Part shown: positions 1 through 64,000 of the stretch, one piece after another
How the letters are laid out: every line of letters starts with the position of its first letter
Numbering within the stretch: position 1 is the first letter of the stretch
Assembly: GCF_024713945.1 (NCBI RefSeq)
Contig: NC_134682.1
Coordinates: 4,379,001 to 4,443,000, forward strand
DNA from: Dermatophagoides farinae
Lineage: Eukaryota; Arthropoda; Arachnida; Sarcoptiformes; Pyroglyphidae
Direction of reading: 5' to 3'
Length of the DNA: 64,000 nt
Notes under the pieces: generated by a model
Seen by the model: only the letters and a program-made list of their open reading frames with translations
Told to the model about the DNA's origin: nothing
The model's database searches: none
Translations under genes and position numbers: made by a program

Positions 1-11
1 TCAATCATCAA

Positions 12-2470
12 ATGGAAGAATTTTGCTCAGAAAATGGCATCAATCATCAAACTACTGTTGGCTACGCGCCACAGCAAAATGGAATCGTAGAAAGAATGAA
101 TAGAACTGTTTTTGGTACTGTTCGTACTCTTCTAAATTCAGCCAACATGGACCACAAATATTGGGCTGAAGCTATGTCTACTGCTATTTATCTGATAAAC
201 ATTTGGGTTCGTGATTCTGGCTCATCTCCATTTGAATTGTTTTTCGGTCATAAACCATCCTACGGTCATTTGCATACGTTTGGATGTGTTGCTTATCATC
301 ATCAACCAAAACAAAAACGAACATCGAAACTCGATCCAACTTCAACAAAATTGGTATTCATCGGATATACAAATTCAAAAGTGAATTATCGTCTTCTTGA
401 TCCATCTGATGATAAAATAGTGATTACAAATGATGTGAAATTTTGTGAGAATGAGATGTATTTTAAATGTGACTCATCATCATCATCTAATGTCGATCAA
501 TCAACATCATCTTCATCTTCTTTTATCAATCCAAGATTTTTACATGATAACAGTTTAACAAGTGATAGTGATAGTGATAGTGATAGTGTTATTGACAATA
601 CTCATGATTCATCTATAGTTCCGATACCAGCTTCATTTTCATCATCATCTTCTTCTACACAAATCAATAACGAATCAACAAGTAATTGTTCTGATGTTGA
701 ATCACCATCTTTCGATGATACTTCGACTACTACAAATTCAGATGCAATTGATCATCATATGTTACCACGTAGATCGAATCGAGAGAACAGGGGAGTTCCC
801 CCGAACAGATTTGGTTACAAATGCGTGAATTCATACATCATACCATCAACCTACAATGAAGCTCTAAAATTACCAGATTCGAAACAATGGCTGGATGCTA
901 TAAATTGTGAAATTAATCAGTTGCAAAAATATTCTGTGTTTAAGAAAGTGCCATTTGATAAATCTAAGAAGGTGATACCAACGAAATGGATCTTTACTAG
1001 AAAACGAACTGGTGCATACAAAGCAAGGCTTGTTGCTTGTGGTTATCGACAGATGTATGGTATTGATTACATGGAAACAGCTTCACCAACACCTGATCGA
1101 TCTTTGACAAACATATTGCTGGCATGGGCCAAAACATTTAATCATAAAGTACGACAATTAGATGTACGAACGGCATTTTTAAATGCTGAATTATCTGAAC
1201 CAGTTTATGTTCGTCCACCATCCGGTTTTGATAACAATGGTTTGCTGAAACTTGAAAAAGCTTTGTATGGTCTAAAGCAGAGTCCGTTGGCATGGTATAA
1301 AACCATATCAAATTATTTGTTGTCAATTGGCTTTGAGAAATGTGTTACCGATAAATGTCTATTCAAAAAAGGTGACGTCATTCTGTTGCTTTATGTTGAT
1401 GATATCATCATGGTTGGTCCTAATGAATCTATGCTAAATTCGATCATCAATGAATTGGAAAATAAATTTGAAATCACTGATATTGGCAACATCGGTGACT
1501 ATCTTGGAATTACTATCAAGGAATTTCCTGATAGGTTTGAATTGAATCAATCTAGTTATATCAACAAGGTGCTAGAAGAATTTAATATGGTGGATTGCAA
1601 ACCATCTAAAGTTCCAATGTCTTTTCTTTATGAAACCATTGAGGATGAAGAAATTGACATGAATCTTCCCGTGCAGAAATTAATTGGGTGTCTTCTTTAT
1701 ATTGCCAATAGAACCAGACCTGACATTTGTTTCTCTGTCAACTGGCTTTCTCGATTTATGACGAAACCAACAGCCTCGTTGTTTAAAGCTTGCAAGAATA
1801 TTTTACGTTATTTATCATCTACGATTAATAAAAATCTTGTTATCGGGTCGTTGGATTCAACACTGACCGTATACACTGATGCCAGCTTTGGTCAAGGTGT
1901 TTCTAAACGTTCAACATCTGGTGTAATCGTCCGTTGTGGGATGTCGACTCTAACTTGGAGATGTTGTCGCCAATCGAAATTATCCACATCGAGTTGTGAG
2001 GCGGAATCCAGAGCTTTATTGGATGGGCATAACATAATGAAACCAATACGTGAAGTTTTGGACTTTATGAGTTATATGACTAATGTTATTTTCCGTTGTG
2101 ATAACAAGTCTGCCATTCAAATTTTTACTGGAAGCACGATGAAGAGATCCAGACATTTTGACATAGAAATCAAAAAGCTCGTGGAGATTTTTTCAGATGA
2201 TCCTTCTATGTCTGTCGATTTTGTTTCTACTGATATTCAATTAGCAGATGGGTTAACTAAACCCTTTAGCAAAAATAATTTATGTATTTTCTTTGATTCT
2301 TTGTTTTTATGAATCATCGGGTAACAGGGGAGCATGTTGTAAAGTTTATTTTTCTTACCCGATGAGTGTTTTAACCTTTTAGTATTACATGTGTTTGATT
2401 TATATATAAATGAAAAACTCAATAAAAATAATAATGCTTATTGTTTGATTTTTGAAAAACAATCGCTTCA
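12..2470 (+). mobile_element. Ty1/copia LTR retrotransposon, 3' part (integrase end, RT, RNase H, 3' LTR)
   Basis: A 766-codon reading frame shows, in order, the C-terminal half of a copia-type integrase (QQNGIVERMNRT near the start), a Ser/Asp-rich linker, the copia reverse transcriptase (WIFTRKRTG, VRQLDVRTAFLN, then YVDDI) and an RNase H domain (VYTDASFG, SCEAESRAL, DNKSAIQI) ending in a typical ADGLTKP tail. It is followed by a purine-rich polypurine tract at about 2321-2334 and a TGTTG-starting LTR. The element begins outside the window, so its 5' LTR, gag and protease cannot be seen. What is visible reads as one open frame and looks young; whether the whole element is intact cannot be judged. 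Confidence 0.93.
2335..2470 (+). repeat. 3' LTR of the copia element (right end inferred)
   Basis: It directly follows the polypurine tract, begins TGTTGTAAAG as copia-type LTRs do, contains an AATAAA polyadenylation-like signal near 2421 and could end at a CA near 2470. The right end is inferred from the TG...CA rule only, because the partner LTR is outside the window. Confidence 0.6.
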
Positions 2471-2949
2471 CCTTTAATGCTGGAATCATGTGTCGAATCT
2501 ATTGATATGATTTCCGAATTTTCATTCATCATGTTTTTTTGGCTGTCAGCCTGAGGCCAAAAAATTGTTGATAAATAATCAAAAAGCACAATTAATCACA
2601 CGAAAACGAAAACGAACACACGTGCTGAAGCAAATCGAACATACAATTTTCTCATGTTTTATCGTTCATATATGACGTAGAGTTACAGATTCGTTTTTCG
2701 CCTTTTGGATAAACATAAGCTTCCTAATATTTGCCACCATATATTGTGTTTAAACTTTTCTTCGAAAGGATTGTTGAAAAGGATTTTTGTTCTGATTCAG
2801 TCAGATTTTCGAACAACTGTAGTGCTTAAGAATGGACACGAAGCATTGGCTGAAAGATATCTGCACTTTGTCCAGTTATTGGCTTTAACAATTTGACCAA
2901 ATTCATTCAAGTAGCTCTCTTGATTTTATCGTCTTTTTACATTCGATTA
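2471..2949. other. Spacer between copia elements, contains one repeat copy
   Basis: No convincing gene. Positions 2794-2953 hold one copy of a 160-bp repeat that recurs at 6505-6671. A 63-codon frame at 2705 lies across this repeat and has no family resemblance. Confidence 0.5.
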
Positions 2950-2953
2950 GGGC
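2794..2953 (+). repeat. Dispersed repeat copy A (partner at 6505-6671)
   Basis: The stretch starting GATTCAGTCAG and running through TGCACTTTGTCCAGTTATTGG to CATTCGATTAGGGCC is nearly the same as 6505-6671, with scattered substitutions and small gaps. Copy A runs directly into a copia pol remnant; copy B is preceded by a tRNA-Arg 3' fragment. Confidence 0.8.
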
Positions 2954-3640
2954 CAAAAACGAAAAATGTGATCGAAACTCGTGACATTGTGTTTAATGAA
3001 TGGGCTATCCGGCGAATATGTTGAAAGCCGTAGATTAAAAGTCATATTGATAATGGTCAACAGAAAAACAACAACGTAGCCTTTGGCACACATCCAATTC
3101 ATCAGAGGTATTTACGTATAAAGAAGCTTTGAAATCTCAAGATAGCGATGAATGGATTAATGCAATAGACTTGGTAAAGAACTTAATAAAGAACTCTATA
3201 ACTCTATAACTCTATAATTCTATAACTCTATATAACTCTATAACTCTTTAAAGAACTTAGTGACCTGATCCAGAAGGTTGTAACTGAAGTGATAGATCAG
3301 TTCCCCGCGAAACCGATAACAACAAAGTAGGTTCTGCGAAGAAAAACGGATGGTCGCTACAAAGCCACATGTGTGGTCAGGGGTCTGGAACAAAAATTTG
3401 TATACGATACTTACGCCCCTACGCTACATACATCCTCACTTATTTTCGTGGCGATCAGACAACTGCTTCAGGAGTTTGGCATTAATACATCTATTAAACT
3501 TTATGTGGACAATAGCGCGGCAGTATCAATCATGGACAACAACGTAATCAAAAAGTCAAGATACTTTGCTTATCCTGGGTGCTGCATATCTTGTCCGGTC
3601 GAATTCATTGGTGAAGAAGATATTGTGGAAGTGTAGTCGG
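2950..3640 (+). mobile_element. Old Ty1/copia remnant (pol pieces)
   Basis: Translated fragments match copia pol: a VIETRDIVFNEW piece from the linker before reverse transcriptase, a YKEALKSQDSDEW piece, an RT piece (GLEQKFVYDTYAPT) and an RNase H piece (LYVDNSAAVSIM). They are in element order but the whole is far shorter than a real pol. It is broken, with several breaks, and is clearly older than the element at 12-2470. It carries an internal CTCTATAA tandem array that is shared with the minus-strand remnant at 11.5 kb, so both derive from one family. Confidence 0.8.
3178..3256. repeat. CTCTATAA-type short tandem array inside the copia remnant
   Basis: Units of ACTCTATA(A) repeat about eight times, flanked on both sides by AAAGAACTT. 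The same array, on the opposite strand, lies at about 11520-11595 in the other copia remnant. Confidence 0.8.
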
Positions 3641-3657
3641 TCCCTTTGTGAAAAATT

Positions 3658-4458
3658 ATGCCACGTGGAATCGTTATCGCAATTGGAAAAAGAGTTGGAA
3701 AATCAACGTTGTGCTTGAATTCATTCGAACGTCGAGAAGTCTATGTTGGATCTGCTGCCCACGATGAACCTGGACCCTCTGACATTGGTCTCCCAGTTTT
3801 GGATAATCCTGAAATTATGGATACCGAAGATACTGAAATACCATCATCGGTTATGGAAGCTGATTTTTCCTGTATTGAAGAAGATTCCTCCGAAGATGAT
3901 GACCAACCTGAAATTCAACAAATTATTCTGTCATCAGATGATGACCAACCTGAAATTCAACAAATTATTCTGTCATCAGATGAAGAAGAAGAAGATTTCG
4001 AAGAAACCACAGCACCCGAAGCAAGTACATTTTTTGAAGGTTTGCCGAATCTTCTCAGCGAAAATGAACTGCGATTGTTCTATGGTTTCGCAAAGAACAT
4101 CATAAAATGTCGGGTAAATGGAACCAGAATTTGTGATATCGCCCAGATCACAGAGGCAACTTGCGGATGTCATCCAGACTCACAAAAATTGAATCGTGTC
4201 ATGATTCAATTCGCCAAATCTATGTTTTTACAAAGGAAATATGTCCGACGAGACCCAAGATTCATCAAGCCAAGAGAAATATCACTCTTATCGAAATGTA
4301 AATACAATCTCATGCCTTGTTTCACATATTTGATTTTTAATTTTGTTTTTCATTTGACAGCTGGCAAAACTCATAAATACTACATTCCGGTGGAGAAAGT
4401 TCTGGTCAATTTTGTCGTGGATTGCGAAATCATCAATAATATATATCATTACAGGTAA
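3658..4458 (+). CDS. Unrecognised acidic protein fragment with tandem SUMO-interaction-like motifs, at least two exons
   Basis: I do not recognise the family. Exon 1 (about 3658-4297) encodes a Ser/Glu/Asp-rich N-terminal half with two near-identical IQQIILSSD(D/E) units produced by a 42-bp direct duplication, each shaped like a SUMO-interacting motif (hydrophobic core then Ser/acidic run), then a more globular Cys-containing part (ENELRLFYGFAKNIIKCR). A GT-AG intron of 63 nt at 4298-4360 has a pyrimidine tract; its length is a multiple of three, so the frame also reads straight through it. Exon 2 (4361 on) ends at a possible donor after HYR (4456), so the gene may continue, but the next DNA is a LINE end. 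The start is uncertain; an internal Met (MDTEDTEI) near residue 54 is possible. The first codons overlap sequence that is repeated at about 6713-6743. It is probably a host gene fragment stranded in repeats, or a domesticated or element-borne gene. Confidence 0.45.
   Translation: MPRGIVIAIGKRVGKSTLCLNSFERREVYVGSAAHDEPGPSDIGLPVLDNPEIMDTEDTEIPSSVMEADFSCIEEDSSEDDDQPEIQQIILSSDDDQPEIQQIILSSDEEEEDFEETTAPEASTFFEGLPNLLSENELRLFYGFAKNIIKCRVNGTRICDIAQITEATCGCHPDSQKLNRVMIQFAKSMFLQRKYVRRDPRFIKPREISLLSKCKYNLMPCFTYLIFNFVFHLTAGKTHKYYIPVEKVLVNFVVDCEIINNIYHYR
3898..3981 (+). repeat. 42-bp perfect tandem duplication
   Basis: The unit GATGACCAACCTGAAATTC... occurs twice head to tail, in frame, giving the two SIM-like motifs of the acidic protein. 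Confidence 0.9.
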
Positions 4459-4559
4459 CAAAGTAACTATTTATCTGGCTGGTCTTGTATATTGAATCAA
4501 CAAACGAAGAGATGACAATTACTGTCATTATAAAGAATTTTCGCATTATCAATTATATA

Positions 4560-5185
4560 AGGGGGTTGCAAGACCATTTCGGTGGAGGCCTCGCTCGTTT
4601 CAGCCAACATTCTAATATCAATTGATCTTCGTATTGAATATCGTTTGATCTACTTGGTGATAATTGCTCATCTTTTCATCGTTATCATATTTTTACCGAT
4701 GGATCTAAATTGAATGGCCGTGTCGGCTGTTCGATTGCCATTATCGGACTGAATTGTTCAAGTTTTAAAATTTCGTTTGTCAAACTATTGTACCGTTTTT
4801 CTAGCGGAATTATTTGGTATTTTTTAATCAGTTCTGGGCCATATTTTTGTTTCTTGTATAGAATAGAATAAGAAGTGATTCTTATTGTTGGTGCGGTGCC
4901 GCAGTCCAGGATCCGGTGCATCTGGTTTGTCGGTGTCCGCGGTTTTTGAGAGAACGTTCTTTAATGGAAATACGGTCTGGTATGAATCTAACCGAAGATA
5001 ATTTGCCATTTTTGTTTCAACTTTTTCCAGAACAGTTATTATTATTTTTTTTAATATTTTTAATTTTTTGTAATTGTTTATTCTTTTTTTTCGTTTGTTC
5101 TTTTTTTTTATATTTTTGTATGTATTTTTTCCCCTATTTTGTTAAAGGCATAGGGGTCAATAAAATTTATTTAAAAAAAAGTATC
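4560..5185 (+). mobile_element. LINE 3' end: RNase H piece, C-terminal Cys/His motif, poly(A)-type tail
   Basis: In one frame the stretch near 4685 gives HIFTDGSKLNGRVGCSIAII, the start of a LINE-type RNase H domain (DGSK with the catalytic Asp). In another frame 4890-5035 gives CGAAVQDPVHLVCRCPRF, the usual LINE C-terminal HLxxxCP motif, then LTEDNLPFLFQLFPEQ and a T-rich end. An AATAAA followed by an A-run lies at about 5159-5179, as at a LINE 3' end. The frame changes at least once between the two domains, so this is a dead, 5'-truncated copy. It is probably of an RNase H-bearing clade (I/R1/LOA type); I cannot say which. Confidence 0.7.
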
Positions 5186-6149
5186 CAGTTTCGGAACAAC
5201 AAGTTGCCCATTGTTTAAAGCCAAATCGGATTAGCTTAGCACGAATAAATTGCTTCAAATAGTGATGGCCAAAATAACAAACCATTTGTTCATCTATAGC
5301 TAAAAATTTGGAAAAAACACCAAATTTTTGAAATTTTGATCAAGTTTTTCGAGCAACGGCCTTATCTTGAATAGCTTATCGCGTTCTCCGGACGGAATCG
5401 TTAATAATTCAGAATTATCCGAGAAATGAATATAAATTTTTTAATTTCCATATATCGATTTCTGATAAAATTAATATCTAAATCTTCCTCTTCTGATCAA
5501 TACAATCGAACTGAGTGATATCCACTGAATAGTAAAATTCCAATAAATTTTTTTATACATTCATTAGACACATGAACCAAGACATTTGAGCCTCGGTGAT
5601 GAATTATTGGATACAAGGAATCATTTCATCTTCAAGATACAAGATCACAAACAATGGACATGCCATGTTTGTAAAGAAAAAAATCACCGTATCAATGGAT
5701 CTTGTACAACAAAAGTTTCTGCTTAAATAATTTTAAATCATATCATAGTAAATTATAAAATAAAGACACTACAAATTGATGTATTTTTAATTTTTAAAAT
5801 GATTTCCATGAGAAAAACCGAATATATCAATTATATTTGATGAAATAACAATAATATCCAATATATGCAATTTTTGTTGTCTGTGTGCCCATGACCCTAT
5901 ATATAGGATGAAAGTTCAAAGTTCAATTTCTCGAAATTTATAATTGATAACTTTTTTTCTAAAAAAAAATTTGCACAGATTTCTCATTCAAGATTCGAAA
6001 AAAGGATTGTAAACCAAATGACAGTTTTGATTGGATCCATTTGAAAATAACTGTGTTAACAATCTAAACCAAGCACTCCCTATTACACAAAGTCACTGCC
6101 CGAGCGCGGTCGGAATTTTCGGATTCTGGTCGTTGCGAGGGCGGTTTAC
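5186..6149. other. Spacer with no recognisable gene
   Basis: AT-rich sequence. A short frame at about 5640-5727 reads WTCHVCKEKNHRINGSC, which recalls the Cys-rich tail of some DNA transposases, but it is too short to assign. Confidence 0.4.
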
Positions 6150-6266
6150 GGGCCAGTTGTCTAATTGGATATGACGTCTGACTACGAATTAAAATATGTT
6201 AAATATTTTGTTATTAAAATAATGTAGGAAATCAGGAGGTTGCAGGTTCGAGTCCTGTCTGGCTCG
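6150..6266 (+). tRNA. tRNA-Arg(ACG) with a 43-nt intron
   Basis: The exons fold as a full tRNA. A 7-bp acceptor stem pairs GGGCCAG (6150-6156) with CTGGCTC (6259-6265) and leaves G as discriminator. The D arm closes (GTC/GAC), the anticodon stem TCTGA pairs with TCAGG, the loop is CT-ACG-AA, and the T arm GCAGG-TTCGAGT-CCTGT contains a perfect B box. The anticodon ACG at 6184-6186 is followed by one A and then an AT-rich intron (about 6188-6230) at the canonical site after position 37. A pol III T-run follows at 6267. Ends and body match the usual animal tRNA-Arg(ACG) (GGGCCAG...CTGGCTCG). The A box has T where a purine is usual at position 9. Confidence 0.9.
6188..6230 (+). other. Intron of tRNA-Arg(ACG)
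   Basis: 43 nt, almost all A/T, placed between positions 37 and 38 of the tRNA. The exact borders could shift by a base because A residues flank both sides. Confidence 0.8.
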
Positions 6267-6295
6267 TTTTTGGTTGATTTTTGTCGATTCTGGAT

Positions 6296-6312
6296 TTCCT
6301 GTCTGGTTCGTG
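6296..6312 (+). repeat. tRNA-Arg 3' end fragment 1
   Basis: TTTCCTGTCTGGTTCG repeats the T-stem/acceptor end of the nearby tRNA gene with small changes. Confidence 0.5.
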
Positions 6313-6484
6313 GGGATTTTTTTTCATCAATTTTTTACAAATTGATGTGCACACCATCTGGTGACCGTAAACAAAGTGTGATGTAAACAAAGAATGGAAA
6401 TTTTATTCGATCAACCTTTTGGGGCAATCATTTGCGTTTTTTATTTTTTTTTTCACATTATTGCTCGATTAACTTTTTGATTTT

Positions 6485-6505
6485 GTTCGAATCCTGTCTG
6501 GCTCG
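6485..6505 (+). repeat. tRNA-Arg 3' end fragment 2
   Basis: GTTCGAATCCTGTCTGGCTCG differs from the last 21 nt of the tRNA gene (GTTCGAGTCCTGTCTGGCTCG) at one base, and is joined directly to repeat copy B. Confidence 0.75.
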
Positions 6506-6671
6506 ATTCAGTCAAATATTCGAACAACTGTAGTGCTTCAGAATGGGCACGAAGCACATTGGCTGAAAGATATCTGCACTTTGTCCAGTTATTGGCTTTA
6601 GCAATTCGATCAAATTCATTCAAAAGTAGCTCTCTTGATTTTATCGTCTTTTTCCATTCGACTAGGGCCAG
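6505..6671 (+). repeat. Dispersed repeat copy B (partner at 2794-2953)
   Basis: Same sequence as copy A with scattered differences. It is followed by a short stretch (about 6690-6713) that is the reverse complement of about 3584-3607 in the copia remnant, so local DNA has been scrambled and inverted. Confidence 0.8.
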
Positions 6672-7020
6672 GTGTGTCGAATTATCTTGAATTCGACCGG
6701 ACAGGAATATCTTGTGCTTGGATTCATTCGAACGTCGAGAACCATCTAGAATTTAGACTCTAATTGGATGTTCTAACCTTGGTTTTTTTCTGTTGGACTT
6801 TAGTCATCGACATGTGAATCAGTAAACTCTGACCATGACATGAATGGCACATGGTAAAGCAGATATAAAACATGTTGGTCAATTGTAATCATAATCATTT
6901 TCCTATTATTATTATTTTCATCCTCAATAAATTATGTTTATTATTATCATATCAATTGTGATTGTTTCGGATCGGTTTTTCATCAAATAAACAACATTTA
7001 CATTTGTTGGAAACTTGATA

Positions 7021-7265
7021 ATTATTTACTAAAATTAGTCAATTCTTTTGATCAAATGAGACCAAAAGAATTTATGGAAAAAATCGTAAATAATTTTGTA
7101 ACACAATAAAAAAAATGACTTTGTTTTTTTTATTCATGGTCAATGACAATAAATATGGCAGCAAGTTGAATTGAATTGTTCAATCCATATTATAGCGTCG
7201 TTGTTATAGCGTCGAAATCAAAATTAACGTCAAATGCTGCAATAAACGAAAATTAATTCACGAGT
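7021..7265. repeat. Split repeat, long copy (short copy at 8452-8528)
   Basis: ATTATTTACTAAAATTAGTC (7021 on) and AACGTCAAATGCTGCAATAA (7213 on) are about 160 bp apart here. At 8452-8528 the same two blocks are fused directly. Either the short copy lost the middle or the long copy gained an insertion. Confidence 0.8.
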
Positions 7266-8451
7266 TATGAACAATAATTTACAATTTTATGCATCGATCA
7301 TTGTAATTTTCATTTGACTCCAGTCGCTCTGTCCAGAATATCATTTCTCCTTTGTCTGTTGGGTTGACATCGATCAGGATTTGTTTTCATTTTGATTCGA
7401 TAGTAATTCTGGATCCATCCATTCTATGGTTTAAGAAACTCACAAAATTGGAAAAACAATAACAGATTTGTAAAAATCGATCATCAAACCTGCTCACACG
7501 ACGGATATTTGGACTAATCATAAAGAACGTTAGGTTTGATTTTTTTTTTTTTTTTTTTTTTTTGATTATATTTTCAAGAATTAACCTCGTGATTCCGAAT
7601 TGGAAATGATTTTAAAAAAATGAATGAAGTAGATATGTTTTTTGCTTTGATACATTTGAATATTATGGTAATCATGAATCAAAAACATTGTACGAATTGT
7701 TTGTAGTGGAACCAATATCAATTCAAGTTTTTTGTAAGGTTTAAAAAACTGAGAATATTTTAATTTATTTGGAAGGTAATTCTTTAAATTCTTTGGTCAG
7801 ATATTTAAATTGTTGTCAGAATTTTTTTTGATTTAAAAAAAAAATTTCAGATCATTTGATTTTTTCTGAAAATCAATTGAAATTGAATCAAAATTTAATT
7901 TTTTAAAACAAAAATTGTCATATAAATTTTTCAAGTAAAATCAAACTCCAATTGTTGAGAAAAGTTTAAAAAAAAAATTCTTAAAAAATGTTTACATCAA
8001 CCATACATCGAACTTTGATTTTTTTCTTGTTGGACAAATCAACAATTTTCGTCAATTGAAATTGTGAATTGATTAATCGAAAAATTTGATAACTAAAAAA
8101 TCCAGCTATACAGCATGATTGTTGGAATATTCAATTTATTTCAAAACTGTGGCAATTAAATTATTTCATGACTTTCGGCCCTGGCCATAAAAATCTATAA
8201 TTGTTGAGAATTTAGCAAGTGGCTTGGAAGTATAAGATTCAATAGTTAGCAGTTGATGAATGTGTGTTTAATCATAATAAATAACTGGTTAACAAACTCA
8301 TATATATACAATATTTACACCATTGATCGTACTAATTAAATACACTCAACAGTTACATTATACAACTAATTCAATATTTCTTTTAACAATTCCAACAATA
8401 ATACAACTGGTTGAAAAAGTTTGACAATTTTGTTCATCAAAATTTGACTGA

Positions 8452-8528
8452 ATTATTTACTAAAATTAGTCAATTCTTTTGATCAAAAATTAACGCCAAA
8501 TGCTGCAATAAACGAAAATTAATTCATG
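8452..8528. repeat. Split repeat, short copy
   Basis: Joins ATTATTTACTAAAATTAGTC...GATCAAA to AATTAACGCCAAATGCTGC...ATTAATTCATGAG without the spacer seen at 7060-7205. Confidence 0.8.
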
Positions 8529-8863
8529 AGGTGAAGCTCACTTTGAGCTAATCATATATATTTTATAATATTAATAATAATAATAATTTTATTTGAAACG
8601 AAATAAATGGCACGAAGTCCGAAGACTCTTGTACCGATGAAAAAGAAGAATATTTACAAAAAAGAAAGAATTAGTGTTGTGTCCTGTGTTTTATTCTAGT
8701 TAGTATGTGTTTACATATGTGTGTAAATGCTATGTAGTTTTGTATTGTGTCTATGTATTGGTGTGGTGTTCTTGTGGTGAAAAATTTGGAGATATTTTAT
8801 AATATTGAAACATGGTTTCATATTTTGATTTGTGCTCCCTTTTTTTTATTTCCGAAAAAAATT

Positions 8864-9048
8864 GGGCCGATCCTGGAGGTGAGTGCAATTCCAGGCCAAC
8901 CCGTGGCAAAGGTTGAGCACAGCTCAGACGCTTCGCCCACCTGCAAAAATTGGTTCAATATCTTGACCATTAATAATGGTCGTATCAGATATTAAGCTGA
9001 TAAGAACAGATACTACACGTTTGATCTTAGCCATAGGCCAGAAGCGAT
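8864..9048 (-). ncRNA. U2 spliceosomal snRNA
   Basis: Read on the minus strand, the RNA starts ATCGCTTCTGGCC and continues GGCTAAGATCAAACGTGTAGTATCTG, with the invariant GTAGTA branch-point recognition sequence, then TTCTTATCAGCTTAATATCTGATAC (stem IIa/IIc region), an Sm site AATTTTTG at about 8945-8952, and stem-loops III (GGCGAAG pairs with CTTTGCC; GAGC with GCTC) and IV (CCTGGAATTGCACTCACCTCCAGG). The order and length (about 185 nt) fit U2. The conserved pairing argues for a working gene. Stem I has one base less than the fly and human form (TCTGGCC instead of TCTCGGCC). The 3' end is placed after the GGCCC that closes stem IV and is approximate. The gene supplies U2 snRNP for intron branch-site recognition. 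Confidence 0.95.
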
Positions 9049-10367
9049 AAGGAGATAAGCAGTTTCATTTTATTTACGGAAACAAAGACTTCCGGTTCCT
9101 TACAGTTTTGTATTGGGTTTTATCTTGTTTGACAAGGATCGCACAACATTTAGTGTATAAACAATGTGTTTTTTTGACACACCTAATAAAAATGAAAATT
9201 GAATGATGATTTATTTTTCGCTGAAAACAATGGAAAAACACTCATTTTTGAAGAATTTAACGCTAGTAATCATAAACCGTTGAATCATATTATGTATAAA
9301 TTATTTCAGCAGTAAAAATTTCATTTGTAAAAATTTCATTTGAAAAAACACCAAAAATCAACATAAAGATTCATTTGATCTGATAAGGGGTGTGTCAAAT
9401 TTTTTACATCGCAAATAAACCGGTAGTGACATCTATACGATGATGAGGAAGTTAAACAATCACACGTGAAGAAAATTTACCATGAACTTTATTGATTGAG
9501 CACGACTTTTGCACAATTGGTGATTCAGAAATATTTTGATTCAACACTATTTTTGGAATAAAACGCAAAATAAATGAATAAAAATCATTATTATTGTTAT
9601 CCATAATCGAATGATTTACCTATAATTTCATTAGTTGTACTTGATGCTTGTGGGTCCAGTGAATCGAGTATTTTTAAATTATTTATACGCTTGACGCCAA
9701 TTCCTCTTTGAAAAATTGGGAGAAATTTCATCTTGATCAAGAAAATATGTTCCAATAATTTTACGAGTGAAAAATTTTATTAAGCATCAAAATTCATTTG
9801 TATATCTAATAAACGCAAAAAAAACACCAAAAAAAATCGAAACATTTGAAATCCAAAACATGATTGTTTTGGAATGTTAATGGTCAAAATTTGAATATTT
9901 CAAATGGAATGTTCGACTTTGATTTAATGAATGTTATATAGCCTAATTAATCATTGGTATCTAATTGATTGTAATTTTCAATAGTGTCCGATTCCCAATC
10001 ATGGCTGCAAACAAATTATTATCGTTACGATTATGACGATGATGTCGAGATCATCGTAATTTATTTATTCCATATGTATAAAGTTTTAGAATTCGATTAA
10101 AAACATAAATTAAAAATTGAACAAAAAGTATTAAATTAAAATTAAAGGTAAATATTCAATGAGATGGGTGGAGAATGTTTGACACTGCTGGACGTAAGAC
10201 CACTTTTTTAGCGATCAACGATATATTGGGATTTAATATGTGTTAAAGCTGAGAAAGTAACTTCACATAAACATGTGGTGTTGAATGGCAGAAGAACATT
10301 TAACGCCATATCAGCGATTGTTCTGAAATTCAGTCAAGGACAATTGAAATGAATTAGACGATTCAAT
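9049..10367. other. Spacer upstream of U2; one possible MITE
   Basis: AT-rich, no gene seen. The 5' flank of U2 (9049-9130) must carry its snRNA promoter, but mite proximal elements are not known to me, so none is marked. Inverted TTTGACACACC-type ends at about 9168-9185 and 9385-9406 frame a possible 240-bp MITE. Confidence 0.5.
9168..9406. mobile_element. Possible MITE with imperfect inverted ends
   Basis: TTTTTTTGACACACCTAATAA near 9168 is matched in inverse by GATAAGGGGTGTGTCAAATTTTTT near 9382-9406. The core TTTGACACACC is identical on both sides. No clear target duplication was found, so it is tentative. Confidence 0.35.
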
Positions 10368-10778
10368 CTATTGTGGAATCCTTCCACGTGGTTGGTTGTG
10401 ATCGGGTCTGCAAATAATTAATCTAATTGTATCCACCACATATGTATTTGCATCGCACATTGTTGCTGTAATTTCACAGATTAATAATAGATCTTCATCC
10501 ATAGTCGATGACCGACTAGTCTTCTTTTTCATTTTTTTTGATGATAATTTAAACTTTGGCAATTGAGAAAACCATGATTGATGTTGTTGTTGATTACCAG
10601 TGGTAAATGGTGTTTCGATAAATCTTTTGTTGATTATTTCATCCTTTAAAGGATCATTATTTATTAATTGTTGTTTCTCTTTCCATCCAGATTCTTTGTC
10701 ATCAGGTTCACTAATAATAATAATAAATGATGTTATTATAGGTGTGTTACTTTTTCTTGTCTTTTCGGTTGGCAGCAT
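10368..10778 (-). CDS. Unrecognised 136-residue frame, partly duplicated nearby
   Basis: I do not recognise it. The frame is hydrophilic with Lys/Ser-rich parts (SSKKMKKKTSRSS) followed by DEDLLLICEITATMCDAN and VDTIRLIICRP. A second, shorter copy of this last part occurs at about 11130-11250 on the same strand (LLICGIIATMCDAN, VDTKIIC) with the frame kept and a 6-nt length difference. That suggests a once-coding sequence that was duplicated. It may be an exon of a gene whose other exons I cannot place, or a decaying copy. Confidence 0.3.
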   Translation of the reverse strand: MLPTEKTRKSNTPIITSFIIIISEPDDKESGWKEKQQLINNDPLKDEIINKRFIETPFTTGNQQQHQSWFSQLPKFKLSSKKMKKKTSRSSTMDEDLLLICEITATMCDANTYVVDTIRLIICRPDHNQPRGRIPQ

Positions 10779-11430
10779 TGTTTTTCGTGATCACGCCCTC
10801 ATTATTAGTGGAATGGTCAAACCACATTGAAATATACAACAGCAAACAAAATCTTTATTTGACTCCAGTCGCTCCATCCAATTGTTCCTATAGGAACACT
10901 ATATCCACTAAATAGACATCAGTCCACGATGAATCAATTTGATTTGGGCTAAACATTATCTTTTGTACCGAGAAATACACTTCTAAATGATTGACAAATG
11001 AATAATTTGTAGCGTCATTCAATAATCAAATGGTTGGAATTTGCTTACCCATTCGAATTGGTGGAACTCTATAGTCAAAAAAGAAAATTTAGAATTTCAT
11101 CTGAATTTTATTATTAACATCATTTTTCATACCATTCGGGCCTGCAAACAAATAATCTTTGTATCCACAATATTTGCATCGCACATTGTTGCTATAATTC
11201 CACAGATCAATAAGTTGATCACATTAGGAATGATTTTTTCATCAAGTGCTAATTTCCAATAACCGTTTGTGTACCAGTGGAAGATACAAAATTGGACAAA
11301 ACTTTGCCAACCATCATAGACTTATCATCAGTCAGAATGCTTTTTCAATGAAAGAATTACAATAAATAGAGCACAAATTTACTCAATGTGAGCAGAAAAT
11401 ACATATAATGATGATGATTGTTATGATTCA
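10779..11430. other. Spacer with a second, shorter copy of the ATMCDAN coding block
   Basis: At about 11130-11250 the minus strand repeats the ATMCDAN block of the frame at 10368-10778. A short match to 7313-7335 (TTTGACTCCAGTCGCTC) lies at about 10858. No other gene seen. Confidence 0.5.
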
Positions 11431-11498
11431 CAATGATTTTATTTAAGTTTAAGTTTAAGACGTTTGTGTTTCACCCATAAAGGACGTATCATGCAACA
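11431..11498 (-). repeat. LTR piece of the minus-strand copia remnant (3' side)
   Basis: On the minus strand it starts TGTTGCATGATACG next to a purine tract and shares CATAAAGGACGTAT and the end CAATGATTTTATTTAAG with 12181-12272. Confidence 0.75.
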
Positions 11499-12180
11499 CA
11501 CCCTTCTGGATCAGGTCACTAAGTTCTTTATAGAGTTATATATAAAGTAATAGAGTTATATATAAAGTTATAGAGTTCTTTATAGAGTTGTTTAAGTTTA
11601 TTGCATAAATCCATTCATCGGTACTACATGATTTTTAGTTGGCCAACGATTTAAAAGATAATTTGCACAATTAACAGATAGGTGCCAAAATTCGTCTGGT
11701 AATTTTGAATCTTTCCATAATGTTCGAGCACATTCCATCAAGGTTCGATTACGCCTCTCAATCTTTCCATTTTGTTGAAACGTATACGGGACGTAGTCGT
11801 TAAGAATGAACCAGCCTTCTGCCTGTGGATTTCGCGCACCATTAGATTCAGATCAGAAAAACCATTTGACTTGGCAAATCATATTCTAAGAAGGCTTCTC
11901 TCTTATATCATCTCTGATAAAGCCAAGAATCACACCAAAGTTTAATTTCGTCAAGCCAGAATTTAAAATTGGTACCATCAAATTTTTTCATGTCCAAAAT
12001 GGATAAGCATTGAATTGAGCAATTGAAGTTGTTCCATTTGCATTTTTCTTTGATTACGAGCTGAGCACATAAAACAGATATATGCAAAAATTTTCGTTTA
12101 CAAGTCAATCAAATAAACACATTAAGCAAACACAAACAATTTTAATAAACACAAACGAATTGAGAGACAATCAAGGTAAA

Positions 12181-12272
12181 CAATGATTTTATTTAAGCAT
12201 GTGACTGTGTCTATATACAGAAGTTTGTGTTTCATCCATAAAGAACGTATGCTTAGACATTTTCATGCAACA
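12181..12272 (-). repeat. LTR piece of the minus-strand copia remnant (5' side)
   Basis: Starts TGTTGCATGAAAATG on the minus strand and matches the 68-bp piece at 11431-11498 apart from an inner segment. Confidence 0.75.
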
Positions 12273-12434
12273 CGATTACATTGTTTGTGTGTGTTCAGTA
12301 TGATTTGACAAAAAATCAGCTTTGTCATTCTTGGCTTTGTTTTGTTTATTTTTTTCTTGTGAGAACATTTTTAAATTTCATTTCATTTTCATTTTTCCAT
12401 CTTTTTTTTCTCATCGATTATTTTGTATTTTAAA

Positions 12435-13780
12435 ATGGCTACCGATGTAAAAATGGAAGAAGTGCAAGATGTAAGTTTCAATGTGTTGAATTTTTTTCTT
12501 TAAAAATATCTTTTTTTTTTGCTTTCTCTCTTTCGAAGGATCTACCCGAAGAGATTAATCGTTGGTCCAAAGATGAAATTACAAGCCGTACAAGATTATT
12601 GGACAATGAAATAAAAATAATGAAAAGTGAATTGATGCGTGTAAATCATGAGCTAAATTCACAAAAGGAAAAAATTCGTGAAAATACTGAAAAAATTAAA
12701 GTGAATAAAACCTTGCCATATTTGGTATCGAATGTTATCGAATTATTAGATATTGATCCACAAGATTTAGGCGAAGAAGATGGTGCAAATGTTGATCTGG
12801 ATGCACAACGTAAAGGTAAATCGGCTGTTATTAAAACATCAACACGACAAACCTATTTCTTACCGGTAATTGGTCTTGTCGATCCGGAAAAACTTAAACC
12901 AGGCGATCTAGTTGGTGTGAATAAAGATTCATATCTAATTCTGGAAACATTACCAGCTGAATATGATTCACGTGTAAAGGCAATGGAAGTGGATGAACGT
13001 CCCACAGAACAATATAATGATATTGGTGGTCTAGAGAAACAAATTACCGAACTGATTGAAGCTGTTGTATTGCCAATGACACAGAAAGAAAAATTTGAAA
13101 AATTAGGAATAGCCCCACCAAAAGGTGTATTATTATATGGTCCACCAGGTACAGGAAAAACATTGTTGGCTCGTGCATGTGCTGCACAAACAAAATCAAC
13201 ATTTTTAAAATTGGCCGGTCCACAACTTGTACAGATGTTTATTGGTGATGGAGCCAAATTAGTACGTGATGCATTTGCATTGGCCAAAGAAAAAGCACCG
13301 GCAATTATATTCATCGATGAATTGGATGCAATTGGTACTAAACGTTTTGATAGTGAAAAAGCTGGTGATCGTGAAGTACAACGTACAATGTTGGAATTAT
13401 TAAATCAATTGGATGGATTCAGTTCAAGCACTGATATTAAAGTTATTGCCGCTACAAATCGTGTGGATATATTGGATCCAGCATTACTACGATCCGGACG
13501 TTTGGATCGTAAAATTGAATTCCCCACTCCAAATGAACAGGCACGTGCACGTATACTGGAAATTCATTCACGTCGTATGAATGTTGATTCTGGTGTAAAT
13601 TTTGATGAATTATCTCGTTGTACTGATGATTTTAACGGTGCACAATGTAAAGCTGTATGCGTGGAAGCCGGTATGATTGCATTACGTCGTAATGCTACGA
13701 TTATAAATCATGAAGATTTTATGGATGCTATCAACGAGGTGGCCGCTAAGAAAAAAGCTAATCTTAATTATTATGCTTAA
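12435..13780 (+). CDS. Rpt5: 26S proteasome regulatory ATPase subunit 6A (Rpt5/PSMC3)
   Basis: One of the six AAA ATPases of the proteasome base, which unfold ubiquitinated substrates and open the 20S gate in cytosol and nucleus. Exon 1 is 12435-12470 ([12 protein letters not shown]), the intron is 12471-12538 (68 nt, GTAAGT...AG) and exon 2 is 12539-13780, giving 425 residues. An N-terminal coiled coil is followed by the OB-fold region ([26 protein letters not shown]), Walker A GPPGTGKT, Walker [12 protein letters not shown] and the second region of homology [21 protein letters not shown]. The C-terminus ends YYA, the HbYX gate-opening motif of Rpt5. Similarity to human PSMC3 is very high throughout from memory. 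An AATAAA-type signal follows the stop. It is convergent with the DHRS7B-like gene, about 90 nt apart. Confidence 0.98.
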
Positions 13781-13868
13781 TACATTGATGAAGTTTGTAA
13801 ATTTCATTTTTAATTTTTATTAAAAAAAAAACACTAATAAAAACAATTTTTCAACTAAAAAATAAAAA

Positions 13869-14864
13869 TTAACTTGATTTAGATTTTTGTTTTGCATAAA
13901 TTTTCATGATAAAAAAATAAAATACAGGCCACAATGTTCGAATGATAACAAGAATTCGATGTATGAATGGTGCTAGTACAATTTCATGATCACCATTCAA
14001 TAACATTTCTAAACTGATGGTAGCAACATATTCTGCGGTATAACCATTTGCTGTCGTTTCATCCATTTGTCCATATTTTGTACCATCAGAATTCATTGCA
14101 TTCATCGATATATTTGTACGTATATAACCGGGTGCAAGAAGTGAAATATGAATTTTCGGTGCAATTAATGATAATTCCGATCGTAATGAATCATACCATG
14201 CACGTGATGCATGTTTTGATGATGAATATGAACTACGAAATGGTATGGCTAATCGATCTTGAATGGATGTTATGGCCAAAATTTGTCCATGGCCGTTTCG
14301 TTTGGATTCAGTCATCATTGATTTAATAATAATTTTTGTGAATGCAATGTGGCCAAGGAAATTTACCATCATCATTCGATGATCAACATCGACAAGGGTT
14401 TGCAATGCTTGTGCTCGACTAGAAATACCGGCATTATTAATGAGAATATCTACATTAAATTTTTCGCACATTTTTTTCGCTACATTTTCCGATTGTTCGA
14501 TTGAACTTAAATCTAACTGGATGATGTCCGGTTCAATTTTCGTACCGTTACCGGTACCGGTAGCTAGAAATTCCATTTTTATACGTTCCAATTCATCGAT
14601 ACGTCTTGCAGCCATTATAACATGTGCACCATGTTCAAAAGCAATTCGGGCAATTTCTTTACCCAGGCCAGATGATGCTCCAGTAACACAGACAGTTTTT
14701 CCATGGAAATATTTCAATGCTTTCGGTTCAAAACATTTAATTCGTGATAATCGATAATAAACGACATATGATAATAAAAGAATTATAAAAATCACAAAAA
14801 TCGTAAATAAAATCATTATATTGATCGAATGAAATGTTAAAAATTTTAAAAAATAAAAAAACAA
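13869..14864 (-). CDS. Short-chain dehydrogenase/reductase, DHRS7B type
   Basis: Single-exon membrane-anchored SDR of 331 residues. The N-terminus is one hydrophobic anchor (IMILFTIFVIFIILLLSYVVYY, about residues 16-37). The Rossmann domain follows with TGASSGLG (cofactor glycine motif), an AARR NADP-type basic pair, NNAG, the catalytic Ser in ITSIQ and the catalytic YSSSK, then LAPGYIRT. DHRS7B-type enzymes sit in ER or peroxisome membranes and reduce lipid carbonyls such as acyl-dihydroxyacetone phosphate; the substrate here is inferred from that. The first Met is at 14864; a second in-frame Met before ILFTIF (residue 17) would also keep the anchor. The general SDR assignment is sure, the DHRS7B subfamily likely. 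Confidence 0.88.
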   Translation of the reverse strand: MFFYFLKFLTFHSINIMILFTIFVIFIILLLSYVVYYRLSRIKCFEPKALKYFHGKTVCVTGASSGLGKEIARIAFEHGAHVIMAARRIDELERIKMEFLATGTGNGTKIEPDIIQLDLSSIEQSENVAKKMCEKFNVDILINNAGISSRAQALQTLVDVDHRMMMVNFLGHIAFTKIIIKSMMTESKRNGHGQILAITSIQDRLAIPFRSSYSSSKHASRAWYDSLRSELSLIAPKIHISLLAPGYIRTNISMNAMNSDGTKYGQMDETTANGYTAEYVATISLEMLLNGDHEIVLAPFIHRILVIIRTLWPVFYFFIMKIYAKQKSKSS

Positions 14865-14973
14865 AATCCGAATGACAATTGTACCAAAAGCATATGATTA
14901 TAATCATAAGGAATGGTAGATGGCGTTATCATCAGCCAAAAATTTCTTTATTCGCGGATCTAATAAGTAGATA

Positions 14974-15172
14974 CAGTAATACCCCGCTTAACGCGGGGGT
15001 TACGTTCCAAAAATTCTGAGCGTTAAGCGAAACAGCGCTAAGCGGGGCTATCTTTACATAATGCATTTTTACCCTTCATATACAATGTAACAATGTAATG
15101 CAATGTAGGGTAATTATACAGCGTTATATCGAATCAGCGCTAAACGTGGCAGCGTTAAGCGGGGTATGAGTG
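14974..15172. mobile_element. Complete MITE of pogo/Tigger (Tc1-mariner) type, 199 bp
   Basis: It starts CAGTAATACCCCGCTTAACG and ends in the inverse CGTTAAGCGGGGTATGAGTG, giving imperfect terminal inverted repeats of about 22 bp, and has inner GCGTTAAGCG/CGCTAAGCG subrepeats. TA dinucleotides flank both ends (14972-14973 and 15173-15174), the target duplication of Tc1-mariner elements. It is non-coding and much more GC-rich than its surroundings. A Tigger-type transposase tail lies right beside it, suggesting the family that moved it. Confidence 0.85.
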
Positions 15173-15189
15173 TACATAATAAATAAAAA

Positions 15190-15520
15190 GAATTCCAATG
15201 GGTATGAAAATGAAAATGACGAAGAATCTGTGCAAGTTCAAACTTTGACTGCAAACATAGCCGAAATCGCGAATGGAATAGGACGAGATGGGTTCGAACA
15301 GATAGAATCAAGTGATATTCAGAAATTGCTTGATTCGCAAGATGAAGATTTGACTGAAACCGACTTGGAGGAAATGTTAAATTCACAGCCCATTGAAGAA
15401 AAGGCTTTAACAAGCACTGGAAACGTGACATTTAATTTGAAGGTTTAAGAATTGCAAATGAACTTTGCGATTTCTTTATGAACATTGATCCGTCTATGGA
15501 ACGAAATTTTAAATTACATT
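15190..15520 (+). pseudogene. Tigger/pogo-type transposase, C-terminal remnant
   Basis: The frame from about 15200 reads EIANGIGRDGFEQIESSDIQ and LDSQDEDLTETDLEEMLNSQ, the acidic C-terminal block typical of Tigger/jerky-type DDE transposases. After a shift of frame near 15435 it continues GLRIANELCDFFMNIDPSME, the conserved family ending (D-P-S-M-E-R). Only the 3' end is present and the frame is broken, so it is a dead plain DNA transposon copy. It is adjacent to the MITE, with no inverted end seen on its right side. Confidence 0.75.
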
Positions 15521-15880
15521 ATTCAAACAGGTCGATATAATGAAATGAAAGGAGAATCATTATGGAGGGACATGGAAGAATCGGTTTTTGTGGTTGCGGT
15601 TGGAAACATGCTCGTTTCTCTCACCGACATTCTCGGTCGAAATAGGAAAAGGTTATACAATAGGCAGGGCTATGCTCAACCAGTTGACTGCTACATAACA
15701 AAAAATGCGTTTTTTGCGCCCTCTACATTTCCTATCCCCTTTAATGTTCAAAAAGATTGTGAATTGAAAAGAAAATTATTCATTATCAATGAATTTTTTA
15801 CGTTCAACTATCGTTCATTCTTCACCAACAAAATATCGGATGCAATCGATGATGATTTGTCGATTTTCATCATCGATTAG
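15485..15880 (+). CDS. Unrecognised 131-residue frame
   Basis: An open frame running from the transposase tail into unique sequence; internal Met codons (MKGESLWRDMEES) are possible starts. No domain recognised and no signal or membrane segment. It may be chance or an exon of an unseen gene. A TAGAGGGCGC motif (minus strand) lies inside it at 15716-15725, which argues that this DNA may be regulatory rather than coding. Confidence 0.15.
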   Translation: MIRLWNEILNYIIQTGRYNEMKGESLWRDMEESVFVVAVGNMLVSLTDILGRNRKRLYNRQGYAQPVDCYITKNAFFAPSTFPIPFNVQKDCELKRKLFIINEFFTFNYRSFFTNKISDAIDDDLSIFIID

Positions 15881-16540
15881 TGGGAAAAAATAATTTTCTC
15901 ACACTTTTCCCTTTTTTATCAAGATCAAGTTTTTTTTTCATTACACACCTCAGTCATTAAAATCATCAAAATCATCATCAGTGCCAAAATAAAAACCACA
16001 ATTTATGTCGTCACATTACAATCCTCTTTCATCCAATTTGACATTGAAAATTTCATTCATAAATTAGATCTAATCAAAAAATCAATAACATAAATCATCC
16101 ATTGATCCAAAGAAATGACATTTTGTTGGGTGAAAAAAAACGATTATCATCGTCATCATTTTGTTGTTGGCAACAACAAAAAATCGAAATCTTATGAATC
16201 ATTAAAGATTTCAATGACAATAACAACGATCAAAATTTCACAAATTTAAACCACAAAAAACAGATTCATTATTTGGATCGAATTATTGAACATTATTATC
16301 TACCACATTGTGGACAAGAATGGATTTTTTTCTTGGTATTTTTATCGTCGAGAATAACAACAACAACCGCCGACGAAGACGGCAATTTAAATTTAAATTT
16401 TTGACCGATAATAATCATGATGAAATAAATGTTTAATGGAATTGGCCTGACAAATAAATGAATGATTCGAATCATATCATTCGGCAACAAAACATTTCAC
16501 TGACACACACACACATATACACAAAAGCGAATTCAATGAA
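15881..16540. other. Spacer upstream of the gustatory-receptor-like gene
   Basis: AT-rich with CA and ATC microsatellite stretches; no gene seen. Confidence 0.5.
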
Positions 16541-18143
16541 ATGGAAATGATCAAACATTTTAATCGTAAAAATTCATCTTTAATAACCAATATTTTCTAT
16601 CATTCTATTGGTCTATTGTTTTTCATTATGAAATTTGGTCAAAATAAAAATTCAAATACTCAAACCGATTTGAAAATCTCATCACAAAAAACGTGGCTAG
16701 AATGGATTCATCAAATTCATCATTTGGATCATTTACATCCATTAATTCGATTATTTATTCCATATAAAAGTTTACAATATTTTAATGATTATTATAACTA
16801 TGTACGACGTATCCACCATCATCGGCAACAAACAAATCACCAATTGTATCGTTTCTATTATACAATAATCATTGTTCATATGGCAAAATTAATACATCTA
16901 ACATTCTTATATTTATCACGTAATCATACAGATGATATGATAAAAATTATTCAAGGTGACATATCCATCATATTCCAGGTGAATCAATTTGAACAATTAT
17001 TGACAATATTTCCAATGATTTTTGGTTTAAAAGCATTCTGGCAACTTTTTATTCGACCATTTCATATTGGAAATCGTATATTGGCTGATATTTTATTCAG
17101 TCATGATCATCCAGAACGTCGATATTTCATTCCACCATATAAGATTTATGACTATTCAGCCGTTAATTGTATCAAATGGACTGGTTGGTCATGTACAAAT
17201 GTTTTACATTTATTTTTTCCAATTTTACGTGAGTAATTCCTATTCCTATTTTGCCTTTTACTAATTCTCTTTTGCTATCTAAATATAGATATAATAACTT
17301 TAATTCTTTTATCGACAATTATCGAATATATTGTGGAACATTGTGAATATTTTCAAATCGATAATGGTGTATATTTGATTATAACATTGATATTGATATT
17401 TATAATTGTAATAATTGTTACAATTATTGGTTATTCATTAATTTTTTTCTTCATCAATATCAGTATCATGATTGTTTGTCAAGGTTTAATGATATTATTA
17501 TTTATTTGGATACGATTATGGCAAGCACGAAATTATCTTCGATTAATATCGCTCAAATCCAATATTGATCATATACAACGTTCATTGAAAAAATTTATTA
17601 AATTTCAACGACAAACCATTTCGTTGATCATTTTGGTGGATCGTTTTTATAGTAAATCATTTCTATTGATTATGTTGATTAGTTTGCCGATCAATATTTT
17701 TGCTATTATTGAATTAATTTGTGGTAATGCAATGAAATTTATTATTATAATACTTGCATTACATGAATGGTTGATTATATTTGCCTTGCATTTATTGATT
17801 GCAACAATCAATGAACGTATAAAATTATCCAATAAACAAATGTTTGGCATATTGGCAAGAACAACAACAACAACAATAACAAAACGAATCGTTACAAATC
17901 ATCAACCAAATTCATTTTATTTTAATTGGAATTGTAATTGTTACCTGCAGACAATGTATACGCAAATAAGACCATATGGTTTTACATATGGATCAATTAG
18001 TTTAGTATCGATGCAATCATTTGTATTGGTAAGTGCATTGAATTATTATAATCGAGTTTTTCAAAATTTTGTTTAATCCACAGTTGACCGTTGGCTATAT
18101 TCAAGGAATATTATTCTTTTATAAATTATTCAATCACCTATGA
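16541..18143 (+). CDS. Gustatory-receptor-like multipass membrane protein
   Basis: Three exons: 16541-17228, 17289-18028 and 18084-18143, with introns of 60 and 55 nt. The product of 495 residues has about seven hydrophobic segments: two before a loop with RRYFIPPYKIYDY, one exceptionally long hydrophobic stretch in exon 2 (IITLILIFIIVIIVTIIGY... through MILLFIWI), and further ones ending in the short last exon LTVGYIQGILFFYKLFNHL. The topology, the short final exon carrying the last membrane helix with a phase-0 intron just before it, and the TxGY...Q spacing recall the arthropod gustatory receptor family (ligand-gated cation channels of chemosensory neurons). No strict TYhhhhhQF signature is present, so the family is inferred. 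Confidence 0.5.
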
Positions 18144-18151
18144 TCAATCAA

Positions 18152-19009
18152 TTAATCATTTTGTAATCGAATAAATCGCCTCATCCGTTGACCAATAGAC
18201 CATATGAATATCGTATAAGCAAAGATCATAATCCATGAACAAATATTGGCCAATATATGCCACAAATAGCCATCAATATAATGTGGCCAATATAAACGTA
18301 AATGTTGATGAAGGATATGTTTAAATTTTGGTAATTGTTTGGCAGAAATGATGAAAAAAACAACACTTGTCCATGAAGAAATTACATACAGAATTGTCGA
18401 TATAAACATTGTTATCGGTTTGGATTCAACTTGGCCATAATCATATAATTTTTTACATAAAAAACACATAAGAAACATGTATATAGATGTCGCCAAATAC
18501 ATCCAACAAATACCAATTGAATGAATGATAAATTGTTGATTTGAACGGAAATTAATCCAAATCAATGTACCGATGGTGGCCAAAATTGCTACAATCAATG
18601 CTTGATGATTTCGTTGCTGTAATTTTTGTATTGTCTGTTGTGATTCACTATTCATATTTGTTTCTTTTGTCATAGCCATATTAAAATAGTATTTCAATTG
18701 TCGATAACGATAAATGATGGTAATGATGAATAAAATGATTAAAATATGACCAATGAATGAAAAATATCCAGCAAATAATCGACCGATACTAGCTATATCG
18801 GAAACATATGGTGGTGGTATCGATGGATCAATCAAATCATAACCAATACCAATGAAATAACCAATCATAATATTTAATGGCCATATCAGACCATTGATTA
18901 TCGGTATGATCCAAATGAAATTTTGCCATTTTTTTAATTTTCGATTTTCATTCGTCGTCATTTCGTTGTCGTTGTCTTTGTCGTTGTTGCTTACATTATT
19001 ATTGGTCAT
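18152..19009 (-). CDS. DRAM/Frag1/SFK1 family membrane protein (copy 1, intronless)
   Basis: 285 residues, single exon, about six membrane helices. The signature after the first loop (PPYVSDIASIGRLFAGYFSFIGHI) matches the PxISDxG...F motif of DRAM autophagy modulators, and KKLYDYGQVESKPITM matches the equivalent loop of copy 2. DRAM proteins reside in lysosomal or Golgi membranes and promote autophagy. Next to it (minus strand, higher coordinates) is a three-intron paralog, so this is a tandem pair. The absence of all three introns points to intron loss or retrocopying. Its stop is only 8 nt from the stop of the convergent receptor-like gene. Confidence 0.82.
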   Translation of the reverse strand: MTNNNVSNNDKDNDNEMTTNENRKLKKWQNFIWIIPIINGLIWPLNIMIGYFIGIGYDLIDPSIPPPYVSDIASIGRLFAGYFSFIGHILIILFIITIIYRYRQLKYYFNMAMTKETNMNSESQQTIQKLQQRNHQALIVAILATIGTLIWINFRSNQQFIIHSIGICWMYLATSIYMFLMCFLCKKLYDYGQVESKPITMFISTILYVISSWTSVVFFIISAKQLPKFKHILHQHLRLYWPHYIDGYLWHILANICSWIMIFAYTIFIWSIGQRMRRFIRLQND

Positions 19010-19372
19010 GATGATGATAACAGATTAGCACGGGATAAATTTCAAAATCCAAATGATGAAGAAAATTTTTTTTTCAAAAAAAAAAATTCATGACTAAATT
19101 TTGGGTGTGTGTAACAACATCAAAATGATGATGATGATGACACGCCTTTATAATTATAAATTGTCAAAATAACAATGTTTTTTTTTGAGAAAAAAAAGAA
19201 CAAAAAAAAATCCTTTTTTTATTTTTTTTATCCATGTGGAGGTAAAAATAGGAATTATAAAATCAATTCGTCAGTGAAAAAAACAAACAAACAAATTCGA
19301 ATTATTTTTCATTCGAATGATTGATGGTGGTTGGTGGTATACAATATTCATTCATTCATTTAGTCATTCATT
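19010..19372. other. Spacer between the two DRAM-like genes
   Basis: Promoter side of copy 1 and 3' side of copy 2; A/T homopolymers and ATG repeats; no gene seen. Confidence 0.5.
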
Positions 19373-20473
19373 TCAGAACATTATCTGATTCCAACCATGA
19401 AACAAACGCATTCGTCTACTAATTGAACAAAGAAATGGAATGTACATGATTATGGCTATCCATTGTGTTATGGTTGATGCACAATGCCAATCATAACCAT
19501 CCATATTTGAACGCCAAAATAAACGTTGTCTTGTGTTAATTATATCATCAAATGATTTTAATTGTGTTGCCGATACAATACCAGCTATCAGGGATATTAT
19601 AGCAGCGATGGTAAAAATTATAGCCGAAATGTACATTGTAATTGGTTTGGATTCAATTTCACCATAATCATATAATTTGTGACTCAGATGACACTGTTCA
19701 AATCAAGTAAATTAATTAATAGAAAATTCAATTCAATTTTTGTTTGTATTAATTAATTATCATTACCATCATAAACATATAGATGATTGAAAAAATAATA
19801 AAAATGACAACAGCAATCCAATGAATATAAAAATGTTCAGACATACGAAAATTACCCAATGTGATTGAACCAAATACCAATACGAAATTGCAAAGAAATG
19901 CACAGAAATTACGTTTTTGTAATTTTACTAAAATTTTCTTTGCATGTTTATTATTATTCGTTTCTTTTTCAAATCCACTAATCAGATATAATGATACTTG
20001 TTTATAACGACAATATGTGGCCATTAGATCTATAGATGATAAAATAAATAAATACAATACGATTAAATCGATACTATCGATATGTTTGTTTTTTTTTTGT
20101 TTTGTTTTGAAAAATATATTTACAAAGAAATGAGATGTTTGTCAAGAATTCGCTGAAATAGCTTGCATATGGATATAATGAACCGATATCGCTTGGATAT
20201 GGCCATACTGGTTCAATCATTTCATTGCTTGTTAGATAAGCATAACTTGAAAAAAAAGAATCGAATCAATTACCAGAATCGTATAATCATTTAATTCAAT
20301 CTTATTACATACCCAATAATTAAATTCAACGGAATATACAATACAGCCAACAATGGTATGAGCCATAAATATTGTTTCAAACGTCGATGCATTTTATGCA
20401 TCTTACTTAGATCATAATCACTCATACTGGATTCTGAACTTGAACGAGAATTTGCGTTAGTGGTGACGGCCAT
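19373..20473 (-). CDS. DRAM/Frag1/SFK1 family membrane protein (copy 2, four exons)
   Basis: Exons on the minus strand are 20473-20313, 20245-20124, 20029-19767 and 19693-19373, summing to 867 nt and 288 residues. The parts join as MAVTTNANSRS... LIPLLAVLYIPLNLIIG, then PVWPYPSDIGSLYPYASYF (the DRAM PxxSDxG signature), ATYCRYKQVSLYLI, and LSHKLYDYGEIESKPITMYIS, the same loop as in copy 1, then the last two helices. All donors are GT and all acceptors AG. Role as for copy 1: a six-helix lysosomal or Golgi membrane protein of the DRAM group, autophagy-linked by family. The exact DRAM subfamily is unclear. Confidence 0.82.
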
Positions 20474-21925
20474 TCAATGATGGATAACAAACACAAATGA
20501 TATAGAGAGATAAGAAAAACCAACAACAAGAAATTCCAATCGATGTGGTGATCGACTAGGAAGATGTTTAAAATTCGAATGAATGAAATGGAAATGAATT
20601 TTATAAAAATCTAGCCACGGGCAAATTAGCCACTTGTTTTGTATATGGCATCAATATCGCCAACAACAAAAGCAACAGCCATTCGTATCATCATCGTCAT
20701 CATCATCATCATTTTTTTTTTGGAATAGCCAAACAAGGCGTCAACAACAACAACAATTCAATACATCGCATCATCAGACCATAAACATACAACGTGCGAT
20801 CACCACGCACACAAGTATTCATTATATGAATGAATTATTACATGACAGGTGTGTATGATGATGGAACAAAAGATTTGAATCATCATCACCATCGCCATCA
20901 CCACCATCGCCAGACGTTAACATCAATAACAACAACAACAACAACAACAGGATTGTGATCATCGAATGAAGTAATTTAACCTTGTTAGTGTTGTTGTTGT
21001 TGGTAATTTGCGCCAGTCGCATAATCACTTCATTTTTTTCCACTACAAAAACAGAATGAACTTCCGATTCATAAATTTGATGAAAAGAAAAAGATTTTGA
21101 TAAAAATTCGAATAACTTGGATACATCATCATCATTTTCGGTGTGATTCATGTTTGAAAAGATTATTATTACCAATTCACCAAAAACAGAAAAAAATGAT
21201 CATTACGCAAGTCTTTTTTTTCAAAAAAAAAACTTCCATAAAGGTATTTTATTATGTCTGCTCTTTCTGGTTTTACTTGTTTTTTTTTTTGGATTCATTT
21301 CTCATGGTCATCGCCAAAAGCATCGTATAACAAAAAAAAAGAAGAATAAATCAATGAATGAATGAATGAACGAATTAAATCCCTTTATAGATAATTGTTT
21401 TTAATAATAAACAAAATTGGAAAAACTCCTACGCGCATTTATTATGTTTGCTGCTGTTATTCATTTGTAAATTCCAAAAGTGAATGCAAATGACAAGAAT
21501 ATGTGGCCTTGGATGTTAGATAGAGGCACCATCATTTTAGTAGTGTATTATTTGAATAAATTTCTTCCATTTTAAACAAAAAAAAAAAAAAAAATAAAGA
21601 CAAAATGAAACGAAATGGTTACTATTTCGCAGTTAGCTGAAAAACAAAAATTTTTATTCCGATTTCTTCTTCTTAAACAGAAAAAAAACTCCACAACAAC
21701 ACACAAGAGTCGTCTCTCTCTCTATCGATCAATAGAGATCGATAAGTGTATTTCTATTTCTTGTTAAATTCTTTTTTCTTTTTATTTTTATTGAAGGTCA
21801 ATTCATTTCATAGAGATATCTCAAACATATAAAAATATGGAAACGATTAATGTTATGTACAACACTCATACACAATAAAACAAACATAAACCACCGGATA
21901 TGGAAATTATCTAGAAAAAAAAATT
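20474..21925. other. Spacer with low-complexity DNA
   Basis: CAA, ATC and A/T runs (for example 20690-20715, 20925-20950); AATG repeats near 21355. Several open frames here are low-complexity and run on both strands; no gene is supported. Confidence 0.6.
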
Positions 21926-23050
21926 TCAAGGCAAAACTTCTGTCGATTCTTTTTGTTGTTGTTGTTGTTGTTGTCTGGTTGTTGTTAGTATCGATGTTGA
22001 TGGTTGTGAGGTTGTTGATGTTGAACAACCAACTTGTTGTTGATCATTCGGTTGCTGTTGTGAAATTTCATCTTGAATTCTTTGCTGTTCACGTAATACA
22101 ATATCATAACTTGGTGGTAAATCATTTAGATCCATACGAGATAAAGCAGATGGTGTTTTGGTTGGATCCGGTTGTAATGAGGATGTAACGTTACGACGTT
22201 GTCGTCGATGTGTACGTGTTGTTGAATGATTATTTCGACTTGAATTTGAATGATTCGATGTCGATGTTCTTGGTGATTGTGACGAACGGAAAAGACGATG
22301 TCCAACATAAGCAATAATAACAATCATTAAACACATTGGTAATAGGAAAAAAGGCATCATCAAAAAACTGGAAAACGTAGGCCCAATAAATATACATTGA
22401 AGTGTATGTGGATTTTCTCGGGAATCTTGATCACAAATACATCGTGAACGGTTTGAATGTTTGGATCTATGACAAATACGATAATAATCGGAAAACATTT
22501 GACACTCATAATCATAAAGACAATTTTGACTTTTTGATCGGCAATGTGTCCATTGTTCATCGGGGTAATGATTTGGTCGACATACTAAGACACCATTACG
22601 ACATACTAATGATTGATTTCGTAATTCCGATTCTGACAATAAATCATTCAAACACGATTGGCCCAAATATGATACACAACGTTGCCGTTTTTGACTTAAA
22701 AACATACCATGTTGACAATCAATACATTTCTTTTTAGATAGATTACATTTTCGATAGGGATCAATTTCACTACTACAATTTTGATCATTGTGACAATCAT
22801 ATTGTTGACAGTATTCGTGAACATTACTATCACCAATGGTAGGATTATAACCGGGTGCACATACACATTGATAATTATAACAAATTAATGTTTCATTATC
22901 GCAACCATTCAATGGATTACAATAGGAACCAAGTGTTAATGATTGAACTATAGTGAAATTTTCAATAATAACCATAAAAATGATTGATGAAACAATGGTT
23001 AAAGAAGTGAAACGATTCCAAGATATTTGATTCATAGTGATTTTCTTCAT
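21926..23050 (-). CDS. Cysteine-rich single-pass membrane protein with PPxY cytoplasmic tail
   Basis: 374 residues from the Met at 23050. A signal-like hydrophobic start (SLTIVSSIIFMVIIENFTIVQS) is followed by an ectodomain with about 20 cysteines in EGF/EB-like spacing (CNPLNGCDNETLICYNYQCVCAPGY, then CQQYDCHNDQNC, and a second block CLNDLL... CRPNHYPD, CLYDYECQMFSDYYRICH). One membrane helix (FLMMPFFLLPMCLMIVIIAYV) follows, then a basic tail with DLPPSYDIV, a PPxY motif of the kind bound by WW-domain Nedd4-family ubiquitin ligases, and a poly-Gln end. An AG acceptor lies just before the start Met (23056-23057), so a 5' UTR intron is likely. I cannot name the family; orphan receptor or scavenger-type protein is a guess. 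Confidence 0.75.
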   Translation of the reverse strand: MKKITMNQISWNRFTSLTIVSSIIFMVIIENFTIVQSLTLGSYCNPLNGCDNETLICYNYQCVCAPGYNPTIGDSNVHEYCQQYDCHNDQNCSSEIDPYRKCNLSKKKCIDCQHGMFLSQKRQRCVSYLGQSCLNDLLSESELRNQSLVCRNGVLVCRPNHYPDEQWTHCRSKSQNCLYDYECQMFSDYYRICHRSKHSNRSRCICDQDSRENPHTLQCIFIGPTFSSFLMMPFFLLPMCLMIVIIAYVGHRLFRSSQSPRTSTSNHSNSSRNNHSTTRTHRRQRRNVTSSLQPDPTKTPSALSRMDLNDLPPSYDIVLREQQRIQDEISQQQPNDQQQVGCSTSTTSQPSTSILTTTRQQQQQQQKESTEVLP

Positions 23051-25022
23051 GAAAATTATCTGTAAGAACAAAGAGAAAAAAATGATGGATTTTTTTTTCA
23101 ATAAAATGATGATGGATAATGAGAATTGATCATTATATGATTGTAATTGATTAGTAGTTTGGTTGAGTGATGATAAAAAAAAAATACAATTTTTGGTTAC
23201 AAAGTATTTAGCAGCAGCAGTAACAGCCAAAAAAAAAGATTGTATCGTATAGAAATCCTATAAAAAGAGTGAATAAATTGGAAAAAATTTGGCTCAATAT
23301 ACCAAATATTTGTTGACCTCGATGATTTTGTCGTACCTTTTTGTTGTTGATTGCATTTTTTTTTCAATTGAGATTTGATTTGTTTTTTTTTTGATGCTTT
23401 ATCTTTTTATATCAATAATAATAAAATCAACACATCGTAGCCACCCACCAATCGGTTACCGTGACGATAAAAATATTGATGATGATGATGATGATAAACA
23501 ACAATAATTTTTTTAAACCATTCAACTGGATTTTTGGTTTTTTTTGTGGATAAAATATATGTGGAAATATCCATAATGTTTGTTGAATTATTCGCATTTG
23601 GTGGTCATGGATTTTGATGAATTTTAATCATAAATTTATAATCAATCAATGATGATCCTAAAAATATAGTGAATAAATTCATTTATTTATTAATGTGAAA
23701 ATTACGTTTTAAAAACGATATATTTACCTTTGCTTTGAATTGTTTTTTTTTGTCTTTTCAATTGATTGATTGATTGATTGATCGATCTTTGATTATCATG
23801 ATGATTGACATATTGCATTATAATTTTATTATATTTTTCTAATCATTATGATTTGATTTGATATTGAACTTGACAATGGTAGAGGAGAAAAAATTGGATA
23901 TCTAACACACACATACAGTTTCCATAGGACAAACGTCATGATCGTCATCAAATCATTATCATCATCATCATCATATAAACCTTTATCGAGGCTAATCCTT
24001 GGAATACACACAAAGACATACATTTTTGCACAGTTTTCAATGTCGTCTTCGTCGTCATCATCCAGAAAAAAAAACATACATGAATCCGGGATTTGTAATA
24101 AAAAAAAAAATTATAGATAACAACAATGATATTCATACCATTTTCTTTTTCCATAGAAATTCATTTTGGAACATTTTTTTTCGATAATTGTTGTTGTTGT
24201 TGTTGTTGTTATTGCCATTGTTTTTTTTCCCGGTAAAATGCACCGGAAAAAAATAAAAAAACAATTTATTTGTTTGTCTCTAGTGGTTGTTGTTGCTGAT
24301 GATTTATTGTTTTCCATTTGTTTCACATTTTATTTTTATTTTATTTTTTTTTTTTGGGATCAATAATCATCAATCATCATCAGCGATGCACCAAAACAAT
24401 TATTATTATCTGTTGATTATAATAATAATAATAATCATGTGAAAATGCAATCTTGTATCAAGAAATCAAGTTGATTTTGTTTCTGAATATAAAGAAAAAA
24501 AAACCGTACAAATACATTCAATATAACCACAGTATAATTGTAATTGTAATTAATTGGATTCAAGGTTCATATGAGCAGCATCGATAATAATAATAATAAA
24601 AAACGATTCATCAGATAGATGTCATCATCATCATCACTAAGTATAATAAAAAAAATATGAAATGAAATCATTTTTTTCTTTGAAAAAAAAGAGTAACAGA
24701 TCAAAGTGACAAATCTTACCATAAAGAAAAAAACAAAAGACAAACATTCGAACCAAGTATATCAAATTGGTCAAGTAACGCCATCTGTCGATTGAGAATC
24801 AAAAAACGCCGTTCTTGTTTTTGAGCACAAGTGTCACACATTTAGACTTGTGTTTTGTGTTGTGTCAATCGTCGTCGAAATATATGTGTGGTTTTTTTGG
24901 TTATCATTTCAAACCAAACAAAAACCTCTTGATGCTTTTGAAGATAATTTATCAAGTTTCATTTCTATTCTTTGCTTCTTCATTTTATTAAATTAAATTT
25001 TTTTTTGTTTTATTGATTTACT
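23051..25022. other. Spacer between divergent genes, rich in simple repeats
   Basis: Divergent promoter region of the Cys-rich protein and FIT2. It contains ATC, TTG and A/T runs. A CGCCATCTG motif (TAGATGGCRC-like, minus strand) lies at 24778-24787. Several short frames read only low-complexity peptide; no gene supported. Confidence 0.6.
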
Positions 25023-26629
25023 ATGACCACCATAAAACAAATTGTTGATATCAATAATGATGATCAACAACAACAGCAACCAGAAAAGCAGCAGTGTTGG
25101 CAACCAAAAAATGATGATGATAACAACGACCAACACCATCATAACAGCCACAATGATGGAGAGGAAAATATCAAAACCGGTAACAATAACAATAACAATA
25201 ATAATGTTCGACAACAACAGCGACAATTTTATTTTAATAATAATGATGATAATAACAAAAATAATTATAATTCAATGTATAATGCAATAAAACCACGACA
25301 ATCAATACGTAATCGTCGTAATCAAAGATTTGAAAAACAATTCATATCATCAGCTGCGACAACGGTGACCAAATCATACGATGATTCATTAGATTCATTA
25401 GAATTTATCAAAGAATTAAAAAGACGTTCCAACAATAGTAGTAGTTGTGGTGGTCTGCTATCAATTTCACATTCGATTTATATGTGGCTCACACAGATAA
25501 TAACATGGATTCAATCATCCATTATATCATATTTACATTATTCACGAATCAACATTCGTTTAGCAATTTATTTCCTAATGATTATTGTTGCCGGATTGAT
25601 TAAAGATTATGTTGGATTAGATTCACCAGATACGGATACTTCATTGTTACCTGAATCGTTATTGAATTTTATACATCATTATATACGTTCATCAAAACGT
25701 TCATTTTTAAATGTATATTTCGTTAAATTTGGTTGGTTTTGGACATTGGTGGAAACAGTACCATTTATTTTAGCCACAAGATTTATAGTAACATTTAGAA
25801 AATATTATTCCAAACAACAAAAGAATGATGGTTCAGAAAATTCTAGAAACAAAAAACGAAAAAATTATGATACAATTAAATCAAGTACTGGTGGTGATGA
25901 AATCGATGGCCTCCCACAACAAAAGGATATCGGTCAAAATAATTTCAAACAATTGCCATTTATTCAGGAATATTTTCTTGAATTAGCATCACCATTTATA
26001 CGATTAGCTCTAGCAACGATTGGATGGTATTTTTCTGTCCAATCATTTGTAATGATTGCCAAAATGACTGGACATTGTCAATCTAAAGATAAATGTAAGT
26101 GAATGGAATTTCATAATTGCTAAAAATAATTTTTTTTTTTTTGATTTCCATCACCACATTTTGTATAGTACTCGTATATCTTCATGCCGAAATTGATGAT
26201 TGCCTCAAACATGGTAATCGTTGGATATATGGTTTGGACATCAGTGGCCATTTATTTCTTATGACATTTTCAAATTTAATAATCATTGAAGAATTACGTT
26301 ATCTACTCAGAAGATTTGTAGAATTTAATGAATTTCATCGTTATATAATGATGTTTGATCGTCAACGTGCCGAAAATTTTATTGAACCATATCGATTTCG
26401 TTGGAATTCTCCTATACATTGGATTGGATTAATTGGAACATTAATCATGGCAATGATCACTATAATTTGGGATTATATGATGTTACAGACAATGTTTTTC
26501 TATCATAATTTAACACAAAAAATTCTTGGATTTTTATGGGCCACCATAATGTGGTTTTTAATCTATAAAATCATAACCGGATGGTTGATCAAACGATTAA
26601 ATGTCGAATACGAAAAATCGGGAAAATGA
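25023..26629 (+). CDS. Fat storage-inducing transmembrane protein (FIT2/FITM type)
   Basis: Two exons, 25023-26094 and 26169-26629, joined over a 74-nt intron (GTAAGT...TAG), giving 510 residues. The N-terminal 110 residues are Asn/Gln-rich and disordered. The membrane core starts near residue 170. The diagnostic FIT region is in exon 2: WIYGLDISGHLFLMTFSNL, holding the first catalytic His, and FFYHNLTQK, holding the second. FIT proteins of the ER membrane act as acyl-CoA diphosphatases needed for lipid droplet budding. Human FITM2 has 262 residues, so the long N-terminus is extra. Divergent from the Cys-rich gene and 168 nt before PIGZ. Confidence 0.88.
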
Positions 26630-26797
26630 ATACGTTGTACGTCTTCAATGACTGGTACAAAATACACACACATGCTCAACGATATATTCCAAAAAAAAAT
26701 TTAATTCATTTTATAATTTTGATTTTGATTAATTAATCAGACTGATTGTGTATTGATTGATTTGAAAATTTAGAAAAAAAAATTACAAAGATAAATA

Positions 26798-28744
26798 ATG
26801 AAACTTTCACGTCTAAAATTGTTGCTATATTTCCTTCAAATATTAAGAATTGTCATTGTATTCATTCCACAATCTGGTTATATACAACCGGATGAATTTC
26901 ATCAATTTACCGAACCATTAGCCGAAAGATTTCTACGCGTGGAAACATTAAAATGTTGGGAATTTACCCGTGATCAACCAATTCGTTCAATGATTATACC
27001 ACAATTATTGATTGGACCAATGTTTCTGGCATTTCATCGAATGTTTTCGCCAACATCATATCAATCATTATCAAGTTATTGGATATTAGTATTACCTCGT
27101 TTTATTATGGTTCGTATTTTTTTTTTCATTGATTTAAATTTGATTAACATAATTTGATACAATTTCAAACAGGTTCTATTTAGTTTTATTACCGATATTG
27201 TATTGAAACGTCTAGTCACAATGATCAATAATAATTCTGATGGTCATCGATCATTATCATCATCATCTCGAACAAAATTATATACATCTTTGATACATTC
27301 ATCAACATATTTGGCATTCACCTATTATAATCGAACATTTACCAATACAATTGAAACCATATTGATGGCTTTATTACTATTGATTATATTTGAATCATTA
27401 CAATTGAAACGACAAAAATATACGGCATCATCAACAAAAATTGGTTCAATACTAGCGATTGGATTTTTTAATCGTCCTACATTTGTCATATTTGCTTCGA
27501 TTCCGGTTATATTTTGGATTTGTTCATTTTCTCGTAAGCAAACCACAACAACAACAACAACAAAAACAACAGCAAAACATCGAATTTGGTCAATCATAAC
27601 AAAATGGATACGAAATTCGTTTGCAATTCTACAATCATTTCTAGTCGTATCATTAATGTTTATTGTTGGTGATAGCATCTTTTATAATCGATTCGATCTA
27701 ATGACCATTATCAATGATCCTTACGATATGATTCAAAATTTAGTGATAACACCATGGAATTTTATCCAATACAATATACGGCCATCAAACCTGGCTAATC
27801 ATGGTTTACATCCCGTTTATTTTCATTCACTTGTATCAATGCCATTAATGTTTACATTGTTAGCAGTAATGATTTACATGAATCTTTTTCATAATATGTG
27901 GAAATTTTTTCGTCGTTCATCATCTCGTCGTCAATGTTTCGTACAAATCATAAATGATTTTTATTATGGTGAAAATCAATTCCGTTTTCGTTGTACATTA
28001 CATCTAACAATTTTTGTATCATTATCATTGCTATCATTGATACCACATCATGAACCAAGATTTTTACTACCATTAATCATTCCAATCATTTGTCTATATG
28101 GTGATCATTTAGCTCGATTAATGGAAAAATTTCAATCATTATTGGTCATTTGGTTGATCACACAGTTCGTATTGACCATATTCTATGGTTGGATTCATCA
28201 AGCTGGCATTATACGATCATTGTTATATTTACAAAATGTCCATCATAATGAACTAATCGCCGATCATATGACGGTTGCTGATAATGTACAAATACGTTTG
28301 GTATTCATGCGTATGTATCTGCCACCACGACATTTGTTACTTATACCACATTCACATGGTAAAAATATTCAAATCAATGATTATTCAATTGAACCAATAC
28401 AGCCATCATTACGACGGATTTTTGATCAAACCACAGAAACATCAACAACAACAATGATGAAATTATTTCTAATAATGCCATCATGTTATGATGAAATGTT
28501 AAACAAAATGATTATCGATGAACAATTTGAACGTCTCAATGTAACTAATCAACAACAACAAATCGAAATTGAATTATTACAAAGTGAATTTCCTAATTTT
28601 AGTGCCGAAGATTTAGATCAATGTTTGTTGATCAACAACAACAACAAAGATGATGATAGTGATTCAACAATGTTGAAATGGACCAATCGTATTTGGAAAA
28701 CATTTGGAATGAGTATCTGGCTAATAAAAGTAGTAAATCAATGA
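26798..28744 (+). CDS. PIGZ: GPI mannosyltransferase 4 (PIGZ/SMP3 type)
   Basis: Two exons, 26798-27109 and 27173-28744 (63-nt intron with GTTCGT donor), 627 residues. It is a multipass ER glycosyltransferase of family GT22 that adds the fourth mannose to the GPI core. The first luminal loop has SGYIQPDEFHQFTEPLAE with the catalytic-type PDE; later come YYNRTFTNTIET, SNLANHGLHPVYFH and IPHHEPRFLLPLIIP, all as in PIGZ/PIGB/ALG9-type enzymes. The NLANHGLHP and HHEPRF blocks favour PIGZ. A poly-Thr insertion and a long C-terminal loop with poly-Asn are local additions. GPI-anchored candidate proteins lie at the right end of the window. Confidence 0.85.
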
Positions 28745-28917
28745 ATAGGATCGAACATTTTTATGTATTGACAATGAATTCATGATGAAATGAAAAATTC
28801 GAATGTTATCCATACACACACACACATACAAACACAAAAGAAGCATTTTTTTGAAGACCAAAAAAAAACTGATTTTATTAAGACATTGAAAAATATATAT
28901 ATTATGATACATTAAAA

Positions 28918-30231
28918 TTATTGTGACTTTTCTTTTGATGAATGAACCTTTAGAATATGCATTTTAAGATAATCACTACGACGAAATCTACTGGTACAAT
29001 GTTGACAACGAAATGGTGATTGATCCAAATGAATTATTTGATGATCTTTAAGAGCTTCGTTTGTACGAAAACGTCGTTCACAATGATTACAATGAAAATT
29101 TTTTTCATCACTATGTATAAGAATATGACGTTTCAATGTTTGTTTATCTACACTGGAATAATCACATTGTGGACATTTAATTTTGAATCTAGAATCATTT
29201 GTATGTCTAACTTTATGGCAATTAAGTTTATATTTACTGGAAAATAGATTACCACAATGTTCACAAACATGGTCACGTCCTGGAACATGTGTCCGTATAT
29301 GGCGATCCAGTAGATGTTTTTCATCAAATCCAAATAAACATTTTGGACAAGGAAATTTAAAATTGACTTTTCTTTGATTTGAATTTGATTCTGTTAGATT
29401 ATCATCATCATTATCCTGAATCTCATCAGGAATAATTGTGTATTTATCATGCCATTTTTTGGTTATTGTTTTTAATGGAAATGTTGTCGTAGTCGTTGAT
29501 ATTTGTTGATGTTCCATAAAATCTTCGTTTAATGAATCAAAAAGTCGGGAACAATTTGCCAATTTTGTTTCAATAGTTTGCAAACGATTCATTAAACGTT
29601 TTTCAAGTGAATCAATTTTCGATAAAAATAATTGACAATTCTGACTATTGGTTGAATGCATTTTTTCCAATGTTGATTTAAGTAATTCTTTTAGCTGTAA
29701 TGAACATGTTTTTCGTATTTCAAATTCATCATTTTGTTCATAATTTGATTCATTTATGTTCATGGTGTTATTTGGATGGATCATTGTCGTTGATGAATAA
29801 TTTGATGGATAAATAGAATGATGATGATGATATTGTTGTTGCTGCTGTCTTTGAAATTGAAAATTTGGATTTTTATTCATATTCATGTGATTCATATTTA
29901 CTTTTGTCATGGCAGAACATGTTCGTTGTTGTTGTTGTTGTTGTTGTACAGATCCTGGAATCGATAAATTATTCAATCCATTGGTTGTTGTTGCTATTGT
30001 TGTCATCATTATAGGCGACGTATTTGGATAGATTATATAATTCGAATTTGAATTCATCTGCAATGGTTGTTGTTGAATTGAATAATTCAAATGATCAACA
30101 TTATGTCCACTTATCATTGATTGTTGTTGTAATTGTTGAAATTCATTATATGGAATTTCAACTAAATAATCAGCCAAATTCTGATTGTTTGATGATGTTA
30201 TACATATTGATGGTTGTGTGGACGAATTCAT
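28918..30231 (-). CDS. C2H2 zinc-finger protein (five fingers), member of head-to-head pair
   Basis: 437 residues from Met at 30231, no intron. The N-terminal 280 residues are Gln/Asn/His-rich with a predicted helical part (LLKSTLEKMHS... LETIETKL-like heptads). Five C-terminal fingers start FPCPKCLFGF and end FRCQHCTSRF...HILKVH. The link after finger 1 is THVPGRDH, not the usual TGEKP. The neighbour at 30582 on the plus strand has the same THVPGR link and the same finger-1 style, so the two are paralogs from an inverted duplication sharing a 350-bp promoter. A DNA-binding regulator is likely; the target is unknown. Confidence 0.85.
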   Translation of the reverse strand: MNSSTQPSICITSSNNQNLADYLVEIPYNEFQQLQQQSMISGHNVDHLNYSIQQQPLQMNSNSNYIIYPNTSPIMMTTIATTTNGLNNLSIPGSVQQQQQQQRTCSAMTKVNMNHMNMNKNPNFQFQRQQQQQYHHHHSIYPSNYSSTTMIHPNNTMNINESNYEQNDEFEIRKTCSLQLKELLKSTLEKMHSTNSQNCQLFLSKIDSLEKRLMNRLQTIETKLANCSRLFDSLNEDFMEHQQISTTTTTFPLKTITKKWHDKYTIIPDEIQDNDDDNLTESNSNQRKVNFKFPCPKCLFGFDEKHLLDRHIRTHVPGRDHVCEHCGNLFSSKYKLNCHKVRHTNDSRFKIKCPQCDYSSVDKQTLKRHILIHSDEKNFHCNHCERRFRTNEALKDHQIIHLDQSPFRCQHCTSRFRRSDYLKMHILKVHSSKEKSQ

Positions 30232-30581
30232 TGTGTTCAATTCTCAATGCAAATTTGAAGAATTTGATGATTTAGACTTGTGTGTGATGATATATAGAAA
30301 TCGTGTTGTGCTTGTTCTGCTCATACAATTATTTCATTTCAAAAAAAACAACAACAAAAAATCACACACACACCATCTGTACATTCACTATTTATACATA
30401 GTAATACATTGCTGGGTAGATATAGACATATATAAATGTATTTAGTTATTGTTTGCTCAACTTTAACAGTCCGAACATTCGAAATACTGCTAAGGGGGTT
30501 TCTTTTTCCTTTCCTACACATCTAATTAATTTTGATAATTTAATCATTGATTTTCGTTTGAAGATATTGATATCAAATCTG
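30232..30581. promoter_or_regulatory. Shared divergent promoter region of the two zinc-finger genes
   Basis: 350 bp between the two start codons, transcribed outward on both sides. It holds a CA microsatellite (30362-30373) and a CACCATCTG motif. No clear TATA box can be chosen. Confidence 0.5.
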
Positions 30582-31856
30582 ATGTCTTCACCATCTGCTA
30601 ATAGACTTCTAACCACATTGGATAGGATTGAAAAATGTTTGATCAAATTTTTTGAATCATCAGGTGATAATGAATACAGTGAGCTCATTAAAGAATATCA
30701 ACAACAACATCATTTGATGATAACAAACCAGCCATCTATAATGGATAATAACGAACATTCTTTAAATGGCCGTTGTCAAGAAATTCTTTCTGAATTAGAA
30801 CTTATCGAAAATCGTTATATCGAGATTGATGATGCAACATCATCGATTGATCATGAATACGATGAGCGTATTGACAACAAATGTCAACAACTAAATAAAA
30901 CTCTTGCCCATAAAAATCAACCAATAACGATGGAAAGTTCAACACAAGTAAGTTGACCAATTGTTATCAGCAGTCTAATTTTTTTTATTCAATTAATCTA
31001 GACATCATATACCGATGGCGTTCAAATAATATTGTCTAAATTGGTAAAAATGGATTCTAAAATTGATCATTGTTCAAGACAAATTGAATCTTTAAAAAAT
31101 GGTTCCAACCATTATGAACTGCAACAACAATCATCATCATCGTATTGTCATGACGATCGTCAAATATCGAACAGAATGGATGATTTACCAATCACCAATT
31201 CCGACAATTGTACGATCAATAGTAATGATGATGATCTGCAAATGAATGTTGATCGGGAATTTCACTGTCCAAAATGTCCATTTGAATTTGCTACACAAAA
31301 TATTCTTAATCGTCATTTGCGAACTCATGTTCCTGGCCGAAAATTCATATGTTCAATCTGTGGTAATCGTTTCCAAAATAAATCAAATCTCAACAAACAT
31401 TATCGCATTCATTCGAATGAAAAACCATTTAAATGTTCTCACTGCAATTATTCAGCTAAACGAAAAACGGATCTTGATAGACATGTTGTCATACATTCAA
31501 TCATAAAATGCCAATATTGTGATTATCAAACTGAACAAAAATTGGATCTAAACAAACATCAAATACTTGAACATTCCTTCTTAATTAAGACCATAAAGGA
31601 ATTTTCAACAACAACAGACACAATTTCTCATAATGTATCAATGAATTGTATCCAAATGGTCAATGATGAAACAACAAAATTACCATCATATAATTATAAA
31701 TGTGATATTTGTTCCAAATGTTTTAGTACAAAATCACGTTTTGATCGTCATAAAATTATACATACAGATGAACGGCCATTTGATTGTCCCAATTGTAATC
31801 TTAAATTTAAACGCAAAGATCATCTTCAAAGTCATATGAAACGAAAACATCTATAA
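30582..31856 (+). CDS. C2H2 zinc-finger protein (six fingers), member of head-to-head pair
   Basis: Exons 30582-30947 and 31002-31856 (54-nt intron) give 406 residues. The start Met (MSSPSANRLLTTLDRIEKC) is the first ATG in frame. The N-terminal part is helical/charged (LTTLDRIEKCLIKFF, LSELELIENRYIEI), similar in style to the partner gene. Fingers: FHCPKCPFEF...HLRTH, then the THVPGRKF link, FICSICGNRF, FKCSHCNYSA, IKCQYCDYQT, a spacer of about 50 residues, YKCDICSKCF and FDCPNCNLKF...HMKRKH. Zn ligands are complete in all six. It is a nuclear DNA-binding protein of unknown target. The partner has no intron, so one was gained or lost after duplication. Confidence 0.87.
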
Positions 31857-32072
31857 ACTTGAATCGTGAACCATTTTTGACAATGCTGTCAGCTGATTGA
31901 TTATATATCGTAATTGATTTCCAAAAATTTATACATACTATCTATAATAATTTTGTAATTTTTCTTAATACCCTTATATTTATAAAGGAATAAGGGTTTT
32001 TCGTTTTGTTTAAATAAATAAATAATAAATCTATAATAATAATAATGCAAATAATAAAAATAAAACAATCAT

Positions 32073-32555
32073 TTACAATGAATCTTTATCCGATGATGAT
32101 GATGATGATTTTGATTTATTTGTGCTAAGTTGAATTGAATTTCCGTTCAATTTTTTCGTCAACAATGATGACAATGGTGATATTTTATGATTAATTTTCG
32201 ATGATGATTTCGATTCCATTGGTGACATTGATTTCACTGATGTTAAACTCATACGGAATGCTAATCGACGACGACGATAATTAATACCAGTCCAAATGAG
32301 CATTATGATCAACAGGGCAATAATTAGACAAAGACTAATGATTGTAATTAATAAACGATTGATTATACGCCGATTTTCATCATCATCATCATCATTATTG
32401 TCATTTCCATTGCCAATGTTATTTTTATCATCAACCAAAGTTTGATTTTCATTTTGCATAACTGAAAAATCATCGATAGTAGTACTGCTGATGATGGTAG
32501 TAAACCAGAACAACATCATCATCATCATTGTCGCTACAAATGGATTCATCATCAT
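32073..32555 (-). CDS. Small single-pass membrane protein, unrecognised
   Basis: 160 residues. The signal peptide-like start is MMMNPFVATMMMMMLFWFTTIIS; then comes an acidic Asn/Asp-rich ectodomain (NDNNDDDDDENRR), one strong helix (LLITIISLCLIIALLIIMLIW), a stop-transfer YRRRR and a Ser/Lys-rich cytoplasmic tail. No family recognised. A TAGATGGCA motif lies upstream at 32727-32735. Confidence 0.55.
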   Translation of the reverse strand: MMMNPFVATMMMMMLFWFTTIISSTTIDDFSVMQNENQTLVDDKNNIGNGNDNNDDDDDENRRIINRLLITIISLCLIIALLIIMLIWTGINYRRRRLAFRMSLTSVKSMSPMESKSSSKINHKISPLSSLLTKKLNGNSIQLSTNKSKSSSSSSDKDSL

Positions 32556-33901
32556 TTCAATGGTTAATTTTTTTTCTTTTGATCCAATTTATAAATGGCA
32601 ACGTATTTTAAAATTTCAAATTAAATTTAATGTTTGAATATATATACATCATCAACAAACAACCATCGTTCGATTTCGAATAAAATTTCAAAACAAAAAA
32701 AAATTATTGTTACAAAACATTCCCAATAGATGGCAATGTTTGTGTTTCATTTTTTTTTTTGCTTTGTTGTTTGAAGGCCAAAAAAAAAAAACTTTTGATT
32801 CACAACCAAAAAAAAAAATTGCTATTGTTCCAAAATAAAAACCGGAAACCAAACGGATAAAAATCTACATACAACATGCACGTACAATCAAAAAAAAAAA
32901 ACAATCGAATCCATCCTTTTATCATCATCATCATCATTTATTTGCTTTTGATTTCAAGATTTTGACAAAAAATTTTTTTCCCAATTTCAGGTACATGTAT
33001 TTTTGATGTTTATTCAAAACTAACCAAAAAAAATCTTTTCTCTCATTATAAATACAGGCAACATAAATATTGATCCAAATGTAATTAACTAATAAAACAA
33101 AAACGAAAACAACAAGGATGATTGACCATGCATGACACGCGTATGTGAACACAAATTTTTTGTTTTTCAACGAAATTTGACTTTTATTCATGAATTGAAA
33201 ATTTGAAAATGTGCAAAAAAAAAAATAGTCTTGGCCAATGAACACAATTGAAAATCGAATGTTTCATAGTAAGTGAAAAGGACGTGCTCTCTTAATAACA
33301 ACAACAACAACAACAATAATTACGGATTTTTCTTTTTTTGTAATTTTTTCTTTTCAAATATTTCGTTTCCGTTGTTAGATATATTGCCATTGAATTATGA
33401 AAATGAATGAAAAAAAAACAAAACGGATATATGTTTGTCGGTTCTCGATTTTCTTTTTATTTTCAGACAGATTTATTAAAGAAAAGGAAAAATGAAATTT
33501 TTCTTTTTTTTATGAATGAAATCAACAACAAAAGGAGAGAAATGATTGGAACAACAAAATGTCACTATTACTACTGCTGCTGTTGCTGCTTTTGAAGGTT
33601 GATGAATAGATTCAATTTCAACCAACAACAACAACAACAACAACAACAAAAACCCGAAAACAAAGAAATCATTTTCATGATTCAGCCATTCATTGTAATT
33701 GATCTAACGATCATTATCATCATTCAATCCAGTGTTTGATTTAGTTTGTTTTTTTTTTGGTGTGTCAAAAAAAAAGACAAAAATGAAAATAAAATGATCC
33801 ATGGTGTGACAACGAAACACAAACACACACGAATAAAGCAAATTTCAAAATAATTCATCGATATATAAAAAAAAATCTGATGATCATCAATTGTGATGTA
33901 A
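32556..33901. other. Spacer between divergent genes
   Basis: Low-complexity A/T, CAA and ATC runs (33297-33316, 33624-33650). No gene supported; frames at 32934 and 33724 (minus) are low-complexity. Confidence 0.6.
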
Positions 33902-35915
33902 ATGATGGATACATCTTCTTTGGTAACCACCGCAACGACCAATGTTAATCCATTACTTCCAGCATTAGTACCATTAGCTACATTATTATGGCTTAAAGCA
34001 GCTGATCTTGGCCTGTTTATATCACGTAATTCTTGGGATCAAGAATATGATTATATTGTTGTTGGTGCCGGTTCAGCTGGTGCTGTGGTCGCTAATCGTT
34101 TATCAGAAGATTATCGTACAAAAGTTTTACTTCTTGAAGCTGGTGGTTCGGAAACATTATTCAGTGATATACCGATTGCAGCAGCTACATTACAAATGAC
34201 ACCCATTGATTGGGCATATCAAACTGAACCACAAAGTGTTTCATGTTTTGGTTTAAAAAATCAACGTAGTCGATGGCCACGTGGTCGTGTTCTTGGTGGT
34301 TCATCGGTTTTGAATTATATGCTCTATGTTCGTGGTAATCGTCGTGATTATGATCGTTGGGTTGATCTTGGTGCATATGGTTGGAGCTGGCAAGATGTTC
34401 TGCCATATTTTATGAAATCAGAAGATAATCAAGATCCAACTGTAGCTGCAAATGGTTATCATGGTGTTGGTGGTTATTTAACCGTAGCAAATCCACCGGA
34501 TTCAACACCCATATCGTTAGCGTTTCCTGAAGCAGGTAAACATCTGGGCTATCCAAATGTCGATATCAATGGTCCAACACAAACAGGTTTCACAATACCG
34601 CAGGGTACAATTCGTAATGGTGCTCGATGTTCAACATCCAAAGCCTATTTGGCCAGTGTTCGTAATCGCCAGAATCTTCATGTATTAACATTTGCATATG
34701 CAACTAAAGTTATATTCAATGAATATAAACGTGCGGTTGCCGTACAATTTGATCGTTTTTCATTAACACATATTGTCTATGCACGTAAAGAGATTATTCT
34801 ATCGGGTGGATCTATAAATACAGCACAATTACTTATGTTATCTGGTATTGGTCCACGTGATCATTTGGAATCATTAGGCATACCTGTTATCGCCAATTTA
34901 CCGGTAGGAAAAAATCTTCAAGATCATATTTATCCGGGTGGAATTCATTTCACCATTGATGGAAAATATTCAATGATACAACGACGAGTTTCATCATTAC
35001 CGAATACGATTGCTTATTTTGCCCTGGGAAGAGGTAAAAAAAAATTAATCATCTTTATATTCGAATCTACTATTTTCATACATGTCTATTTAAATCAAAA
35101 TAGGTCCATGGACTCTTTTGGGTGGTGTTGAAGGATTGGGTTTTATCAAAACAAAATTCGCCAATCAATCGGATGATTGGCCAGATTTTGAAATTCATCT
35201 TGTAAGTGGTGGCCCATCATCCGATGATGGTCAAACATTTCGTCGTGTACAAGGCTATACGGATGAAATGTGGACACAGGTTTATCAACCATACGTGAAA
35301 TTCGATACGTTTTCATTTTATCCAGTGATGTTACGACCAGAAAGTATTGGTTATATTCAGCTTCGATCATCGAATCCATATGATCCACCGATAATTGATC
35401 CAAAATATCTAACACATCCAAAAGATATAGCATCAATGGTGGATGCAATGAAAATCTGCATTGCTGTCGGTTTGACACCACCATATCGTAAGATGAAAGC
35501 TCGTCTTTTCGAAACCATTTTTCCTGGCTGTGAACATTATCCAATGTGGAGTGATGAATATTTGGCTTGTGTTGCACGTACATTTACATCGACATTATAT
35601 CATCCAGTTGGTACGGCTAAAATGGGCGCACCATGGGATCCAACGGCGGTTGTTGATCCTGAACTTCGTGTACTGGGCGGTGTGAAAGGTATTCGTGTTG
35701 CCGATGGTTCTGTTATGCCAAAAGTTGTATCCGGTAATACCAATGCACCGATCATAATGATTGGTGAACGTGTATCGGATATGATTAAAGGTATCAATCT
35801 ACCACGTTATGATCCTGATACAGCTAAACGTATGGCTGATTATTGGAATGATATTGATCGGAAATTTTTCGATCCAAATCATGATCCAACAAATTTTGAA
35901 AATAAGAAAAAATAA
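33902..35915 (+). CDS. GMC-family FAD oxidoreductase (glucose/choline dehydrogenase type), copy 1
   Basis: Exons 33902-35033 and 35104-35915 (70-nt intron) give 647 residues. After an N-terminal hydrophobic segment (LLPALVPLATLLWLKAA) the FAD-binding [22 protein letters not shown] begins at residue 49. GMC signatures follow: [23 protein letters not shown] (signature 1), and GGSINTAQLLMLSGIGP (signature 2). The C-terminal catalytic block has [10 protein letters not shown], with the active-site His, and [14 protein letters not shown]. Arthropod GMC enzymes oxidise sugars or alcohols and take part in cuticle, immunity or steroid metabolism; the substrate cannot be read from sequence. It ends with a Lys-rich tail absent in copy 2. 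Tandem with copy 2, same strand, 1.5 kb apart. Confidence 0.93.
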
Positions 35916-37422
35916 GTCAAACAACAATAAACAACAACAAACAACATTACTGATATATTTACCCAGCCATTCATCCATCCATCCAACCATCCATCAAGAT
36001 AATTTCAATCAACAAATAGTGTATACATACACAGTGCCATCTATGTAATTAACCGTGTTTTCTTCTATATATCCATTTTTGTCCAAATAAGTTATTATTT
36101 CTTTTCGTTTAACAATTTGTCAATTGAAATCAATTTATTATTTCCGGTGATCCGAGAAAAAAAATTCATTTGTTCAGATTATGATGTTGATGATTTTAGT
36201 TTGATAGTAGAATATAAATAAATGAACAAAACAATAATCACATGTTATGTCATTTATGTACAGATCTTGAGAAATGATAATGTTCAGTGTTGTGTCCGAT
36301 ATATCGAGAGTGAAATTTAAAAGTTTTCAACAAAATGAAATGAAGAATGTTGAGTCAATTATTTTGGTTTCAATCATTTATATCATATAAATAAAGAGGT
36401 TGTTGAAGAAGATGATAATTGATGATTTGGATCAACAACAACAACAACAACAACAAAAAAATGTGAGAGACTGCTGCTGATGATTAACAAAAAAAAAAAT
36501 CTGAGAATACAGAAAAGTGGAAAAAGGTATGATTCGAATGACAATGTTTTCTTGTTTTTTGAATATTTTCTCACCCAAAAAAAAAAAAAAAAAAAAAATA
36601 GAAAATGAACAATACCGTTTTTCTCTCGGACGACGACAATGACGATGATCACCATTCTTTCAACATGTTCATTTCGGTTATATTTTCATTCGGCTAGTTG
36701 GTCGGTTTCAGTTATCGGTTGGTTGTCAGTCATATCGGGATCATATCATATTATCACCACCAACTATCGACGTGAAACAAAAACAAAAAAGATTTTTTTC
36801 ATTTTCTGTGTATTTCAATTTGTCACTAACAACAACAACAACAACAAATAACAATGACAACAGCAGCGACCACTTCAAATAAAAAAAGTCTCATGATCAT
36901 CATCATCATCATCATCATCGGTTGAAATGAATGGCTTGAATGGCCTGACTAATTGCAACGAAAATCAGTGACAAAGATGAGCTAATTTTTTTTTTGCTTC
37001 TGCTTTTGTTTCATCTGTAATGTAAAGCACTCACCCACACACACACACTTATCGTGGACAACAACTAAGAGTGAATGAAAAAAAAAGAAATGTAATTTTC
37101 TTTTCGTCTTTTTGTCATCATATAATCAATAATAATCATCACCATTGAAAATAAAAAGCACCAATCAAGTAATTTTATTTTTTCAATCAGATCAACCACG
37201 ACAAAAAAAAAGTTTCAATTTTTTTGTTTTGATTTTTGATTTAACCCATTTTTAAATAACCGGCATAAACGAACCAACGACCGACCGGATACATCATTTT
37301 TTTTCATCTTTGAAATATATTTTTTTTTCATGTGCCATCAACTTATTCATTGGTTTTTATTTCAATGTTGTGAATTTATGAGCTTTCGTTTTTTTTTATA
37401 ATTTGAAACTCTTTTTTCAATA
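35916..37422. other. Spacer between the two GMC genes
   Basis: Contains a GTGCCATCTA motif (36034-36043; TAGATGGCAC on the minus strand), CAA repeats (36431-36456), A-run (36576-36598) and an ATC run (36897-36920). No gene seen. Confidence 0.6.
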
Positions 37423-39411
37423 ATGACATTTCATGTTGCACCATTTTTACCGGCCATGGTACCATTGGCCACATTTTTATGGATACGTGCTGCAGACCAT
37501 TCATCATTTGTATCACGTAATACTTGGGATCCAGAATATGACTATATTGTTGTCGGTGCTGGTTCAGCCGGTGCCGTGGTTGCCAACCGTCTTTCTGAAG
37601 ATCATCTGAATAAAGTATTATTAATTGAAGCCGGTGGTTCAGAGAATGTATTTAGTGATATACCATTAGCTGCGGCTAATCTACAAATGACACCCATTGA
37701 TTGGGCTTATCAAACTGAACCACAACAAGCATCATGTTTTGGTTTCATTAATAGGGTAAGCCACTTTACTCACTAAATTGAATGTTGATCAAATTTAATA
37801 AATTTTTTCAACAACAACAAAAAAAAATTCAGCGAAGTAGATGGCCACGTGGTCGTGTAATGGGCGGTTCATCTGTTCTAAATTATATGCTCTATGTTCG
37901 TGGTAATCGCCGTGATTATGATCAATGGGAAGAGAATGGTGCATTTGGTTGGAGCTGGCAAGATGTATTGCCTTATTTTATTAAATCAGAAGATAATCGT
38001 GATCCTTTAATTGCGGCCAATGGTTATCATGGTGTCGGTGGTTATCTAACAGTATCAAGTCCATCGGATATTACACCGATATCTCTTGCATTTCCTGAAG
38101 CCGGTAAATACCTTGGGTATCCGAATCCCGATATCAATGGACCAACGCAAACTGGATTCGTTATACCACAAGGTACAATACGTCGTGGTGCACGTTGTTC
38201 AACGGCCAAAGCATTTCTATCATCCATTCGTGATCGTTCCAATTTACATGTTTTAACGTTTGCCTATGTAACACGTGTATTGTTCAATGAAAATCGTCGT
38301 GCTATCGGTGTACAATTCGATCGATTCGCCCTATCACATATGGTAATGGCACGTAAAGAAATTGTCATTTCTGCTGGATCGGTCAACACTCCACAATTGC
38401 TTATGTTATCCGGTGTCGGCCCTAAAGATCATCTACAAGCCCTTGGTATACCGGTTATTGCTGATCTTCCTGTTGGTGAAAATCTTCAAGATCACATCTA
38501 CCCAGGTGGTATTCATTTTAGAGTGGATGAAAAATATTCATTTGTACAACGACGTGTCGTTACTATTCCGAATCTTTTGTCTTATTTTGCTTCCGGTCGT
38601 GGTATGTACTGCAAATGAATATTTTTGAGATGATTCATCCTATTAATCTGTTTTTTCGCTACCATCAGGTCCATTGACTGCATTGGGCGGTGTTGAAGGT
38701 CTTGGTTTTATTAATACAAAATTTGCCAACAAATCAGCTGACTATCCAGATTTTGAAATTCATCTAATAACTGGTGGTCCTTCATCGGATGATGGCCAAA
38801 CATTTCGTCGTGTACAAGGCCTCACGAGACAATTATGGCGACAAGTTTATCAGCCTTATATAACATCGGATACATTTTCAGTATATCCGGTAATGTTGAG
38901 ACCTGAAAGTGTTGGCTACATAAAACTTCGATCATCAAATCCATATGATCCACCAATAATCGATCCAAAATATCTGACACATCCACGTGACATTCTAAAA
39001 ATGGTTGATGCAATGAAAATATCGATCGCTGTCGGTTTGACACCTGCATATCAGGAGATGAATGCTCGATTATTTGAAACAGTATTTCCCGGTTGTGAAC
39101 ATTATAAAATGTGGAGTGATGAATATCTAGCATGTGTAGCAAGAACTTATACGGCCACAATTTATCATCCAGTTGGCACAGCTAAAATGGGTGCACCATG
39201 GGATCCAACAGCGGTTGTTGATCCTGAACTTCGTGTACTTGGTGGTATCACCGGACTTCGTATTGCTGATGGTTCCATAATGCCAAGTATTGTATCAGGC
39301 AATACGAATGCGCCAATCATTATGATTGGCGAAAAAGCAGCTGATCTAATCAAAGGTATTAATCTACCGAAATATAATCATGAAAAGAAAATGACGAAAA
39401 TTAATTCATAA
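37423..39411 (+). CDS. GMC-family FAD oxidoreductase, copy 2
   Basis: Exons 37423-37755, 37833-38601 and 38669-39411 give 614 residues. It parallels copy 1 along its length: [12 protein letters not shown] hydrophobic start, [22 protein letters not shown] at residue 39, [46 protein letters not shown] and [14 protein letters not shown]. The second intron sits at exactly the same place and phase as the single intron of copy 1 (before GPxT); the first intron, just before RSRWPRG, is absent from copy 1. All FAD and catalytic residues visible in copy 1 are kept. It is probably an active enzyme with a related substrate, from a tandem duplication. Confidence 0.93.
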
Positions 39412-40024
39412 GAAAAAAATCTCATCCACCCGATTTGATCAACTAAAAACCAAAAAAAAAAAAAAAAAAAAAATTCAAAAGTGCCATTCATCCAACATTC
39501 ATCGTGGTTTAATTTTTGTTTCCTTTATTTTTTATTTCTTTTTTGAATTTAAGTTATTAACTCTGCTCTGCTTTTTTTTCGTGTTTGTTTTGGAAAACCT
39601 CGAATCTTTACATCTTGGTTTTTTCATTTAAAACTTATATTTTTTTCCCCCATTCTGATGATTATGATCACACACAGTGATCATTTTATTTTTACTTTTT
39701 TATTTTAAAATTAATAATTGGTTGTATTTTGTAAATTATTATTATTATTATTATCAACTCTTTTAGGAAATAAATGAACCAATTTTGGATTTTTTTGTTG
39801 TTTGAATTTCTATTTACACTCAACATTCGAAACTATATACACTCTAATTGTCATTTTTCCATTGTTTAGGTTTTTTTTCACTGTTGTTGAGATCAAGAAA
39901 ACGAAAAATTTTGATTTTAATCCAGTTTTTTTCTACATTGATAAAAAACACCCTAAATCATCAACGAATTGATTAAATTGACAATGTAAAAGATTTTTAC
40001 TTGTTTTTTTTTGTATTGTGTCGA
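39412..40024. other. Spacer between GMC copy 2 and SPG21
   Basis: A-run at 39453-39472, T-rich tracts and TTA repeat near 39738; no gene seen. Confidence 0.6.
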
Positions 40025-41124
40025 ATGGCGGAAAAAATGTAAATTTTTTTTTGTTATTTTATTTACAGCCCAAATAATAACCTTTTTCATATCGTTTTAA
40101 AATATAGATTCGGTTTGATTGGATACATTTCGAATACGACGACAGAATTGGTAAAAGATGGTGAAGAGTTGACGGAATTTGAATCGATCGAAACCAGTGA
40201 TTCATATTGTAAATTTCGAAGTCAAATTGCATTGAAACGTTATGCTTTGGATGATGATGATGGCAATAATTTATGGACCATATATGAATGTGGTCCTAAA
40301 CAAATCGATTGTCCTGTGATATTTTTACCACCAGTAAGTGGTACGGCTGACATATTTTTCTATCAAATGTTGTATCTTTGTGATCGTGGACATCGTGTTA
40401 TATCGGCCGAATATCCTGACTATTTTTCTATCGATGAATTTATCACTGGTTTTGATCGTTTCATACAATCATTTCAAATACGTAGAGCACACATATTCGG
40501 TGCATCATTGGGTGGATATTTAGCGCAAAAATATGCTGAAAAATATCCCGAACGGATTGCATCATTAATTCTATGCAATACATTTGCCGATACGACACGA
40601 TTTCGTTTTGTAAACACGATACCTTTGTAAGTAATTTTAGTACTTGACAAAATGATTTAGTCATGATAAAATTTTCATTCCAAAAAACTAGAATATGGAT
40701 AAATCCATCGCCGGTATTACGGAAAATATTCATAACGAATCGAATACCCGAACAGGCTGATGAAAGAATACGTGCCGCATACGAATTTATGTCTACACGA
40801 TTATCCTCATTAACACATAAACAATTGGTAGCTCGTTTACATTTAAATCTAACTGAAAACTATGTACAACCAGATAATCTTCAATCACTTACAATCACCA
40901 TAATCGATGTGTTTGATGAATGTTCTAATAGTGAATCTACACGTATTGAACTATATAAAATGTATCCAAATGCACGATTAGCACATCTAAAATCTGGTGG
41001 TAATTATCCATATCTAAGTCGTGCAGAAGAAGTGAATTTGCATTTATTGGTTCATCTACGGCAATTTCATCATACTGAATTGGTATCTAGCGTTCATTTT
41101 CTTCCCACAAGATCTGACGATTAA
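40025..41124 (+). CDS. SPG21: Maspardin (SPG21/ACP33), alpha/beta-hydrolase fold
   Basis: Three exons: 40025-40038 (MAEK plus two bases), 40108-40626 and 40692-41124, total 321 residues. The tiny first exon was chosen because exon 2 has no in-frame ATG before the conserved part and a GTAAAT donor directly follows; introns are 69 and 65 nt. Family blocks are plain: CPVIFLPPVSGTADIFFYQML, HIFGASLGGYLAQKYAEKYP (nucleophile-elbow GASLGG), LILCNTFADT, TITIIDVFDECS and MYPNARLAHLKSGGNYPYLSRAEEVNLHL. Maspardin is an endosome/Golgi-associated protein that binds CD4 in vertebrates and is lost in a form of spastic paraplegia; its enzyme activity is unproven. Convergent with MED9, 110 nt apart. Confidence 0.92.
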
Positions 41125-41234
41125 CCGAAACAAAAAAATTGAAATGAAAACTGTGATTTACACACCCACAAAGGCCAAAGCAATTTTTGTTTTATTTACA
41201 AGAATTTTTTTTAATTTTATTATGATGATCATCA

Positions 41235-41808
41235 TCATGGTTTAATAATACTGTTACCACTGGTCGATTGTATTTGCGATGGAATATGATCGACAATTGT
41301 ACTTTTCTTATATTTTAATAATAAATCTTTTTTCATTATCAATTGTTGCCGTAATGATCCAAGTGTTTGTAATTGTTCATCTTTTGTTACATTCGATCCA
41401 GGTACCAATGGTATTTGTTGACGAAATTGTTCGAATGTTTCACGTAAACGATTCATTTTACCAACATATTCAGATGTTGATAATGTTGGTTGTGTTGTTG
41501 CCACTGATACTGCTGCTGCTGATGATACTGATGTTTGTTTATTACCAACAGTTTTTGTAACAGAATTTTCTTGTGTTTCTTTTTCCAGACTTTATTGAAT
41601 AGAAGAATAGAATCATTAGAAATGTTAAATATTAACGAGCGAAACAATCTTACCATCGCATTATTTCATAGATTTGTGACAGAAAATTTACATTTAAATC
41701 ACCAATACTGTATTGTGTAGTGGACGATGTTGTCGTTTCCGATTGCTGCTGCTGCTGTTGCTTAGATTCTTGTTTAATTTGATCATCCATTTCATCAAAA
41801 GATATCAT
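41235..41808 (-). CDS. MED9: Mediator complex subunit 9
   Basis: Exons 41808-41654 and 41589-41235 on the minus strand give 169 residues. The N-terminal part is Gln/Ser-rich with a conserved-type hydrophobic patch (VNFLSQIYEIMR). The C-terminal part is a coiled coil, LRETFEQFRQQIPLVPGS, then LQTLGSLRQQLIMKKDLLLKYK, which parallels human MED9 (KFQEMRKLISTMPGI, then LQSLREQVRTKNELLQKYK). MED9 belongs to the middle module of Mediator, bridging activators and RNA polymerase II. The first of two in-frame Mets (41808, 41790) was taken. Divergent from the phosphatase gene to the right. Confidence 0.8.
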
Positions 41809-42195
41809 CAGGATTTAAGATGATAAAATGAAAAAAAAAATTATTCAGACACAAAAATCATCAAAACGTTCATTTGTGTCAGCTGATTTAAATGTTCGTT
41901 GAGCATGCGTAATAATGATCAAGACGTTTTCATTTTTATTTGCTCTTTGTTTTTTTTTATTGATTTGCTTATTTTGTTGGTTTACATATCCTTAACACCA
42001 TCATCACAATAATACTAACACCCACTACTACGACAAAAAAAATGTCGTTATTTTTTGGCTAAAAGTACACGCGTTTCCATCATAATTCGTTAATATTTTC
42101 AATGTCAATTATTGTTGTTATTGTCAACGAAAACTAGTGCAAAACGCTCACAGAATCAACAATCCAGAAAGAATTCTAAATCCACAATAATAATA
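41809..42195. promoter_or_regulatory. Divergent promoter region of MED9 and the PLPP6-like gene
   Basis: About 390 bp between start codons. No clear TATA. A frame upstream of the phosphatase Met (from 42112) is open but has no ATG, so part may be coding from an unseen upstream exon. Confidence 0.5.
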
Positions 42196-42780
42196 ATGTT
42201 GAAAAATGTGCAAGAAAATTTGGCCATTTTTGATGAGAAATTATCCTATCAATGTTATCGTCTTGGTCAACGTACATTGAATATTAAAAAACGTTATCTA
42301 CAATCATTAGAATATTCATGTCATGGTATACCATGGTTGTCGTTGATAACATTATTCACATTTACCAGTTCGGATAATGATTTTTGGCTTGATTTACTGA
42401 TTGGTCTATTGATCGACATTGTTTATATTGCATTGGCTAAAGCTAGTTGCCGTCGACGACGGCCACAATATGCACCACAAGCTGATAATACATGGATTAC
42501 GGTGGATAAATTATCATTTCCATCTGGCCATGCATCACGATCTATTTATGTGGCATTAATTCTATCGAATCGATTCTCCTATCTGTCCATCATATTATGG
42601 CCATGGGCATTAGCAGTAACCATTTCACGTGTATTATATGGTCGTCATTTTATTGGCGATATATTAGCCGGCACTATTATCGGTTATTTTAACTATGTTA
42701 CCAGAAATTTTCCCATACAACAATTTATCAAATGGTTTCTAGTGACCATGGTCTATGAAACCATCAATGATAATTATTAA
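42196..42780 (+). CDS. Polyisoprenoid/lipid phosphate phosphatase, PLPP6 (PAP2) type
   Basis: 194 residues if the Met at 42196 (MLKNVQENLAIFDEKL) is the start. The three PAP2 motifs are present: KASCRRRRP (KxxxxxxRP), PSGHASR with the catalytic His, and SRVLYGRHFIGD with the nucleophile His. Four to five membrane helices. PLPP6-type enzymes in the ER hydrolyse presqualene and farnesyl/geranylgeranyl diphosphates. The frame is open 28 codons further upstream without an ATG, so an upstream exon is possible. Human PLPP6 is longer at the N-terminus (about 295 residues), which fits either reading. Confidence 0.87.
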   Translation: MLKNVQENLAIFDEKLSYQCYRLGQRTLNIKKRYLQSLEYSCHGIPWLSLITLFTFTSSDNDFWLDLLIGLLIDIVYIALAKASCRRRRPQYAPQADNTWITVDKLSFPSGHASRSIYVALILSNRFSYLSIILWPWALAVTISRVLYGRHFIGDILAGTIIGYFNYVTRNFPIQQFIKWFLVTMVYETINDNY

Positions 42781-43528
42781 CAAAAATGAAAATGTAAATG
42801 TTTTAAATGCAAACATGACATATACAATAGTAAGAAGAAAATAATTTTCAACAATTCAATGATTGATGAATTTGAATATGAAAGAATAAAAAAAAAAACA
42901 AAATGCTTGTTTCTCTATCTCATCATCATCATCATCATAAATTTCTTTTAATAAATCGGAAATCGTTTGTTTTTCCATATTTTATCTCGGAAAATTTTTT
43001 TTTTTTTTTTTGATCGAAGTAAATAAATTGTTTATTATTATTACACACATACACGCACTACTACGGTTGTTTCATCATCAATTTATCATTTTCACATAAA
43101 CATACGTTTATGTTTTACACATAGATGGATCACATCATCATCATCATCATCAACATTATTGTCCATCAAGGACAAGACAATTATGATGATTGGTGTGAAT
43201 ACAGTTTGTCGACAAACATACGTAGGTTGGTTGCATATACGTCAAATTATATATTGTCGATCCGTTTCCGGATTCGGAAATTATCAAAAAAAAAAATGAA
43301 TGAAATGGTTCCACTTTGTGACGGACACTATAAAATGAGATGCTATAAAAACCGATTCCATTTAACAATAATATCTAGAATGGCCAAATTATTGCACACA
43401 AACACATCGTCCATAACAACGAATCCATCCATCTCATCATCATTTTATTCAAATTTTTTTTTTTTTTTTTTTAGTCGATCCAATTGAATTGAATTGAATT
43501 GAATTATAATAGAAAACAAAACAAAAAA
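42781..43528. other. Spacer upstream of the neurotrophin-like gene
   Basis: T-runs (42996-43010, 43456-43473), ATC repeats and a GAATT repeat (43485-43505). No gene supported. Confidence 0.6.
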
Positions 43529-44776
43529 ATGTTATTTTTAATCAAATTTTTTTGCTTTTTGGCAATAAAATTTCCATATTTAATCATCATCGTTTCCACA
43601 GCAAGTTAGTTTGAATAAGGATTCGAATTTTTTTTTTAAATTTGTTTTGATATCGGTTTTATTCTAATAAAATTCATTCATTTATATTTAGAATCATCAA
43701 CATCATCGTCATCATCATCATCATCATCATCAATAGCATATGGTGATGTAGCAACGGCCAATAATCAAGTGATCAAATTGATTATTAAATCATATGTACA
43801 TGAAATATTGGAAAATCCATTGATTCATCCGGATGAACTAAAAGATCGTTTAGCAAGAATAAAGTTGGTTAATGAATTTTGATTTGAATGAAAAAAAATG
43901 GTAAAATTTTTTTTTCTTTTGTCCATCCATCCAACCAAATAATAGTGATCATATCGAAAATCATCCAGCATTACATCAACAATATCTATGGGTTGGTTCA
44001 TCACCACCGCCACCAAATTATAATCCTGATTATCATATTTTGGAATACGAATCCATTATACCAAGACAATCATCATCATTTTATAATGAAACCATAGATG
44101 ATGATGGCCATTCAGATGATCAACATCATAATCATAATCATGATCATGATCATGATCATGATCATAATAATTATCTATTTCGATCTTCATCAACACAATC
44201 ATCATCACCGAAAATGATATTGAAAGTAAAAAGAAAGAAAAATTCCGATAAACGTGAACAATTACCATCGGAAGAAATTTGTGAAACAAAAGAAAAATGG
44301 GAACAGGTATGTGTTATAATATATATGTCATTTATGACAAATCTACTTATCTATATCTTATCTATTAATTTCAGATTATCGATACACATGATCTATTCGA
44401 TAATAAAGTCAAAGTGATACAAGAAAAAGATATGCAACAATTTGTATTCACATATCGTTGTGCAAAAAATCATGGCAAATGTTTAGGCATATCACCATTA
44501 TATGAATCTGAATGTACCGAACGTTTTGGTTGGATGTATATGTATTATATACCGATCATTACAGCTGATAACAATGATGGCGATGGCAGTAATAATGGTA
44601 TTGAAGGGCAAGCACAATGGGGCTTCGTGAATGCACCACATCATTGTGCTTGTAAACTTAAACCAAAATTATTTAATCATCATCATCATCAAAATAATAA
44701 TCATCAATTAGCAACAAACTTAATGATGAGCAGCAGCAGCAGTAAAGAAGAACCAATTGTACCGAATGATCTTTAA
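43529..44776 (+). CDS. Secreted neurotrophin/Spatzle-type cystine-knot ligand (pro-form)
   Basis: Four exons: 43529-43604, 43692-43863, 43946-44306 and 44375-44776, total 336 residues. Exon 1 is a signal peptide (MLFLIKFFCFLAIKF... IIIVSTA). The prodomain is Ser- and His/Asp-rich with two NxT/NxS-type sites. A basic stretch KVKRKKNSDKR ends it, suitable for furin-type cleavage. The mature part reads EEICETKEKWEQ, KVKVIQEKDMQQFVFTYRC, KCLGISPLYESEC, QWGFVNAPHHCACKLKP. The spacing C...W, YFxT(K/R)C, CxGI, SxC, WxF, CxC follows vertebrate NGF/BDNF closely (for example QYFFETKC, GCRGI, SYC, WRFI, CVC), more than typical fly Spatzle. An acidic Asn-rich insert (DNNDGDGSNNGIEG) sits in the loop before WGF. 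It is presumably a ligand for a Toll or Trk-type receptor. Confidence 0.75.
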
Positions 44777-45328
44777 AAAATTATTGATGAGGATCCAAGA
44801 AACCAAAAAATCAAAAAAAACAAATCAAAAAACTAAATTATCATAATTAATATATTATCGTCGTAGTAGTTTACAATATCATCATCATCATCATCACAAA
44901 CAAACAAACAGATACGATTCGATTTTCATTACAAAAAAAAAAATATAAAAATTCGAATTCTTTTTTCTTCATTTTTTTTTTCGTTGTCGTTTTCGTCATC
45001 ATCATCACATAATTATCATTGTGTTTCTTTTAAAAAAAATAAATTTTAAATTTGATTGATAATGCTAAATAATAGAGTGAGTGTAAGAGAGAGAGAGAGA
45101 TAGTGAAAAAAAACGAGAAAAAAAATCAATATTGTTCGATTCGATTATACGATTATTTAAACAATAAAATCTTTGATATGTTTATGATTTTCTTGATTAG
45201 TTACCATGATTCGATGATGTTGATGATTGAATGATGATGATGGTGGTGAAAGTAGATGATTAGAACTTGATGTAGATGGTGATGATGATGATGATGATGA
45301 TGATGATGTGGATGTGGATGCAATTTGA
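44777..45328. other. Spacer between convergent genes
   Basis: 3' flanks of the ligand gene and the potassium channel gene. ATC repeats dominate. A 105-codon minus-strand frame (45157-45474) is Ser-rich, overlaps the channel C-terminus in another frame and could be an alternative tail of the channel. Confidence 0.5.
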
Positions 45329-47104
45329 TTATTCATTAATATCGATGATGATGATGATGACGATGATAATAATCGAGATGTTGATGTTACCATTAATGAA
45401 TATGATGGTGGTGATGATGTCGATGTTATTAATGGTGCTTTTCTCATCATCATCATCATCATGATCATTGTCACTGGAATTTATAATCGAATGTTGTTGA
45501 CAATTACGAATTTGTTCATTAATAAGTTTACGTTCCAATAATTCTGGTTCTTCAATAACTAAAAATGTTTTAAAATTAAAATATGGTATACGAAGAACCA
45601 ATGCAATCCATAACATCATCAAACAAAGACCAAAGTACATGTAGACAACTATACTGATTAGATACCATGTACGATTTTCGGTCAGACCATTTTGTCCGGG
45701 TACATAATCGCCAAGACCAACCGTAGTGATTGTAATGAAACAATAATAAAATGAATCTAAAAATGTCCATTGTGGTTCCATTTGTTTAAACAGAAAAGCC
45801 GGTAGGATTATCAATGCGGAAAATAGTACCATTGTAACCAGGAATAGATGTAGGAAACGAATTTTTAATAATGTTACTTCTTCAGTAAAATAACCGAATA
45901 ATTTGATGAGCCATACTTCAATCTGTTTGATTGGACCATCACGAATCATTGAAATGATGATGGAAAGAAACAGTAATGTACATGGAATCGATATGGCACC
46001 GAAAACTATTGTTAAAATTTTTCCTTCATTCGTAATCGGTGTAACATGACCATAGCCAATTGTAGTGACAACACTTGCAACATATGTCATACTGGAACCA
46101 AATTCCCAATTTGACATTTGTATCGGTACAATCAATGTTGATGCTTTAACTCTTTGGCCTTCTTTTTGTTGTTGTTCTTCTAATTGTTGTTGTTGTTCGG
46201 TTGGATATGATTTCAATGATGGTTGTTGCTGTTTTCTTTCAGTTACAATTATTTCTTCAATGACATCATCATTGCTGTCATCGGTTCGTTTATCAATGAC
46301 AATCACTTTTGAAACATTTTTATTTCCAGCTAACATTTTATCCGTTTCATCACCATCGGAATCGGCAACTGTCATCGTTGTCATCATCATTGAATCAACT
46401 AGATCATTAAGCAATGCCAAATTTACACCTTTATCATATGTAATGATGACACTTTTGATAAATTGTTTCAATTCTTTGGCTATTTCGCAAATGAAAGAAA
46501 AAAAATCAATCAATCGTTAGTAATAAGAATGCAAAAAATTATTTATTACGGCAATAAAAAAAAAGAACTTACAATCGACACATTGATTCTGTTCAAGAAA
46601 CAATTGTTGTTTATTCATAATTTGATCACGAAGACGTTGTTCTGCTTTCGATTCGAATGCCATGAATAATGATGCACCCAATAGAATGATTGTTATATAA
46701 ATGACAAAGAAGAAGATCAATGTAATTAGATGTGGATATTTTTCTTTTAATTTATATTCACAATTTATAATCGATACAGAACGATTCTGATACAATGTTG
46801 TTGGATGGCCTACAATATCAATTTTTTCCAATTGTTGTTGATGTTGTTGATATTGTGATTGTTGTTGATTATCAACAAATGTATTTGGTCTACCATCAAC
46901 ATCGTCAACATCGTCATCAATATCAACATCTTTTGGAAAGAAACTGAATGGATAGAATGTATATGGATCTTGATGATATGATGCCTGATGAAATATTTGA
47001 TTTTGATGATGATGATGACGATGGTCATCCGATTGATTCGAGGATGACTGATTCACTGGTTGTTGTTGTTGTTGTTGTTGTGGTGGTGGATGATTGTAGT
47101 ACAT
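45329..47104 (-). CDS. Two-pore-domain potassium channel, TWIK (KCNK1) type
   Basis: Exons 47104-46573 and 46479-45329 on the minus strand give 560 residues. The N-terminus is Gln/His/Asp-rich. M1 is HLITLIFFFVIYITIILLGASLFMAFE. A long extracellular cap region with a Glu/Gln-rich insert (about 100 residues) follows. Pore 1 has TTIGYGHVTPITNEGK, with the GYGH typical of TWIK channels; pore 2 has TTVGLGDYVPG, again TWIK-like; M4 follows. The channel carries background K+ current at the plasma membrane. The last 30 residues (IIIIVIIIIIDINE) come from an ATC repeat and look unnatural; the +1 frame over the same repeat gives a Ser-rich tail ending at 45157, so the C-terminus is uncertain. Confidence 0.88.
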
Positions 47105-48857
47105 TTTTGGAATCAAATTTAAATGTTGAATACACTGTCGACTTCAATAATTAGCTTTTTGATTAATGAAATTGGTAAATTGAAAGAGGATTTTCGAATA
47201 TGAAAGAAAAAAAAACGCTTTATCAAATAACCGATTGATGGAAATAATTTGTTTGTTGATTATTATTGATGTGGTTTGAAATCATCAATGGATTGATATT
47301 ATTATTATTATTATTCACACTACGATTATGTTGATCATTATCGATCATAACAAGTCCAGCTGATTTTTGATGATCGTCGTGGTCCTCGTCAAGAGAATAC
47401 AATATATTGTTCAAGTATTGAATCACAAATCTTTTATCCATGATGTTCATTTACGGCAACATTTATGTAATTAATGAATAGAAATAAAAGAATAATAATA
47501 AAATTTCAATCAATAATTGATGAAACATTCGTGGTAGATCAGTGAATTTCGAAATAGAAAAAAAAAATTCAATGGAAAAAATACAATATCGCTAGTTTAT
47601 AAGGAGATGAAAGAGAAAGAAAGAGAGAGAGACATGAGGTGTCAACAACAAATCAATCAATCAAATAAATCGTAAATGATTCGATTTTGTTTGGTCTTTA
47701 AATAATCAAAAAAGAAATAATAATCTGTATATATATAATCATCATCATGTATAGCAACCAGATTTTTTTTCTGTTTTATCATCATTGTTGATAATGATCG
47801 ACAATGACAACAAACAAACAAACAAACTTTGAACCTAATCATCAATCAATTCGGTTTTTTTTTTATTCACGATGGTGTAAAAGTATTCTCAAATTATCAG
47901 ACTTTGATTTTTTTTCAAACAAAAAAAAAAAGAAAATATTATCATACCGTTATTGTCATCATTAATATTTCGATGTCATCAAATAATAACATTGCCATTT
48001 TTTTTCATCTGGATCTCGTTGGTTTCGATATATATTGTTATTATATCACGATATACACACACACACAAACATATAGAGAGATAATGAAACAACAAAGTCC
48101 AATTTGAATTTGAATCAAATCGAATGAAAGTGTTAATAAAATCGAAAATCGATTGAATTTTTGTTTTTTTTTTCTGTGGTTCTGAAGCCAAATTTCAAAT
48201 GATGGTGATTTTTTGATTTGTTCGATGATCAAACGAATCATTCGATCTGATTAAATCATTAGCGCCCTCACATGTTTGCAATTTGAATATGATGACACAC
48301 ACACACAAACATTCGATTTGAAAATTTTTATTGATTAACAATGACGATACACATCATCGGTTAAAATTTTTTTGTTTTTGTTTTTGAAATTGAATTGAAA
48401 ATGAAAAAAAAATCAATCAATCAATCAAACAATAATCATCAATTTCTACATCTCCGTTCGTATGGGTTTGTTTTGTTTTGTTTTCTTTTTTGATCGTTGA
48501 AGAAAAAAAAATTCCATTCATAATCATTCTATATTGTCGTAATTGATACTTTGAACCAATCAAATCAAAAATTTCTAAATGATCCCATTTGCTAGTGGTA
48601 AATTTTTTGTTGTTGTTGTTGATGATGATTTAATCTAAATTTAGCGATTATTGTCGTTGAAAATGATAATTATATCATTTTTATTGCACCGGATATTGAT
48701 GGAAAACTTTCCTGGTAGAAAAAAAATCAACATATTATCTAGAGGAAATTTCTTTTATCGAATAAAATATTAAAAAGTATTTTTATTTTCAATTTTCGCT
48801 GTGAAAAAAAACAAGATTTTCTATTCTCGACCTTTAAAAAAAACATGGCATAGCACA
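47105..48857. other. Spacer upstream of the channel gene
   Basis: Contains a 75-codon minus-strand frame (47450-47223, MNIMDKRFVIQYLN...) that could be an upstream exon or uORF of the channel, but no splice join is convincing. A TGAGGGCGC motif (minus) lies at 48262-48270. CA and A/T runs fill the rest. Confidence 0.45.
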
Positions 48858-49884
48858 TCAAACAATTTGATATTGTAGAGCAATTTTATCAAACTCTCGT
48901 TGTTTATGTTCATAATCATCATAAAATGTTTGATCCAATGATTGTCGATCACTTAATTGATTAATATAACGATTGATCATTTCATTTGATTTACCATTAA
49001 TATTGGCCAATAACATTTGATTGATGATTGCTTCCGTATAATTGGAATCTTTTTCAATAGTTTCCGTAATTAATGGTTCAGCTTCTTCCCAACGATTCTG
49101 ACAAATCATAGCAACCGCTTGGCCATTCAATAGTAATGGTGTTGGACCAAATTTATCTTTCAATTCTTGATAGATAAAATAAGCATCCTGTAATTTTTCA
49201 CCACCATAATAAAGATTAATCCATGCCAATGCTAATTGTGATAGTGTATGATATTCATCTTTTTGACACATTCGTTTATGTTCTTTACGAGCTAGATCCA
49301 AACGATCCAAATGCAATAATGCCTGTACTGATGTGGCCATACTGATCATATAATTTGAAGAGAATTCTTATTACAAAAAAAATAAGAATCACAATACTTA
49401 CCATTCAATATCACCGGAATTGTTTAACATTTTCAATACATTATCATAATTTCGTTCATGAAAATAGATGGCTGCCGCACAAATTGATGAATAACAATCA
49501 TTCATGTACAAGGTTTGATTGGCATCCAATTCGGCTAGAATATCATCAACCGACGACGATGATGATGATGATAAATATCTTGCATATAAACGTACCGCTT
49601 TCAATGGTTGTGGTGATGAATTATTAATTTCACTAAGAACTACATTGAATTTTTTCTGTGCAATGTATGCCCGATACATGAATACATCACGTTCCAATTT
49701 TTGTTCATCGGTTGTTGTCTGTTGGAAAGATTTTTGTTGATGAAAAAAAATTGAGCGAACAAACAAAAAAAAGAGAAAACCTTTTTTTTACCTTGACTTT
49801 TGCTGCTTCATTCAAACATTGTTGCCAATTACCGAGATGAAAAGAATTTTTCAAATCGAAAAGATTATCCGGTCCTGTTGACAT
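48858..49884 (-). CDS. COPE: Coatomer subunit epsilon
   Basis: Exons on the minus strand: 49884-49792, 49718-49402 and 49341-48858, total 297 residues. Epsilon-COP is a TPR-like helical protein of the COPI coat, in the B-subcomplex with alpha- and beta'-COP, for Golgi-to-ER transport. Family blocks are NLFDLKNSFHLGNWQQCLNEA at the N-terminus, LERDVFMYRAYIAQKKFNVVL, then LHLDRLDLARKEHKRM, LALAWINLYYGGEKLQDAYFIYQEL and LLLNGQAVAMICQNRWEEAEPLI, all as in animal COPE. Joins keep frame (KVK|TTT, IE|CMATS). Two exact TATCGATA boxes lie about 90-105 bp upstream. Confidence 0.95.
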
Positions 49885-49972
49885 GGTTTTTGTTTTTTTT
49901 CTTTATTTCAAATGGTCCCAATGAAATAAAAAAAAATGCAATTAAAATCCAAATGCCAGCTCACACATAACA

Positions 49973-49989
49973 TATCGATACTATCGATA
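49973..49989. promoter_or_regulatory. Double DRE-like motif upstream of COPE
   Basis: Two exact TATCGATA palindromes at 49973-49980 and 49982-49989, separated by one base. In flies this is the DREF-binding element of housekeeping promoters. Position, about 90 bp before the COPE start codon, fits a core promoter. Confidence 0.55.
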
Positions 49990-50114
49990 AGTTGTTCATC
50001 ACATCACATTTAATTAAAATCCAATTCAAATTGGTGAAAATATTTTTTTGTTTTATTCTTTTTTTTAAGAAAAATTATATTTACATACGATTAGAAAAAA
50101 ATCTACAAAAAAAA

Positions 50115-53100
50115 TTAATAATTGAAAGCAATTTCGAAAACCTGTTCATAATGGCTAACAAAATGAACGGTAAGTCCATCCTGAATATAGGCAGGTAAAT
50201 CGGCATAATCTTTTCGATTATCATCAGGCAAAATGATTGTTTGTACACCGACACGTTTAGCAGCAATAACTTTCTCTTTGATACCACCAACGGCCAAAAT
50301 TTTACCAGTCAATGAAATTTCACCAGTCATAGCTAAATTTGGTCGAACTGGTTTATCCAATGCCAATGATAATAATGCAGTGACCATTGTACAACCGGCA
50401 CTTGGACCATCTTTTGGTGTTGCACCTTCCGGTACATGTAAATGAATATGTGCTCGTTGTAGAAATTCTGTTGATGGTTCTGGTCGTTTCAACATGAATG
50501 ATTTGGCAAACGTATAGGCAATGTTGGCACTTTCTTTCATCACATCACCCAAATGTCCGGTCAATACGAATGAACCTTGTTGTGGAGGAGTGGATTTATC
50601 ACCGGTTGTCGTTGATACACCATTGGTGGTGGTATCCAATTTTCGATGAACAGTTGTTTCAATATATAATGTAGATCCACCATGTGATGTCCATGCTAAA
50701 CCCATTACAACACCGGGTGGTGTTTCATCATACATTCGATCTTTAACGAATATTGGTTTGCCAACAAAATCAGGTAAATTTGTTTCTTCAACCATTACAT
50801 TTTCACATTCTTTATTAACAATTTTATATGCTGATTTTCGCATAATCTATGTATGTTTGTCATAAAAAAATTTATCAAAATCAAATTCGATATAAAAAAA
50901 CAAAATCAATTTACAAACCTTTTCAATATGTTTCTGTAGATTACGAACACCTGATTCACGACAATAAGAACGTATAAGAACATTGATGGCATTCTTGGCA
51001 ATATCCACTTTTTCCGATGATAATCCAGATTCTTTCTGTGCCAATGGAATGAGATATCGCTGGAGAAAGAAAAGAATGTTTTTTTATAGTGAAAATTCTA
51101 CAATGCAACAAACAAAATACCTCTGCAATTTGTAGTTTTTCTTCGGCAACATAACCAGATACTTCAATCAATTCCATACGATCACGTAGTGGTTCGGGAA
51201 TAGTATCCAATACATTTGCCGTACAAATAAACAAGATTTTCGACAAATCAATATTAACATCAAGGTAATGGTCAAGGAAATTCTTATTCTGTTCCGGATC
51301 CAGTAATTCCAACAACGCTGCAGATGGATCACCTTGATATCCACGACCAATTTTATCCACTTCATCGATCAATACGAGTGGATTTTCGGTTTTTGTTTTT
51401 TTCAAACATTGAATAATTTTTCCAGGCATAGCACCAACATATGTACGTCGATGGCCTTTAATTTCGGCTACATCGGTCATACCACCAACACTGAAACGAA
51501 AATATTCACGATTCAATGCACGTGCTATTGATCGTGCAATACTTGTTTTACCAACACCAGGTGGTCCATGAAAACATAGAATTTTACCCTGTGTATGGCC
51601 TTTTAATTGACTGACGGCAATAAATTCCAGTATTCGTTTCTTCACTTCTTCCATACCATAATGATCTTCATCCAATACTTGTGTAGCACGTTTTAGATCT
51701 AAATTTTCTTCACTACTAATACCCCATGGAATCGATGTCAACCAATCCAGATAATTACGTGTGACACTAAATTCAGATGAATGATTATCCAATAATGATA
51801 ATTTATTCAGCTCTTCTTCAATCACATCCATTACCGGTTGTGGTACAAGTAAATCTTTGATTTTATTACGAAATTTCTCCACAATTGCATCTTTATCATC
51901 TTTCTCCAGGCCCAATTCTTTTTTAATGATTTTCAATTGTTCATTCAGCATATATTTTCGATGTTGTTGTTTGACTTTTTCTTCCACTTCTTTACTGATT
52001 TTTTGTTGCAATTTACTAACTTCATATTCTTTTTTCAACAATGATAACGAAAGATAAAGACGTTTCGGTATGTTGATCTCTTCCAGGATCTGTTGCAGTT
52101 CATGTGAATCGGCGCCAGATAAAGTGCCACCAAGATCTGAAAGAAATATTGGATTATCAACAATTTTCTGTCCTGAATGCATTAGTTGTAAGATTGGTTC
52201 ACGATACAATGAATTCAATGAAACAATATCACGAATTGTTTTGACAATTTCCTGTGTTAATGCTTTGATTTCTTGATTCTCAACAAATTCTTCGTGTGTA
52301 ACGTTTTCCACTTCCACCATTAGAACGGGTTTAGGTTTCGCTACAATCACAGGTTCACTATCAGATGGCTGTTGTTGAGCATTTGCATTCGGATCGGCAT
52401 CCATTTCAGGTCCATTATTATTATTCTCATCATTCGATGACACCGGTTGAGCAGCTGATGCACTACGTCGAACACGTTTTTTTCGCATCATTGAACCATT
52501 TTTTCTTGGCTGTTGTGATTCTTCTTGATCATTTTCATCGATTTGTTTCATTATTCGTATTCGACGATGTGCCATAACAATCACACGTATTCGATCACCA
52601 AGATCTTGTAGTTCATGAATCTGAACAAATGTGCCCACTGGATAGATGTCATCCAAAGAGCTAACAACTTCGGCCATTTCATTATCATTTCGTTTCATGA
52701 ATATACCGGCATATGGTTGCCGTAGATCAACTTTACGTTTAATCAATTGTATTAGATTCGGATCAGTCAATTCGATTAGTTTGACAAATTTTGGAAAAAC
52801 TGGATTACGATTAATAGCAATAACAGGTAGCATTGGAAAATAATCAGGTATGTTTACCGGTGATAATGCTGATGTTGATGGATCGCCCGGTGTTGGTGGT
52901 GTTGGATATGCTGCAGATATCGTTTCCGGATCTTCATCATCATTATTATTGCCCGATGATGATGATGATGAAAGAAATCGATATTGATTCAATAGAAAAT
53001 GATTTGATGATGATTGCATTGACAATAATCTTCCATGATGATGACAATTATTATTGTTTTTGATTAATGATCGCGCAATTAATGCAGATGATGATCGAAT

Positions 53101-53247
53101 TGATTTTTCACAATAAATTTGACGGATAATTGCTGATGAATGTTGTTGTCGAGGTACAATTGAACCAAATAACAATGATGAATGACATAATTGTTGTTGT
53201 TGTTGATGGCGTAACCAAAATAGTCGACGTAACAATAATGAACTCAT
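50115..53247 (-). CDS. LONP1: Mitochondrial Lon protease (LONP1)
   Basis: Exons on the minus strand: 53247-51121, 51059-50919 and 50846-50115, total 999 residues. The N-terminus is Arg/Gln/Ser-rich with few acidic residues ([14 protein letters not shown]), a mitochondrial targeting sequence. The Lon substrate domain starts near [17 protein letters not shown]; it carries an acidic/basic insert (residues about 250-310). Then come a coiled part, the AAA module with GPPGVGKT (Walker A) and [10 protein letters not shown] (Walker B), and the peptidase domain with catalytic Ser in DGPSAGCTM and catalytic Lys in [10 protein letters not shown]. It degrades oxidised and misfolded matrix proteins and binds mtDNA. 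Lies upstream of COPE on the same strand, 230 nt between genes. Confidence 0.97.
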
Positions 53248-53730
53248 ATTTTTCACGAAATAATCGGATAATCGATTTATTTGATAATAATCGGTTTCCT
53301 ATCTTTTTTTCACCTGATTATAATTATCGATAAAGACAATTAAAATGAAAATTTTTTTTCGAAATGAAATATTTCAAGCATGAAACATGTGTGAGTGTGT
53401 GTGTGTGTGTGCGTGTCATGTGATTGACAATAGATTCCGTTCATAGATGAGATGACCGGAGAAAAAAAAATTCTGCAAAATTCTATGCAATTTCATTTAT
53501 ACAAATTAAAATTCTGTCGTCCTTCACTTTTTTCAGGAACAAACAAATTTTTTCCAAAATCAATATTTACTCAAAAAAAAAAAAAAAACAATTTGCCCTG
53601 TTTTATGAAATATTCATTCATATCAATAATTTTATTCAAAACACACAAGAATTTTTTCTCCAGAATTTTGCAATGTAAAAAATTATTTAGAAAATTCGTG
53701 TCATCATCATCACATCATATTTTTTTTTAT
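53248..53730. other. Spacer between Lon promoter and desaturase 3' end
   Basis: Contains an exact TATCGATA at 53325-53332, 78 bp before the Lon start codon, and a GT microsatellite at 53393-53415. No gene seen. Confidence 0.6.
53325..53332. promoter_or_regulatory. DRE-like motif upstream of LONP1
   Basis: Exact TATCGATA within TTATCGATAA, the same motif as in the COPE promoter. Confidence 0.5.
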
Positions 53731-54864
53731 CTAACCAATTGTTCGACCGGTTAGTAATTTAAATATGATCATTGGATATGCAGCCCATGCACCGACAAGC
53801 ATACCAATGGTCCAATCAAATATCGAATTGCCGATACGAAATAGAAGATTTTTTTGTTCATCACGAATCGGCTGTACACCACGACGACGTACAACACCAT
53901 TGATTACTGATTGTGATGCCACTTTACAATCATAAGCTAAACCAAACAAACGATTCAATTCAATAAACATACCAGGTGGATTGAATAATTCCCATTGTGA
54001 ACGTTCATTAATACGAAAATCGAATGGAAAAACATGATGATAATTATGGATACCTTCACCAAAGGAAATATAATTGACAAAACGATGATCAGCTGGCCGT
54101 ATACGAAAATCATATGGACGATAACCGAAAAAATGTGCCAACGAATTAACGGTGAATAGATGATGTAGAACGATCACGATACGTATAACAACAACTAAAC
54201 CGAATGATATCCATGGATCTTCATTCCAACAATAAATCGGTATCAACCCGGGTATCATGATGCCGAACACGAGGAATATTGGTAGATAATATTTATGTTG
54301 AAGATAAACAAGACGTTCATTATAAAGATCGGTAAAATCCAATTGTCTACCACCATCAATGACGGCGTCGGTTTTTTTCACCAACCACCAACCAATATGT
54401 GAATAGAATAGGCCACGTGTTGGATTTTTTGGATCACCAGCCGTATCCGAATATTTATGATGTGTACGATGATCACGTGCATACGATAATGCTGAACCAT
54501 TCATGGTCATTGCCTGGAAAATTAATAGCCATATTTTTAATGGCCATCTGGCTTTATATGCACGATGTGACCAAAGACGATGTGAACCAGCCGATGTACC
54601 AATGCCGGACATCATACCGATTGCGACGGCTAAATAAACGGTTTGAAGTTTAAAACTATAAATACAAGCATAAACATAGAAACCAATGGCAGCAATATGC
54701 CATATGCCCAATAATAGAATATTTTGCCATTTCAATTGTTGTTTACGCCAATCAAATTCATCCGGATCTACTGTGGCCACTGCAGATATCACATCTTTTT
54801 CCGCCACCAAATTATCATCCGTATCGGTTATAGTGGATTTCAATTCCGTTCTGGTGAAACCCAT
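53731..54864 (-). CDS. Acyl-CoA delta-9 desaturase
   Basis: 377 residues in one exon. It is a membrane di-iron enzyme of the ER that puts a cis double bond into palmitoyl- or stearoyl-CoA with cytochrome b5. The three His boxes are HRLWSH, HRTHH and HNYHH (in GEGIHNYHHVFPFD), and the accessory His is in NSLAHFFGYRPYD. The hydrophobic segments flanking them are in the right places. A Trp usual in GEGWHNYHH is Ile here, a mild change. Length is ordinary for the family. Intronless, unlike most of its neighbours. Confidence 0.95.
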   Translation of the reverse strand: MGFTRTELKSTITDTDDNLVAEKDVISAVATVDPDEFDWRKQQLKWQNILLLGIWHIAAIGFYVYACIYSFKLQTVYLAVAIGMMSGIGTSAGSHRLWSHRAYKARWPLKIWLLIFQAMTMNGSALSYARDHRTHHKYSDTAGDPKNPTRGLFYSHIGWWLVKKTDAVIDGGRQLDFTDLYNERLVYLQHKYYLPIFLVFGIMIPGLIPIYCWNEDPWISFGLVVVIRIVIVLHHLFTVNSLAHFFGYRPYDFRIRPADHRFVNYISFGEGIHNYHHVFPFDFRINERSQWELFNPPGMFIELNRLFGLAYDCKVASQSVINGVVRRRGVQPIRDEQKNLLFRIGNSIFDWTIGMLVGAWAAYPMIIFKLLTGRTIG

Positions 54865-57636
54865 GATGGTTGATGAATTCTTGTTTGTTTGTTGTTGTTG
54901 TTGTTGCTGCTGCTGTCCTTTAAATTTGAATACGAATTTGAAAACGAAATATGTTGCTTGAATATGATGATGATGAAAAAAATAATGATTTCAAATTCAA
55001 AATTTTTTGTTTTCCATAAACAAAATAAACTTTCTCTTTGGCCAGAAAACTTTGTTTTTTTTCTCTCTCTCATTTCCATCCATTTATTTGATATATGTCG
55101 ACGATTGTTGTTGTTAATTTGCCATTATTTATGTATCAGTCTTTTTTTTCCGACCCGGTTTCTCGTTTCTCTTCCTATTTTTCGTTTCAATTTCATCATT
55201 TTCATATCCAATGGTTTTTCCCCAAATATTCATTATTGATTCACGGAATTTCTGTTTTTTTCTTCATCATCAATTCCCATATGAATGGATATTCTAAGAA
55301 ATTTATCAGAATTTTTCAATTAAGAAAAAAAAACAAAAATCAACAACAAATCAACGATAACATGAATCCAAAATAAAGGGTTAAAATAGCAACCGAAACT
55401 TTTGTGGTTATCAATCAAAGATGGGAAAATCCAAATCGATAATTTTTTTTGCCTAAATTGGAAATTTTATGTACATTTTTTTTTGTTTTTTGCTCTTTCT
55501 GTATGATGATGGGGAAACGTTCAACGACCTAGTTAATTTTTCATTTCATTTCATTTCCATCATTATCTATTTATACCTGGGCCACAATATATTATATTAA
55601 TCATGATTACCGAACCACAAGGTATGATATGATTCGAATCGTTTGATTTGTGTTTCAATTGACTTTTGTTTTCCTTCTTTTTTTTTCTTTTAATTTCTCT
55701 TTTCTATTTTGCAAAGGAAAAAAAAGGAAATTTTATCAGGATGCGAAACATTTTTTCAGCGCCGACAAAAATAAAAAAAAAGAACCAAGACGAAAAACAA
55801 GTTTTTTGAGTCGTAAATCTTAGTGCTGAAGAAAAATCTAAAATTTTCGAAGATTCGTTCAATCGAAAAATTGATGATAACAATCACAACAACAACGACG
55901 ACGACGACGAAGACGACCTGTTATCATCACAGATTGATCATTGGTGCACGTTAATGATTTTGTTCTAAATCACGAAAAAAAACAACAAATAAATAAATAT
56001 TGAACTTAAATTAATCTTGAAATGACTACTAAACTAATCGAAATGGTAAATTAAAAATCCAGGTGATAATAATTAGATCAAAGGTCAGAGATATCAAAAA
56101 AAAACGCATAAAAATGATGATTGAATTTTTCAACTTTTTTCCGTTCTCTCTCTCTGTCTCTGCTTTATAAATGGGGAAAAAAACTTTTTTTTTTCATTTC
56201 ACACCATTCATTCAATCATAAATGATTAGAAATTATGGTGTGAATAGAGCCAATTTTTTTTTGTTTTTGAAGAATTTGAAATGTTCCAGATGTGTGTGTG
56301 TGTGTGTGTGTCTGTGAAACATGATAATCATCATTGAATGAACAAACAGACAAACAACCGTGGAACTGGAACAATGAAAGAAATCTGTCGTAATTTGAGA
56401 CAAAAAAAATGACATATGAAACAATGATTCAATGATTTGAATTTTTTTCCCTCACACACACACACAGAGAGAATATTCTTAGTCGGACTTTTAGTTTCTG
56501 GTTACTGAAACAAATTATGTAATTTTTTCAAGTGCAATAAAATTTCAGCAAATACAAAACACCAAAACAAAACGAACAGAATGGCTATATAAAAGTTTTC
56601 TTGTGTGCGTTTTTTAATAATATGGTGATAAAAAAGAATTTTTCTTCATTTTTTATTTTCGAAATAAAACATTAAATATATTGAATTGGATGTAATTCTC
56701 TGCGACTGATCTTTGTGCATATTCATATTGCATGCTGGTCATTGTTGTTAGTGACGACAATTATGTTGAAATTCTGGTCGTTGTGGTGATGGTAATGGTG
56801 AGTAATGAAGGGTGAGCCACTTTCGTGATTCAATTGGCAATTTTGTATTTTGATAGTGAAAAAAAAACGCTAATTTCATTCTATATATAAAGAAATGAGT
56901 GAATGGAAAAGATTAGAGAATCTATTCATTCATTTGCGGCGTCGTAAATTTTAGAGACAAATTTTTTTTTTTTGGTTTCAATGCCAAGCGCGTGAGCACG
57001 AACAATTCTGGATTCTGGTGTAGCTCTAAAATCCAAAAAAAAAAAAAAAACGCAAAATATATGTGTGTGTTTGGTGGGGGGAATGGAAAACGGACGTCAT
57101 TCATCGTTTTTATGAGCAAAAAAGGAAAAAAATGAGGAATGATGAAAAAAAATAAATCCTCCATTCTCCACAGTTGATATCCCCATTTTGTGAATCAAAT
57201 TCTTATTGTGAACACAAAAAAAATTATAATCTTAAACAACAACAACAACAAATAAGAATTTGAATGCCAAACACAAACACACACCCAACAAAATTCTCCA
57301 AAAAAAAAAAAAAACAATAATACGGAATTGAATCGAATTTTCCAGTAACAAAAAAAAAAACGAAAACAAATCGACGAGCAGCTGTTATCAAAACAACATC
57401 GATATTGCAGCTAAAAACTGTCAAATGATCATATATGAAATCTGGCAATAATTTTTCTGATTTGTGTGTGTGTGTTTGTGAAAAGGATGTTTTTTTGTTG
57501 TTGCAGAAAAATTTATTGAATGAAATATCGTCGCCATGATCTGAATTTATTTTAATTTTTGTTTTTTGTTTTTGTTTCTTAAAAAAAATCATCAAAAAAA
57601 AACGATACAAACACCCCCCACACACACACACAAACA
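54865..57636. other. Long spacer between desaturase and synaptotagmin promoters
   Basis: 2.8 kb, divergent promoters on both sides. GTT/TGC repeat (54890-54914), TG repeat (56290-56310), A/T runs. A short ATG-led stretch at about 55603 followed by a GTATG donor could be a 5' exon but cannot be joined to anything. The minus frame at 57224-57904 is low-complexity. No gene supported. Confidence 0.5.
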
Positions 57637-59600
57637 ATGTATCCGTTTCAACAACAACAACAACAACAGCAACCATCGAATCTTTTGATGAATACAATTG
57701 ATCATCATCATTCATCATGGAAAAAATCATTATTACTTGATCATAATCATAATGATCCAATTGATAATGCTGGTATGTAAAGTAGTTAGAAATCTCAAAT
57801 TTGATTTGATTTGATTTTGAAAAATTCCAATTTTCAAAAGATTCAACCGGATCAATATTGAATCTATCGGATCTAAGCGAATCGAATGCTGCATTCATTG
57901 GCACTGTTTGTCTTGCTAGTGGTTTCGTTCTGTTGGTATTATTTGCATCAATCTATTATTATCGTAAACGTAGCTTGTATCATGATTTCACTATTACTGG
58001 ATCAACTTCGATGAAATCAGATAATAATAATAATAAGATATTGTTATTGAAAAAAAATTTACAATTTAACGAAGAAAAACCATATGTTGTACGGCAAAAA
58101 ACACCTGCTGTACGTAGTCCAAGTTCATCACAGGTTAATCCATTCAATAAGAAAAGTCCCAGTCCAACTGGTGGATTATCACGTAAGTATTCGGGCGATG
58201 ATCGATCGAATGTTTGTGATTGATTCAATTCAATATTTTTTTATTCCATGATAGCAAATGATAATGAAATGAAAAATGTAAATCGAAATGTTGATCTCGA
58301 ATCTGGTCGTAATAGCCAAAATAATTCAAAACATTGTTCACCGATTGCTGAAGAACAACAGCCGATAAAACAACAACAACAACCACAACAGGTGATGAAT
58401 TCGATTGAAAATTTGAAAAAAAATTCAATGGCTACTGAATCATCATCACGATCATCATCGGTGGATATTACAATTCCATCACAAACAACAACACAATTGG
58501 CAAACAACAATAATTCAACGAATGTGGCTAAAAATTTGGGAAAATTACATTTTAAATTGAAATATAGTTATGAAAAACGTGCACTTTGTTTGGCCATCAA
58601 TCGTTGTACGGATCTACAAGCAAAAGATGCTGCAAGTACATTAGATCCATATGTGAAAATACAATTGTTACCGGAAAAACAACATAAAGCTAAAACACGT
58701 GTATTGCGTAAATCATTGAATCCAATCTATAATGAAGAATTCACATTCTATGGTATTACATCAAATCTGCTGGAAATGTTGGCCATTCATTTTGTCATAT
58801 TGAATTTTGATCGATTCTCAAGAGATGAAATTCTCGGTGAAGTTGTTTGTCGTTTAAATCAATTTGAATTTGATTCATTGGAAAAACAGCTAACATTATG
58901 TCGAGATATTGTACCGCTTGGTAATAAGGTAATAATTATCTGATTTATTCTAATCATGAATTTTTTTTTCACCATTTCCATTTAATCTAATCTTTTGTTT
59001 ATCATTTCAATTGCTATCCAAAATACAAACAAACACACTGTGAATCTAAATCGAAATCAAAAAGCTCAAGATACAGGATCTAGGTGAATTATTGGTATCA
59101 CTTTGTTATCAGCCGATCGCTAACCGTTTGACTGTTGTCATATTGAAAGCAAGAAATTTACCCAAAATGGATCTAACCGGATTGTGTGGTACGTTTGTTT
59201 TTGCTTGTTTAAATGTTTATTTTCATGATTGAAATTGATGATTATTATTTCATTCAAAGATCCATATGTGAAGATTTATGTATTTCATAATGGTGAACGT
59301 ATTTCGAAAAAACGTACACACATTAAACGTCGTACATTATCGCCGGTATTTAATGAAAGTTTCGTTTTCGATATACCAGCCGATGAAGGTTTGGATAATA
59401 TTCATTTACAATTCATGATCTATGATCATGATCGTGTTACACGTAATGAATTGATTGGTAAAGTGGAAATTGGTTCAAAAACCGGCATACCGGCAACGGA
59501 AAAACATTGGCATGAAGTGATCAAATCACCGCGTAGACAGATTGCTGAATGGCATAAACTACGTGAAGTTACATCAACAACAATGGCTACAAACAATTGA
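57637..59600 (+). CDS. Synaptotagmin, Syt4/Syt11 type
   Basis: Five exons: 57637-57772, 57841-58182, 58255-58928, about 59077-59188, and 59260-59600, total 534 residues. A short Gln/His-rich luminal part precedes the membrane helix ([28 protein letters not shown], about residues 62-88), then a long linker. C2A (about 254-365) has [36 protein letters not shown] and FTFYGI, all Syt4 hallmarks; its first loop reads [13 protein letters not shown]2B (about 385-520) has [34 protein letters not shown] and [10 protein letters not shown], with the Asp residues for Ca2+ present. It acts in regulated dense-core or postsynaptic vesicle release. The exon-4 acceptor is ambiguous: three AGs (59064, 59070, 59076) all keep frame. 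Confidence 0.92.
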
Positions 59601-61292
59601 AAATTCAAAGAAACTCAAACAGAAAACTTGATATTCTATGTTTTTTTTTGTTGTTCTCTCAACAATGAATTTCTATTCAATTCCTGATTCTTGATTCTTA
59701 GCATTTAAATATAAGACGGTTGACAACAAACAAACAGGTGAACGAATTCTTTGATCAAAACAAAAACAAAAACAAACGAATTACTTGAACACATACACAC
59801 ACACACACACACAAACCGCATAACCTACATTTTTCTTTCTCTCGGTCGAACTTAACCATATCTCTCTTTAGATTCTTTTTTTCATTTATAGAATCATCAT
59901 CATCATCATCTCATGTTGCTCTCATATTTCAAAATTTAAATTTTGTGGAACATGAATTTTTCTTTAAACAAAAATCAGAACCAAAAAAAAAAAGAATGAA
60001 ATAATGAGATTCAAATTTCTGCTTCCTTTTCTTTTGATTTTAACCATTTCCCGAAACAATAAAAACGTTGTTGTTTTGATGAATTTAAGAATTTAAATTT
60101 TAATAAAATTCACCTATCAATGAATCGATGAATTGAATTTTTTTTTGTTTCATGCCTGAAGGCGCCATCTATTAATATTTAAAATTAACATTGTCATAAA
60201 CAAAACAAAAAAAAAATTCGAATTTTACAATTGAAAAAATTTCCCGATAAGTCATTAATCGATTGATTGATTGATTGATTAGCAACCAACGGATCCGATA
60301 TAACAATGACAAATGAATCATCAAATAACAAAAAAAAGAAAAAAAACATTTATCACGTATGTACTTTTTTTCCATTACCAAATAGATTGTAATTTTTTGT
60401 TGCTCCTTATCTTTTTCATGTAGGCTAGACGAGAAAAAAAACACACTTGCCAATACGCTTGAATTTATGCCTTAATCCATTTGGATAGTCGTCAACATAC
60501 AAATATCATCTGTTGACAAGAGGTTTTATTTTCTCTTTCTTCTCATTATTAGTCATTGTGATGATAAAAATTCCTGGTTGTCGGTTCACCTGACATTTAT
60601 CATCATTTAAAATCAAAAAACAAACAACCAATTGATCAATCAAGCAATCCAAAAGAGAATTTAAAAATTTCAACAACAACAAAAAAAAACAATTGGGGCG
60701 TTGGTCGTTATTATTTTATTTGAATCTTAATGGCAATTAAAAATCGGAAATCATAAAAAAAAACTTTCCAAATCATCCAAAAAATAATGAAAAAAATGAC
60801 TAATTGCATTTTAAACATGCAACAACGACAGGATCTGTTTTTGATCTTAATAACAAGGACCATAATGATGATGATGATTACAGCATTTTATTATGGAATA
60901 AACAACAAAAAAAAAGACCGAACCACAATAAACTTGTTTGCTGGTTTTCAAATGATTTCAAAATTTTTTTTTTTTGGCCAGAAAAACAAAATTCCCGGAA
61001 CTAGAAAGAAAAAATTAGAATGAAATTTGTCAATCCATCCGTCCATTCATCCGTCGATTGACAAAAATGTATCAAAAGAACATACGACACACTTGAAACA
61101 ATGATTGTATCGAACAATTAATCAATCAATTAAATAAATTTTGTAAACAGTCAATTTTATTAAACACCCACACATATATTGATAATCATACTGGATTATT
61201 GAATTTTCTGATTATAAAAAAATAATTTATAAATGATTCATTAATTAATTAATCAATCAATCTATGGAATAATTTTGAAAATTTGATTATAA
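59601..61292. other. Spacer right of synaptotagmin
   Basis: 3' UTR of the synaptotagmin gene and AT-rich DNA with CA (59793-59813) and ATC repeats. A GGCGCCATCTA motif lies at 60161-60171. No gene supported; frames at 60172 and 60787 are low-complexity. Confidence 0.6.
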
Positions 61293-61535
61293 TCAAACCA
61301 TAAATGTTGTGAACAACATCATTATCGATGTGAAAAAGATTGATGTATATGATGAAACCATTGTTGATAATGATCCATTTGGTTTCGATGTCGTTGTCGG
61401 TGCCGTGGTTGTCGTGGTTGTCGTTTCATTTGTTCCATCCGGTGCTTGCATTGATAATTGAATCAAAAACAGCGAATAAATAATCATCATACAGATGATC
61501 ATTCGATACAAAGTTGTAGTGATAGTGGTGGCCAT
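61293..61535 (-). CDS. Small Thr-rich secreted or GPI-anchored protein 1
   Basis: 80 residues. Signal peptide-like start (RMIICMMIIYSLFLIQLS), then a short Thr-rich stretch (TNETTTTTTTAPTTTSKPNGS), then a hydrophobic C-terminus (SIFFTSIMMLFTTFMV) with no charged tail, as in GPI-anchor signals. The KPNGS just before the tail recurs in the next two genes. It resembles a mucin-type surface peptide without the repeat expansion. Confidence 0.55.
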   Translation of the reverse strand: MATTITTTLYRMIICMMIIYSLFLIQLSMQAPDGTNETTTTTTTAPTTTSKPNGSLSTMVSSYTSIFFTSIMMLFTTFMV

Positions 61536-62200
61536 TATATCATATGAATATGGTAACGTAACAGACAGGATCAAAAAAAAAAAAAAATGAAAATTTTCAA
61601 CAAAATTTTTTTTTCGTTCTAACCAAACCAATCAATCAAACCAATTGTATCGAGTTTTTATAACCAGAAAAAAAAATAAAATTTTCCATCAACTTTATCA
61701 TCATCATCATCATTGCCATTGTCGTCGTCGTCGTCGTCGTAGTAGTTGTTGTTGCTGCTGCTGTTATTGGCTAACAAAAAATAAAAAAAAAAATGTCAAA
61801 CAAACAAAAGAAATTACGTGTGTATCCATGACATTTTTATTTCTGAAATCAATAAATTGTTAAATATTTTAAATTATTTCTGTTTTTTTTTTGATATCAA
61901 TCAATCATCGTTATACCACGCTTGGAATTTTTTTTTGTTTTTTTTTTGTTGATCTCATTGTTTCGTTTTTTTGTTTGTTTGTTTGTTTGTTCTGGATTTC
62001 AAAATTTTGCCATTACTGGTGATTACACTAATCTGAGATGAGTTCATCTTTTTGATTACCGATTTTTTTTGCATTGTTATTTGGAATGTTTTTGATTAGT
62101 TTATTGATCGATTGATTGATTAATCATAATAAATCATTGGAAAAAAATTTTCATTTATTTATTGATTTTATATGATGAAAATATTTGGTATTTTTTTTAA
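61536..62200. other. Spacer between small Thr-rich genes
   Basis: TTTG repeat (61970-61990). The part 62030-62200 is repeated almost exactly at 62862-63033, as the 3' flank of the next gene, so gene and flank were duplicated together. Confidence 0.7.
62030..62200. repeat. Duplicated 3' flank, copy 1 (copy 2 at 62862-63033)
   Basis: TTTTTGCATTGTTATTTGG... GATCGATTGATTGATTAATC... up to the stop codon TTAGCTCATCAATAC is shared by both with few differences. Confidence 0.9.
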
Positions 62201-62608
62201 TTAGCTCATCAATACATTGATCATTATAATGAATATGGTGGTTATCGTCAAGGTTGATAATGATGATGTTTGAATTGATTTGGATCCATTCGGTTTTGGT
62301 GTCGTTGGTTCTGGTGTTGATTGAGTTGAATTGGTCGTTGTTGTCGATTCTGGTGTTGATTGAGTTGTCTTGACCGTTGTCGTTGGTTCTGGTGTTGATT
62401 GAGTTGTCTTGACCGTTGTCGTTGGTTCTGGTGTTGATTGAGTTGTACTGGTCAAATTCGTATCCCGATTAATCGATGATTCGAGATCATCATCAATTTG
62501 ATTATCATTATCATCGATTGGTAATAAAGAAACGTGTCCAATCATACAAAATATGATTAAATTAATCACAACAATAATCATTGACATTTTCATGTTAGCG
62601 GCCATCAT
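62201..62608 (-). CDS. Mucin-like Thr-rich, probably GPI-anchored protein 2
   Basis: 135 residues from the Met at 62608. Signal peptide MSMIIVVINLIIFCMIGHVSL, acidic segment DDNDNQIDDDLESS, then four copies of a TQSTPEPTTT(V)KT unit, then TPKPNGSKSIQTSSLSTLTI and a hydrophobic end (TIFIIMINVLMS). It is highly Thr/Ser/Pro-rich, so heavy O-glycosylation is likely. It is a close paralog of the next gene: C-terminal 30 residues and 3' flank are nearly the same. Likely a surface or secreted mucin; no domain beyond the repeats. Confidence 0.7.
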   Translation of the reverse strand: MMAANMKMSMIIVVINLIIFCMIGHVSLLPIDDNDNQIDDDLESSINRDTNLTSTTQSTPEPTTTVKTTQSTPEPTTTVKTTQSTPESTTTTNSTQSTPEPTTPKPNGSKSIQTSSLSTLTITTIFIIMINVLMS

Positions 62609-63033
62609 TTTGTATATAGCGAAAAATAATTTTGGTGAATAATGCAATTTACCAAATAAATAAGAAGACAAATATCCATCGTTTTGTATTTATATTAAAA
62701 GAATCGATAATCGTGTCGTGCCAAAAAACTCTAAAACATCTCATCTACATTGATAATAATGAGAGAATCAGAAAAAAAAAATTCCAAATCTTAAGTATAT
62801 CACTACGAAACCAATGCTGATATATGCTGGTGATTAATCTAATCTAGCTCTTTTTTTAATTGAACTCATCTTTTTGATTACAGATTTTTTGCATTGTTAT
62901 TTGGAATGTTTTCGATTAGTTTATTGATCGATTGATTGATTAATCATAATAAATCATTGGAAAAAAATAAAAAAAATTTCATTTATTTATTGTTTTAATA
63001 TGATATGATGAAAATATTTAGTATTTTTTTTTA
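62609..63033. other. Spacer between mucin-like genes 2 and 3
   Basis: Holds copy 2 of the duplicated 3' flank (62862-63033). No gene seen. Confidence 0.7.
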
Positions 63034-64000
63034 TTAGCTCATCAATACATTGACCATTATAATGAATATGGTGGTTATCATCAAGGTTGATAATGATGAT
63101 GTTTGAATCGATTTTGATCCGTTCGGTTTTGGTGTCGTTGTCGTTGGTGTCGATTCGGATGTATTGTCAGTTGTGGTTGGCGTTGATTCGGATGTCTTGT
63201 CCGTTGTCGTTGGTGTCGATTCGGATGTTTTGTCCGTTGTCGTTGGTGTCGATTCGGATGTTTTGTCCGTTGTCGTTGGTGTCGATTCGGATGTTTTGTC
63301 CGTTGTCGTTGGTGTCGATTCGGATGTTTTGTCCGTTGTCGTTGGTGTCGATTCGGATGTTTTGTCCGTTGTCGTTGGTGTCGATTCGGATGTTTTGTCC
63401 GTTGTCGTTGGTGTCGATTCGGATGTTTTGTCCGTTGTCGTTGGTGTCGATTCGGATGTTTTGTCCGTTGTCGTTGGTGTCGATTCGGATGTTTTGTCCG
63501 TTGTCGTTGGTGTCGATTCGGATGTTTTGTCCGTTGTCGTTGGTGTCGATTCGGATGTTTTGTCCGTTGTCGTTGGTGTCGATTCGGATGTTTTGTCCGT
63601 TGTCGTTGGTGTCGATTCGGATGTTTTGTCCGTTGTCGTTGGTGTCGATTCGGATGTTTTGTCCGTTGTCGTTGGTGTCGATTCGGGTGTCTTGTCCGTT
63701 GTCGTTGATTCGGGTGTCTTGTCTGTTGTCGTTGATTCGGGTGTCTTGTCCGTTGTCGTTGATTCGGGTGTCTTGTCCGTTGTCGTTGATTCGGGTGTCT
63801 TGTCCGTTGTCGTTGATTCGGGTGTCTTGTCCGTTGTCGTTGTCGTTGATTCGGGAGTCTTTTCCGTTGTCGTTGTCGTTGATTCGGGAGTCTTTTCCGT
63901 TGTCGTTGTCGTTGATTCGGGAGTCTTTTCCGTTGTCGTTGTCGTTGATTCGGGAGTCTTTTCCGTTGTCGTTGTCGTTGATTCGGGTGTCTTTTCCGTT
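63034..64000 (-). CDS. Mucin-like Thr-rich, probably GPI-anchored protein 3 (partial, runs off the window)
   Basis: The stop is at 63034-63036; the start lies beyond 64000. The C-terminus (PKPNGSKSIQTSS... TIFIIMVNVLMS) is nearly the same as protein 2. The visible rest is all repeat: about 16 units of 11 residues (TSESTPTTTDK), six units of 9 residues (TPESTTTDK), then at least four units of 11 residues (TPESTTTTTEK) at the window edge. The frame stays open over about 960 nt of repeat. A Thr/Ser/Pro mucin domain with regular acidic and Lys residues, probably O-glycosylated and held at the surface by a GPI anchor. Confidence 0.7.
   Translation of the reverse strand, partial: TEKTPESTTTTTEKTPESTTTTTEKTPESTTTTTEKTPESTTTTTEKTPESTTTTTDKTPESTTTDKTPESTTTDKTPESTTTDKTPESTTTDKTPESTTTDKTPESTPTTTDKTSESTPTTTDKTSESTPTTTDKTSESTPTTTDKTSESTPTTTDKTSESTPTTTDKTSESTPTTTDKTSESTPTTTDKTSESTPTTTDKTSESTPTTTDKTSESTPTTTDKTSESTPTTTDKTSESTPTTTDKTSESTPTTTDKTSESTPTTTDKTSESTPTTTDNTSESTPTTTTPKPNGSKSIQTSSLSTLMITTIFIIMVNVLMS
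63150..64000. repeat. Coding minisatellite in three blocks (33, 27 and 33 bp units)
   Basis: Block 1 (about 63150-63690): 33-bp unit with GTTTTGTCCGTTGTCGTTGG. Block 2 (about 63683-63840): 27-bp unit GATTCGGGTGTCTTGTCC plus GTTGTCGTT. Block 3 (about 63848-64000): 33-bp unit GATTCGGGAGTCTTTTCC plus two GTTGTC steps. Units inside each block are almost identical, a sign of recent expansion. All unit sizes are multiples of three. Confidence 0.92.

Follow-up and report, generated by a model that had tools for sequence, protein, structure and literature searches.

A divergent neurotrophin candidate and genes for Trk and a p75NTR-like receptor in the genome of the mite Dermatophagoides farinae

The closest described counterparts of the gene presented here are the arthropod neurotrophins, which have been reported for Daphnia pulex (Dappu-NT) and, as expressed sequence tags, for the ticks Ixodes and Rhipicephalus (Wilson 2009, PMC2772990). 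The same paper describes flies as lacking Trk and using Spätzle ligands instead. Lauri 2016 (PMC4812194) recovers a neurotrophin group of ecdysozoans to which Daphnia belongs, with both ticks in the figure legend, and the neurotrophin system is called a bilaterian novelty in Heger 2020 (PMC7535936). A Varroa paper (PMC12027997) gives orthologues of Spätzle 1–6, and in the passages covered 'neurotrophin 1' is just a synonym of Spätzle 2. Among the matches listed from open-licence literature, the titles and abstract openings name no mite neurotrophin, Trk or p75NTR, which is no proof of novelty. The original prediction for this locus stated that neurotrophins occur in a few non-insect arthropods, and the Daphnia and tick reports bear this out; ticks also belong to the Acari, so a mite case is less new than was implied. 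The mite candidate is probably a new and divergent member of a kind already known from ticks and Daphnia.

The window, the whole stretch of DNA analyzed, comprises 64,000 nucleotides, and the features of the candidate gene are collected in Table 1 together with those of the two receptor genes. The prediction of four exons and three introns agrees with the coordinates, the GT–AG sites and the reading frame, in span as well as in exon number. The product has 336 amino acids (337 codons including the stop). Its signal peptide, recognized by eye as a hydrophobic stretch, ends in VSTA and is followed by a long pro-region of low complexity in which Ser, His and Asp abound. Both the basic cleavage stretch and the acidic Asn-rich insert ahead of WGF that had been predicted are present. 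A proprotein convertase would presumably cleave the basic stretch. The six knot cysteines are residues 195, 232, 239, 250, 294 and 296, the last two forming CxC, an arrangement common to neurotrophins and Spätzles. In the insert region, TADNNDGDGSNNGIEGQAQ carries a net charge of −4.

Table 1. Coordinates of the candidate neurotrophin gene (positions in the window) and of the two receptor genes (positions in the genome)
Feature	Position	Strand	Content	Basis
Exon 1	43529-43604	+	start codon, signal peptide at about aa 1-25	frame, GT donor
Exon 2	43692-43863	+	pro-region: Ser-rich start, then ANNQVIKLIIKSYVHEILENP	AG acceptor, GT donor, frame kept
Exon 3	43946-44306	+	His/Asp-rich pro-region, cleavage stretch, Cys I, W at Cys I +6	AG acceptor, GT donor, frame kept
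Exon 4	44375-44776	+	Cys II-VI, His/Asn-rich C-terminal tail, stop codon	AG acceptor, open frame
Introns	43605-43691, 43864-43945, 44307-44374	+	87, 82, 68 bases	3/3 GT-AG, phases 1, 2, 0
Basic processing stretch KRKKNSDKR, aa 178-186	44229-44255	+	KRKK aa 178-181, KR aa 185-186
Cystine-knot domain, Cys195 to Cys296	44280-44653	+	contains intron 44307-44374
Acidic Asn-rich insert TADNNDGDGSNNGIEG, aa 266-281, 16 residues	44561-44608	+	loop before Trp285, ahead of QAQWGF
Trp285	44618-44620	+	nine residues ahead of Cys V	diagnostic position 130 of Wilson 2009
Trk gene	G000:C9:2489607-2494283	+	10 exons, 1268 aa from first in-frame Met	9/9 GT-AG introns
p75NTR-like gene	G000:C2:6677853-6683521	-	5 exons, 677 aa	4/4 GT-AG introns

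The exons might be unexpressed or wrongly joined, so that there is no working gene. The low-complexity pro-region fits this explanation. The splice sites are canonical, the frame is kept over three introns of differing phase, and all six knot cysteines are intact. In addition, 336 codons stay open in a genome rich in A and T. A first-order model of the window puts the chance of 336 open codons at about 3e-10, and thus a frame of this length is not expected at random; for the 134 open codons of exon 4 the value is about 1.6e-4. We regard a non-working gene as extremely unlikely.

Two neighboring open reading frames were noted in the window. An open reading frame of the PAP2-superfamily phosphatase type (42094–42780, plus strand, 67.4 bits) lies immediately upstream of the candidate gene, and one of the two-pore potassium channel type (45329–46516, minus strand; Ion_trans_2, 99 bits in two stretches) lies on the strand opposite to it.

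The genome searched comprises 62.4 Mb in 22 contigs. Its group 2 allergen gene matches Der f 2 at 115 of 116 compared residues and has a lower score with Der p 2, which points to Dermatophagoides farinae or a very near relative. A six-frame search with the mature candidate found no second copy at E ≤ 10 besides its own locus. A search of the genome with the PF00243 profile gave zero matches and missed the candidate gene itself, probably because an intron splits its domain; therefore, the blank result is no proof against a second neurotrophin in the genome. Viral and prokaryote contigs yielded no relatives, which is what one would expect of a gene from an animal.

We compared the mature domain with profiles of both families. 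With Pfam, the intact domain scores 21.3 bits on Spaetzle and 16.8 bits on NGF, both under the 27-bit cut-offs, and the full-length product is reported for Spaetzle alone (16.8 bits, E 0.011). When the acidic insert is removed, each model gives 23.5 bits, again with cut-offs of 27. We dropped Pfam as sole judge of family, given that both models stay under the cut-off and the Spaetzle lead vanishes without the insert. The cut-off is a soft criterion for divergent members, and the candidate misses that of Spaetzle too. On the Spaetzle model, the six mite Spätzles score 55.6–97.2, Drosophila Spätzle 107.5 and human NGF 23.0 bits; on the NGF model, human NGF reaches 185.9 bits, far over the candidate. 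Judged by these scores, the candidate behaves toward the Spaetzle model like human NGF and unlike a family member. A clearly better Spaetzle score, which had been named beforehand as the result that would speak against a neurotrophin, was not found.

These scores bear on two further explanations. First, the gene could encode a fast-evolving Spätzle paralogue that has lost the signature residues and signals via a mite Toll; the 21.3 bits against 16.8 with the insert in place are in its favor. Second, it could encode another cystine-knot ligand (Trunk/PTTH-like, coagulogen-like or noggin-like) with a convergent likeness to neurotrophins. The cystine knot is common to the whole superfamily, and the candidate shows low similarity to any one family, with 23–29% identity to the human neurotrophins. 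However, Spaetzle and NGF are the only Pfam families that match the mature candidate up to E 10, and the diagnostic residues discussed below are neurotrophin-type at all three sites, which makes another cystine-knot ligand very unlikely.

In hhalign, the intact domain scores 25.8 (E 6.8e-4, probability 26.9%) against the profile built from four human neurotrophins, compared with 10.6 (E 0.33) against the one built from seven Spätzles. Among 100 Cys-preserving shuffles, the maximum on the neurotrophin profile is 21.1, under the value of the candidate. On the Spätzle profile, the shuffles have a mean of 12.1 and a maximum of 24.6, so the candidate lies below their mean, a result that argues against a Spätzle paralogue; the seven Spätzles, each set against a profile built from the remaining six, score 65.7–132.8. 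On the neurotrophin profile, SpzB scores 41.5, above the candidate, SpzD has 24.2 and the remaining five Spätzles have 10.4–18.4; human neurotrophins reach 246–285 when the tested protein is excluded from the profile. Consequently, the hhalign neurotrophin score alone is no membership test. These comparisons clearly set the candidate apart from ordinary Spätzles, and its resemblance to vertebrate neurotrophins is weak. Local HMMs give the intact domain 11.7 for Spätzle and 10.6 for neurotrophin, a lean of 1.1 bits that agrees with a Spätzle paralogue; with the insert removed they give 12.0 for neurotrophin (0 of 500 Cys-preserving shuffles as high) and 9.9 for Spätzle (5 of 500). The proposed HMM comparison thus divides: hhalign favors neurotrophin, but the intact domain leans to Spaetzle by 4.5 bits in Pfam and by the smaller amount above in the local HMMs. 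A PDB search with the mature domain returned nothing significant (best E 0.46, with a beta-NGF chain at E 1.6), and a single-sequence AlphaFold monomer model has a mean pLDDT of 41.6, too low for use.

Three sites separate the families in Wilson 2009 (PMC2772990). Pro13 marks every Spätzle and is absent from neurotrophins; Trp130, absent from Spätzles, is present in all but one of the neurotrophins; and position 133 is Ile/Val in neurotrophins and Phe/Tyr in Spätzles. We read these sites relative to the cysteines in 12 knots: the candidate, four human neurotrophins, six mite Spätzles and one Drosophila Spätzle. The candidate is neurotrophin-type at all three, with no Pro near Cys I +9, Trp at Cys V −9 and Val at Cys V −6. 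The neurotrophin rule is likewise kept by all four human proteins, whereas Pro, the lack of Trp and Phe/Tyr are found in 7 of 7 Spätzles. The candidate has neither the Pro13 nor the aromatic 133 of a Spätzle, and the ExC and CxQ patterns, invariant in the seven Spätzles, are missing from it as well, all of which weighs against a Spätzle paralogue.

Further positions are shared with the human neurotrophins. Trp at Cys I +6 occurs in the candidate and in all four of them, and the columns common to both include Asp30, Gln and CxG. Asp18 (mammalian Asp30) is strict in canonical neurotrophins according to Wilson 2009 (PMC2772990); the candidate has it in the alignment, an assignment that hinges on gap placement. 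Regarding the predicted motif order, the W six residues past Cys I, GKCxGI, SxC, WxF and CxC are all present, but the block (Y/F)xFxT(Y/K)C does not hold, the candidate having FVFTYRC and NGF YFFETKC. The vertebrate neurotrophin motif quoted in Wilson 2009 (PMC2772990), [GSRE]C[KRL]G[LIVT][DE]x(3)[YW]xSxC, fails in the candidate, which has K for [GSRE], S for [DE] and one residue fewer. The relaxed form C[KRL]G[LIVT]x(3,4)[YW]xSxC occurs once in the six frames of the window, in the candidate. The Daphnia neurotrophin keeps most residues of the vertebrate motif (Wilson 2009, PMC2772990), so the strict motif is not taken here as defining arthropod neurotrophins.

The spacing in the first half of the knot points the other way. 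The Cys I–II gap is 36 residues in the candidate and in six of seven Spätzles, and 42–44 in the four human neurotrophins. The Cys II–III gap is 6 in the candidate and in five of seven Spätzles, two of these five resting on by-eye exon joins (the gap is affected by such joins in SpzC, SpzE and SpzF), and 9–16 in the human proteins. Both gaps are therefore Spätzle-type and agree with a Spätzle paralogue, and the neurotrophin-like spacing claimed for this part of the protein is not borne out. Pro at Cys V −3 is also shared by the candidate and 7 of 7 Spätzles, though Wilson 2009 (PMC2772990) places it in some protostome neurotrophins too. The intron positions, read by eye, stand against a Spätzle origin: the candidate has an intron directly after Cys I, and none of the six mite Spätzles has a matching one; their knots contain no intron in two genes, one after Cys II in three and one between Cys IV and Cys V in the remaining gene.

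A maximum-likelihood tree was calculated from 12 rows (the candidate, four human neurotrophins and seven Spätzles, with no invertebrate neurotrophins). The candidate is joined to the human neurotrophins, with all seven Spätzles opposite, at a support of 91/91 that is not starred, and its branch is very long. Pairing the candidate with SpzD (p 0.26) or SpzB (p 0.079) is not rejected by the AU test, which leaves room for a sister relationship of the kind that a Spätzle paralogue would have.

The Spätzle and Toll side is present in the genome as well. There are six Spätzle genes (PF16077), which account for ten of the 14 Spaetzle rows; the other four (L011–L014) are below the cut-off and were dropped. 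TIR domains occur at four places, a point in favor of a Spätzle paralogue. At one of these places, C3:3240513, a death domain precedes the TIR domain in a single 392-aa frame (G000:C3:3240201-3240881, L049), and this place was therefore read as a MyD88-like adaptor and not as a Toll. Weighing the residues, profiles and introns against the gaps, Pro, AU test and TIR places, we judge a Spätzle paralogue to be unlikely.

Two observations on the mite Spätzles were made in passing. The Spätzle gene at L015:1480-2754 has a long C-terminal extension ending in NFSYHPILDYIVN, and this extension resembles the Spz2 motif NY(D/N)YHPIIDFF given in Wilson 2009 (PMC2772990), which suggests a Spz2/DNT1-type gene in the mite. 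Opposite the weak sub-cut-off Spaetzle matches at L011, L012 and L013, there are near-identical plus-strand frames (AIRLVDRIANDEG...), which may represent a repeated element or a gene family.

Both receptor types were sought in the same genome. The search for Trk gave one such gene. Pfam analysis of the Trk product (1177 aa from an internal Met) finds LRR_8, I-set in two stretches and the tyrosine kinase PK_Tyr, and a transmembrane segment is visible by eye. Against PDB, the kinase scores highest with TrkC (331 bits), TrkB (330) and TrkA (318), followed by MuSK (292), a chain labelled EGFR (252) and ROR1 (244). The motif NPNY stands ahead of the kinase, the activation loop includes DVYATDYYR, and PITYLKL lies close to the C-terminus. 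Leucine-rich repeats, two Ig domains, a membrane span, a Trk-class kinase, NPxY and a C-terminal Tyr are thus all found together, and by its predicted protein this is a canonical Trk encoded in the mite genome. The LRRCT_2 model PF16920 has no match at the Trk gene and one weak row elsewhere in the genome. The second Ig domain alone scores 42.6 bits with TrkC, 36.6 with TrkB and 30.0 with TrkA, and titin and neurofascin, proteins with many Ig domains, score higher.

Kinase matches in the genome number 155 in one search and 44 in the search with TrkA, and three loci were classified: Trk, NRK/MuSK-type and ROR-type. The strongest TrkA match in the genome, at C10:39608-40384, is not Trk and was assigned to the NRK/MuSK type by its Ig, Frizzled-type and Kringle regions (by eye). 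The activation loop, again judged by eye, led us to assign the match at C10:1560758 to ROR. The NRK/MuSK-type receptor was recorded at L080:181-3151 on the minus strand, with Ig, Frizzled-type and Kringle regions plus a kinase (by eye), 51% identical to the TrkA kinase.

For p75NTR, the search gave a gene whose name is likely, not certain. TNFR_c6 matches its product in three stretches, corresponding to three CRDs (70.3 bits), and a transmembrane segment was found by eye. These are three of the eight TNFR profile rows in the genome; the other five are weak and lie elsewhere. The death domain scores 16.5 bits with Pfam Death, under the cut-off of 22.6. In PDB, p75NTR chains are the best 4 of 18 rows up to E 1, the best being 1ngr with E 0.0087. 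Alignment to a provisional human p75NTR sequence scores 84, and 0 of 1000 shuffles score as high. Taken by themselves, the first two CRD exons have better scores with DR6, OPG and TNFR2 than with p75NTR. Just past the 3′ end of this gene, frames of a trypsin-like serine protease (by eye) lie on the opposite strand (L084:651-1569, plus).

The gene structure, the knot sequence, the diagnostic residues and both receptor genes thus come from one genome, which probably holds a complete ligand–receptor set. The neurotrophin affiliation put forward in the original prediction finds support in the hhalign preference, the three separating sites, and the Trk and p75NTR-like genes. With these lines of evidence combined, we consider it likely, as far as sequence comparison can tell, that the candidate is a mite neurotrophin acting through Trk and/or p75NTR.

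From the behavior of the ligand and receptor families, we infer that the gene would be expressed and its product processed, dimeric, receptor-binding and of neural use. A secreted pre-pro-protein would be cut at the KRKK/KR stretch to give a dimeric cystine-knot ligand, which would most likely bind mite Trk via the second Ig domain. Trk would then signal as a tyrosine kinase, using NPNY (Shc-type) and the tyrosine sites at the C-terminus. The ligand would most likely also bind the three-CRD p75NTR-like receptor with its death domain. The outcome would be control of neuron growth, survival or plasticity.

The least expected feature is an acidic ligand opposite a basic p75-like ectodomain. In vertebrate neurotrophins, the loop before Trp130 helps to bind p75NTR. 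The net charge from Cys I to Cys VI is −6 in the candidate, the lowest of the 12 knots (others −2 to +11), and +1 to +7 in the human neurotrophins; with the residues after the knot included, the values are −3 and +4 to +10, respectively. Regarding the receptors, the ectodomain charge is −20 in CRD1–4 of human p75NTR and +5 in CRD1–3 of the mite protein, and the second Ig domain of mite Trk also has +5. Charge polarity may therefore be reversed in the mite, with an acidic ligand facing basic p75NTR-like and Trk ectodomains, the opposite of the human situation; we propose this only tentatively and hold it to be doubtful, since the counts cover one species, few charges and, among the human receptors, p75NTR. 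If true, the ligand and receptors would have co-evolved via a polarity reversal with the triad kept, and the mite set would be orthogonal to the vertebrate one. The apparent reversal offers a sharp test of ligand–receptor co-evolution.

The presence of a likely neurotrophin, Trk and a probable p75NTR beside six Spätzle genes and TIR genes suggests that a single small arthropod genome can house both systems side by side. An acariform mite would join the ticks and Daphnia as a neurotrophin holder, and with the genes named, the pairing of ligand and receptors can be tested directly in an animal whose nervous system is very small.

Finally, we compare the candidate with the known systems. As described in Wilson 2009, arthropod neurotrophins have a signal peptide, a pro-domain, a six-Cys knot, Trp130, Ile/Val133 and no Pro13, as does the mite candidate, and they occur beside Spätzle genes, as in the mite. 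By the same description, the Daphnia knot is split by introns, as the mite knot is by one, and Daphnia has Trk together with a p75NTR of just three CRDs, the number also found in the mite p75-like protein. The differences are four coding exons in the mite against six predicted in Daphnia and, relative to the Daphnia and tick proteins as described there, the 16-residue acidic insert and the departure from the vertebrate motif. With the Spätzle family (PF16077), the candidate shares the cystine knot, the gaps of 36 and 6 and Pro at Cys V −3; unlike that family, it lacks Pro13, the aromatic 133, ExC and CxQ, has Trp130, and scores at chance level on the Spätzle profile in hhalign. With vertebrate NGF, BDNF, NT-3 and NT-4, it shares Trp at Cys I +6 and Cys V −9, CxGI...YxSxC, WxF(I/V), and the aligned Asp30 and Gln. 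Unlike them, it is only 23–29% identical, has shorter I–II and II–III gaps, a charge of −6 in place of +1 to +7, and Asn at the position of NGF Arg103.
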